The notes under the pieces: model-generated | What the model was told of the DNA's origin: nothing | What the model saw: the letters and a program-made list of their open reading frames with translations, nothing else | The model's database searches: none | Made by a program: the position numbers and the translations under genes | Shown here: positions 1 to 54,137 of the stretch, in pieces | Layout: each line of letters begins with the position of its first letter | Numbering within the stretch: the first letter of the stretch is position 1 | Origin: Ectocarpus siliculosus | Lineage: Eukaryota; Sar; Phaeophyceae; Ectocarpales; Ectocarpaceae | Direction: 5' to 3' | Length of the DNA: 54,137 nucleotides | Assembly: GCA_000310025.1 (NCBI GenBank) | Contig: FN649755.1 | Span: forward strand, 2,977,144-3,031,280

Positions 1-3000
1 GTGGAGAGCACCATCAAAGCCGTGTACAGCAGACAGCATGTCGTGGTTCGCAGCCTGTCCGGTGTGCTGTGCCAAAGCTTTAGCGCCAGCAGAGAGCGTG
101 TGGCAGAGCCCGCAGGGGGCCGGAGGGGGCGCCGCAAAAAAAACACTCCCCCCTCGTCGTACAACTAATAATAATGCACTATGGGAGGGGGGGGTAGGGG
201 GAGAGGGGGAAAGAGTGAGAGAGCTGTGGGGTTTGTTTCTTATTCGACACACTCCCCCGTAAACCCTCGTTTCTTATGTAGTAGGGCAGCGGTCGCCGCT
301 GTGTTTCTTATTGAGACATTTCTTGTTGTGTGACCCAGATTGAGCTATGTTTCTTAACCCTATTTTCTTGTTTTTCGTGAAAAAGTGAGCCTCAATTTCT
401 TAACAAAATATTTCGTAACTAACTGCGCGCGCCAACTGTATGCACCCAAACGATGTACATTTTGTGTGGTTGCTGACACGTTCGCCCTACTAACTGAAGG
501 CAAGGACCGCAAGAGGAAAAGCTGCATTCCTCTTGTTGTGTGACCGGGCTCGTGCGTCAAACGTGACGGTACCGTGCAGTCTAAGCCACATCCAGTCAAA
601 CAGACGACTGCTGCTGTATGAGTAGACTGCTGTGGTGCATATATATATATATATGGACGTGGCGAGAAAAAAAAAGGTACACGGACTCCCTCGGGAGTGA
701 TGAGAGCTGGTTTGGTGCATGGAATAAGGTGTACGGTATCTAGTAGGCCAGCCCTCAACTGTGCGTGCGGCAGCGAAAATATGCGAGCGAGCAGCAGCAA
801 CTGTTGTACATGTCACACGAATACCTCTTTCGTAGACAAGGGCGAAACGGCGGCAGCTGTATCTAGTCTCTGTAGTCTAAGTCTCTGCAGCTTTTTTCGA
901 TATATTTTCGAAAGATCCATCGCTGCTGTCTGAAGGGTATGACACAACACTATCCGGAAGACCCCTTCTCCCACATCTCTTTTCCTTCTTCGTCCATATC
1001 TACTTTCAGCCACACAGACACGAGAGTAGCAGGCGGAGTGCGAGACAGCGACCACCCCAGCATATAACCACAACGCGGTGAGCAGTACTGTGGGTCACTT
1101 GTGTACTGTAGTCGCCGATTGAAATGCATCATCATCCGACGTGAAAAATCTCCAGGCAGGTTTCGAGTGGAGACCACCGAATGAAGTAAAGGTTTCAGCG
1201 AGGAGGGGGGTTTCCTGGAGCTGGAGCAACAGATCAATGAGGGTAGACGAAAGCCAGCCCAGGGTACGCTCTTCATCGGAGACTCCCTACTACGCTAGCC
1301 TGATAATCCGAGCTATGAGTACCTCCTGCCCGTGGTCAGAGAATCTCACACACGACCGGGGCTATCCACGCATGCATGTAGTGGTGAATCGGCTTGTAGC
1401 AAAGATTGATTGTTATTTTCGCGACAATGTTCGCGCAGCAATTCCTTGTACAGAAATCAGTACCTGGTTGTGGATAGACTATCGGTTGGTCTACACGTGT
1501 AGACTACATGTACAGTCCAGGGGATACCTCTAGGCGCGGGCCTTTACGTTGCTCTCGAGCTCTACCGGGGCGTGCTAAATAGTCGCACCCCAAAGCAGCA
1601 GGTGGGGTGCTGGTACCTGCGGCAAGTTGCACCTTCCATGCGATTTTGGGTACGCGACCATCAAGTACCGTTGGCACATTGCGTATCTATCGGCAGTAGG
1701 ACTGGAATTGGTAGTACATGCATGCATACACTTGACACACCAACAGAGAGGAACGGTATCTCAGTTGTACTGGCATGCCACAGAGAGGAGACAGCAGCAG
1801 CGACTCCGACACACTCATATCGAACGTCCAACAACCTTTGAATAATTGCCCCGGATCTCCACATTTATTTGTCGGAGGTGTCGGTTGTCTTCTGATGAAT
1901 GACAAAAAGAAAAGTTGTACCGCACACAGCCTAACTAACTTGGCCTCACACACAATTTCACCGTCCTTGTCAGTTTGCACACAATCATCAGGCGTACGCA
2001 TACATACTGATACACAACCACATTAGGGTTGAAGCGGGAACTATTTTCATGTCAATGATCGTGTGCTTCAATTGTTCTGGAATGCATGCAGTTTGTATGT
2101 ATGCATACGGTAAAATTGCTGCTGCACGTTTCTGTTAAAAAAGCATCACAGATCACAGGGATTCACAGCCGTGCAACTTTTTGACTTATTATATGTGTAC
2201 ATTGAAAACCACCAACTACCGCAGCAGCAAATGTCTGTAGGATTCATACGGGTTACCTAGCTAGTCAATACAAAAAAAGGGTATGTGCAGTACTGTAGTT
2301 AGACGTAATTCACGGCGCAGAATGTCAGTTTGAGAGTTCCACGCAACACGAACGAACGACCTGAATAGCTTCGCGTCAACTCCTCCACGGACTACCAGAT
2401 GGCAGCTACTACGTGGTGTCATTCGTTGAGTGATTTTCTTTATCTATTTAGCACTCTTTTGCTGTGCGAAATTCACCCTTGACCTCGATGCATGCCGGTT
2501 GCAACAGAACCGCGCTCCTTTCGTAAATATGTCGCACAAGCACAGTTCTACTAATAATTAGTATCTACCGCACACGCGAGATGGTTGATTTCGTGTGGTT
2601 TCGCCCACAAAAGCACACAATAGTTAGTTGCGACTACGAAGTTACACTCAACCAATTATCATTGAATTGCTTCTTATTATGCATATTTGCACGAAAAATA
2701 TCCGCATCTTGTTGCATGCATATGTATGCGTGCATACCATCTATCACACACACACATACATCATCTGTCTTCCTCGCAATTCCGGCCGACCCTTTTAGAA
2801 GTACTGCTGTACATATTTTCCAAATGCATACAAGTACCTCCCGAGCGCGCCGCACGCCATCTCTGCTACAAAGTCTGCGTACAGCTCACGACAGGTCAAC
2901 CATGGGTATCCTGAGATGCCCTTCCGAGCATGTAGTGGCCAATCAATCGTGCCACGGACTATTGTTTCAAAATGGTTTTTGACATCCATCGATGCAACAG

Positions 3001-4560
3001 AAGCCCCAAGTAGATTATTTGCGAACCCACTCCTTCCCCATCCCTCCCTTTCCCTTCAGACACTAATATTCCTCTACACACCCACCTTCTCCAACCAACC
3101 CATCCCCCGCTATCCTCAATGGCTGTAATTTATTTTTGCATCGATCGCGCTTCGGGGTGACCAATGAAAAGACGTCAGCCTCCGTGTGCGGCTGAAAACA
3201 TTAAATGCTTTTAAAGCCGAGGCCATGAACCTGGGGCCCCGTGAGGGGGTAGGCAAAGCTGCCCCCTAGGCCGACTGAAGTCAGAAACGGCGGTACCATC
3301 AGAAGAATACTCTACGCTTTACCAAGACTGCTACTTTGCACTCGTATTGGTTTCGAACCCCTTCGCACGTTGATGCTGCTTTCATGCTCTTCCTTGCTAC
3401 TGCTGCCGTACGTACGTAGCACGTTTTTCTTGGGAATTCTTATCTCCTCCAGTGTTTTTTGGTTTCTCCATACTTGAGACCACTGTACAGTATGACAAAC
3501 CAATCCATCACCTCCACAAAAAACAGTCTGGGATAGACTAGCAATGTGGCGTCAGTGGAAACTGCCTGTGTTTCTACGATTCCCCGAACAGCCTAAAGCG
3601 ATATCCCACCACTGGGTACCTGCCATGCGAGAAGGCGCTTTCCCGCATACACAACGCGAACACGAACGAATGTGCCGGGAATTTATCGCGGTTGTCGTCA
3701 TTACTTCCAGCATACCATCAGTGTCTCGCCCGAAGGACTGCCCAAGCAAAGAAAGAAAGTACACATGTTGTACGGAAAAAGACCTAGGCAGTGGTCTACC
3801 GCGCCCGACCTCCTCGAGGCGGTGCAACCAACCACCGCACCATCGACTAGAATCGACTAAGTTGGGGTCGTGGGCCTCCCGTCACCGCTGCGTGCCCGCG
3901 CGACGCCGACCGTCGAAACACGTTTGACTTGTAGTGGCTTTTTCTGCATCGGTTTGCACCCAACCCCCCGGTTCCGCGCCCGCCTCAACAACCCGTCGGC
4001 CACTTGTTTTCCAAACGCGGCCCCATTGTGCTAAAGGTTTTCGAAGGTCAAGACCTTATTTTGTCGGCAACGCGTGCAGTGATACGTAAGGGAGTAACAC
4101 GCGATGAAGTTACTGCCCGACGTCGCCTCCGACATTCGAACATAGTTCGCTCGAGAAGGAACTTGTAGGGTTTCCAATTTTTGAAGGGTTTCTGAAATTC
4201 CGCTCGGTGGGCTGTTTTTGGCCGTTGTGAATATTGTCATCCCACACACGCTCAACTAAAGCAACGGCATGCGGACACACCAGGGCGGCATAAGGAGGGA
4301 GACCGCACGGGGTTTTCATTGATTCGTTTGTGCTTGTTTCGTGCGTATACAAAAGGGGGTGTTTCAAACTTGGGTGGTGTTTTTTCTTGAGTACAAAACG
4401 TTCGTCTGCACGGTCAACGACGGCGGCTGACTAGACTACACACACGATAGGGCCAGCACACCTCCAAAAATGAAATGGAGAATTATGGACGAAAACATGG
4501 TCTACTGCTGCATGCCTTACGTCTCTCGTCATAATCACAGCCACGAGAGAAGTGAGATCC
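1..4560. other. gene-poor 5' region
   Basis: I find no coding exon here that I can support. Short open frames on both strands lack recognisable domains. Visible elements are an AT dinucleotide run near 640-655, CA-rich stretches near 2743-2760, and a stretch at about 230-410 (see its own entry) that resembles 44584-44755. Exons of a poorly conserved gene cannot be excluded. Confidence 0.4.
230..410 (+). repeat. dispersed repeat, copy 1 (rich in GTTTCTTATT)
   Basis: This stretch has several matching blocks, in the same order, with 44584-44755. They are GTTTCTTATTNGACACNCTCCCCC, then a TTTCTT-rich spacer, then a TGAAAAGTGAGCCT-like block followed by TTCTNANAACA. The match is diverged and I cannot define the ends. 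It is probably an old interspersed repeat of unknown class. Confidence 0.4.
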
Positions 4561-4576
4561 CTGAACTGTTGTCATC

Positions 4577-4735
4577 CAGGGCATTGTCGTGCATGTGTGT
4601 TCCTGTGTCAAGACCGCGACTAGTGGTATGAATCTGATGTCACCCCGCAGGGTATTGTTGTGCATGTTTGTAACTCCCGACTGTAGTAGTGCACTCGCTG
4701 TCAACCCGCAGGGCATTATTGTGCATGTATCAAGA
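4577..4735 (+). repeat. three degenerate 61-71 bp repeats upstream of the beta-helix gene
   Basis: The motif CAGGGCATTGTNGTGCATGT recurs at 4577, 4648 and 4709, with spacings of 71 and 61 bp. The array ends about 50 bp before the ATG at 4783, so it lies in the presumed promoter or 5' UTR of that gene. No TATA-like element stands out. Confidence 0.5.
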
Positions 4736-4782
4736 GCACCCCATCCACCCACCCAACGTTCTATCGCCTCTCCAGGAACAAA

Positions 4783-5832
4783 ATGTACACCAAAGGGCTC
4801 TCATCGCTCGCGCTTCTCCTGATGCCGGGTACCTGCCATGGCTTGATCGAGACGTGCGACGACCTCCTGGCGGCGTTCGAGCAGACCCAGACCGAGGACG
4901 TAGTCGTCGAGATGCACCCGTTCGCCGACATCGAGTGCGACACCTTCACGAACATGACCATGACGTCGAACACCCTGACGGTGAGCTCGAGCGAAAACGT
5001 CGACAACTTCTTCGGCAGCAGCAGCCTCGTGAACGTCAGGCTGGACGTGACGAACGGAGCGTAGCTGTTCTGGGAGACCAACGTGATCTTCGAGGGGGAC
5101 GAGGAGGCGGAGCTCATGGTCGACGGAGGGGCCGTGTACGTCGGCGAGGGCTCCACCGTGCGCTTCCTCAACGACGTCCAGATGCGGGACGTCGTCATCA
5201 TCAACGAACGCGACGAGGACTCCGACTTCGCCTCCTTCGTCCGCAGCGGCGGCTGCGTGTGGACCGCGGGTTACTTCCGGGTCGACGGGGAGGCGACGTT
5301 CACCGGCTGCGACATCATCGGGGCCGGGGAGAGCCCCCCCGGGCCGGGAGGAGCCGTGTACGTCGGAGAGACGGGCTCGGTCCTGTTCAACGAGGGGGTG
5401 ACCATCACCGAGACGAGTATCACCGACGACTTCGGCGGCAAGGGGGGCGGCATCTACAACCTCGGCAAGGTCAACATCAAGGGGGACTCCCGCTTCGAGG
5501 AGATCTCGGCGAGCGCCGGGGTCGCCATCTACAACGGCGAAGGCGCGACCTTCAACTTCAGGAACGGCGCCGGGGCCTTCTTCAGGGACTTGAACAACCG
5601 TGACTCCGAGGGAAGCGCTCTGGTTAACCTCGGGTTCTTTAAGTTCTCCGGGCCGGCTTTCTTCTTTGATGCGGAGTTGCCGGTGATCGTGGCCATGGAC
5701 AACAGCGAGACCATCCTCTCGGAGGACTCGGCATTCTGGACGTGGGACGAAAGCCCAGGAGACGCGCTGACCGTTAACGAGGGGGCGGACTTTACGCTTC
5801 CCGACTCGGTGACCTTCGTTGGCTTTGATTAA
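4783..5832 (+). CDS. secreted right-handed beta-helix (pectin-lyase-fold-like) protein, with an internal TAG
   Basis: I recognise the fold, not a specific enzyme. The ATG at 4783 opens a hydrophobic signal-peptide-like start (MYTKGLSSLALLLMPGTCHG), so the product is probably secreted or cell-wall located. The frame runs about 94 codons to a TAG at 5062-5064, then continues in the same frame from 5065 to the TAA ending at 5832, about 350 codons in all. Both halves are rich in D/E/G/V and the second has regularly spaced beta-helix turns: GGAVYVGEGSTV, GGCVW, GGAVYVGETGSV, GGGIYNLGKVNIKG and GVAIYNGEGATF. Similar short GG-x-[VI]-[YW] ladders occur in POMP/pectin-lyase-like repeats. The protein-like quality on both sides of the TAG suggests a recent single-base lesion, a sequencing error (GAG to TAG is one change) or readthrough. 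No catalytic residues can be assigned. The codons are strongly GC-rich, unlike the flanks. Confidence 0.75.
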
Positions 5833-6125
5833 CAACAACCTGACTGCAACATTAAAGGAGATGATGTTGGCAGGGTGGAACGTTTCGACTGCCATGACTG
5901 TCGTGACTTTAGTTGGCTTTGAGTTACAAGAACCTGCTAGAGGAGATCACGCGATTTCAGTTTGCGATATGGCGCGGACGTTACGCTTCCCAACTGCTTG
6001 ACTTTCGTTGGACTTGAGACTTGAGAAACAACCTGCTTTTTTTCAATACTTCCCCGACTGACTGCCGTTAGCTTTGAATAACAACCTCGCTGCCAGAAGA
6101 GGACGTTGACAGGGTGGACAGACCC
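5782..6125 (+). repeat. degenerate tandem copies of the beta-helix gene 3' end
   Basis: The last 60 bp of the coding sequence with its stop (5782-5845, GCGGACTTTACGCTTCCCGA and on through TTGGCTTTGATTAACAACAACCTG) reappears at about 5971-6032 with substitutions. Further partial copies of the TTGGCTTTGA-TTAACAAC block lie near 5910-5930 and 6065-6090. The GATGTTGGCAGGGTGGA motif at about 5863 recurs near 6103. The period is roughly 190 bp. These are non-coding relics, probably from unequal exchange. Confidence 0.6.
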
Positions 6126-6129
6126 CAAG

Positions 6130-6940
6130 GTTCGAGGAAGGTGATGCTGTCACGGTGCCCGTACCCTTGGTGGACGCTGCTGTAACATACTGTGCTTGAT
6201 CGTATCTGGGTCAATATGCCCTACTGCGTGGTACCAAACGGCGGTGAAGTGCTGTGCATTTGTAGGTGTCTAGAAGGAAGTGTCTAGAAGGAAGGACAGT
6301 TTATATCGTCAGGAGAAGGAGTGTAGCGTGGCAAGACAACCGTTACGCGTTTCGACAGCGGGCGGACGCAGCAGAATTCAGCAGTGTGAAAGTATTTGTA
6401 CCCGTTTGAAATATTTTCGGTGGATTGTCGAAGGGGATTTGTTGGGAGTCTTTGCAGTGAACGGGGGGGAGAACCTGCGGGGCTTTGGTTGATGGCACAT
6501 CCTTGGCAATTTTGTGCAGAGCACATCGCACCCGCCTGACATTCGTGTGCCGCACTCTTGTGTCTGTGTACATATAGTCGGTAAACTTTGTCCGGGCGCA
6601 CGCCCAAGGCAGCACGGGAAACGGCATGACATTAGCAAAAGAAGTGTAACGTAGATGAAGCTCTAGGTAGCGGCCAAGATAGAGAAGTATATACATAGAT
6701 TGGAAGACTACGTGTAACGGATCTGACGTGATCCTACCCTACGTGAATCGCATGAACGAGAATGACGGATTTTATGATGTGAGCGAGCGTTCGAACGCCG
6801 CTACTCAACCAATCAACACCTATATTTTGATATTGTTTGGGAGCGGTAGCTCGTCAGTGGCCGAAACCGCTGTTGAGAGAGTGAGAGACATGCGGCAGGC
6901 ACCACCATCGTCATGTAACATGTCCATCAACACTTGTCAT
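6130..6940. other. no recognisable gene
   Basis: No exon, repeat or RNA signature that I can support was seen in this stretch; the short open frames on both strands look random. Confidence 0.4.
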
Positions 6941-6995
6941 ACGCGTATCCCCCAGAGGTCCCGTGGACAGTATGCTCCACCGAGCACCCCAAACA
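6941..6995 (-). repeat. isolated terminal fragment of the copia LTR
   Basis: Read on the minus strand this begins TGTTTGGGGTGCTCGG and runs through the CCTCTGGGGGATACGCG block. It matches the first 55 bp of the copia LTRs at 17671 and 20633 and ends exactly at the LTR terminus. It is the same kind of fragment as the inverted copy at 17862-17928. Confidence 0.65.
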
Positions 6996-6997
6996 GA

Positions 6998-7480
6998 TAC
7001 TCCTCTAAGGTCTCTAGAGGTCTCACAGAAGGGAAAAAAAAAATGTGGAAAACTTAGAGGAATGGATGAATGATCACTTTCAGTCCGAAGGCTTGAACCA
7101 CGCACGTTTTTGAACCGAACGCCCGAGACGCGAGAAATCACCCCATCGGCCATCCTGCACTACTTTAGAACCCCCCGTAAGTTTCAGGTTGTGCCTTATG
7201 CGTTGACGGTTGGCCGTGTCGGTGACCGACACTCTCAAGTGCATGCAGCAGGTGCTGCCGACACCAAACTGCTCCGATCTCGATCGATTTGTGCCTAAAC
7301 GTTGTCTGTCCTCCACCAATTTGAAGCCACCAATCTACAGCTGGGTTGACAAGTCCTTCGAGGCTGGGATAGCTGTGTGCCTACTAATTTTGCCTGCCAA
7401 CGAGAGGTTCGGGCCACACCGCTGCAACCTCCCGACCAAGGAAGTAGTATGTTCCCCGCAAAACGACGGTTTCAACTTAT
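6998..7480 (+). repeat. dispersed repeat of about 480 bp, copy 1
   Basis: It aligns in the same orientation with 47226-47768. Shared landmarks in order are CCTCTAAG then GTCTCTAGAGGTC, GAATGATCAC, ACCACGCACGTTTTTGA, the CATCGGCC block, ATCGATTTGTNCCT, ACAAGTCCTTCGA, TTTTGCCTGCCAACGAGAGG, and TTCCCCGCAAAACGACGG at the end. Internal substitutions and small gaps break all frames, so I see no coding capacity. The class is unknown. Confidence 0.7.
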
Positions 7481-7696
7481 TTTTCACGCGTGCAAGGGCG
7501 CACAGAAAAGTCCCGCACACCTTATCCCCCCCACCCCCCCCCCCACCGGGTCTCCCTACAGTTTACCCAAATGATCCATGGGACTCCCATGGGTCACCCG
7601 TGGGCGGCCAATGAGAGCCCTTCAACCGAGCCAGTGTATGCATGCTCCTGAACAATAGAGTAACTGCTTCGGAACGGGCGATATAGCGGCCAATAA

Positions 7697-7731
7697 CCCT
7701 AATGCTAACCGTAACCCTAGCCCTAAGCCCA
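7697..7731 (+). repeat. degenerate interstitial telomere-like repeats
   Basis: A short run of CCCTAA-like units (AACCCTAATGCTAACCG, then TAACCCTAGCCCTAAGCCC) resembles the plant/stramenopile telomere repeat TTTAGGG read on the other strand. It is only about five imperfect units, which fits an interstitial relic rather than a chromosome end. Confidence 0.4.
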
Positions 7732-7740
7732 CACGTTACG

Positions 7741-7910
7741 TGCTAGGTTGGCGCTGGTGGCTAAGTTCTAGGTTGATATGCCGGTGGCTAAGTTCTAGGT
7801 TGAAGCGCCCATGGGCGGCCCATGGGCGGCCCGTGGGTGTCCCATGGGGTGTCCCATGGGGTGTCCCATGGGGTGTCCCATGGGCAATTTCATGGGTGTC
7901 CCATGGGCTG
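7741..7910 (+). repeat. two minisatellites: 28-bp GGTGGCTAAGTTCTAGGTTG and 12-bp GTGTCCCATGGG
   Basis: GGTGGCTAAGTTCTAGGTTG occurs twice (near 7755 and 7783) and is followed by CCATGGGCGGCC units. Next come four perfect 12-bp GTGTCCCATGGG units (about 7838-7885) and a diverged fifth. Each unit contains the palindrome CCATGG. Related CCATGGG motifs occur at 7578-7612. The open frame across it (Gly-Val-Pro-Trp repeats) follows from the 12-bp period and is not evidence of a gene. Confidence 0.75.
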
Positions 7911-7984
7911 TTTAACAAAACTGTCAGTAGTTGTAGAGACTGCCCATAAGGTCCTGTGATGAAGACTCACTTGTAGTACCATTA

Positions 7985-8545
7985 ACGACGGAGTTTTCTC
8001 CCCCGGGGAGGGGATCGTTTTTTTTTCTGAAACCAACCCCCCACGGAGAAATTGACGTACCGCGGGGGGGTAGTTTTTTTTTTCACGCTACCCCGGGGGG
8101 AAGCCCCCCCCCAGGGGGTTGTGGAAAAATGAAAACGATTATTTTTTTCCCTTTGTGCACAAGGTTTTGTCGGCATGCTATGGTACGTTTCAGCTGGACT
8201 CCAGGGATGAAAAATGCACGAATATGACCAAAAAGCGAAAGAATTTCACCCATAAAACAACGGAGGGCCAAGTGACAAACGGTGCACCTAAAACTCGCTC
8301 GAAGCGCAGATCTGCAAATGAATTTTCCGTCCCATATAATGATTTTTATATACATCCCCCCCGGGGAGAACACGTGGGAAAACTGGTACCCCGGGCGGAA
8401 ATTGAAATACCCAGTGAGATTTTTTTTATTGTTGAAAACGATCTTCCCCGGGGCTAAATCAAAGAAACCATGCTTCCAGGCCGAAAAGGTCAAGGGGGGG
8501 GGGGAACTTTACTACGGGGGGGAAACTCCGTCGTTTACGGTATTT
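7985..8545. other. homopolymer-rich stretch, possibly low-quality sequence
   Basis: Unusually many runs of C, G, T and A (for example at 8018-8032, 8064-8084, 8091-8118 and 8489-8526) resemble degraded read ends like those flanking the N run at 26344. It sits between a GAAGACTCACTT motif (7964) and the first 195-bp repeat, and that motif recurs close before the second repeat (8899). It may be an insertion or poor sequence. No gene seen. Confidence 0.4.
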
Positions 8546-8548
8546 TTA

Positions 8549-8745
8549 TCTCTTGGAACAGCGGAAGCGGTGCTTGCTGTTGCCTTGCTCTCAAAGGTAG
8601 ACTGAGCACAAAGAGGGAGGGCATGTTCCCTCTAAAAGGGGCCACAAAGGTCCTGTCCTCTGCTTTATCCTTCCGTCGGGAGTTACATCTCCCGCACTTG
8701 TCCTAGGGGAAATACTCCGCAAAACCACTCATACCATTCAAACCC
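8549..8745 (+). repeat. 195-bp direct repeat, copy 1
   Basis: It matches 8943-9140 in the same orientation, beginning ATCTCTTGGAACAGC and continuing through TGCTGTTGCCTTGCTCTCAA, GGTAGACTGAGCACA, AAGGTCCTGTCC and TACTCCGCAA. Copies are about 394 bp apart and roughly 85 percent alike by eye. I could not define a target duplication. Confidence 0.7.
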
Positions 8746-8942
8746 CATATCACTGCTGGCCCATCCTGGAGGTTCTCATACGTACGCAGATAATTCTTGA
8801 AATCTCGAATTTGACAACTGACTGTCGAATCCCAAAATTAAAGGATCGAGAGGATGATTGGGACCTCCAAAATATCGTAGTTATCTCTGAAGACCCTGAT
8901 GAAGACTCACTTACTTGTTGTTTAGGGTAACTCGTTGTTTAG

Positions 8943-9140
8943 GGTAATCTCTTGGAACAGCAGCACTTGCTGTTGCCTTGCTCTCAAAGGTAGACTGAGC
9001 ACAGAGAGGGAGGACATGTGCCCTCTAAAAAGGGGCCATAAAGGTCCTGTCCCCTGTTTTATCCTTCGTCGGGCGTTATATCTCTCGCACGTTTCCGCAG
9101 GGAATTACTCCGCAAGACCGTTAATACTTGCTAAAATTCA
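8943..9140 (+). repeat. 195-bp direct repeat, copy 2
   Basis: This is the partner of 8549-8745. Preceding it are GAAGACTCACTT (about 8899) and a doubled TTGTTTAGGGTAA. The layout could be a short non-autonomous LTR-type element or a simple segmental duplication. Confidence 0.7.
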
Positions 9141-9149
9141 AATCTCATG

Positions 9150-10179
9150 ACAACCACAGCAGTATATACTCTATAGTACATTTTCTCAATATGACGACAC
9201 AAATCATTTCCATCCTACATGCAGAGCGATAAAAATAGCAATGAACTAATAGCATCAGCAGAGGCGACCTGGGGTCCCGAGTAGCACACAGCGACATCCC
9301 CCCTGTATGGGTAACAGGCTCAACAAGACGATTTGGTGGTCATCTTGTGTGTCTGACTGCATTTCATACTGTTTTATTTCGGGAGCAAAAACCTAACCCT
9401 TGGCAGGATTGAAGCAAGGTATTTGCAAGGGTTAGATCTCCGTGTGGCATACTCATATCAAAAATTCAACTATACTCTACCTTCATCCATATTTACTACA
9501 CAACGGTGCACACCAAATCGGCCTGAAGCCTGGTACTGCGAGTATATCAGAGGTGGGCAACTGGGCGAAACGTCTGTTAAACGTTTTGTTCTGTTTCGTA
9601 CTCAACATAATGGTATCATCCTACGAGCACATCTCTCCATAACACAAACCGCGATTATTCAAGCACGAAAAAACAAGCACAAAGGCTTGCCCGCCCTACT
9701 TTAACTCTAAGTGCCCCTTTGGCACAGGTTTACGGGAGGCTTTTCGTTGACTGTAATGTACTTCTACGTCCGTGAGCGACTAGCTCGTTGGTTGCCTTGC
9801 AAGCACTGGGCCTCCCCAGCCATGCCGATATGCTGGTCTGCGCCGTCATCGAAACCCAAAAATCTCGACCGCCGACGCCCTCTTGTCTACTCACGGACGG
9901 CCAGATTGCCACAACTATCACAAAAAACGCTAAAACCAAGAAACCCGCGAAGACAACAACAAAACAAAGGAACACAACCCCGAAGCAAAATAGAGGCTGA
10001 CGCTCAGACTCCTCGGGAAGCTGAGCAGAACTACGAACAGGAAATTCTATCAGACACCAAAGTCTAAAAGGATTACCACTTAACGCAAGCGCTTCCATTC
10101 TCGGCCCCCCAGACAACATTTAAGTGATGCCGCGTGCATTCCTAAGCCAGGTGAATGTCCGTTCCTTGGTGAACAACAA
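9150..10179. other. region downstream of the anion-channel gene
   Basis: No exon is recognised here. The part next to 10180 may be the 3' UTR of the minus-strand gene. I see no clear poly(A) signal that I would stake a position on. Confidence 0.35.
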
Positions 10180-10379
10180 CTAAGGCGGCTCTTCCAGCAG
10201 GACCGAGAGAACCGGGTCGGGAGCGAAGAGAGATCCTGCTGCTGCTGCACAAAGAGTGCGCACGAACACCACCACCACCAACACGGTGGATCCTAGAGAC
10301 ATCACGAGGGCGAAAATAACCACTCCCTCGCTCGAAAGCTCCTCGGCGTACAAGATCGTCGCGACGGCAAATGTGGAGG
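10180..10379 (-). CDS. anion channel, terminal exon
   Basis: Entering after GGCGGAAG in phase 1, it continues WWAYSFP with SSTFAVATILYAEELSSEG and a last helix VVIFALVMSLGSTVLVVVVF, then RTL and a polar tail to TAG at 10180. The ATILYAEE after WWAYSFP spacing fits the family. Confidence 0.8.
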
Positions 10380-13300
10380 CTTCCGCCACCATGAGTCAAG
10401 GGCAGTGGCACGTGCGGAAGGTGCGTCGGGGGGTGGGAGGTGTAAGGATCAACGAGAAAAGCGACGGCAAGGGAAAACAAAATGGAGTACACGTCCATCA
10501 CCTTTTGGTTTCAGGTGTGGTGTGACGCGGGCACACTCAATCAAGAGCACTGGCCTTACTTTTCTATACAACATGAACATCATGCGCACAAGAACAAGTG
10601 AGCGACGCTCAGGAGCAACAAACAAGAATATAAATATACAACCCACGAGCACTTGTATGTTAAGAATGCGATAAAGCCAAGGCTACTCCCCCTGGGCTGC
10701 TCCGACCATCCAGGGCGAGTATCGGCTACGACGGTCCAAGACCTCCACGCTCTCGACGCTTTCTTGCCAACTGCATCGTGTAGTGCTAATTTAACTCGGC
10801 AAGGATGGAACCCCGGCTTGGTCGCGCGCCGCGCGGTCCTCTGCCGCCGTCCATGAGTTGGGCTGCACAACGCGCTGCGCGACGAAGCTAGATGCGGAAA
10901 TGCGAACCCCATGTAGCACACGGGGCGGCACGCGGCTTTCTTTTGACTTCACGCAAACTTGAGGGCTCGCTGTGTTCACAGCAGGAGGCCTCGAGGGAGA
11001 GCAAGGGAACTTGTTCATGAAGAGAGGGGGGGGAGGGGGGGGGGGCGTACTCTTGTGTTTTGTGTGCCTTAGCGGTTAGACCACTGACCAGGCGTCCTCG
11101 TTAGGACGGAGCATTGTTCCCACAGGACGGACCACCGAAGGCCAATCGTTCCTTCCTACTTTTCCAAAGGGGGCTCAAAAATGTCTTCCCTAGTCTATCT
11201 TCGAACGACTGGAGGAACGTTGACAGCACATTCCGACAATGCTGGCGGCAGACGCCTTGGCCTTTACTTTTGGAACAGCATAGAACCTGTTGCGCGCATG
11301 CCAACCTTCCCGACAACCGAAGCGCATTTTGTTGTCGTCGTCTTTTGGGAGCCTACCCTGTCGCAATATGTGCTGAACAAGCGCTTGTCGGATTTGCGAC
11401 GTGTGCTTCCTGCCACGAAACGTGTTGAAACGGAATACATCGAGTTTTAACGTTTCGTCGCTAGGGAGGGGTGCCAGCCGCCACTAGGGCTCTCTCACAT
11501 GGGAAGGAGTATGCCCACCAGGCGACGCTGAACGAGGCCGTCCGCAGGAAGCTCGAGTTGCCCAGCACAAAGAACATGTACAAGAACCCGGCGATGAAGT
11601 ACAGGGACCTGGACAGATCGTCGAACTCTCCGGTGATGCGCGTCCAGGCGATCGCCGCCGCCGAAGGGGGAGCGATGAACAAGAAATAGATGGGGTGTAA
11701 CGCTCTGCTTAGGAGCATGCTCCTAGGGGTTCCCCTGGGGGCACCGCGCGGAGCCAACGTGGACCTGGGTGTGCGACGAAAGACGGCGGCGTCCTTCGCC
11801 TCTGCCCGTTTTGGGTGCCGATCTGGTGTGCCAACGCGGACGTTGCTCGAGCTGCTGCGACCACGCCCGTGACGAGGGAAGACGGCAGCCGCTCCGGCGG
11901 ACTCTCCCCACAGCGTGTGCGGTCGGGTGGAAGGTTTCTCTTGCGCCGGCTTGGGAACCCTCCGGTCGCGTGCGGACCTCACGCCGTCGCCACCGCCGCG
12001 ACCCAGACCTTGCTGGATATTTGAGTGGCAAGAGGGGAGAAGGGTGAGAGTTTTGGGGGGCGAACAATGTAATCCCTGAACTACGGCACCACACAGCACT
12101 GGAGCAACATGCGTATAAGAAAGACTATTTTAGGTTCGTTGTTGCTGTCGCCGTCCGTATCTTCACGCCGTAGTACCTCGTCCTGACGCTTGCGCAGCAC
12201 CTCTTCTCCTGTGAGCCTGAAGGCCAAGAAACGATTTTCCACGGTGACAAAGCTAACGAAAGCCAAGGAGGCCAAAAAAAGAATAGGTGCGCCAAGAACA
12301 ACTCATAACCCTACACGAACAAGGCGAGGAGTATTTATGACGCAAAGAGAAGAATCTGCAATTTTGGCAAACCGACCATGTTTGGTCGTACACGAGAATC
12401 GTCTCAAGTTGCAAGCGAGACATGCAACACCACTCCCATCATACCCGGAACCTCGCCAAAGACGCTGGAAAATCAAAGGCACTGCTGCACATACACCAAC
12501 AGCAAACAGGGCTTGAGAATGGCACGCAAGGCAGAAACTTGACTCGTTTCAGTGATGACAGCTGAGGGCGAGAGTCGCTCGCTTATCCCCGATCCATGAC
12601 ACTTCGGTGTTTTGGCTGCGAGTGCCAACCAAGTGCAAACCCAGTGGGGAAAAGCGTCTGTCTGAGATCCCACACTTATCCAAGAGTATGGACAATATGA
12701 ACAACTTCCAATGAACCACAAATCGTTGCAGCAGGTGGAAAAAAAAACTGAAACCGATTCAAAGGTTCCAACAAACTCCTGGCATGCCGATAGTGTGCCC
12801 GCGCTCGAGGACCGCACAGCAGTCAACATCCACTGGCGTCAGCTGAAACGCCTTTGCTGAAACTTGCACCTCCCAGGTTCTCCGAGACCTTGGTTGCTGC
12901 GCACCCCTTTTGGGGGAGCGCCTGTTCAGCTAGAAATAAGGAAAACCCCCCAACAGGGGTTGGTTGCGCTTTCACATCAACACAGCCGGTGTTTTTCGCC
13001 TGTGCGTACTGTTTTCGCACGTCTCGAATCGACACTGCCGCCGTTCAAAAGCACTCACCGCGTGCGACGACGTGGCGGACGAAATGTCCGATGAACGAGC
13101 GCCGAGGTTGTTCTCGATGTCTTCGTTTTCGACCTCGAGGTGGGCCCTGCCCTTTTCTGCTACAGCCGGCGCGTCCTCACTCTCGGCCATGGGCGCATCT
13201 TCGGCGCCAGAGAGCGAGGGAGCCGTCGCGCTGAACGTGTTGTCGTGCAGCCGGCCAGAGTACCGGGAGCTTCCCTCCGGAGGGCCAACGCCGTTCCTGT

Positions 13301-16300
13301 CCCCCGATTCCTCTTCTCCGTTCTTTTTCCCACGCGAGACGAGCTTGGATGGCTTGTGCCCCCACCCGGAGACAACCGCCGCCGAAACCGGCGGATGTGG
13401 TGGAGAAGGGTGTGGAACTTGTTCCTGCTGGCTGTGTACCCGCCCGGTGTTTGCCCTCCCCGTGGGATCACCCGTTCTGGCTTCTTCTTTTCCGCCAACT
13501 CGTCCTGGAGAGTAAGTCGAAGCGACAGACAACATCAAAGTGCGGTAGGGGCGCGTGCGTACGAGGCCACTCCCCCCGTTCGCTGGTTCTGTGTTGGACC
13601 AATACACGGTGCAAATAGACACTTTCTTCGGAAGGCATACAAACGAGCACACGACGCAACTATTGCCAATCTCACGTCTAGGGCCTTGTCAGTGCAACAC
13701 GTCGAAGGCCGCAAGCAGCGCTGGCGTTGTTTCTCTCTCGAAGCCGCGCAGCGAGAATCGCTGTTCACCAGCTGCTTCACGCGTGAAATCGCATAGCACG
13801 CACTGACGGCGGTAGCGCAAGCGGTCGGTGTCGCGCGGGAGCCTCCTACCTCTCGATCTCCCGTCCCGTTTTGTTTGTGCTTACCGTCAACACGACGGTC
13901 CGTGGAGATGCCTGGGGTCGGATCCACCGAGGGCCGAGCAGCAGCGCTGGAAGGGTGCTCCACGTTGTCCGCCGAGTTGTGCTTCGAACGTTTCGTGTCG
14001 GAGGGGGGAGGCGTTCACAAGAGCCGGGAAAGCAAGGGGTGCCGGGGTTTGGTCACAGTGAGTTGGGTATTCGGCGGCGATCGATTGATACTACAGAGGG
14101 CTTCTAGGGTTGGAATGAACGCCAATCAGAGCAACTACGGTCTACAGGGTTCCGCGTGTTTTCGTCAAACAAATGTGGGGGCGGGTGCGCCAACGACAGG
14201 GAATACGTTAAAGTTCTGCTAACGTTGGTGAAGGCGACAGCGACAACGAGAAGCTCGGTCTGTCGCTGCCGCTTTTCGCGATTTGGTGGTTTTTTAAGTG
14301 CGGGGATGTTTGCACTTCGCACGCCCCCAGCGAAAAGAGGTGGGAGGCTCGAGGTTGCGCATTGACGTGTCGCCACGGGGGGATGACACCGTCCTTGACT
14401 GCATGCCCTCACGCGTAGTGCCTGATCGCTGCATATTCAACTTTGCCCCGGGATTGAAGTTGGTAGGCTGCCTAGCTTAAGGGCTGAAAATTGTTGCATT
14501 CCGCTTCGACGGCACATGTGCCCGCATCTTCTGCAGGAACAAGTCGACATTGCATCTCCTCAGCAGAGGGAGTGTCGCTTTTGGTTGAAGGGTGTGTTTC
14601 CCGAAGTTTGGTCGCGCTCTCATGTTTTTGTTTCGATTGGGTTGGGGTAACAACCGGGTAGTTCATCAGTCCGTCGGAGCAAACATAAAGGGAAAGATTG
14701 CCGGGTGGGTAAACGCATCATGGTGTCCGACAATATCTGAGCGTACATCTATAAATAAATGGTTATTTAACCGAGCGCACCTCTGATTAGTGATTGACAC
14801 ACCGCTGGCGGCGACGGCCACGTTGGCACCCCATACAGAATGCGCCACCAAATCATAGACGCTTACCTGGCGAAACCACGCTCGGAATTTGAATAGTTGG
14901 GAAACCAACAGGGAATACATTGGGTTTAGTGTTGGCAAGGGTTCAAGTGCCCTTGAATCGAACCATGGACGTCTTAGCTACCAACCTTGAACATTCAATG
15001 GTTCACAACAAAAAGAAACAAAAAAAACTGAAGAACAACTGATACGTGGAAGAGCATCAATCCGAATCCCGGCAGCACCGCCACGCCCTGAAAGACCTAC
15101 AGTCGTGGTCCCGGTTCAGCGGTCCCTTCCCTGTTTGGCGGGATGCCCTGAATAACGGTCCCAAATATATCTCGTGGCACGGCTGCACCTCGGTAAGTAT
15201 AATTCCCAATCCGGCTTAGCGGCGATGCCCTCAATAGCGGTTACAACATCTTGAGATGAAGACCGCAATACCGGGACCACGACTGTACCTGGATGGCGAA
15301 GAACACTAGGAGCAGGTAGAGGCTCCCAACGGCGAAAAAAAAAAGGGAAATTTCCCTGCAGGCTAGCTCGACGCTCTCTGTGCCGGAAACCTGCGCACGG
15401 TTCGTCCGAAGGCAAAAACACGAGTCATGAGAACGGTGAGGAAGAACTTGCGGCACAACGCCGAAAATACCCCGTCTCCAAAAGGGAATGGCGCAGAAAA
15501 ATTGCAGTGCAAATCAAATACGGAGTATGCAAAAGAAACATGCGTCTCGACTCTGAAAAATATCCCGCTTGACTAAATAAAACAAGGTGAACATGCACCA
15601 CTTGACGCATCTGGGACGCTCAATCGACAGCTAGCTGTGCGCAAAGTACAGACCTTCAACACTCTGGCTGGCTGGCTCGGGTTGACAACACTACTATGGC
15701 TGTGAAAGATACCGTGTTGCACATGTTCACGCATCTAAGGACAGGAAACGCGGACAAGACGGCCGACTCATAGCAGTACCGGGCGACACCGCGGGGTCGG
15801 CAACTAAACTACTGGCACGCAAGAGCTGTGGTAACAAACGAGACGATGACGAAAAGAAAAAAAAAAAGAGAAGAAACAAAAAAATAATACAAAAAATCAC
15901 CTGCGTGCCCAGGGACGCGACCAAAAAGTTGCCCACGACAGCGAGTTGATACGATGGGTTCGCCCGGCTGAGGCTGCGAGTCTGATTGAACAGCCATTTG
16001 CCGTACGACGCCATCTCCAAGTACAGCAAGAGACCGCTCATGATCAAGAAGGCGGGCAGGGGTACGTTCGTAGACGGGTGTAGTGCTGAGCAGCGATCAC
16101 GGCGGAACGGCGAGGTGAACCAAGGAGCAAGGGGTGTTGTCAGTGTTGTTGTCGTCATCGTATGTACACCACATAGCCGTTTTGCGCTCTGTTCAGTTCC
16201 TCCCGCCCCCTCCACAGCAGCACCCTATTGCAATGAAAACAAATCAATCCATGTAGTCACAGAACGCGCCCCTTGGCGTACAAGATCACAGTAGATTTGT

Positions 16301-19300
16301 CAGATTAAGGTCTTGTAGTCACTCGCCACGCAGAATACATACAGCGTCATCACTCGCAAGGATGAAAATCTGATCCACACCAGACTCCCGAGAAGGAGAA
16401 CGGGAAGAGGTTCGGCTGACTTTCTTTTATTGCAACAAAACAAGCAGCATGCATCGCACAACGAAGGCAGCGCACGCGGGGGGGCGGCTTAGGGATAGCG
16501 AGTCCTGTGGATGACCGACCCCCCGGCTGTGACCGAGTGTGACTGGATGGCTGGATGTGCGCGAAGACGAGGTACTACTACATACCCATCTAGCATTGTT
16601 GGAATCCGACACGCGTTCGTGCCACGCGTACTGTTCTCGGAGAGGCATTCCGTGCGACTGCTGGCTGTATTGTCCTAGCGAAACCGCCTGCAGGCCTTAA
16701 GAGTACGTCACAACGTCGCCCAGCTCGTCACGGCTCGAGTTACAAAACTCCTGATGCCAGCCCGAAGTGCCCAAAAAGACGTCAAAGCAGCAATACGGAG
16801 ATCGCTAAGGGCCTAATAACCGTGAGTGTCGCGCGGAGGTGCGGCATTCATTCGCGGCAGTTGCTGGAGCAAGCCCACAATCCGTCCGCTGATGCTATCG
16901 CTCCCAAATAGAGAGGTAAGCTTCCATCTGAATTCTAGTTTTGGGGGGCCTCACAGAGCAGTGGGGTGTTTCGGGCAAGTCTCAACTCCAGACGATTTCG
17001 GCCTTTGCCCGCACGCGGACCCCCATCGACTCTCTCTTGTCTCTCTTCGCGGCGGTGACGGGGACAGCTCTCTCCGCCGAGAGACTTCCGCTCTCTCCGG
17101 CGCGAGACCTCAAGCGGGAGCCGAGTTACTACGCAGCACCGTGAAGCTAGATGCAACCGCCCGCTGGCACCTGCAGCTTGTGTTCCCTCACCCTACAGAT
17201 CCACGACGCTGCTTGAACGAGGAATTTGTTCCGACTCCGAACGTGCATCTCTCCAAATATTGTATACATTCACTCTTCTTTCTCTTTTTGCGTATGTAGA
17301 GAGCTGTGCCCACGCATACCACATTGCTGTGTTGTGTGCCTTCCACCCACACCCATCCTCACATCCCCGCGACCGATAGACTTTTAGTCTACGTCATGTC
17401 GTATTGGTGGGGAGTTACTAATAATATCATCACCGGCATTGGGTGGGCAAACACCTGCTATTGTTTCAAAATAGCGAAGAACGCACAACCACGACTTTGC
17501 CGGGAACAGTATATTTCTTGCCTACAGTACTTCCTCCACGCATGGAACCAGTCTCGGCACCCTTCCACTTAGCATGCTCCACAACAATTGCAATTCCACC
17601 CTTTACGAAGGACACGGACGGTGGTTCTCTACGGTAGAGGTAACTCGGGCCAAGCGGTGGTTACTATGCCTGTTTGGGGTGGTCGGCAGAGTATACTGTC
17701 TACGGGGCCTCTGGGGGGGTACGCGGATGAAATGTGTTGATCGGCATGCTGCACGGTGATGGTGTTGCCTACCGCATGTCTCTCACTCTCTAAGCAACAA
17801 GGTCTTGAGTCAACCTTCTTTCTCTTTCGGCCTCTGACGAGATACCGCACCCAAACACAACAATATTTCATCTGCGTAACCCCCAGAGGCCCCGTAGACA
17901 ACATACTCTCTGCCGACCACCCCAAACAGGCGGCGACCTCTGGCGGTTGTGTTCTCGCCGCGACGGCGGCGGGGGGAATGGCCGGGGTCCCTGCAGTGGT
18001 GGCAGGAGCGGCGGCATCGGCAGCAGCTCCAGAGGCGACGGCGGCGACCTACGGCGGCGGTAGTGTTTCCCTCGCAGCGACGGCGGGGGAAGCGCCCGGA
18101 GGGCTCGCGGCGGGAGCTGGAGCAGCGGCATCGGCGGCGGTCCCAGCGGCGACGGCGGCGGTGCCTGGCGGCACTGTTATCTCCGCGACGGTGGCGGGGA
18201 GAACGGCCGGAGCGCCCGCGTTGGTGGTTGGAGCGTCGGCATCGACGGCGGTTCCAGCGGCGACGGCGGCGGCACCCGACGGTGTTGTTCTCCCGCTGCG
18301 GCGGCGGGGAGAACACTGCCGCCGGTGGTCGCCGCGCCTGAGCGGTGGGAACCGGGCCATCGGGGCAGCGGACACCATTTTCATAGCTGGGATCGCGGCC
18401 AAAGGGGGCGAGGACAGCAGTGCATAGCTGGTGCGGTGGCCATTGCGGGGACCGGGACAGCAGAGTTTATAGCTGGGACACCATTTCGATGCTGGGACAG
18501 CAGGGAGGGTTTAGAGTTTTGGTTTGATGCGTCTGGAACGGAGGAGGAAGCAGCTCTGCACCATAGGTTGGATGAGGCGCTACGAGCTATAGATACTGCC
18601 AAGGCTGAGACGAAGGAGGCCAAGGCTGAGACGGAGGAGCGTAAAGTCGATCGTTCAATTCGATTCGGCCGGAGGCCCCGTAGTGGCGGCAGGAGCAGCG
18701 GCATCGGCGGCAGCTCCAGCGGCGGCGACGACGACCTTCGGTGGCAGTGTTCCCCCCGCGGCGGCGGCGGGTGGGATGGCCGGAGGCCCCGCGGTGGCGG
18801 CAGGAGCGGTAGCATCGGCGGAAACTCTGGCGGCGACAAAGCAGCGGCAGCATGAGCATATGACGGAGCCGGAGAGCATGGTGGAGAGCGGAGCAGCGCG
18901 CAGCAAGTGTTGGCGGAACTTGCGCAGATGGCGGGGGGGCCTTCGCGGGTGAGCACACCTGCGGCACCTGTTGCCACACCTGCCCCCGCGCACTCGGCGG
19001 CGCCGCCGCCGCTGGCATCGGACGGACTGTGCACGGAGATGGTGCATGAGGGCGGTACCGGCGGGCGCAGCGACGAGGTCGCGGGCGAAGCGAGATGGGC
19101 CGGGGCCGGGGATATTTGCCCTTCTAGCCACGGGGGACGAGATCAAGCGGTCCATCGCCGAGATTCCTGCACCGGGCGTTGCTGAGCCAGGCCTGCCGAC
19201 GGGGCTGGCGTGCGACCTGGAGACGCCTGAGACATACGGGGAGGCGCACGCGGGGCCACACCAACGTCGAACGCAACGAGTTTTTCGGGCACCTTCGAGG

Positions 19301-22300
19301 AGGTCGGGGCGGAATAGCAACGAGGGACGAACGTGTCATCTCCGCCCGAAGTGGGTGTATTCATGGAAGGGAGACGAGTTTGGGCTAGGTTGGTAGCCCG
19401 TGGGTTTGCGCATGTTCGCTGGTGCGTGTGCGATGTATCTGTGTAGGACGCGGAAGAGCGTCACCCTGTCTTCGACGGAAGCGGAGTACGTGGCGATGTC
19501 TGAGAGGCTGAAGGGGGCTATTTTTCTGCGGTATCTGTGGAATTTTATCTTTCCGGGCCGTGATGTGGGGTGCACTCCGGTGTGGGAGGACAATGTAGGC
19601 GCTATTCACTTGGCAAGTAACCCGGCTACTACCCCCAACTCGAAGCACATCGACATCCGCCACCATTTCATCCGTGAGCGTGTAGCGCGGGGCGAGTTCA
19701 AGGTAGTCCATGTACGATCGGACCTGCAACGCGCGGGTTTCTTAACCAAACCGCTGCCCAAGGAGACTTTTTGCGCGCATCGCACTTGCGACTAGCAATA
19801 CTCCCCCCCCCATGATTCTCGCGCAGAACTATCCCATCCACCGCGAAAGCAGAAAATAGCATCTAAACAGCAGATCAAAGGCCAGTACCAGGTCACAAAT
19901 AAAACACATGATGCAAGAAAGCCCCCCCCGCTGAAAAAATGCAACACAATGAACCAAATCAACGAATATTCATCACGAAGTTTGTTTGTTTTGGTTTTGG
20001 TTTTTCGGGATGGATGCTGCATCAGGGGGGCTGCTGGATTGATTGTTTATTTTGAGTTTGGCTTCATGTTCAGGATGGAAAGGATGTCACAGCAGAGGGG
20101 CTGCTGGACTGGTTCATTTGTCAAGGTATTGGATATCGGAGGAAAGGATTTGGCATGTCCTCGTTATTTGAACTGGTTAATTAGTTGAAACATGGTTTTA
20201 TCTGAGGAAAAAAACATTTCTGTGTAGTCAGGACGTAAGACACGTTTTCCCGAAGTTACCCGTCCTCCGTTCTGACGTGATTCTGATGTGGTGTTGATCT
20301 TTTGCTGGGTATTTTTCCAAGGGTGATTGTTCGTGTGTTGACTGCTTGAGAATTCGGTAGCGCATTTATCTCAAGAGGGTGATTTGTTTGTTGACAGACC
20401 TTTCAGGGGTAGAAATTTGACATCAAAAGGTTTGAAAGCTTTGCAGGACGTGTTCTGTTGGAAGATCCGGCGATTTCGTGGGACATGTGCTATTGACAGA
20501 GTCGTTTGAATTGGAATGGTGGATGATTTACTGTTGGCATAGGGGTTTCGATTTTTCTGTCTGCCGTTTTATCTGGCAATGGTGGTCGCGACGGGGATTT
20601 CGTAGATCGTATCTCGTACCGAGCAGGGGAGCTGTTTGGGGTGCTCGGCAGAGTATGCTGTCTACGGGGCCTCTGGAGGGGTACGCGGATGAAATGTGTT
20701 GATGGGCATGCTACATGGCGATGGTGTTGCCTACCGTATGTCTCTCACTCTCTAAGCAACAAGGTCTTGAGTCAACCTTCTTTCTCTTTCGGCCTCTGAC
20801 GAGCTACCGCACCCAAACACAATGCCCAAGAAGTCTTCAGCGATACATGCCTCCGACCGTATGTAGCCCGAAGCGCTTCGCGATGCTTTCGCCCTCAATG
20901 GTAGGTCAGCGGCACTGTAGCGGCTCCGATGGTCAGCATGTCTCAAGAACACACCTTCTCCACATTGCAATTTAAGAGCTTGAAACTCAACGAGATGCCG
21001 CGTCGGCGACAAGCTGGGGCCAACAAGGGAGGATATATCCCACTCTCATTCTGCGGCACCCGAAATACCCTGATGGAGATTTGCCGCGTTCGCAGCGGCT
21101 GCTTAGTGGGAAACACTCTCTCAAAACTCACCATCAACAAACTTCGGAGGCACAGCCGCCGCAAGCGTCATCGACCCCAAGAGGGGTGTGAAGACAAAGT
21201 TGGACCGAATCGGGTGCGCCCACTCCCTCTTGACGGCGCCGAAGAAGAACACCACCTGGATTGAGAAAAAAAAAGAAAATGGAAGCCACCAATTTACGGT
21301 ATCCGTATCGCCACAACACAGCCCCGGGGAGATGGTTGTTGTTGTTGTTGTTGTTATTGTCTTCCAAATAAGAAACCGTTCCAGTCTCCGCTCGGTACCT
21401 TCCATCTAATGTCCGTACTGGTCCAACTGACGCGCACGCCTTCCGTGGTCATAAGCCAACTGCCCCCAAAGGGGGTGTACACCGCGTGGTGCAGGCTAAA
21501 TAGGTAGACACACAGCAATATCAGCGTCGAAGGTGTTGTCGACCCAGTTGTAGATCGGACGGGACTTCAATCTAACGGGATGACAGGCAACGTTTACGTA
21601 CGCACTAATTGTTGGGTTGAGATCCGGGCAATTTGGTGTCTCGGGAGTACCTGCTGCTTGATCGTGCTTCGTGCTTGAGACAGATCACCGAGACAGCCAA
21701 TAAATTGTCGCAGGAGGCCCAAGTCTAGCATCGCGCCAGCCATTGGACGAGACTTTGTTGCTGAACGTCTAGTCAGCAAACTAAACTTCTTCCTTACACC
21801 GTCGGCAGATTCATTTGGTTCCACGACGTCAAACATTAGATTGTAGTGAGATGTTACATCTTGAATACCGTACAGTGGTCGGAGAGATGGCACTGGTCGG
21901 GGAGATGGCACCGGGGTGCGCAAAACAAATACGAGAACGGCGTGATTTCATTCGATTTGCGCAGCGGGGTAGGTGACATCGCACCGGGTGCGATCTCTCC
22001 GACCCCCAAACCCAAGATTGAGGTCCTTTTCAGCTGCCGGAATGAGGTACATGTGCGTACCTTGTACATGTGGGGACGGTGTCAGCGGAGCGCCACTTCC
22101 TGCACGTATGCATGGTCGCGATTCACGCGAGATGCCAGCTGTTTTCATTTTTTTTTTGTATGGAACTTGCCAACCGTACACTCAACCAAACACACAACGT
22201 ACAAGCCGCACCCTACCCCCACCTTAAACAACATGAAACTATTGTACTGCTACCGTCGTACTGGTATCCGTAGAGGAAGAGCGAAACGAAAGCGGGAGAC

Positions 22301-24312
22301 AACTGATACGGTTTGTACCGGTACCTCAGATGGAAAACATATCGTTTGTTGTCGTCACGCCATAGCCAAACTCGCATCAAACACAAGACCGTGGCATCGT
22401 CCAGATTTGCTTGCGCTATTTCGCCGCTCTTTTCGGGGTACATGTGTGTATCTCGCCGTTTTGTTTCCAGCTCAGATATGTGTATGCAGAAGATCGTGTG
22501 TGTGCGTGGGCATGCCTAAACTGGTATCAATACCATGGTACCGGTCGGGGACATGGCACCGGCACAACACCTGTGTGTATTTCATCGGGGATCGCACCGG
22601 TCGGAGAGCTCACACCAGGGTGCCCGGAAAACACCAAACGAACTGATATAAATGCATTTATTTCCGAACCGGGGTCAGAGAGATGGCACCGGGGTGCGAA
22701 AACATTCCGAGGAACAAACAGAAAAAATCGATCGCACCCGGTGCCATCTCTCCGGCTATTCGGTACTCGGTTTCTGTCTGTCTGCGGGCGGTAATCGATT
22801 ATGATATTTTCGCTGGGATCGTAGGCTTTCATGTGCAAACGGACGAATGAAGTACATATCCACAAAGTGGGGTACGCGTTCAACTTTTCGGCAGCACCCA
22901 AGTTGTTTCGGTGATGATTCGGTGGTCTCCCAGGAACATAATTTCTTCAGGTACAAGATGTGGTGACTACAACAGCAGTACAGCGTCAGGCACGCACATT
23001 TCTATGCCTTTGCTTGCTGCGGCTCTGCCTTCCGTCCGATACGCACTTAGGGTACTAAAAAATTAGGTTCTTTAGCTTTATTAACCGAAACCTTATGATC
23101 TGTTTCTTCAGCTTTTATTTGTTTTGGGCTAGTTCGTCAAATAAGCCAATTTTGATCATAATTTGAAAAACTACACATGATTCAAAGCTAGATATTGTGC
23201 CCCGGAAAGCTGATGGCGAGAGTAGTTGCTACATTTATTTATTGGTAGTAGAAGAGTCAACGAACGTTCAACAGATTTACTAGAATTATATAGGCACATC
23301 AAGTACTGGAACTTTTCGAATCCCGCCAAGTGTGTCTTCCGTGACCAATACACGTCCCTTCGAAACTTGTCCAAGATTTTCGAATCCCATGAAGTACCCT
23401 TTGAACTGCAATTCATCTAATCCGGAGGGCAATTTAGTCACACCCAACCACCCACCCACAGCCTCCCTGAAACTTTTACCCTTGGTGCTACTGTAAAAAA
23501 GGGGACGGATAGATGGGACGGGAAGAGTGACAATATTTTCAACGGTTTCAAAATAGCTCGGGCCACGAGTCTTTGAGTTTACCACCGTCACGCGTGGCAA
23601 ACATGGAAGGGATAGTAGCAAGCCATGTAGGTGACCACTTACTGGGAGGTACGAGGGAGGGGGGGGGGCTAGAGAGTATCTGTTGTGAAACATGCCCCAA
23701 TTTCCGTCGAGCTTGTCGTGAGTTGGAGGCTACAATTTTTCAGCTGTCTTCGCCGACCTCAGCGTGCCAATGTTCCCTAGGGTTACAGCAGAGCACCGAG
23801 AGGTCAAGCTACAAAACAATCGCCCACCTCCGACTTTGTGCCCTTCGTAAGCATATGTGAATTGCACATCCTCCACCCACCACCCTCCCTCGCCGTCGAC
23901 ATCATCACGCACTTCAGAGCCAATACTTCCAGACAAATTATGAGGACGAGGGCGCGCATGGCGCACGAAGTCCGGAACCCTTGCACGTTGTACAAACTTA
24001 TCTGGGAGAAACGAAAAGAGGATTCATCCATGTCCGCTCGAAACCACCACCTCTTCCCTCTTTCGGGGGTATCATCACCTTCTTCGTTTGCAGCACCGAG
24101 CGTACCATTCCCGCACCTCCTAGCATTGCGCACCTTTCGGGCACCCCGAAGTCAACAAAGCGTTAGCCCACCTTCAAGATGTAGCCGAGGGAAATGACGG
24201 CCATCAGAGGCAACGCCAGCACCCAGTACACCCACTGAACCAAATCGGGAATCCCGCGTCCTAGCGCCGATTCGACTAGCGACGAACCCGAGAGAGCTCC
24301 CCACAGCTGGGC
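10180..24312 (-). CDS. SLAC1/TehA-family anion channel, spliced gene (whole span)
   Basis: Minus-strand exons 24312-24172, 21255-21132, 16085-15901, 15390-15289, 13981-13885, 13504-13059, (12216-12177 tentative), 11702-11499 and 10379-10180 join in compatible phases with GT-AG borders to the TAG at 10180. The product has the order of motifs known in the SLAC1/TehA family (multi-helix plasma-membrane channels or carriers for chloride, nitrate or dicarboxylates). These are an aromatic helix ending YILK, VKREWAHPIRSNF, GKWLFNQ then YQLAVVGNF, REISLFFFAVG, HPIYFLFIAPPSAAAIAW, WWAYSFP and a last helix with ATILYAEE. Exons upstream of 24312 (start codon, first helix) were not found and may lie in or beyond the N run. 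Introns reach 5 kb and host a copia element, foldback elements and a LINE fragment. Substrate and regulation cannot be told from sequence. Confidence 0.85.
11065..11206 (-). mobile_element. LINE 3' end fragment (minus strand)
   Basis: Read on the minus strand it encodes DRLGKTFLSPLWKSRKERLA, then GNNAPS and a stop. It is followed by the tail GGTCANTGGTCTAACCGCTAAGGC and a poly-C run. It matches the last 35 codons plus tail of the LINE at 43452-43912. It lies in the last intron of the anion-channel gene, in the same orientation as the gene. Confidence 0.75.
11499..11702 (-). CDS. anion channel, exon with HPIYFLFIAPPS and WWAYSFP
   Basis: It encodes HPIYFLFIAPPSAAAIAW, then a polar loop, a helix SLYFIAGFLYMFFVLG and SFSVAWWAYSFP. 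The donor CCCAT/GTGAGA is consensus. The FLFIAPPS and WWAYSFP blocks are classic TehA/SLAC1 motifs. The acceptor is either at 11702 or at 11704; phase favours 11702. Confidence 0.85.
12177..12216 (-). CDS. anion channel, tentative 40-nt exon
   Basis: The acceptor CTTGGCCTTCAG and donor GACGAG/GTACTA enclose 40 nt that take phase 0 to phase 1. That is the only combination I found that joins 13059 to the CGTTACACCCC start at 11702 and restores A-L-H-P. The alternative frame (GEEVLRKRQDEV) looks more protein-like but does not close the phases. Transcript data could show another solution. Confidence 0.3.
13059..13504 (-). CDS. anion channel, long acidic Ser/Ala-rich loop exon
   Basis: The 446-nt exon has a pyrimidine-rich acceptor ending CTCTCCAG and a consensus donor GCG/GTGAGT. 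It starts in phase 1, ends in phase 0, and is open throughout. The product is hydrophilic, with K/R/E-rich then A/E/S-rich parts (SGAEDAPMAESEDAPAVAEK, HLEVENEDIENN). It falls between two transmembrane helices that are normally joined by a short loop, so it would be a lineage-specific cytosolic or apoplastic insertion. The opposite strand is also open (183 codons), but looks less protein-like. Confidence 0.55.
13885..13981 (-). CDS. anion channel, loop exon (hydrophilic)
   Basis: The acceptor is a C-rich tract ending TTCGAAG and the donor GACG/GTAAGC. It starts in phase 0 and ends in phase 1, exactly bridging 15289 and 13504. It encodes a hydrophilic segment (HNSADNVEHPSSAAARPSVD) without family similarity, so support is splice logic and strand only. 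Confidence 0.55.
15289..15390 (-). CDS. anion channel, exon with REISLFFFAVG helix
   Basis: A 34-codon exon, phase 0 at both ends, lies between acceptor GTGCGCAG and donor ATCCAG/GTACAG. It encodes SVELACREISLFFFAVGSLY and a continuing hydrophobic stretch LLLVFFAIQ. The E-x-x-x-F-F-x-x-G pattern matches the family helix that follows GNF. Confidence 0.8.
15901..16085 (-). CDS. anion channel, exon with YGKWLFNQ and VVGNF motifs
   Basis: The acceptor is GCTGCTCAG and the donor CGCAG/GTGATT. It encodes LPAFLIMSGLLLYLEMASYG, KWLFNQTRSLS and PSYQLAVVGNFLVASLG. The GNF motif after a polar loop is typical of SLAC1/TehA proteins. The 5 kb intron before it contains the whole copia element. Confidence 0.85.
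17671..17859 (+). repeat. copia 5' LTR
   Basis: 189 bp, TG...CA ends with imperfect inverted termini (TGTTTGGGGTG / CACCCAAACACA). The copy differs from the 3' LTR by about ten substitutions by eye, so the insertion is not brand new. No standard initiator-tRNA primer site (TGGTATCAGAGC-like) follows it. Confidence 0.88.
17862..17928 (-). repeat. inverted copy of the LTR's first 67 bp beside the 5' LTR
   Basis: Starting 3 bp after the 5' LTR, the sequence is the reverse complement of the LTR start, ending exactly at CCCCAAACA. It occupies the place of the primer binding site and makes 17671-17928 a foldback. A similar lone inverted fragment is at 6941-6995. Confidence 0.85.
17948..18830 (+). 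repeat. 111-bp GC-rich coding-type repeats (37-residue Ala/Gly-rich unit)
   Basis: Unit starts recur at about 17949, 18063, 18174 and 18282 (spacings 114, 111, 108, all multiples of three), and two more units occur at about 18670-18830. In the plus frame the consensus is like AATAAGxMAGxPAVVAGAAA followed by SAAxPAATAAxxGGxV. Between the two blocks lies a short coiled-coil-like stretch (RLDEALRAIDTAKAETKEAK, about 18560-18650). Preservation of codon length suggests these were part of the element's protein, perhaps a Gag-like region, now frameshifted. The opposite strands are also open because of the GC content. Confidence 0.6.
19162..19795 (+). pseudogene. copia polyprotein remnant: start of RT joined to RNase H
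   Basis: Around 19190-19260 one frame reads LPTGLACDLETPETYGEAHAGPH, as just before copia reverse transcriptase. The expected GTFEEVGAE (about 19289) and KWVYSWKGDEFG (about 19350-19385) follow in shifted frames, then LVARGF. The next residues already belong to RNase H: from 19400 the frame has VTLSSTEAEYVAMSER, EDNVGAIHLASNPATTPNSK, HIDIRHHFIRE and AGFLTKPLPKETF, ending with TAG at 19795. The reverse transcriptase core with its catalytic aspartates is deleted. Confidence 0.88.
20633..20821 (+). repeat. copia 3' LTR
   Basis: Partner of 17671-17859, same length and termini, followed directly by the ATGCC target duplication. Confidence 0.88.
21132..21255 (-). CDS. anion channel, exon with VKREWAHPIRSNF signature
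   Basis: The acceptor TTTTCTCAATCCAG and the donor G/GTGAGT are both strong. It encodes VVFFFGAVKREWAHPIRSNF followed by a helix (VFTPLLGSMTLAAAVPP). The R-E-x-x-HP-x-R-x-NF motif is the best family signature in the gene. It enters in phase 0 and leaves in phase 1, which matches the next exon at 16085. Confidence 0.85.
21877..22004. mobile_element. foldback element A, copy 1 (GGTCGGAGAGATGGCACC termini)
   Basis: The left end GGTCGGAGAGATGGCAC (with a second GGTCGGGGAGATGGCACCGG) pairs with the right end CGCACCGGGTGCGATCTCTCCGACC-like sequence. The interior is about 60 bp of AT-richer DNA and carries no gene. It lies in an intron of the anion-channel gene. Confidence 0.65.
22539..22625 (+). 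repeat. partial pieces of foldback element A
   Basis: Two fragments, TACCGGTCGGGGACATGGCACCGG-like at about 22540 and GCACCGGTCGGAGAGCTCACACC-like at about 22590, resemble the arms of element A without a proper partner arm. They suggest repeated insertion or slippage at this site. Confidence 0.5.
22673..22755. mobile_element. foldback element A, copy 2
   Basis: Left arm GGTCAGAGAGATGGCACCGG and right arm CGCACCCGGTGCCATCTCTCC are inverted copies separated by about 35 bp. The arms match copy 1. Transcribed as part of the intron, it would form a strong hairpin. Confidence 0.7.
24172..24312 (-). CDS. anion channel, exon with early transmembrane helix
   Basis: The 47-codon exon starts after CCCTCAG and ends at AAG before GTGGGC, phase 0 at both ends. 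It encodes AQLWGALSGSSLVESAL and then a helix WVYWVLALPLMAVISLGY ending ILK, as expected just before the conserved basic loop of the family. An upstream exon should supply the start codon. Confidence 0.75.
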
Positions 24313-24623
24313 CTGAGGGTCGGAGGCCGCCGGTTGAATAGAAGGGTTAGGGTTCAGAGTAAAAACAACTTCTTTAGCAGCAGATTCTTTTTTTCTTCTG
24401 TTGTTGCTGCTGCATACGTGTACATACAGTTTTAGGTGTGTGTGTAAATATTGCTTTTGGTTTGTGGGAAGCGATATAGTACCAATCGTGAAAAAGAATG
24501 ACAAGAAACAATGTAGAGTAGCAAGCACCACCCCCCGTCTTGGCACATGTCTAAGCACAGAGTGGTAAGTTTATGTTCAACCACGTGTGTACGTGCCTAG
24601 CTTCACTGCGGGCATACCGTACA

Positions 24624-24820
24624 TGACACAAGATAACACACCCCCTGCGCCAAATTTCAAAGCTCGTTTACGCCACGACAAAGAGGATGCATAAATGAAA
24701 CAATACAGTTTCGGAAAGCTGTCGACGAGACAACTTCAACGCCACCGTTTTCGGCGCTGTTACTCTTTCTGCTGTTGAGAAATCGAGATTTGAGAATCGG
24801 TCGAGGGCGTGTGTTTTTCG
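24624..24820. mobile_element. MITE-like family B, copy 1
   Basis: The 5' end TGACACAAGATAACACACCC is followed by CCTGnnCCnAnTTTCAAAGCTCG. The 3' end is its diverged inverted copy (ATCGAGATTTGAGAATCGGT then GGGCGTGTGTTTTTCG). The interior shares GACAAAGAGGATGCAT and TTTCGGAAAGCTGTCGACGA with the other copies. No coding capacity. Confidence 0.65.
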
Positions 24821-26000
24821 GTATTTAAGGGACCCTTGGCTCCAGCGGAGGTGGTGCCGTCCCTGGTGCCCCGGGCTCCCAGTTATGGTGTTGACTATTT
24901 CTCACATGTCAAACTTCATGGTACGACACACTTGCGGGTGCCTCACTGCTGTGCGCTCCTGACCCCCCCCTCTCCCGCTAACCCCGTAAGAGACACAAAC
25001 GTGCATTTCTCTTTGGACAAACCAATTCAGCTTGAGCAATCCCGTCGAATAAAAACCTGTGCCGCTCATCACTATAGGTATTGTAGCGCGAGATCGAGGT
25101 GCTTGGAATTTACGTTCTGGTGAGCAAGCGCCGAAAAGAAAGAGTCAGTTGCTGGCAGGTACAGCGCGTCACAAAGAACCGCACTGCTCGAACTGCCAAA
25201 GTCTCCCATGTGGTGTTTGAGCGACGTCACATGGCTTGACAGCAGCAGCAGCAGCAGTAGCAGGCAACCAGAAAATGCTGTAGAGGGGTTCTTCTGAACT
25301 GTACAATTTCTGTAGATGCACGAAACTGCCGGGTCTTCCGGGAAGGTTGACGCGTCGCCGCTGTTCTCGATGTACGTATCCTCAAGCTACAAACGGACTA
25401 AACGCGAATCAAGCTGATTCACCCGACGTTTCCTGGGCGAAATATGTGTGGAGGTTTGAGAACGGACCCAAGTTGATTATTGGATCTACGGCCGGAAACG
25501 ATACTAGAAAGAGGCTTTCCGCGTTGTTTTTACGCCCCCCCCCCAAAAGCTGCATGTGCATGAGTCCCTCATTCTTCGTTCAAGTTGGAATGTCTTTTTT
25601 GCGAAAAGCCTTCCCTGTATCTAAAGCCCTTGTTTTTATTTGTGAGGAGCCGGGCGTAGCCTCAGATGAATCATGCTATGGGCTTGCGGTGAGCGCCCCG
25701 CGACGCTCGACTGCCCCAGGGCGTTTGCCGTACTTGTGCATCCACCGTTCCGTCCTTTTGCCCAAATCTTTTAGTCACTTTTGGGACAACAGCGGCCAAC
25801 GTGTAGCACGCAACCTAACACTAGGTTTTGCCAACACCGCAAGTTGAACCCCTTGAGGGCATCACAGATCAATCTACTGTCGAGGTTGCGCGGCGGTACT
25901 GCTGTGCTCCTTGTTTGCTGCAACCGTAGCATACCGCACCTGAGACGCTAACCCCAGGGGTACCGCAAAAGCGTTGACCTTCAGCCGCAGCAAGAAGGAC
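24821..26000. other. no recognised gene
   Basis: A 166-codon plus-strand open frame (25347-25847) has no recognisable domain. A CAG-type triplet run lies near 25241-25262. Missing 5' exons of the anion-channel gene should be upstream of 24312 on the minus strand, but I could not identify one here. Confidence 0.35.
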
Positions 26001-26103
26001 CTGTATCGTGAAACATAAAAATTGACACAAACAGGAGAACTTTAAAGAACCGGTTGTGAGTGAGAACAAGTGCAACACGACCCCCCCCCCCCCCCCCCCC
26101 CCA

Positions 26104-26540
26104 AACAAAAAAAAAAAAAAGGGGCGTATTTTCCCAAAAACTTTTCCTGGAAACTTGAAAATTTTGGACATTTTTCCCTTCTTCCCGCTGGGCTGAAATT
26201 TTCCACCGCCCTGTTTCAATTTCCCCCCTTTCCCTAACCCCCGAAGCCCCAATCATGGGATGGGAACCCAGCCCGATTTTTTAAAACGAGGGCCTTTGGT
26301 TTTGTCCGCCGGGTTTTTCCCCTAACCCCTTTTAAGGGCATGANNNNNNNNNNNNNNNNNNNNNNNNNNNNNNNNNNNNNNNNNNNNNNNNNNNNNNNNN
26401 NNNNNNNNNNNNNNNNNNNNNNNNNNNNNNNNNNNNNNNNNNNTTTTTTAAAAAAAAAATTTTTTGGGAAACGGGAAAATTTAAAAAACCGGTTTGGGGG
26501 GGAAAAAAAGGCAACCCCCCCCCCCCCCCCCCCCCCCCCG
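26104..26540. other. probable misassembly: degraded overlapping contig ends around the N run
   Basis: The 100 N lie at 26344-26443. Left of them, 26118-26343 is a run-smeared version of the clean sequence at 26558-26783 (shared GTGGAAACTTGA-type block, GCTGGGCTGA, CCGCCCTGTT, GGCCTTTG/GGCCCTTG). Right of them, 26455-26515 is a smeared version of the clean 26030-26085 (AGAACTTTAAAGAACCGGTT versus AAAATTTAAAAAACCGGTTT). Each side is clean up to the poly-C tract and degraded beyond it. The two sides therefore overlap. Confidence 0.8.
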
Positions 26541-26868
26541 CGAAGCAAACAAGAAGAAAGGGCGCGTATTCTCCGACAAGCTTCTCGTGGAAACTTGAGA
26601 CTTTGGCACATTTTCCCGTTCTTCCTGCTGGGCTGACATTCTCGACCGCCCTGTTCGAATTACCCACCTTCCCATAACCTCCGATGCCCGAGTCATGGAC
26701 TGGTAGCGCAGCGCGATTTCTTAAAGCGAGGCCCTTGCGTTCTGTCGGCCGGTCTTTCGCCGTAACGCCTTTGATGGCCATGAGCGCAACACTGTTGTGA
26801 GGTGATTATCCCCCCCTCCTTTGGCTGTCTCCCCCCCCCCGGTGCTTCCCCCCCCCTCGGCCTTGTTT

Positions 26869-27508
26869 GCCATCGGGGTTTGGGTTTTCGTCGCTTGGCA
26901 ACGACGTTGTAAAACAAGCCGCCCCCCGGTGTTTGCCATCGGGGTTGGGTTTTCGTCGCTTGGCAACGACGTTGTAAAACAAGCCCCCCCCTCGGTGTTT
27001 GCCATCGGGATTGGGTTTTCGTCGCTTGGCAACGACGTTGTAAAACAAGCCAATTCACTTCGTGAACTCGGCAACCAGGTTACCGGGTTTTCTTTTTTGC
27101 CTCTGCTTTTGTTTCGCGGTAACCATAATGGTGGTCGAGTAGATCATGTTGCGGGGTCGAGAACCCTCACTCCGCGCAAAGGGCATAGTCGCACCACGTT
27201 GTGTTAATTGGTCAGGCACCCTCGAGGCAGTTACACAGTGCTTATAACTGTCTATGGAAGTGAAAGCACCAGAGAATAAAGTAAGTCATACGCAGCTGAC
27301 ATCCGTACGCAAGGAAGTAAGCACAAGATGCCGAACACACTTAGCAGGATGCAGCGCACCCTTCATGCGACTCGCCGAATACCTCACGGCGCTTCGCGCT
27401 TGGTGATGTGAGAGCCTGGTCCTGTGAGAACCCGGCGTGCTCCGTCCCGGCTTTGTAGCGATGCGAGGTCAATGGTCTAACGACTACGGCATGCACGACT
27501 ATGAGTAC
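26869..27508 (+). mobile_element. SINE-like non-LTR repeat, copy 1
   Basis: It begins with three 65-66 bp units, each holding the hairpin CGTCGCTTGGCAACGACG (at 26889, 26954 and 27020) and TTGTAAAACAAGCC. After these come AATTCACTTCGTGAACTCGG, GGTAACCATAATGGTGGTCG, CTCGAGGCAGTTACACAGTG and other conserved blocks, ending GGTCAATGGTCTAACGACTA-CGGCATGC and a CA microsatellite. The last 45 bp match the LINE 3' tail at 43857-43912. There is no open frame of note. Confidence 0.7.
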
Positions 27509-27513
27509 ACACA

Positions 27514-30500
27514 CACACTCCTCTGGCTGTCTGCCCCAAGGAATAGAAGCTGCGGTATCGCTTCGTCTCGTCTCGAGAAAGGACGCACGCGTGGTCACCG
27601 GCTAAACGGCGAAGTCTTCGCAACGAACAGTATGCACCCCCCCCCCTTCTCCCCTCGCGTCTCAACCCCTAGTAGCTCAGATCTACTCACCATGGGGATT
27701 GCAGATGTGGCTCGATTTGAGTCGTGTTCGGGCGGGGATCCTCCATCTCTATCCCCTTCAGGACGCTCGTGAAGTTTTTCTCTGTCGCCATGTGCGACTA
27801 GAAACAGCACTCAAGCGGGCATCGCGGGTGTGAGGAGGGGAGGGACGGATGGGATGGGCCTCCTGCCAAGCATGTCGAGTTTGGTGTTTTCAGGGCCGGG
27901 CCACGCGGGGGGGGGGAGCTCAACGGTGGGAATGGCGCGCGGGTTTCTTAGACGGGCGGTCACGGTGTCAACAGTCTCACCAATCAAAGGACGCCTGTGC
28001 GAGCAAAAACCTCTGCAGTGCTTTTTAACAGGGAGGTCGTGGAAAGAGAGTGGAGAAAATGGTCCATCCTCCGGAAGCCGGATTCATTCACGGCTACAAA
28101 AAAGCGGTCACACTATCCTTTTCGGTGCATGTATTCTGTCGGACTGCTTGATATAAGACCTGTGCGCTGCCCCTGACTTTGTCGGTATCGGTAAACAGGG
28201 TGCAGGTGTTCATTCTAATAACGTACGGCAAAACAGCGTTCGAGATTCGAGATCGGTATCATACTTGCTGCAACCGGGGCTGTCCTCCTGCAGCCCAACG
28301 TCTATTCGGTTAGCAGTGCCCCTGGGGAAAACAAGAGCAATATCACCGCAGAGCACGGAGAAAGATCGCCTTTTGTGTACGATTCTCTGCATTTTTCATA
28401 GGGTTCTTGGGAAACAAGACATGCCCCATGTGTTGAACGGGCATCACGAACGCAAACCCCTTTCAGGAAATAGTCAAGCGGTTCGTACAAGCGCTGGTGA
28501 TACGACAGGCGGGAAACTGAAATTTGGAAACGATCATGTCGTGTACTCGGCATCGATGGCCAGACCCTCGACAGATAACGCAACGTAATTGTTGCAAGGA
28601 GCGCGACCTGTCAAGACCTTATGGCTTTCCACGCCCATGCATCAAACTTTCCCGTTACTCGTTGCCAACGAGGGTCTCTGTTCTCCCACCCCTTTGTTCC
28701 AAAGCCTGCTAGCTGCTCACTTCTTCCAACAGCCGATTCAGGAGCGCTCGCGAAATATCACCGACATCAGCGAAATAGAACGCAGACAACGTGCGCATGG
28801 CTACCGTCAACAGCCCCAAGCGGCTGAAAAAACAGATCAAGCAAATATGTTTGCTGACGAAAACAAGACTAAGAAGCGTCGATCCATGGCAAAGAGACCA
28901 TCAGGGTGCACAGCTCATGGGTTCATGGCGGTCCTGCAAGAAAGCTGTGATGTGCTGTTGGTATACAAGGCCTGGATGATAACGTGTGGGACTACAACGC
29001 CTTTGCGATACAGCCAACCCTGTGTGCTACCGGACGGCAAACAATGCAACGATGACAACAATAACAACCAGCAACGACACGATAGGTTGGCACCACAACT
29101 CTCAGGGCTGTTGAGGTACCCCATCTCTCCTCTTGTCTCTCTGTCTGTCGCTGTAATTTTGTCAGTCTCTCTTCCTCCCTCTCTCTCTCTGCCAATGTTT
29201 CCGCCTCTCTCTCTCTGCCTGCGGTCTGTCTGATTCTGCCTCTGCCTCCGCCTCTGTCTCTGTCTTTCTCTCTTGCGCTACCTGGAATGCCTGCATTGAC
29301 CGCCTTCTGCCTTGCTGGAAACGTGATGCCTGCGCCACCAGTCCCCCGCTCGGCGATCGGCGAGACCTTACGTAGGTTCAAGAAATCAGACAGATGCGGA
29401 TTCAGTGCGATCAATTTCCGGTTCACGTGCGGCCTTCACTAATACCAATGCTTGGATTAGCAACGAATGTGGTCTTATTCTTGCAATCGACAGGGCTACG
29501 TACGCAGCCGTTCGACAAGTGCTACGGATTGAACGAAAAATTCAAATCAACAATATCACACCCATCACGTCGTAATGTCCGGGCTGCCTGAAACATCGGC
29601 CGCGGCAGCACCGCCAGATGGTCCGGTCCTACGGCTACGACCACAACCTCCGTCCACAGGAGCAGAGCCCCTTACTAAGCACGTGTCCCTTTACCCTGTC
29701 GTCACCCACCCTCCATCCCACGCCTTCTCTGGCGAAATTAGTTGTGAGTTATCGATCGCTATACTACTGTAGGAGTTATACATTGGCTAGGCGATGCCAA
29801 CCCGGAAGGGAGAGATCGGCAAGACATCCCCTCGTGCTACATTCAGAGTAGGGCGGGGTAGTGAGCCGCGGGGTAAGACTCAATATCTTGCAGGCAACAG
29901 GCTATCTGCGATGCTGTGTGACGTCAACGCTATTGAATGTACCGGCAGCGTGCTCTCCGTAGGTATAGGTGCACCAGGCACAGGCGTGCGACGGGCGCGA
30001 TGAGGAGGTGTTTGTGCGCCGACGGGGGGAGGCGGCCCCTGTAGCCTTTTTTGCACACTCCATACGGTAATTTATTTTCTGTTGATGCCACGCACTGGCG
30101 AAGCACCCAAGTATGAAGTTGTTCCACCGCGCGCAAGTTGAACTCGGGCGTAAACACGCGCACATCGGGCAAAGACATCGAATGCTTCAAATGCCTGGCG
30201 ACGATCATACCACACGGCCGCAGAGCAACAGAAGCAGCGTAGCATCGTGACAGATGGATGGATACCCGCCACAGTTTTTGTCGTGAGAAGCGTCCAGCCA
30301 TCCCTTTCCCTCGTCAACCGTGAAGAAGCCCAACGTGGCCGGAAATAAATCCCGCGGGAAAACAAAAACATCACAACCTGCCGCTAGGGACGTGTGCGGG
30401 CGAATTTTGACGTCCGTGTGCATCTCGAATAGCTGTGGCAGTGGTATACCACATGTAGGGCAGCAGTCGCGTGGAGCGATCGCGGGGCTGCCCAACGACA

Positions 30501-31740
30501 GCCAGGAATTCCGAGGGTGTCTTGGCTCATGGGCACATGAATCACCACACCAGCCGCCAGGGAACGATCGCCCGCGTGTTAGCCTCCACGATGTAACCAT
30601 GCTGCGATGCGCTATGTATGCATAAGTATCGCGGTTCTGGTGCGCATAAGCATCCATTCTTAAAGCCGAGGGCGTTTGACTCTCTCATGTTCTCTTCGTG
30701 TTTTGAGCAGTCGTGATGCCGTCCAAGACCATACTGCAAAGTGTAAAGGCGATTACAGCCGTAGGACACACAGTGTACATTCCCCGAGACAAGCCACATC
30801 GTGAAGACGACAAGACAAACCGTCCTTCTAGTCTTGGAGCCCAATCGAGCCACCGGGAGACAACTGATGTCTGCACACAACACACCAAAAAAACTGCATC
30901 GACACTGTGGACCTAAGTGTGATCATCAACTTCCAACATCGGGCAGACGATGTATAGAGACTCAGCGCTTCCTGTAAAAAATGGGTGTAGACTTGAATAG
31001 CGACGCACAGCAGTTTTGGCACGTACTTAACACTCAAAAGTAGATGTTCACAGGATAAAAACACAGGACTGTTAGCCTGTGCCAATTACTGGTATGCATA
31101 CAGGATATGTAGGATAGCTGGTGTTGGGCAGGTGGCCTGCCGTGCGTGGTGGTCCAGTCAAATGCATGCCGAACACAAGCAGAAGCGAAAATCAGAGTGC
31201 CTTTCTTTTTATTGTGACATTCACACGCTGATGCAGTGAACGAACAGCGGACAAGGCGCACTCGTCTCTGCCAAGAGCACCCCCGACCCACGCTAGCTGG
31301 GCACTGCTGTGTGTTGGCACTCGGGCAGCCCGATAATCAAAAACCGTTGGTCCTTCTCTTCTTTCTGTGTACAATACAATAGGCTTACACACACTCAAAA
31401 AAAGCCCAGTTTCCCGTCGGTTTCAATCCGCATACTGTAAAGACTTCAACGCATCCCTCTCGACTGAGGTTATATCTCGAACGGGTAGTCTTTGTGCGAG
31501 GTTATGTTTACTTTCTAAAAAACAAACGAAAACAAGAAACGAGAGAGGAGAGGAGGGGAGAGAGGCACACGCACACACGCTGCAACGGCAACAACAACCT
31601 CCAGCCTTCCGCCGCGTCGAGTAGGACCACCCTCACTCCCACACAAATAACGGTGCAACACATAAAGCTTACACCGCCAGCCTTGTGGAAATGCTGTGTG
31701 CTTTTCGTTCATTCTTCTGTGATCGCTTTTGCGACGGCAC
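27514..31740. other. gene-poor stretch
   Basis: No domain could be recognised. A CT-rich simple-sequence stretch spans about 29127-29275. On the minus strand, 30205-30657 and 29930-30301 are open, with a Cys-x-x-Cys near CCPTCGIPLPQLF and a segment FPRDLFPATLGFFTVDEGKG. They could be exons or transposon debris, and I do not recognise them. The other open frames look random. Confidence 0.35.
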
Positions 31741-31955
31741 CCAAGCCGAGGTTACTGAGGATACGCCGAAAATTGACGAGGATATAAGCCGAGGTTGCCG
31801 AGAATAAGCCGAGGTTGCTGAGGATGAGCCGAGGATGTCGAAGATAAACAAGGCAGAGGATAAGCTGAGGTTGCTGAGGATAAGCCGAGGTTGCTGAGGA
31901 TAAGCCGAGGTTGCCGAGGATATGCCGAGGTTGTCGAGGGGATAAGCCAAGGATG
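31741..31955 (+). repeat. 20-bp minisatellite (GGATAAGCCGAGGTTGCTGA)
   Basis: About ten imperfect units of GGATAAGCCGAGGTTGCTGA, with one longer interruption near 31838-31860. The period of 20 is not a multiple of three, so the open frames read through it are incidental. Confidence 0.8.
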
Positions 31956-32895
31956 TGATTGAAATACAAAAGCCATCACGAGACTCTCTTGTCACTGTCA
32001 CAATTACGGGCTACCCGGCACACAATTCCGTCTCTATTTAGGGAGTTATCAACAGTGTTTTCCTGTTTCCAACAAACGAATCTGTCGAGAGCACTTAGAC
32101 TAACAAACTTGAGCTACTGTATGTACACAGTACGACGTTAAAACGTCAAAGCGCACCGCCGGGTTTATTGCGGGCTGTTGCGTACGGGTCAACAAAGCAT
32201 GAACGACCCGACATGCGCAGCCTAGCTCTCTTGGGCTGATTTTAAGGTCCTACTAGGCTGCAGGATCGCGAGGCTGCACTGCGTTAAACTCCCACATGGT
32301 CTACATCGCGTCAGGAATTGTGGGCCTACTAACACCACCGGCTGTGGATTGCGACGAGGTTGTTGAACCCCGAAAACGTGAGCACAACAGACTCATGTAC
32401 GGCTGAACGGTACTTGTACGTGGTACCCACTAAGCACAAAGAAGGACAGAAGATTGTGTTTCAGCAACAGGTGGCTGATGTGCATGCCGAAAGGTACAGG
32501 CAGGATACACCGCCGCAGCGTCCTGATGGATCTCCAACCCCCCCCTCTTACCGAATCTCCCTTTGTCGTTCCTCTTGAAGATCAGCAGCCACCCTTCGAT
32601 TTGCCGCAAGCATGAGTTCCACGTCCGGCGTCATGTTGACGTGAACAACGGCCGACGCTCTCGCGCTGCTCTACTGGCGAGAGCAACCTCAAAACCTGTA
32701 GCTCTCGACTCTCTCGACGGCCGGGAAAAGTTTCTGGACTGCTTCACGCCGCAAGAACCTTGTTACTTTTGTCATGTATGTTGGGATACAGGCAGGATCG
32801 AGCGGACGGATCGAGAGAGATTGTGCAGTTGACGGGTGCCTGATACAAGTGCGCGGCCCAACCTACAGCAGTACAACCCTGCCGCAAAAAAAAAA

Positions 32896-33164
32896 AAAAG
32901 GAAGGTTTGTTCGAAGAGCAGATAGAATAAACTGGTGTTTATTTTGTAACAGTCGAATTAGAATTTGGCTTCATTTTCTATCGGAAACCCAGGGTCACGG
33001 TGTTTGGATTTATTATTGTTGTCTATAGGTGGGGATGTCATTCCGTGATCGAGTCCACGCAGGGGCTGTAGCAAAGTCGGGTAACGTGTGAGAGCTACAG
33101 CGCGTGAAGCAACGGAAGGACAGCAGCAGCCGCCTAACGCAGTAGCGGCGGCAGTTTAGAAAAT
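32896..33164 (+). repeat. split repeat A1 (left end of element)
   Basis: 269 bp starting in a poly-A run, AAAAGGAAGGTTTGTTCG, and ending GGCGGCAGTTTAGAAAAT. It matches A2 with an offset of 7176 and about one mismatch near the end, so the copies are young. Confidence 0.9.
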
Positions 33165-33224
33165 GGACGGGACGGGACGCGGCGCAAGCATTGGGGAAGC
33201 GACCAGCGCGCGCTCGGGACCCTC

Positions 33225-33233
33225 CATATAAGG
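33225..33233 (+). promoter_or_regulatory. possible TATA box of the recombinase element
   Basis: CATATAAGG lies 60 bp after A1 in a GC-rich context. It would start transcripts near 33255-33265. Position just inside the left end fits an element promoter. It is supported by sequence pattern only. Confidence 0.35.
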
Positions 33234-33931
33234 TGTGTAATCGGGTCCGTGTTCAACATCCGTCGTGTCTGCCGTGTTCCTTCCCGCGTCCCGCTACTCT
33301 TGTGACCTCACCGCTGCGTGCATAGCACGGGGGGGGGGAGGGTGCAGTAAGATAAGCGGCGTACCGCAGTCTCTCTCGCCACGCCGTTCAGATAGGTACC
33401 CTCCCACACATGGGATGTGGTTCATCCCAACCGAGATGTACTATCGCTGAAAAAATATTTCAACGGAGAAAACGCGCTGCTGTACGTGCCACGATAGCAG
33501 CCATCGTACTGCACGGGGTGGGGAAACCTTGCGGCATCGGACATAACCGATCGACCCGCGGCAGTGGGGCACGTGGTGTGTGCTGTCAAGAGTATGCACA
33601 TGGTGCCGGTGCCTTGTTCTCTGTTTCCCGCGGCTCACTCGGGACTACTTGCCCGTACCTGGTCTGTGCCGCGCACAGACGGGTAAATGTAGCCGAATGC
33701 ATCGACGATAATATGCTCACGTAAGCTATCGTCTCCACTGATGGCATTGACAAGTCCCACGGAATACAAAGCGGCCGCATGCGTAATTGGAAAGTGCATA
33801 CAACAGCATTCACGGGAACGGATGAACAGAAGCAGAAACCGTGTTGTTGGCGAGTGGAAGTTAACCGATCTCAACGCAATAAAAAAAATAATAATAATAA
33901 AAAAAAAAAAAACGAAAGTCGAAAACGTATC

Positions 33932-35075
33932 AGCACGGGACGCGCCAACGAGTGGAAATACCTGCGCTGTTGACGAGTAGAGTTAACCGCATTGTGTTGC
34001 ATGTGTGCTGTAAGCCTTAGCACGGGACGCGCCAACGAGTGGAAGCACCCGCGCTGTTGGCGAGTAGAGTTCACCAAATTCAACGCATCGGAAGGAAAAG
34101 GACCACAAATAATGTATCAGTACGGGACGCGCCAATGAGTGGAAGCACCCGTGCTGCATATGTGATGTCAGCCTCAGCACGGGACGCGCCAATGAGTGGA
34201 AGCACTCGTGCTGTTGGCGAGTAGAGTTAATCGATCTCACCGAAAAACAAAACAAAAGCCGTACACGTTTCAGCACGGGACGCGCCAATGAGTGGAAGCA
34301 CCCGTGCTGTTGGCGGGTAGAGTTAACCGCAACGTGTTGCATGTGTGCTGTCAGCCTCAGCACGGGACGCGCCAACGAGTGGAAGCACCCGCGCTGTTGG
34401 CGAGTAGAGTTAACCGCATTGTGTTGCATGTGTGCTGTCAGCCTTAGCACGGGACGCGCCAACGAGTGGAAGCACCCGCGCTGTTGGCGAGTAGAGTTCA
34501 CCGAATTCAACGCATCGGAAGGAAAAAGACCACAAATAATGTATCAGTACGGGACGCGCCAATGAGTGGAAGCACCCGTGCTGCATATGTGATGTCAGCC
34601 TCAGCACGGGACGCGCCAATGAGTGGAAGCACTCGTGCTGTTGGCGAGTAGAGTTAATCGATCTCACCGGAAAAACAAAAGCCGTACACGTATCAGCACG
34701 GGACGCGCCAATGAGTGGAAGCACCCAGGCTGCATATGTGTTGTCAGTTTCAGCAACGGACGCGCCAATGAGTGGAAGCACCCGCGCTGTTGGCAAGTGG
34801 AGTTCACCGTATCCAACGCATCGATAAAAACAACAAACACGTATCAGCACGGGACGCGCCAATGAGCGGAAGCACCCGTGTCGCTGCGAACTGGGGTTCC
34901 CCGAATCCAAGGTTTAAAAAAATAAAAATCCACCGTTAGTGCTATGAAGAAAAAAAAAAAAAAACACGTCCAAAGTATGTCATCTGCGCACTCTCCATAT
35001 TGTGAAGTCGCCTGGGCGTCAGCACGGGACGCGCCAATGAGTGAAGCACGCGTGCGGTAGGCGTCTGGTATTACC
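33932..35075 (+). repeat. 13-copy hairpin minisatellite with higher-order period of 427 bp
   Basis: AGCACGGGACGCGCCAATGA, followed by GTGGAAGCACCCGTGCT, recurs at 33932, 34019, 34119, 34176, 34272, 34359, 34446, 34546, 34603, 34694, 34752, 34846 and 35021. The best units have 8-bp inverted ends (AGCACGGG / CCCGTGCT) around a 20-bp core with CGCGCCAAT. Spacings of 87, 100, 57 and 91-96 repeat in order, so 34019-34445 and 34446-34870 are higher-order copies. Linkers such as GAGTAGAGTTAACCG and GCATATGTGATGTCAGCCTC are also repeated. The minus-strand open frames (GCFHSLARPVL repeats) are broken by the 100-bp spacing and are not taken as a gene. Confidence 0.9.
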
Positions 35076-37690
35076 GTATTGGATAAATAGTAGAGACGGA
35101 TACTAACCCTTGCGTGACTGGGTTAATTTGATTTTTTGTGTTCATTTTCCCACAACTGGCTCTCTGCCGTCAAAGATCTTCCAAGCATGCGTGTACACCC
35201 ATAAATCACGGTGGCAAGGATGGTGCAGCAGTGGGTCCATGTGTGGGGCTCACAGGGATGGGGACGCGGTATATGTAAAAGGGTGACGAACAGGAGTACA
35301 GTAGTACTACTGCTGTACAGCAGTAGCAGTTTTGCGGAAAGAATTAGACTGTACAGCAGCAGTAGTTCCTGAGCAGGTGTGCATGCCTGTCTCCGACAGC
35401 AACCGTCCGCACACAGGATGTACCTGTGCAAGCAATATCTGTTGGCACACCTTTTCCACCTCATCCTTGGACAGAGCATAGGGCAAGCGCATATATATGC
35501 TAGCGGCGCTAGATGCGAAGACGCGGACGGAAGACCGCCTCACAGAAGCGCCAGATCGACGGAGAAAAAAAACGGCCCGCTCACCAGAGAATCGAGAGCA
35601 TCACCCGCTATCGCAAAAAATGCATAAAAATCGTGATAAATTTTACTACTCTGTACTACAAATAGAGAGCTGTGATCGGAGCTGTGATCGGAGCTGTAGT
35701 CCCGAAAACCCTTGTCTTGGAGCTGTAGTCCCGAAAACCCTCGTCTTTGAGCGAACTTTTGCACACAGCAGACGAACCACCCTTCACTCCCAATACTGGG
35801 AACCACACGCACCGCAACCACAACAACATCAAGCACCGAGGCCGTACGTTAGCATCGGCTCCGGTGCGCGTTTTCTCTGCTCTCCCCCGCGGATGCGGCA
35901 CCGGGTTGAGCAGATGTTCAGGGGCTGTATGTACCCTCCGATGGTATTGTGCGTTTGAGTCTGAAGACTACAGCAGTATCGGTAGGCAGTAGATTGGATC
36001 TGGCAAGGATATCTGCCTCACGTCATAGAGATGAGGCATGGGTGAATAGTGCTGTGCTATGTGAGTCCTGTGCGCCTTGCTGATAAGCGTGCTTTTGGGG
36101 TGGGCTGCCTGTGTCTCCCTGCTGGTCTCTATCTATGTAGTTGTTTGCTCTTAGCCGAGGCACAACGGCGATCTTTCGGCACGCAAAGTGATCGGCGGTG
36201 AGGACGGAGCTGAATCGGCCTGTACTCACGTAAGGGTTAAAGGCCACTTAAGCTACCCCTGGTGCCAAGAGTTCGCTCTGTGGCAATACAACGAGTTACG
36301 ATGATATTTAAATATCGAACGATAGCTAACATTACCATCTATCCCGTAACAAAAAAAAAAAAAAAGAAGAAAAATCGTTATAAGTGACAAGGTACAGCGG
36401 TAGCCGTTTGCCCAAGTTGAAGATGGAATATTGAGGGAAAACACGGCCCGGAGGGTATTAACGGCTACCTTGAATACTAGTGATTGCGCTCGTTCTACTG
36501 CTTCCCAGAACTTCTCCTTTGGCACAAACAATGATGATGGTACTAATAGCGAGCGTTTAGAATTAAAAAAAAAAATGCTTACCCGGGGACAAAAACGAAG
36601 AATCCCCTGGTTTTCGTTTGACTGTTTATAGAAAAAAATACGAAGGAGGAAGCAACAGCATTAACAATGCCACGCGACGGGAGGTAGCTTTACCCACCAT
36701 CTGTCTCGTACAAGGTTAGATGCCATGGGGTATCGTGAGTGTGGAGAAAAAAGGTTGCAACTGCCCTCTCCCGCACGGAACAGCCCGGAAAAGCCGCGCA
36801 GCCCTGTTCTGATCGTCAGTCCGTTCACCGCTTGTCACGATCGGCATTTCTCCTCGAGCACCCAACGAGCCGGCCCGTTTATGGCGTGCCGGCGAGCAGA
36901 GCCTTCTGGCTACAAATAATGGCCATGGTCTCGGTGGTAGGGTGCCGATAGCCCCTCTATGAGCAGTGTGCAGCAGGCCGTGTCGTGCACTTGCTTTGCA
37001 GCGGCCTCGCGGCAAACTCCTTGAACTCCTTGCCTCTTTGATGTTGATCTTGATAGAAAAAGTCCCTTGGGACTTCTTCCCAGACAGAGGAACTTCTAAA
37101 AATCAAAGGGCGTCATCAGGAGGTAGCAGATATTCGACCAATCAGATCTCGATTTTGATTTTCGATTTTGATTTCGGCACTTCGTTAACACGCACTTAGC
37201 GGCTGGAAAATAAATAAATCGAGAAAGGCTGGGATATCGTACGCCACCTTGGCGCCGAACGCTATAGAGGGCTCAGTTTTTATCCAGCTGGAGCAAACTT
37301 GCGCTTAAACGATCGGCATGGTCCATGACAAAAAAAAAAAAGGCATTCCCCGATATTGTTGGCAAGATATGAATTTTTAAGCCAGGTGGTCGCTAACACT
37401 CGGGTGGCCTTTAATACCCGCCTCTACTCAACACCTCCAAAACACGTGCCGAGGAATATTCGGGGTTGTCGAGACATGGGACCCCCATTGACCGTAGCGT
37501 AAGCAGCAACAATCACTCCACTCAATCTACAGGCGTCGGGAACGAACCAACGCAAGCTCGCGATATAACAACGCGTCGTTCTGGGCCCGACGCAGAGCCT
37601 CGTCAGATATTTCCGCCGAAGATAGGAACTTGTAGAGCACTCTAACTGCAGATCCAGGCGCGCGATCGACCACGCTCACGATGAAGAGGA
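35076..37690. other. interior of the recombinase element without recognisable genes
   Basis: This is where an autonomous DIRS/Ngaro element would carry Gag and reverse transcriptase/RNase H, but no such motif was seen on either strand. Minus-strand open frames at 35307-35543 (YALSKDEVEKVCQQILLAQV) and 36253-36531 (FVPKEKFWEAVERAQSLVFK) look somewhat protein-like and may be captured host exons or debris. Confidence 0.4.
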
Positions 37691-37696
37691 AAACAA

Positions 37697-38160
37697 GTGT
37701 TCCCGCAACGCCGCCCTGACGTTCGCCCGCCGCCTGCCGCCGGTTCGCTGCTTATACGACTCCAACCGCGACCAGATGCCGACACGGGCCTCCACGCGGA
37801 GCGCCAGGGCTGCGGCCGGGCAAGCAGGGCGAGGTCGGGCGGCGACACCCTCGACACCACGCACGAGGTCTACCGCGCGATCGGTGGCGATCTCGACGGC
37901 TCGCCCCTCGACGCGGAGCGGGTCACGTACTCCCGCGAGGCGTCGAGCGGTATCCTCGTCGCGAGGGACAGGGACAGGCACCCGCGGCGACCCCCCCCCG
38001 CTGACGAGACTGAGCTCGCTCCTCTCCGCGGGCTGGTGGACGGCCTGAGGGAGGAGCTGCAACGGGGGCGGGACGAGGCTGGCGGCGATCGCCAGTAGCT
38101 TCAAGCATCGATCGACGACCTGATCGCCGCCCAAGCAGCAGGACCTGGCCTTTAGGGGGA
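37697..38160 (+). pseudogene. 5' in-frame extension of the recombinase ORF, broken by two TAG codons
   Basis: The frame of the recombinase is open upstream from 37697 and reads as an Arg-rich then amphipathic segment (LAPLRGLVDGLREELQRGRD, then TAG at 38096, LQASIDDLIAAQAAGPGL, TAG at 38153). The heptad-like pattern continues across the first stop, suggesting one former protein with a helical N-terminal region. Codon composition is very GC-rich, as in the recombinase N-terminus. Either the product now starts at the ATG at 38261, or the extension is decayed. Confidence 0.5.
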
Positions 38161-38260
38161 GGTGCAACTGGTGGGCACAACCGCCCCACCACCGGCATCT
38201 CGGGCCCCCGCTGTACCCAGCGCCGAGGCTGCTAAGGCTGCGGCAAAGGATAGGGCGCGG

Positions 38261-39757
38261 ATGCAGGGGGACCTCCGCCGGTTAAAAGCATGGCTCATCC
38301 TCGGACGGCCTCCGGCAGTTGCAAAACTGTCGGAGCCGAAGTGGCAATCCTTGCCTCGCAAAGGCGTTCTGGTGTCAGAGAAAGTGGCTGCATCGCTCGA
38401 CACGCTCTCAAACTTCCGGGTCGAAGACCGTGGTCGCAACGTTGGCCACGGCAACGGGGCAGGGGGTGCGGAGGAGAGGCGCGCGCCGCTGGCGAGGGCG
38501 GCGCGAGGCCCACAGCCGCTGATTTCTTCACCCACGGAAAAGACAAATAGAGGTGCGGGCTCTCCCGCGTGGCGGGGGGGGCCTACCTCGGTTGGCAGCG
38601 CACATGCGGCCAAATCGAACGGCAGCACGCCGGTCTACACGAGGTTGGCCCAGGTCAATCAGCAGGTTCAGGACCTGGGACAGGCAGGACAGGACTCTGT
38701 TACCGACGTCTTGGCATCCAGCTCGTCGAGCACTCAGTTGTCTAGAAGGACTTGCACGCCAGGCTTCAACTCTTGGTGCACGTTTCGGAGGCTGACGGGG
38801 AAGCCCAAGTTTCTAGGGCAACGTGCCAGGGGCCTTCATGTGTGGGAGTTGATAGACTTCGTAGCCTGGTGTTTCGAGTCTGAGGGTAACCTAGCGAGTA
38901 CAATATCCGGAAAACTCACGGCTGTGCAACATTTTCATACTTGTAGGCTGGAAGCTTCGGTCGAGCTAGACTTGTCGTCTCCGATGTTGAAATGTGCGCT
39001 AAGGGGGATGGCGAGGAACCACGTGGCTATGGGGACGGTACGCCGTGTGCGCCTGCCTGTGTTATGGCGTATGCCGCTGGACGGGGAAAGCGCAAGGCAG
39101 AACTGGGGGGAAGGGGGCAGAGTGATGTGGCTGTGTCTGTGCCTGTCCTATCTCTTCATCACACGGTCTGATGAGGTGTTTGCGAATGACGCGGGCAGGG
39201 TGCATGAGGCACACCGTCTTACGAGGGTGGACAAATCATTGTTTGCCGACGGGACGCAACTAGACTTTAGTCACTGTCGTAGAGCAGACCGTGTCGAAAT
39301 GAGGTTTAGAGGGCACAAGGCCGATCAAGAGCAGAAAGGCAACATACGGGTTCGTACGCGAGACGAAGTCACCGGACCGCAGTCAGGTGTGAGAGCACGC
39401 GGCGGCGCGGTGGCTCTTGTGGTGGAGCTATTGTCGTGTCATGCGACGTTGCCTGACTCCGCTCCGTTGGCTCCGTACCGTAGTGGAAGAGCAGTGAGAG
39501 TAGTGAAGTATAGTGCTGCCCTCCGCGCAGTAAGAGAAGTGGTAGCGAAGTCGGGGCGTAACCCCCAGGAGTACGCGTTGCACTCGTTGCGAATTGGAGA
39601 CGCGACGGCTCTTGCATCGGGCGGAGACATCGCAGAACGAGTGATTCAGAGAGAAGGGAAGTGGAGGTCGAATGCCTACAAGCCGTATGCGCCAAACAAT
39701 GTAGAGGATTCGCGGCGAGTGTCACGGAACTTACAGACGGCAGCAGGATTGTATTGA
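38261..39757 (+). CDS. tyrosine recombinase of DIRS/Ngaro type
   Basis: 498 codons from the first ATG after the upstream TAG. Such enzymes cut and rejoin DNA through a covalent 3'-phosphotyrosine bond, and in DIRS elements they integrate a circular DNA. The N-terminal 150 residues are variable. A core-binding-like domain follows (STQLSRRTCTPGFNSWCTFR, about residues 160-260). In the catalytic domain I see R302 (YLFITRSDE), K353 (RFRGHKADQEQKG), H441-x-x-R444 (HSLRIGDATALASGG), W468 where His or Trp is usual, and Y473 (GKWRSNAYKPY). All key residues are present and the frame is intact, so the enzyme could be active. It ends 78 bp before repeat B1. Distant alternatives are Crypton or phage-type recombinases, but the flanking split repeats favour DIRS/Ngaro. 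Confidence 0.88.
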   Translation: MQGDLRRLKAWLILGRPPAVAKLSEPKWQSLPRKGVLVSEKVAASLDTLSNFRVEDRGRNVGHGNGAGGAEERRAPLARAARGPQPLISSPTEKTNRGAGSPAWRGGPTSVGSAHAAKSNGSTPVYTRLAQVNQQVQDLGQAGQDSVTDVLASSSSSTQLSRRTCTPGFNSWCTFRRLTGKPKFLGQRARGLHVWELIDFVAWCFESEGNLASTISGKLTAVQHFHTCRLEASVELDLSSPMLKCALRGMARNHVAMGTVRRVRLPVLWRMPLDGESARQNWGEGGRVMWLCLCLSYLFITRSDEVFANDAGRVHEAHRLTRVDKSLFADGTQLDFSHCRRADRVEMRFRGHKADQEQKGNIRVRTRDEVTGPQSGVRARGGAVALVVELLSCHATLPDSAPLAPYRSGRAVRVVKYSAALRAVREVVAKSGRNPQEYALHSLRIGDATALASGGDIAERVIQREGKWRSNAYKPYAPNNVEDSRRVSRNLQTAAGLY

Positions 39758-39835
39758 GACAGCCGGGGGAGGGGACCGTATGAGGGAACGCATAGTTGAG
39801 TTATTCGGTAGTCGTCCAGAAACTGACCTCGATGT

Positions 39836-40074
39836 GGGTGTTGTAGAATGGTGTGTACCATTTGAGGACTTGGTCAGTTTTGGGACTCCTGCGGTTGCAG
39901 TCGTAGTCCCCCGGCTAGTATTTATGGGGAGAGAGATGGATTTGTAACAGTTGACGCCGGCCTTCGCAGCTAACGCGGCCGGAGAGACGATGAGCGTTTC
40001 GTGCGTCTCTCTCCCCAACACGTAGCCTAGAAACCGAAGAAATAATGAAGCAATTCGAAAGAAAACAAAATAAA
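39836..40074 (+). repeat. split repeat B1
   Basis: 239 bp starting GGGTGTTGTAGAATGG and ending AAAACAAAATAAA. It looks identical by eye to B2, offset 571. It includes a short inverted pair, GCGGCCGG near 39980. It abuts A2 with three shared A residues. Confidence 0.9.
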
Positions 40075-40340
40075 AGGAAGGTTTGTTCGAAGAGCAGATA
40101 GAATAAACTGGTGTTTATTTTGTAACAGTCGAATTAGAATTTGGCTTCATTTTCTATCGGAAACCCAGGGTCACGGTGTTTGGATTTATTATTGTTGTCT
40201 ATAGGTGGGGATGTCATTCCGTGATCGAGTCCACGCAGGGGCTGTAGCAAAGTCGGGTAACGTGTGAGAGCTACAGCGCGTGAAGCAACGGAAGGACAGC
40301 AGCAGCCGCCTAACGCAGTAGCGGCGGCAGTTTAGGAAAT
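40072..40340 (+). repeat. split repeat A2
   Basis: 269 bp, near-identical to A1. Its junction with B1 mirrors the expected circular-intermediate junction. A 66-bp unique piece (40341-40406) separates it from B2, where the textbook arrangement has none; part of that piece (GAGTATTCGGTA) resembles sequence upstream of B1 (39799). Confidence 0.9.
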
Positions 40341-40406
40341 CCCGCCCTCCCATCCCTTTTCTTTCGAAGGTGGGGGCATAAGTTCGGGAGTATTCGGTAT
40401 CTAGTC

Positions 40407-40645
40407 GGGTGTTGTAGAATGGTGTGTACCATTTGAGGACTTGGTCAGTTTTGGGACTCCTGCGGTTGCAGTCGTAGTCCCCCGGCTAGTATTTATGGGG
40501 AGAGAGATGGATTTGTAACAGTTGACGCCGGCCTTCGCAGCTAACGCGGCCGGAGAGACGATGAGCGTTTCGTGCGTCTCTCTCCCCAACACGTAGCCTA
40601 GAAACCGAAGAAATAATGAAGCAATTCGAAAGAAAACAAAATAAA
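40407..40645 (+). repeat. split repeat B2 (right end of element)
   Basis: Partner of B1. The element ends at ATAAA, followed by unrelated CGGGAAACTC. Confidence 0.9.
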
Positions 40646-40904
40646 CGGGAAACTCTCCGCATCTTCAGTCTCACCGCATAAAGTCATCGCAGCAGCGCAG
40701 CAGCGCAGCAGCGCAGCTGGAGCAACGGAGCAGCCGACTCTCTCCGTCCCCCCCCCCCTTCCCCCCTCCCTTCCTCTCTCGCTTTGTCTGCACGCGTCAT
40801 AGATGCCGGAACGGAGTTTGTACACGCGGGAAAATGTTGCGAGTAACAACGTGAGATCGCGTTGCAGATGGTGCCTACATGATTGCCGTTGGAGCACTAC
40901 TTGC

Positions 40905-40956
40905 ATGGAAGATGACAATATAGAGCGAAGCTTCGCTATATATTGTCATCTTCCAT
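40905..40956. repeat. near-perfect 52-bp palindrome with no loop
   Basis: Two 26-bp arms meet at AAGCTT (40928-40933), with one mismatch. Outside it are TTGGAGCAC direct repeats (about 40889 and 40959) and an outer inverted pair, ATGATTGCC (about 40879) / GGCAATCAT (about 40980). No gene overlaps. Confidence 0.9.
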
Positions 40957-40999
40957 AGTTGGAGCACGATGGTCTGTGGGCAATCATTGTGATAGTGGC

Positions 41000-41113
41000 A
41001 GAGGCGGCGGCGGCGGCGGCGGTGGTGGTGGCTAGGCATGTACCGATGACGGTCTCAACCGAGCTTGGCTGAGAGGTAAACCCTGCGGCAAACATTGTTA
41101 CAGCAGTACAATA
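41000..41113 (+). repeat. 115-bp direct repeat flanking MITE B copy 2 (left copy)
   Basis: GGCGGTGGTGGTGGCTAGGC, ACCGATGACGGTCTCAA, CGAGCTTGGCT and CATTGTTACAGCAGT recur at about 41463-41560. The pair brackets the element at 41130-41332. Confidence 0.75.
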
Positions 41114-41129
41114 TGCATACCGCCGTAAA

Positions 41130-41332
41130 TGACAAAAGATAACACCCCCCCCTGAACCGATTTTCAAATCTCGATTTCTCAACAACAGAAAGAGCCTCAG
41201 CGCCGAGAATGGTGGCGTTGAAGCTGTCTCGTCCAGACCTTTCCGAAAATGTATTGTTTCATGTATGCATCCTCTTCGTCATGGCATAATCGATCTTTGA
41301 AAATCCGTCCAGGGGGTGTGTTATTTTGTGTC
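41130..41332. mobile_element. MITE-like family B, copy 2
   Basis: The ends TGACAAAAGATAACACCCCC and GGGGGTGTGTTATTTTGTGTC are inverted copies and continue into TGAACCGATTTTCAAATCTC / GATCTTTGAAAATCCGTCC. The interior (AGCCTCAGCGCC, TGTATGCATCCTCTTCGTC) matches the reverse complement of copy 1. Length is about 203 bp. Confidence 0.8.
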
Positions 41333-41462
41333 GGTATTCATTGCTGGGCGGGAGTTCGCCAAAGATGGGACTTCGCCAAAGACGGGAGTTCGTCACGCGC
41401 TAGCGGGAAGGGTGGCTGCTGCGGCGGCTGGGACAGCGGCAGTGATAGCGGCAAGGGCAGCG

Positions 41463-41565
41463 GCGGCGGCGGTGGTGGTGGCTAGGCATACCGATGACGG
41501 TCTCAATCGAGCTTTGGCTAAGGTAAACCCTGCAGCAAACATTGTTACAGCAGTCAATATACTTC
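41463..41565 (+). repeat. 115-bp direct repeat flanking MITE B copy 2 (right copy)
   Basis: See the left copy at 41000-41113. It is preceded by a GC-rich GGCAGCGGC triplet stretch (41410-41470). Confidence 0.75.
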
Positions 41566-42845
41566 CAATGTATGTACCTCCTCAACGAAAATGACACTGC
41601 GGTCTGGCCAGACGGGTGTGATACGTATACGGTTGACTTAACGCACGTTCGTTACGGAGCCTGGCTGCGGTCGTGTCACGATTTAGGGGTGTATTGTAGT
41701 GTCATGCAATTTTATACTCGCTACGATATTCAGGACAGAGCCACTAAAAGTAGGGGAAACGCCAGTTTCTGCTCACAAGAAGCCAGCGTCGAAAGCGAAT
41801 CTTTCATGACATGCATGTGTCTCAGCAGTCATATGCGTACAATCGATGGATTGCGTAGATGAAGACGTGACTACTGTACCCTTAGACAGCACAGAAATAC
41901 ATGTGTGCATCCAATTCACGAAACACAAAGCTTATTCTCCATTCCGGACTGTTTTCTACAAGTCTCAGAGTACACAAAGTGGGTGCACACGTGTCTTTTT
42001 TGTTAGCATCGACCGCGCGACGCGGATGGCCGATGAAAAGAAGTCGGTCTCAGTGTCGTGGAAAACACAAAAAGCTTCTTCTATAGGCCAGACGGTCTGG
42101 GACCCTGTGACCGAGCGTCATGGGGGAAGTCCACGCTACTCTCCGGTTTAAGGTGTTTCCACGTGGCTGCTACTGCTTTGGATGCGCGTGTGCTTGGGTT
42201 GCTTTCATCGTATTTTCTCGTTGTCAGTGCATGTATGCATATTCCCATTACTTTTTGGCAAGTCCTCTCCAGTCCTGCGGCGTTTGTTGTGAAGGAGGTC
42301 ATCTGGCTCAGGCCCTTTCCTTCCTTCCACGCCATGTTTCCCTGCTCCATCGTCGCCTTTGTTCCTCTTTATTTCCTTTCCCCTTTCTTAATTTCCGTCA
42401 CTCCCTAAAGAGTTACCCTGAATACCATCGTTATCGCTTTCACCAGAACTACTACTGAACTCCCAACCTATTGGTCTTGGTCGATCAGTAGTCCATGACG
42501 TCTGAAAACATCACGAGTTCGTACCGACAGAAAATGAGCCACCTCGAAGGTAAACCATCTCCGGACTATGTTACAGAACGGGCCTGGAGATAAGAAACGT
42601 CAAATATCGGGTCGAGCTTCACTCTCTTATTTTGGGCCAGCCGAAGTCGGCCCAATTTCTTACAACGGATTTCTTATTGCTTTGGGCTGTCGCATCCTGC
42701 TGATTCTCTTGTTTTCTTTTTTTCTTATTTGTGGCGAAGAAATAACACACCAGTACAGCAGCAGTGGCTGGTGAGTATAGCGCAGCCCGCTGCGGCGCGG
42801 CGGCGCGGGGGCCGCCGCGAAAATACCCCCCCCCCGCCCCCCCCG
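41566..42845. other. no recognised gene
   Basis: Open frames up to 116 codons have no recognisable features. The GC-rich stretch 42780-42845 leads into the SINE-like repeat. Confidence 0.4.
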
Positions 42846-43440
42846 GTGTTTACCATCGGGGTTGGGTTTTCGTCGCTTGGCAACGACGTTGTAAAACGAG
42901 CCCCCCGCTCGGTGTTTGCGATCGGGATTGGGTTTTCGTCGCTTGGCAACGACGTTGTAAAACAAGCCAATTCACTTCGTGAACTCGGCAACCAGGTTAC
43001 CGTTTTTTTTTTTTTTTACCTCGGTTTTTTTTTTTTGGCGGTAACCATAATGGTGGTCGAGTAGATCATGTTGTGCGGGGTGGAGGACCCTCACTCCGCG
43101 CAACGGGGGATGATCGCACCACGTTGTGTTAAAATGATCAAGCACCCTCGAGGCAGTTACACAGTGCTTACAACTGTCTCTGGAAGTGAAAGCACCAGAA
43201 AATAAATTAAGTCATACGTAGCTGTCATCCGTACGCAAGGAAGTAAGCACAAGATGCCGAACACCCTTAGCAGGATGCAGCTCACCCTTCATGGGACTCG
43301 CCAAATACCTCACGGCGTTTCGCGCTTGGTGATGTGAGACCCTGGTCCGGTGAGAACCCGGCGTGTTCCGTCCCGGCTTTGTAGGGATGGGAGGTCAATG
43401 GTCAAACGATTACGGCATGCACGACTATGAGTACCCCCCC
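42846..43440 (+). mobile_element. SINE-like non-LTR repeat, copy 2
   Basis: Same family as 26869-27508 but with two hairpin units (CGTCGCTTGGCAACGACG at 42871 and 42938). It ends GGTCAATGGTCAAACGATTA, CGGCATGC, GAGTAC and a poly-C run, immediately followed by the LINE fragment. Confidence 0.75.
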
Positions 43441-43451
43441 CCCCCCCCAGG

Positions 43452-43912
43452 TCAAAATTCAGGACCGGGGACATAGGCCTTCGAGAACGTCGACGAAGAC
43501 ATAGGACGGTAGACGACGAAGACGACAAGTTCAAATGTGATTGCGGCTTCGAATGCGAAGACCGTGTTCATGTAGTCTCGGAATGTCCGTGGTACGAAGA
43601 GGAGAGGGAAGTGTACATGACTGAGCTGGGAAAAATACAAAGGACGTACAGGGAGATGTTTGAGGCATGGAATGGAGAGGAGAGGACGGTAGCTGTACTG
43701 GGGAGTAGGAAGTGGTTTGAAAAGGCTGGAAGGGATATCGTTAGGATAGACAGACTAGGGAAGACATTTTTGACCCACCTTTGGCAAAGTAGGAAGGAAC
43801 GATTGGCCATCGGTGATCGGTCCTGTGGGAACAATGCTCCGTCCTCTCGAGGACGCGTGGTCAATGGTCTAACCGCTAAGGCATGCAAAACATAAGAGTA
43901 CGCCCCCACCGG
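43452..43912 (+). mobile_element. LINE (non-LTR retrotransposon) 3' end with C-terminal CCHC-like motif
   Basis: The frame from 43452 to the TAA ending at 43895 encodes SKFRTGDIGLRERRRRHRTV, then FKCDCGFECEDRVHVVSECP and WYEEEREVYM. This is the conserved FRTGH-like and Cys-Cys-His-Cys region at the C-terminus of many LINE reverse-transcriptase proteins. It continues with an Arg/Glu-rich tail to KTFLTHLWQSRKERLAIG. It is 5'-truncated, with no reverse transcriptase core, as usual for LINE copies. The 3' tail GGTCAATGGTCTAACCGCTA-AGGC is shared with the SINE-like repeats. Confidence 0.85.
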
Positions 43913-43989
43913 GTGCTCCGTCTCGAAAGGGACGCGTGGTCAATGGTCAAATGATTACGGCAAGCAACAAATGAGTACGCCCCCCCCCC
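43913..43989 (+). repeat. extra copy of the shared LINE/SINE 3' tail
   Basis: Between the LINE end and the next SINE-like copy lies a lone tail unit (GACGCGTGGTCAATGGTCAA, ATGATTACGGCAAGC, GAGTACG and poly-C). It could be the remnant of a very short insertion. Confidence 0.6.
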
Positions 43990-44520
43990 GGTGTTTACCA
44001 TTGGGTGTTTGCCATCGGGGTTGGGTTTTTCGTCGCATGGCAACGACGTGGTAAAACAAGCAAATTCACGTCGTGAACTCGGCAACCAGGTTACCGGAGG
44101 TTTTTTGCCTCTGCTTTTTTTTCGCGGTAACCATAATGGTGGTCGAGTAGATCATGTTGTGCGGGGTCGAGAACCTCACTCCGCGCAAGGGGGATGATCG
44201 CACCACGTTGTGTTAAAATGGTCAAGCATCCTCGAGGCAGTTACACAGTGCTTATAACTGTCTATGGAAGTGAAAGCACCAGAAAATAAATTAAGTCATA
44301 CGCAGCTATCATCCGCACGCAAGGAAGTAAGCACAACACCCTTAGCAGGATGCAGCACACCCTTCATGCGACTCGCCGAATACCTCACGGCGGCTTCGCG
44401 CTTGGTGATGTGAGAGCCTGGTCCTGTGAGAACCCGGCGTGCTCCGTCCCGGCTTCGTAGGGATGCGAGGTCAATGGTCTAACGACTACGGCATGTACGA
44501 CTATGAGCACACACACACAC
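43990..44520 (+). mobile_element. SINE-like non-LTR repeat, copy 3
   Basis: It has one hairpin unit (a variant CGTCGCATGGCAACGACG near 44030), then the same body as copies 1 and 2 and the tail GGTCAATGGTCTAACGACTA-CGGCATG, ending in a CA microsatellite. Confidence 0.7.
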
Positions 44521-44583
44521 ACCCTACCAATATATATTACATGAGCTAGGTAGGAGTAGGGAGCATGGCAGCAGCAGCATCAT

Positions 44584-44755
44584 CAGTGGGACGTTTCTTA
44601 TTGGACACGCTCCCCCAGCAACCCTTGTTTCTTGCATCTGGGGGGTATCGCACGATCAGGTTTCTGATTGGGACGTTTCCTATGTTGTGTTTTCTTATTC
44701 GTCATGAAAAGTTGAGCCTTTTTCTCATAACAGAATTTTTCCTAATTGCGGGCCC
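44584..44755 (+). repeat. dispersed repeat, copy 2 (rich in GTTTCTTATT)
   Basis: Partner of 230-410; see that entry for shared blocks. Confidence 0.4.
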
Positions 44756-44843
44756 GTTCTGTAGTATGGTAAGCCTTCAGGGGAAGCAAGGCTGTTTGAT
44801 CGTCGAAATTCCCCCTGCAAATTGCTTCGTACGCTAAGTGGGT

Positions 44844-45386
44844 TGCGACAGCTACGATTGATGGAATGTGCCTTGGCCAAGACGACCATACATTTGGACG
44901 GGTTGAACGTTCTCGGACAGTGTTTGCCCTACTTGCAACTCGATGTTCGAGGGCGGATCCTGGTGGGATGACTTCTAGATTCTTCGACTGGCAGATGGGC
45001 TCACGATTGTTACATCTACAGGAATGGACTTTGTGCAGAGGTCCTCTTCTTGATCTCCTGAGGGTAATCCAGGAGGGATCATCCAATCCATCTTGTACAC
45101 AAGAGATGCCGCAACCGACATGCTTGTCGAACGCCACAGCATCAACGAATGCGCCTTTAGTTCCTATTTCGAAACTGACAACAAGAGAATTAATCGGCGT
45201 CTTTGTAAGGAGCCGCTGAGCGCGAAGCGCGACCGGTCATTTCCCTCGGTCCCCGGAGGGAAAAACCAGGCTCTATATATCGGCCAACGTTGCGCCGCGT
45301 GGTACAGGAGCCCCAAAGTTAGATTTCCGGGAAGCCCATTTAACCCACCTTTGGAACCAGAACGAGATCTATATGGCACCGATTGA
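44844..45386 (+). pseudogene. degenerate unidentified coding sequence
   Basis: One frame reads LADGLTIVTSTGMDFVQRSS, stop, SPEGNPGGIIQSILYTRDAA, then TDMLVERHSINECAFSSYFE and a basic stretch to a stop at 45386. Stops at 44979 and about 45057 interrupt it. The segment after 45060 reads like real protein. I do not recognise the family; transposon-derived is possible. Confidence 0.4.
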
Positions 45387-47225
45387 CGATCTGTTCGCTT
45401 CTGAGGAAGAACAAAAATAGCTCACTCTTCGTCACACCGGTGTGGTCGTGCTTCCGCAACAGATGGTCGTGCTCCACAGGCATACAGTGTGTGCCCAACA
45501 TACGTAGGAGATTGCTGCCCCCAACTCCGGGATTTCTCCGCGACAAGGGGGAACACAAAAACGGAGATCGCGCGCGTGCGCGATTGAAACAAACCAGACG
45601 GAGAAACAGAGACAGAGACAACCATACCGCCAGAAAACGCATCACCGCTGGGGTGCCTATCCGAGACCAGCTATGAAAACCAGGAGGGGCCGAGCCTAAA
45701 CGACCTGCGCGCCATGGGTATAGTCATGCGCCATGTGTAACCTGGCGGGGGTGTTTATTGATGTTGAGTGGGTCCAACCGACTGCTCAATAAACTGGCGG
45801 CCGATGATGACATACACACAACATAAAGCACACCTTCCCCAAGTCCAGATCACACCTACCATCGAGAGAAACCGTCGAGGGCGTGAGGGTCTACTGCTGT
45901 GCGTTGTCAGGATGGTTTCCCGGGATCGGTTCGGGTTGCGTACTTGCGCCGCGCTACTGACTGTCTTCGAAAAGCCGTGCCCTGCCTGCTGTTGCTGCTG
46001 CTGGGTCTCTCGCAACAAGTCATGGCCATGAACGGCCTTGGTGCATGTACGTGTTGTGGACTGCTTGCTTTCACTTGGCGGGAAATTCGGAAGGCTTGAG
46101 ACGAATGTGATGGCGGGTAAGTTGTGAGCCTGACGCAGTATTTGCCACCTATCTGTCACAATCCTATGTCTACGCTGGTGCTCGTGTTCCTCGGCAATGC
46201 CATGTATGTGTGATACGCTCGCCGCCAGGTATATATGCCACATGCGTGCCTCTTCCAGATGTGTGTCTTGCGTCCGCACAGCGGGAAGACTTTATATTTG
46301 GGTTTTCGTGGGTGTGTGCATGTTCATCAACGGAAAAGAAACCACCGCACGTAAAGTGCAAGAATTTGTCTTCGGGACAGAAACTACGGTCGGGAGAAGG
46401 TCCCTGGCGACAGGATGAATTTTGTTTTCCGGCCAGGAATCTGACTGTGTGAAAAGTCGAATCTTCTTTTATTTTTCTATTCGGCTCTGCCATACGCGCA
46501 GAGACGTTGTGGACTGCTGTCTTATCTCGCCCCGTCCCCAATTCAGGGCTTGGCTGAACGCCCAAATGCCCCAGAACGAGTCGAGTCATGTCGTGACGGT
46601 GTCAGCAGAGATCAGGTGCAGAGCGATGCAGACCATGCAGACCACCGAGCCTCAGGTTGGGACCGGCGTTGGCATCGCGGCAAACACGTACATACTACAC
46701 GCACATGAAATACGTATGCGTGCGGCATGCGGGGTTTCAACTTGAGAAAAATCCAGAAAATGTTCAATAACCAACGTTAAATCAATCTGTAAGTAAGTGT
46801 AAGCATGAGGCGAAAGCGATATGACACCACCACGGCTGGCTGGTTTGACTATCATCATCAAGACACTGGTTGGTGTGGTAGTTGGCTCTCTGGTTGTATC
46901 GAGTTTAGGTGTAGAGGCGCCAAGATATGGGTGAGCTGTAGGGGCGAGGGTCGGATTGCCCTCAAGAGATCTGCATGTGGGCGAAACAAACAAGTTGTTC
47001 GCGGGTTTGATCTTGCAGCCAAATTCCCACAGAAGAAGGATCTTTACATCGAAGGAAAATCTCACCGAACTCGCTCCCAAAAATGGCACAAGCCCCATCT
47101 GAAGAAGTCTTTCGATATGCACACAACATCTATTTTTCCTCTGTCTACTCTTTGCATGTTCTTGAATCATCACCCCTTACCACGGTGCTCTCTTTACCCC
47201 ACTCCGGAAGGATGCCTTGTACTTC
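45387..47225. other. no recognised gene
   Basis: Open frames on both strands up to 174 codons show no domain. A short CTG/CAG triplet run is near 45985-46005. Confidence 0.35.
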
Positions 47226-47768
47226 CTCTAAGAGACCGATACGTCTCTAGAGGTCCCACAGAACGGAAACAAAACAAAAATCTACGAGGCCGGTACGGTC
47301 TCTAGAGAATTCACAGAACGGTAAAAAACAATGTGAATGAATGATCACGTTCACCCCGAAGCTCCGAACCACGCACGTTTTTGAGCCGAACGCCCGAGGC
47401 GAGAGGAATGAGACCATCGGCCGTCCTGCACTGCATTAGGACGCCATCAGCAACTTTGTTTGATTGGTGCCTCCTGCGTTATGTTTGGCTGTGTCAATGA
47501 CCGGCCTTCTCAAGCACCAAATACGAGCCTGCAGCAGGCGCTACCGGAACCAAATTGCTTCGATGTCGATCGATTTGTCCCTTAACGTTGCCTATCCTCC
47601 ACCAAATTGAAGCCCCGTCCAATCTACAGCTTGATTGACAAGTCCTTCGACGCTGGAATAGCCGTGTGCCTGCCAATTTTGCCTGCCAACGAGAGGTTCG
47701 GGCCTCACCGTTGCAACCTCCCGACGAGGACGTATGTTCCCCGCAAAACGACGGTTTCAAACTATTTT
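47226..47768 (+). repeat. dispersed repeat of about 480-540 bp, copy 2
   Basis: Same orientation as copy 1 at 6998-7480. It contains a duplicated GGTCTCTAGAG block (about 47250 and 47298) near its start. No open frame is conserved between copies. Confidence 0.7.
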
Positions 47769-49115
47769 ACTTGCGCGCGCAAAATGTTGCGGAACAAATA
47801 CATCACCAATCCATTTAGTTTATTTTCCTGATCTCGAGACGTGTGCCCCGCGATAGACTAATCGCCGCGTTTCCGGGGAAACAGTATTTGTTCGTGTGTT
47901 CATGTACAAACGAGCGCGCATAGAGGGAAGGAAGCAGCGATTTGTGCAGGCGTGCTTCTGTATCTCTCTTCCCGAACAGTCTTGTACTCTGGATACGTGC
48001 GAAGATTTGGTAGTTCCACACGACCCCTCAGCTTGCGGGTTGTCACAGCTGTTGTTCTCCAATTTCGTAACAACCAAATTCGCGTAGTTTTGCACGCAAC
48101 ACAGAAAATATTTTCCTCGTCTGTTCCCTCTACATCAGACTGGGTATTGGCGTTGTCCATCCAGACTATACTTACCGCTTTGTTCTTGCCCTAGCCGTCG
48201 TCGTAAGCATGCAACAAGATTCTCATAGCACTACTTTTTGTGCGAATATTCATCTCTTCACTGCTCTCTACACCACCCTAAAAAATAATCGAAAACCTCT
48301 TAGACGACCAGTCAGTATGGTTGCCCGAAGCAAGCTGCGACACCAAAGATTTTCAACGATTTTTTTCCGGCCAGAGGAGAAGGGCCTCCACTTGCTCTAC
48401 CCTACGGGAGAGTGCGTGTTCGTCCCATCTATTCTGGAGCAGTCTGCACGCCCTTCGGTGTATATATCTGGCGTATTGGCCGGGGTCATAAGTAGTAGTA
48501 GCTGATTTCTTCTTTTATCTCTCTCCCTCCAATCGTCTCGTCTGCGCTCGGTAACTGTCTTCTAGAAACGTAACTTTCAGACAGATTAATTCATGCGGCC
48601 CCTTTCGTTTTGGGGCGCGTCGGTTTTTTTCCGTGCGTTAGATCAAGCTTCCTCATTTTGACCCTCTTGTGCCACGACACCATGAGTCGTTCGCTGCCGG
48701 GACTTTTCAGCTGTTGTCGTCACGGACCCGTCGGCCTAAACGAAGTTCCGCGAAAACACAAGCAACAGGGGAAGGGAGCGTGAGGCTATATCGAGAGCTC
48801 GGAATGTTTTTTTCACGCCATGCCTGGTCGTGACATGATGGAAAGTTGCAGGGATGTTCACGGTACGTTTTCTTTCGAAGGTGCGATACGGTGCGGTAGT
48901 TACGACCAGGCAGACGTGACACTCGAGACAAGTTCGAGATGAAGAAAAACGCATCGCACCGCACCGCACCTTGATCGTGTCAAAAAACAATAAACCGCGC
49001 GGCGGTGCGGTTGCACACCGGTGCATGCACCTCGGCATTTTTGTATTTCCCTTTGTACGAGACAAACTACACTACTGCTGTATTACTTCTGTTTACTGCT
49101 GCCGGTACAGAATGG
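47769..49115. other. no recognised gene
   Basis: Short open frames only. Nothing in the sequence supports an exon or RNA gene. Confidence 0.35.
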
Positions 49116-49344
49116 GTGACACACGGTAACAAACATACACCCCGGACAGATTTCAAGAGCCCGACCACTACACTATACTGCTGTACTCCACAGAAAAAAA
49201 CAGTCGCGGTGCCAAAAATGAAGCCGTTGTGGAGCCGTCTTGTCGAGAGCTTTCCAAAACGTGACGCGTGATTTTTGCATCCTCTCCATCGTGGAGAAGT
49301 CGAGCTCTGAAAATCGGTCAAGGGGGTGTGGTATCTTGTGTCAC
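49116..49344. mobile_element. MITE-like family B, copy 3
   Basis: The left end GTGACACACGGTAACAAACA and the right end GGGGGTGTGGTATCTTGTGTCAC are inverted copies. Inner arms are CAGATTTCAAGAGC / GAGCTCTGAAAATCGG. The interior includes GCATCCTCTCCATCGTGGAG, as in the other copies. Confidence 0.75.
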
Positions 49345-49726
49345 GCACGACAGCTTGCCCCTTGGTTACCCATCGATGTGACGACTTCGAGGGAGGTTCC
49401 AACGGCATGCTCATATCTGCTGTTGTTGTAGGCAACCGCTTCATGTGATACGCGAGCGATACAATGGTCATCATATGTCAACCTCAGGTACTGCGGTGGC
49501 GCTGTGGCGACGACACACGCGGGACAATAGCCGCGCCGGCAAATATGCCGAATCGACATTTGAACCATAATCCTGTCATCGAAATCCCGGGAATGGTTCA
49601 GTATCATCCCCGCCCTTTGGTTCGAGGTTCTAGAAGAGAGGCGGCCCGAGGCCCGAGAGATTGGGAGCCGGTGTCACATCAGCACCGAGGCAGAGTTACC
49701 AATTACCGCAAGGAGACGGCAACGGT

Positions 49727-49728
<2 letters not shown>

Positions 49729-49767
<39 letters not shown>
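49729..49767 (+). repeat. (AGC)n triplet repeat
   Basis: About 13 consecutive AGC units. Read in frame it would give poly-Ala, poly-Ser or poly-Gln depending on frame, but no gene is supported here. Confidence 0.95.
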
Positions 49768-49768
<1 letters not shown>

Positions 49769-51335
49769 TGTGTACAACTACAGCCGAAGAATCACCAGAG
49801 CAGTAACGAATGGGGGCAACCAATGGCATCGTTTTACGTGTGTCTGAAATTGGGTATTTCGGTGATCGACCGTCACATGTCGAAGGCAGACACCAACCTA
49901 ATAAGAATTATCTCGGCAACAACAAGGCACCCTGCTTGGTGTACAGAAACGGCAATTCAGCATCACATTGGCGTTCAGTCTGCTCGTTGCACGGGTATTT
50001 GATTTGTTTATTTGGTGTGTTGTTTGGCGGGGGGAATGATTGTTGATTGGTGGCCAACATCATGATCTGCTGTGTTACCTCTCTGGCCGCTGCGTGATCA
50101 CCTCGTGTAAGGTTACACAAGCACTTTCGTTCGGGGACATGGGTTACTTCCATCATCGCGCGCTGCCACGTGCCTGCCTTTCTGGTACTTCGACTGCACC
50201 GAGACTTGCATGGGTGCTTGCTGGTAGATGGCACTGCTGTGTAAAACCCTATTCTCAGCTCAGTTGTTGAACCTGCTGCTGTAGTCTACAACTGTGCCAG
50301 ACGACACACAGGAGGTAGAGAGGAGTGGGCTTATGTTGGACTGTCAAAACGGCTCAAGACCAACCAGTGTCCACACGCATTTCGGTACCATCTATCCACT
50401 GATTTTGCCTAAGGTCAGGCCCCTGACCTTGCTCACTTGATACACATTGGAGGACGTCGACAATATTGTGCAGCCAACGGTGTTGTTGAACAAAGACAAC
50501 GAAGCGGAGACACATTGCTCTAAGCATCTGGGCGACTTCTAGAATACGCCCTCGACAACACGCTGCTCATAACTACCATCGTTTTGTTGCGATCGTAACG
50601 CGGTTGAACACAGCAATAAGTGCTGTTGGGCCACATGCAGAGCCATGTGGATGCACGGACGTGTGGACACGAAACACGAAGCTTTCTGTCGGGGCGATTT
50701 TCCCCGATTACCCCGCCGCGGGTGTTCAGAACTCCGCCTTACTCCGTTCTGCACATTTTTTTCTCATTATGACGAAAACGAATCCATCTTTATCCTAAAA
50801 AAGAGTCTAAGATTTCATCATTTGTTGTCTCCACTTCAACTCAACGCTCACAGCATCTGTGCCGTTTGCTCCAACCCACAACACAGGCACCACAATTGTT
50901 TTGAAAATACAGCAGAAGCTGCTACGGTGTAAGGGAGAGTTGGGACAAGCCTACTCTCGTAAATCCGGTTTTATCTTTTTTCGGAGTATTGTGCTATGTG
51001 TGCATTGCTCATGGTCGGGGCGAGTAATGTAGGCATTGCTAGTGGTCGGGGCGAAGCCGAAAACCCTCCGATTCTCTCTTAAATGTTCTCTCTCTCAAGC
51101 CATAGCCGCTGCTGCTGTATACTGTAAGATAAATCACAAAAATTATTCAATACCCGTTTGAGATAGTCATAAGAGTCGAAGAGGATGGGTTGAAGTGTTC
51201 GCTGTGAATGGGGGGAGAACGGCTGGGGCTTATTTGCGTATTTTTTTGCCCACTGCTGTATACTCTGAATATTTAACATTGTCATTGTCACGCCACCTAC
51301 TGCCTCCCCGCCGCATCCGATACCTCTTTTTTTTA

Positions 51336-51344
51336 TATATATAT
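51336..51344 (+). promoter_or_regulatory. possible TATA-like element upstream of NMD3
   Basis: A TATATATAT run sits about 270 bp before the NMD3 start codon, within an AT island. Between it and the ATG lies a purine-rich GAGAGA tract (about 51509-51565) that may belong to the 5' UTR. It is position-based only. Confidence 0.3.
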
Positions 51345-51610
51345 CTCGTCGCTTTTGGCCAATCCATGCTATGCATATCAACAGGAACCTTTGGCGCCGC
51401 CAAGGGCAGGAGAGTAGAGGGCCAAAGACAGGGCAGTCGTTGAATTGCGGCAGCGGCAAGCGCAACAGCCGAGCATCGGCACAGCATTTGACGCAACTCC
51501 TCCTCCTAGACAGAGAGAGAGAGACAGAAAGAGAGAGACAGGCAGACAGAGAGAGAGAACGACAAATTTGGAGGAGAGAAGCAGACAGAGACGAAGGGAA
51601 GGAAAAGGCG

Positions 51611-51836
51611 ATGTCGGGGTTCCAACAAGAGGGGTTCGTGGGCAACGGCGAGGCAGTCACCACCCATGACCCATCCTCAGAGACGCAGGACCGAACAAGA
51701 CGCAGCGGGGGACAAGGGCCGGTTGTAGCCAACCCCTTGGCAGGCAGTGCTGGGGGGGCAGCGGCGGCAGCGGGAAGCAGCAAGAAATTGGCGACCATCC
51801 TTTGCTGTTTGTGCGGGAGGCCGATACAGCCCAACG
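51611..51836 (+). CDS. NMD3: NMD3 60S ribosomal export adaptor, coding exon 1
   Basis: NMD3 is the nuclear-export adaptor that binds the 60S ribosomal subunit and recruits the exportin CRM1. The exon starts at ATG 51611, chosen because it gives a Ser/Ala/Gly-rich leader of about 60 residues before the conserved zinc-ribbon start ILCCLCGRPIQPN (C65/C66 and C68). It ends AACG/GTGAGC at 51836 in phase 1. Joining to 53504 restores PIQPNGANMCGACLRDQVD, which matches the conserved N-terminus of NMD3 (CC-x-C-G ... N-x-C-x-x-C-L-R-x-x-V-D). The leader is longer than in animal or yeast proteins as I remember them; in-frame codons continue upstream to 51371, so the exact start is uncertain. The gene continues beyond the window. 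Confidence 0.85.
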
Positions 51837-52714
51837 GTGAGCGCTTCTAGCAGCTAAGGTTGCATGTGCGTGCTTTTTGGTGGGTACCTCTCGCGCCCTT
51901 TCGTCGTGTTCCACGGAACGGAGTGTGCGCATCGAGGTTAGCTTCGATGTTGCTGCTAGTAGGGTGAATTCTCATAAAAATACGTGTCACGTTCGACCCT
52001 TCGCTGGCGGCCATTTTTTTATGCTTGTGCGGAAGGTGAGTTACTATAGCCGCTACCGTTGGTTTAATAAAGCATACGGAAGATACCACACCCACGGTTG
52101 AGGTCACATTGGATGCCATACATAAGATACCTCACCTCCTGGACGGCCTTCAAACTGGACTACAGTAGTCTGAAGCACGAAACAAGTATATTGGAGCAGG
52201 ATTCTCGTCGATAGCTTTCCGGGTGTGACTGCTGTAGCCCTTTCTTCATCGTGGGAGTATTTGTTTGTTTAGCTGCATGCTTCTCTTGTGGCGTGTTTTT
52301 GCTGTTCACCGGAGAGCTGAGGTCGTACAGTAGCGTTGGTGAACAGTAGTAATCGGCTCCACCAGCAAGCTCCGGCTGTAGCCTTGTTTTTTGCGGGATT
52401 TTTGAAATTGCTTGACTTGGATTGCTGTCCTGCATGCCCCTGCTGCACGCAGACATCCTCTTCGCCATTTGATATAAATGCCTAGAGCCATAGCCCATTC
52501 TGTACTACCGTCGGCAGATACGCGCCAAAGCTTTTTTATGTCTCACAGCAGTACTGCAGGGGAGTGTTCTTTTCACACACCCAATTCTGCGAAAATGTCG
52601 GTATGTTCATGTCTCACACCAAAGCGAAGTGGCTCACTGCAGCGGTGTTTTCATGACACACGCCGAAGATTGTTGACTTACTGCAGCGCGCGTGTCGATG
52701 TTTTCATCCCGTAG

Positions 52715-52850
52715 GTGACACAAGATACCACACCCCCTGAACCGACTTTCAAAGCTCGATTACTCCACGACGGATAGGATGCCAAATTTCAATTAGTATG
52801 CTTTCGGACAGCTCTCGATGAAACCGTTCCAACGCCTCCAGTCGGTGCGG
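52715..52850. mobile_element. MITE-like family B, copy 4, 3'-truncated, in NMD3 intron 1
   Basis: It starts GTGACACAAGATACCACACC, CCCTGAACCGACTTTCAAAG, CTCGAT, then CGACGGATAGGATGC and TTTCGGACAGCTCTCGATGA, as in the other copies. I see no matching right arm, so this copy is truncated. It is the best match to the family's terminal consensus. Confidence 0.7.
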
Positions 52851-53503
52851 AAACAGGGCAAACTCGAACGAGGCCTAAGCACTGTGGTGCAGATAAAGTT
52901 TGAAGCCTGATGGTACATGGACGATTGTCGTTCTCGTTGGCGTGTAAGAAATTTTCCCCTTCCTTCAGAATCAATCACCGTTTTGCTGTGTGGAACTCTC
53001 TTGTCCGACCGCAGATGCACGTTGTCGTTGCTTTCCTTTAGGCCCTCCTGTTGGATGACGCTTTCCCGTTGTCTTGGAAGGAAACCGGATCCAACGCACA
53101 CAGATTTCCAAGCTTACGCGATCGAACCCGATCGCACGCACGCACGCACACTGACCAGAAGGGCACTTGCATGCCTCAGCGTAAAGCCCGAATGTTGCAT
53201 GACGTCACGTCATAGCATCTGATAAAGCCAATTATCGATCGTCAGACACTACCTCCAAATACCATAACAGGCGCATGAGGGCTATCTACTTCCTTTTTGT
53301 TCTCGGACAATTCTTGTTGGCTCATGGGTGCCGCCTTCTTTTTTTTCTTGCAATGCCGCAACAAATCCATCTCTTCCACGTACAAGAGTCCGGGATAAGT
53401 GTGGCACTGAAATATTTCATAGTATGGTATGATGACCAGCTTGTATTTCTTCATCTGCTTCTTTTTTTTTCGTTGTCTGCGCGATTTTGTTGGTTGGTGG
53501 CAG

Positions 53504-53586
53504 GTGCCAACATGTGCGGTGCGTGCCTCCGGGATCAGGTGGACGTAACCGAGGGCATTCCGAAGAAAGGGCTCACCATCATTCAG
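53504..53586 (+). CDS. NMD3: NMD3 coding exon 2
   Basis: The acceptor GGTTGGTGGCAG precedes 53504 and the donor ATTCAG/GTCTGT follows 53586. The 83 nt complete a Gly codon and encode ANMCGACLRDQVDVTEGIPK then KGLTIIQ, ending in phase 0. C80 and C83 complete the zinc ribbon begun in exon 1. The D-x-[ST]-EGIPK motif is diagnostic for NMD3. Intron 1 (51837-53503) contains a MITE. Intron 2 begins with a minisatellite made of copies of this exon's end. Confidence 0.9.
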
Positions 53587-53860
53587 GTCTGTTGGCTGAT
53601 AGAGGCGGGAGAACAAATTCGAACCGATTCGTTCTCATTCGAAGGGTCTGACCGTCAGTCAGGTCTGTTCACTTTCAGAGGCGGGAGAGCAAATTCGAAC
53701 TGATTCGTTCTCATGGGAAGGGGTTCACCAATCATTCGGGCCTGTTCGTTGATAGAGGCGGGAGAACAAATTTGAACTGATTCGTTCTCATCGGGGGGGG
53801 CTCACCGTCATTCGGGTCTGTTCGTTGACACATGCTGGTAATAAATTAAAATGGATTTGT
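53571..53860 (+). repeat. NMD3: 75-77 bp minisatellite spanning the NMD3 exon 2 / intron 2 border
   Basis: GAGGCGGGAGAACAAATTCG and its relatives start at 53602, 53679 and 53755, with a diverged unit near 53830 and a further partial unit near 53985 (GGCGGGAAAAATCAATATAA). Each unit also carries GATTCGTTCTCAT and a GGGCTCACCNTCATTCAGGT-like block, the first copy of which is the coding end of exon 2 with its splice donor. Confidence 0.85.
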
Positions 53861-54045
53861 TCTCATAATATATTCAATCCGATTTGTTCCGATGCCCTCA
53901 ACCACACCTAGTTTTTGTGCCTCGTGGTTGAGTGTGAAACTAAAGTTCCCGCACTTCTTCGCCCAGGTTAGTGAAGGGCTTCGGCGGGAAAAATCAATAT
54001 AAATGATTCGTTCTCATCGTTGTGCCGCATCTGATCGTTGTGCCG

Positions 54046-54137
54046 CAAAGCAGGGGGGGGGGGGGGGACAAAGGTTCCTGGTGTCTTTACAAACCCCTCC
54101 CCCGGCGGGGATGGCCCAATCGGGTTTTTTTTTATGG
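54046..54137. other. homopolymer-rich right edge
   Basis: A run of about 15 G followed by run-smeared sequence resembles the degraded read ends at 26104-26540. The last 90 bases may be unreliable. Confidence 0.45.

Follow-up and report, generated by a model that had tools for sequence, protein, structure and literature searches.

Introduction

Crypton transposons carry a tyrosine recombinase without a reverse transcriptase (RT) and, to our knowledge, have no split direct repeats. TOC1 of Chlamydomonas is a non-autonomous relative of the tyrosine-recombinase retroelements that has kept their ends. According to the accessible parts of the respective reports, SIRE is a truncated, non-autonomous VIPER made up of two VIPER ends and about 30 bp of its own sequence (PMC6681497), and Ngaro-like retrotransposons, which belong to the DIRS order, are found in Ectocarpus, with 15 families (PMC12477816), and in Cafeteria (PMC8547959). 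Spliced Gag mRNAs are described for copia and BARE1, with 2.9 kb of Pol removed in copia, and DNA copies of the spliced form of BARE could not be amplified by the authors (PMC3735527, in the sections available); for EVD/ATCOPIA93 a spliced shGAG is described (PMC8892269, likewise in the sections available). A literature search, mostly of papers outside subscription, returned no report of splicing, or of an RT-RNase H bounded by GT and AG, in Ngaro elements. Within that literature, how a single RNA serves to express both RT and recombinase, and how RT-less relatives originate, seems little studied. Here an element from a 54,137-nucleotide stretch of the Ectocarpus siliculosus genome (the window) is analysed; coordinates are positions in the window and all features lie on the forward (+) strand.

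Results

Architecture of the element

The element in the window is an RT-less, non-autonomous member of a Ngaro-like retrotransposon family. The A1...B1-A2...B2 layout put forward in the original prediction was borne out, with a spacing of 7176 bp for the A copies and 571 bp for the B copies; on self-comparison of the window A1 and A2 are identical at 267 of 268 positions and B1 and B2 at all 239. The left junction trinucleotide (32897..32899, AAA in the window) is followed by A1 (32900..33164, one difference in 268 from A2). At the other side B1 (39836..40074) abuts A2 (40075..40340), which begins at the A preceding GGAAGG, and a spacer kept in other complete copies (40341..40406, segment U in the comparison among copies) leads to B2 (40407..40645), the right end of the element. 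Comparison of the ends of copies showed the B1/A2 junction to equal the joined element ends, as had been claimed, but the AAA that these were said to share was only half right. The right end is constant, reading ...AAAATAAA in all 15 copies read there, while the left trinucleotide may be AAA, ACA, ATA, TTA, AGA or GCA, only its final A being invariant in the 19 left ends compared. The window has AAA because its element sits in a poly-A run, and the first two bases are probably derived from the target. The same A1...B1A2...B2 layout, with the internal repeats 3′ of the recombinase, is seen in the RT-bearing L007, L009 and L005.

Nineteen copies of the window's family were fetched at both ends. 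As 15 of these have A1, B1, A2 and B2, the A and B blocks are not unrelated dispersed repeats; three of the others end at B1 and L008 has A1, B1 and A2 only. Within one copy A1 and A2 show 0–3 differences (15 copies), whereas the members of each of the eight pairs of copies compared are told apart by 1 to 14 positions where the two repeats of a copy match each other. Such repeats, changing together within a copy and differing between copies, are expected from reverse transcription, and B1 and B2 behave in the same concerted way.

Interior and Gag remnant

The region next to A1 (33165..33823) is homologous to the 5′ region of L007 (blastn, 79–92% in pieces). It is followed by an array of 87/157-bp tandem repeats (33927..34927, from repeat analysis and copy comparison), and related tandem repeats occupy the same place in RT-bearing and in other RT-less copies. 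In what had been called a hairpin satellite, the four stretches folded gave no strong hairpin signal (z −0.25 to −1.68 relative to shuffles); Rfam gave two matches only, far below gathering scores. The adjoining stretch (34925..37488) is fully matched only by L003 among the longer loci compared, just a short satellite-like piece being found elsewhere. In a genome search it turned up in copies of the same type as the window element, and Pfam gave no convincing match in the frames tried.

At 37611..38615 lies a remnant of Gag which, compared with the Gag of L007, has lost an internal piece and carries frameshifts (tblastn, E 5e-97; 86–89% in the three best pieces). The earlier reading of the interior as free of Gag, RT and RNase H therefore fails for Gag, and it had overlooked, besides the remnant, the splice-like edges of the RT deletion. 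Between the repeats, neither tblastn with the RT of relatives nor Pfam on ten interior frames detected RT, the Pfam matches being chance-like. RT and RNase H are missing between 38650 and 38654, where short ends of the RT ORF flank the deletion (amino acids 9–33 at 38576–38650 and 720–751 at 38654–38749, tblastn), with no other piece found in the element. A scan for bacterial promoters and terminators was uninformative, the host being a eukaryote.

The recombinase

An ORF scan gave a frame of 533 amino acids from stop to stop (38156..39757), in which part of Gag is fused to the recombinase; among the copies listed, five others (C21, C176, C255, C57 and C27) have a frame of this length. The recombinase is 91% identical to that of L007, its tyrosine recombinase domain lies at 38741..39754, and residues R137, K188, H276, R279, W303 and Y311 are invariant in an alignment of seven family members, forming the R-K-H-R-W-Y set that we take to be the catalytic motif of tyrosine recombinases. 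A profile of the seven sequences matched 17 Cre-type chains in the PDB (E 0.0047–0.055), and four of the seven, the window's own not among them, matched the phrog_1 integrase (best E 1.2e-4). The single window sequence gave no match in Pfam or the PDB, a second Pfam search gave nothing relevant, and a single-sequence structure prediction was unusable (pLDDT 34.8). Although the catalytic residues are present, the description of this recombinase as intact calls for care, since HSLRIG is followed by Asp in the window protein and by Gly or Ala in the other six aligned members, and its tail differs from that of L007. In a set that includes a few rows with stops or gaps, pn/ps was 0.65 and 0.64 in two RT-less lineages as against 0.33 among RT-bearing copies. 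Constraint on the RT-less recombinase thus looks relaxed, and no claim is made that selection maintains it.

RT-bearing relatives

The 189-Mb genome holds more than 100 related copies of the window's family. RT-bearing relatives with ends matching those of the window element are L007, L008 and L009, of which L007 has Gag, RT-RNase H and recombinase ORFs, and this supports the proposal that the window element derives from such elements, is non-autonomous and has retained only the recombinase function of its own. RT and RNase H were recognised in the ORFs of L007 and L005, and YVDD and the D/E/D/D columns, presumably the RT and RNase H motifs, are invariant in six RT-RNase H sequences. Library support for the RT is weak, with RVT_1 below cut-off (E 0.13, 0.02 and 0.017) and a match to Peptidase_A17, of Pao retrotransposons, in two of the six sequences (E 0.0012). 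A PDB profile search with the RT returned no RT, just two chance-level matches (E 1.4). No methyltransferase match was obtained in the ORFs of L007 or L005 with Pfam, which is weak on this family. A pattern search of the genome found 109 RT-less junctions and 10 unspliced acceptors (against 1 and 0 with the reversed patterns as controls), and a match to RT adjoins eight of the ten acceptors.

Junction at the lost RT-RNase H segment

In RT-bearing relatives the missing segment, 2.05 kb of RT-RNase H, has the edges GT...AG (CAG/GTG...CAG/GTTC). In the window the remnant of the N-terminus of the RT ORF, the ‘exon 1’ side, runs up to the splice-like donor ...ATCAGCAG (38576..38665; tblastn, with a genome junction match at C30:3015801), and comparison with the relatives places the junction at 38665..38666. 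Once the 2.05 kb is taken out, the beginning of the RT ORF reads on in frame into the recombinase. A phase-1 AG/GTG donor is located exactly 67 codons upstream of the RT motif V/I-R-x-W-F-G in three family types (C74, L005 and C206/C76), and in the C228 type the donor stands 73 codons upstream; the residues preceding it differ. Its codons, NNA.GGT, are rare (2/768 and 3/753 codons of two RT ORFs), with exactly one occurrence in the 110 codons before the motif in 10 of 11 sequences read; in C476 the donor is absent from the scanned frame, Arg being found where the relatives have that Gly. Since GVDA after the donor is common to the C74 and C206/C76 types, part of this conservation may be at the level of the protein. 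The acceptor AG falls within a Trp-Gln pair of the RT frame that is itself conserved in part, with no clear pyrimidine tract seen before it, and three acceptor copies (C85, C273 and C5) gave no match in the stretch fetched at the expected place of the donor.

The main rival to splicing is an ordinary deletion of the RT, by template switching in the course of reverse transcription or by slippage, between two copies of GCAGGT, with the GT–AG edges coincidental, the deletion retained since it fused the recombinase in frame, and the product later amplified in trans. In the window's family no junction other than the one observed has 6 nt of microhomology and is also open and in frame (1/1), so that slippage with selection for frame could explain the two cases there. 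Moreover, all of the RT-less copies compared in detail (window, L003, L001, L002 and L010) also carry Gag deletions, no pristine spliced copy being seen among them, and none of the three Gag deletions examined is GT–AG, which counts against splicing in showing that other routes of deletion exist. The recurrence of the donor in four family types, on the other hand, speaks against an ordinary deletion.

Independent origins of the junction

A recombinase tree that sampled 19 of the 109 RT-less copies places the RT-less rows in two groups among RT-bearing ones, requiring two changes, and a single RT-less clade was rejected (AU p 0.0002, or 0.0009 with the upstream segment added). On these trees the window's family acquired this junction on two separate occasions. 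The trees omit L004 (partly N), L028 (different deletion), L048 (no upstream match), L056 (no match), L057 (altered upstream side), L039/L040, L042 and L043/L044 (incomplete) and L058 (too distant). C273, labelled RT-bearing from its unspliced acceptor, no RT being listed there by the RT search, was represented in the recombinase tree by its downstream part alone and omitted from the tree with the upstream segment.

Template switching is general in retroelements, and the deletion might have moved from a single RT-less ancestor between lineages by recombination of co-packaged RNAs. Over the recombinase and 3′ region the two RT-less lineages share about 94% identity, and the first bases that distinguish them lie 24 to about 51 bases downstream of the junction. 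However, just upstream of it the L010 type has ctatca, as in RT-bearing C74, and the window type caatca, as in RT-bearing C187, so any exchanged tract would need to be short. With one clade rejected even when the upstream part is included, and with the second family (below) left unexplained, a single ancestor is already disfavoured and appears very improbable. Hardly credible at all is a recombinase-only, Crypton-like element moving as a DNA circle without reverse transcription, which had been offered as the other possibility. The catalytic residues are kept, and four copies end exactly at B1, where the internal junction may also serve as a recombination end, but relatives with matching ends carry RT, RT-less copies form two groups among these, and A1/A2 and B1/B2 are concerted.

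In the L005-type family, L058/L083 lacks the homologous GT–AG segment with a microhomology of only 3 nt. A Gag frame of 496 amino acids (520 in L005) is followed by the junction and then by an in-frame recombinase ORF of 422 amino acids. The junction is out of frame relative to L005 itself because L005 has one extra T there; it is a single match in the genome, in a copy without A2 and B2. By this comparison a second family provides a third origin of the junction, at the position homologous to that in the first, and the GT–AG boundary of the lost segment is found in all three origins in genomic DNA. An ordinary deletion would have had 198 possible in-frame junctions at 3 nt of microhomology, as counted in L005, and yet the homologous GT–AG position is the one observed. 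In favour of such a deletion, the genome gave 0 matches to the spliced junctions predicted for two other family types; this, the third case being one copy without A2/B2, and the donor absent in C476 all weigh against splicing. On balance an ordinary deletion seems unlikely.

Discussion

From the comparison of genomic copies it appears quite probable that the RT-RNase H segment is an alternatively spliced intron and that spliced RNA, once copied, was the source of the RT-less elements, spread by RT acting in trans. In RT-bearing relatives the RT-RNase H segment begins at a GT donor close to where the RT ORF starts and ends at an AG acceptor immediately ahead of the recombinase. Gag and RT-RNase H would be expressed from their unspliced RNA, while in the spliced RNA RT-RNase H would be removed and the start of the RT ORF joined in frame to the recombinase. 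Such RNA might occasionally be packaged, reverse transcribed by the RT of an intact relative and integrated, leaving an RT-less element with its ends, its recombinase and some or all of Gag, which would then be amplified by RT in trans. The sequences themselves show the layout, the relatives with RT, the identical GT–AG junctions, three origins in two families, the in-frame product and terminal repeats that change in concert; we infer that splicing does occur, that RT acts in trans, and which protein products are made. It also seems fairly likely that a whole RT-RNase H gene serves as the intron, that the spliced recombinase message serves as a template for transposition, and that autonomous elements repeatedly yield RT-less parasites. 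With a similar degree of belief, such births of recombinase-bearing, RT-less elements would number at least three here, their products in one family outnumbering autonomous elements about eleven to one. If true, this would provide a mechanism for autonomous elements to generate their own parasites, and it predicts junctions that can be checked directly in transcripts.

The window element resembles Cryptons in having a tyrosine recombinase without RT, but it has split repeats, and its relatives have RT, so that it does not belong with them. As with SIRE, to the extent that this is described in the source available, it is a non-autonomous relative of a tyrosine-recombinase retroelement with the ends kept, differing in that it retains the recombinase and part of Gag. 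In the LTR elements copia, BARE1 and EVD, on the accessible accounts, splicing yields a second mRNA; here the predicted spliced product is a recombinase, and copies of the form expected from splicing are abundant in the genome. The closest likeness is to the Ngaro-like elements as far as the reports at hand describe them: the split direct repeats in the order A1-[ORFs]-B1A2-B2 with internal repeats 3′ of the recombinase, RT-RNase H and tyrosine recombinase in the relatives scanned, and what we take to be a zinc-finger-like motif in Gag. It is set apart from them in that the copy in the window is without RT-RNase H, and in that the RT-RNase H of its relatives is set between recurrent GT and AG boundaries.

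Gene content of the element and its relatives

The element extends from about 32900 to 40645 in the window. The split direct repeats of the original prediction were recovered by self-comparison, with the A copies at 32886-33164 and 40062-40340, 7176 bp apart, and the B copies at 39836-40077 and 40407-40648, 571 bp apart. Trimmed to the element, the A repeats differ at 1 of 268 sites and the B repeats at none of 239, and chance would not be expected to produce repeats so long and so similar. The interior had been described as without reverse transcriptase (RT) or Gag. Pfam searches of ten interior frames bear out the first point, finding no RT, and the second has to be corrected: tblastn with the proteins of L007, an RT-bearing relative, matches Gag at 37611-38615. 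Of the RT ORF, the same queries pick up an initial piece (aa 9-33) at 38576-38650 and a terminal one (aa 720-751) at 38654-38749; nothing between the two is matched significantly. The RT-RNase H was thus excised cleanly, and Gag lost a different piece. A 533-aa stop-to-stop frame spans 38156-39757. That the element is an RT-less Ngaro-like derivative is near certain.

A 2.5-kb stretch at 34925-37488 is present in copies of the window's own type; of the longer loci compared only L003 matches it in full, the others having a short satellite-like piece, and no convincing Pfam match was found in the frames tried. Tandem-repeat arrays lie between A1 and Gag (33927-34927 in the window, 1951-3869 in L083) in both families examined, in copies with RT and in copies lacking it. 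Two further arrays with a nearly identical 66-bp unit, at 26849-27051 and 42836-42968, flank the element about 16 kb apart.

Relatives with RT between the A and B blocks were sought in the genome and found. L007 (contig C74) contains, in order, A1, a window-like 5' region, a related satellite, a Gag of 564 aa, an overlapping 768-aa frame for RT-RNase H, a 392-aa recombinase frame, B1, A2, spacer and B2. Compared with the window's, its A and B repeats show 92-97% identity; over the recombinase and 3' region, identity is 94% with the window element and 98% with L010, a second RT-less type. L008 (RT frame 690 aa) and L009 are similar. L005 (C460) represents a more distant family (recombinase 61-63%), with a Gag of 520 aa and a single 1112-aa RT-RNase H-recombinase frame at L005:4018-7356; in other copies of this family the two parts are reported as frames of their own, about 770 and 398 aa long. 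The Pfam matches to the RTs of L007 and L005 are below cut-off (E 0.13 and 0.02); the case for RT is mainly one of conserved columns, with YVDD and the four acidic residues of RNase H present in six members.

All genome counts are lower bounds. The 3' end (39750-40645) has at least 42 matches in the 189-Mb genome (445 first-look candidates, 40 scored), the recombinase at least 121 scored matches among 659 candidates and the RT of L005 at least 78 (75 of 361 candidates scored); in the Pfam RVT_1 search 150 of 1041 candidates were scored. Comparing the coordinates of the recombinase and RT match lists, at least 16 of the 121 recombinase matches adjoin an RT match. Eight of these belong to the L005-type family; C10 and C76 show 67-68% identity to the window, and six more (C74, C27, C79, C147, C156, C187) are close relatives.

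Splice-like boundaries of the missing segment

In L007 the missing segment runs from CAGCAG/GTGTGG to TGGCAG/GTTCAG, and both the window and L010 have the joined sequence CAGCAG/GTTCAG. The unspliced acceptor was read in ten copies and the donor in seven, with GT and AG identical throughout; in C85, C273 and C5 nothing matched in the sequence taken from where the donor was expected. Searched genome-wide with up to two mismatches, the RT-less junction pattern is matched 109 times, against 1 for its reversed-pattern control, and the unspliced acceptor pattern 10 times, against 0; the two patterns differ by at least three bases and so do not cross-match. Eight of the ten unspliced acceptors adjoin an RT match listed with the L005 query, the exceptions being C5 and C273.

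The shared GCAGGT is compatible with splicing or with a deletion by microhomology alike. Since L007 has a single in-frame open junction with six matching bases, which is the one observed, the window-family cases alone could be microhomology. Every RT-less window-family copy examined closely (window, L003, L001, L002 and L010) also carries Gag deletions, and these deletions are not GT-AG. A short element of about 2.65 kb, L028 (C89:146400-149550), has A and B repeats and recombinase, most of its interior being lost through a different deletion.

What discriminates between splicing and microhomology is C183 (L058, L083), a member of the L005-type family with A1, satellite and a long Gag frame of 496 aa. 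This copy is without L005 4130-6192, the L005-type CAGCAAG/GTGGGA...GGCAG/GAACAAC becoming CAGCAAG/GAACAAC. Here the microhomology is three bases only, and 198 in-frame junctions with three were counted in L005. The junction, present as a single genome copy, gives a 422-aa in-frame fusion; L005 has one T more near the acceptor, so that the same junction is out of frame relative to L005. Small indels aside, no other loss was seen from the Gag start to B1, where C183 ends, A2 and B2 being absent.

Codons that end in A and directly precede GGT are uncommon (2 of 768 and 3 of 753), and exactly one such donor lies within 110 codons before the V/I-R-x-W-F-G motif in 10 of the 11 RT-bearing sequences read. 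Its distance upstream of the motif is 67 codons in six of the ten (C206, C76, L005 and three of C74 type) and 73 in the four of C228 type. The eleventh, C476, has no donor in the scanned frame, and its open frame has Arg at the corresponding Gly. The residues preceding the donor differ (LSA, RQQ, ATS, PTS, LTR, LDR), so the A is not explained by protein conservation, and GVDA following it is common to the C74 and C206/C76 types. No copy in the genome matches the spliced junctions predicted for the C206 and C228 types.

Origins of RT loss

On a recombinase tree with 29 rows, of which 19 are RT-less, 8 are labelled RT-bearing and 2 are outgroups, the RT state requires two changes. A single RT-less clade is rejected (p-AU 0.0002), also when the upstream 215-227 bases are added for 26 rows (p-AU 0.0009). 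The position of the RT-bearing C187 has moderate support (89/89), and C187 and L053 move in the 26-row tree, the RT-less rows being split in both. For one deletion to have passed between lineages the exchanged tract would need to be short, as distinguishing bases lie close on both sides of the junction: immediately upstream is ctatca in L010-type copies and C74 and caatca in most window-type copies and C187, and the first such bases downstream are 24 to about 51 bases away.

Ends, repeats and recombinase

Both ends were fetched for 19 copies of the window's family, and all four repeats are present in 15 of them. Three (L023, L025 and L030, on C27, C43 and C3) end exactly at B1 and adjoin unrelated DNA, which suggests that the internal B1/A2 junction is also cut, as though it served as a further recombination site; in the remaining copy, L008, the spacer and B2 were not seen in the fetched stretch. 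At L083:6997 the B1-side end likewise lies at the B1/A2 junction, followed by unrelated DNA. Left ends read NNA/GGAAGG, the last A in 19 of 19, and right ends ...AAAATAAA in 15 of 15, with no target duplication evident at these ends. L011 (C189) has additional partial tandem A copies at its left end.

Within the 15 complete copies A1 and A2 differ at 0-3 sites and B1 and B2 at 0-4. Sites at which both A repeats agree inside a copy and differ between copies number 1 to 14 across eight pairs (window against C10, 4; L010, 9; L007, 14). Such homogenisation is as expected from reverse transcription, and recombination within a circle could also cause it.

The recombinase's catalytic residues R, K, H, R, W and Y are invariant in seven members. 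A profile of these seven matches 17 Cre-type chains (best E 0.0047), and four members, all other than the window's, match a PHROG integrase family, at best with E 1.2e-4. Constraint on the recombinase looks relaxed in the RT-less lineages (pn/ps 0.65 and 0.64 vs 0.33 in the RT-bearing) and the window copy has an unusual Asp inside a conserved stretch, so the recombinase of RT-less copies, too, may be supplied in trans.

Comparison with known elements

The best reading of these sequences is that the window element probably descends from a spliced message. No report of splicing in Ngaro elements, or of RT-less Ngaro copies from spliced RNA, was found in a literature search that had most subscription papers outside its reach. 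Ngaro and PAT-like elements with such repeats are already known (PMC4157794, PMC9210276, PMC6681497, PMC8547959), and 15 Ngaro families are described in Ectocarpus (PMC12477816). Copia and BARE1 (PMC3735527) and EVD (PMC8892269) are known to use splicing for their expression; the authors of the BARE work were unable to amplify DNA copies of its spliced form (PMC3735527).
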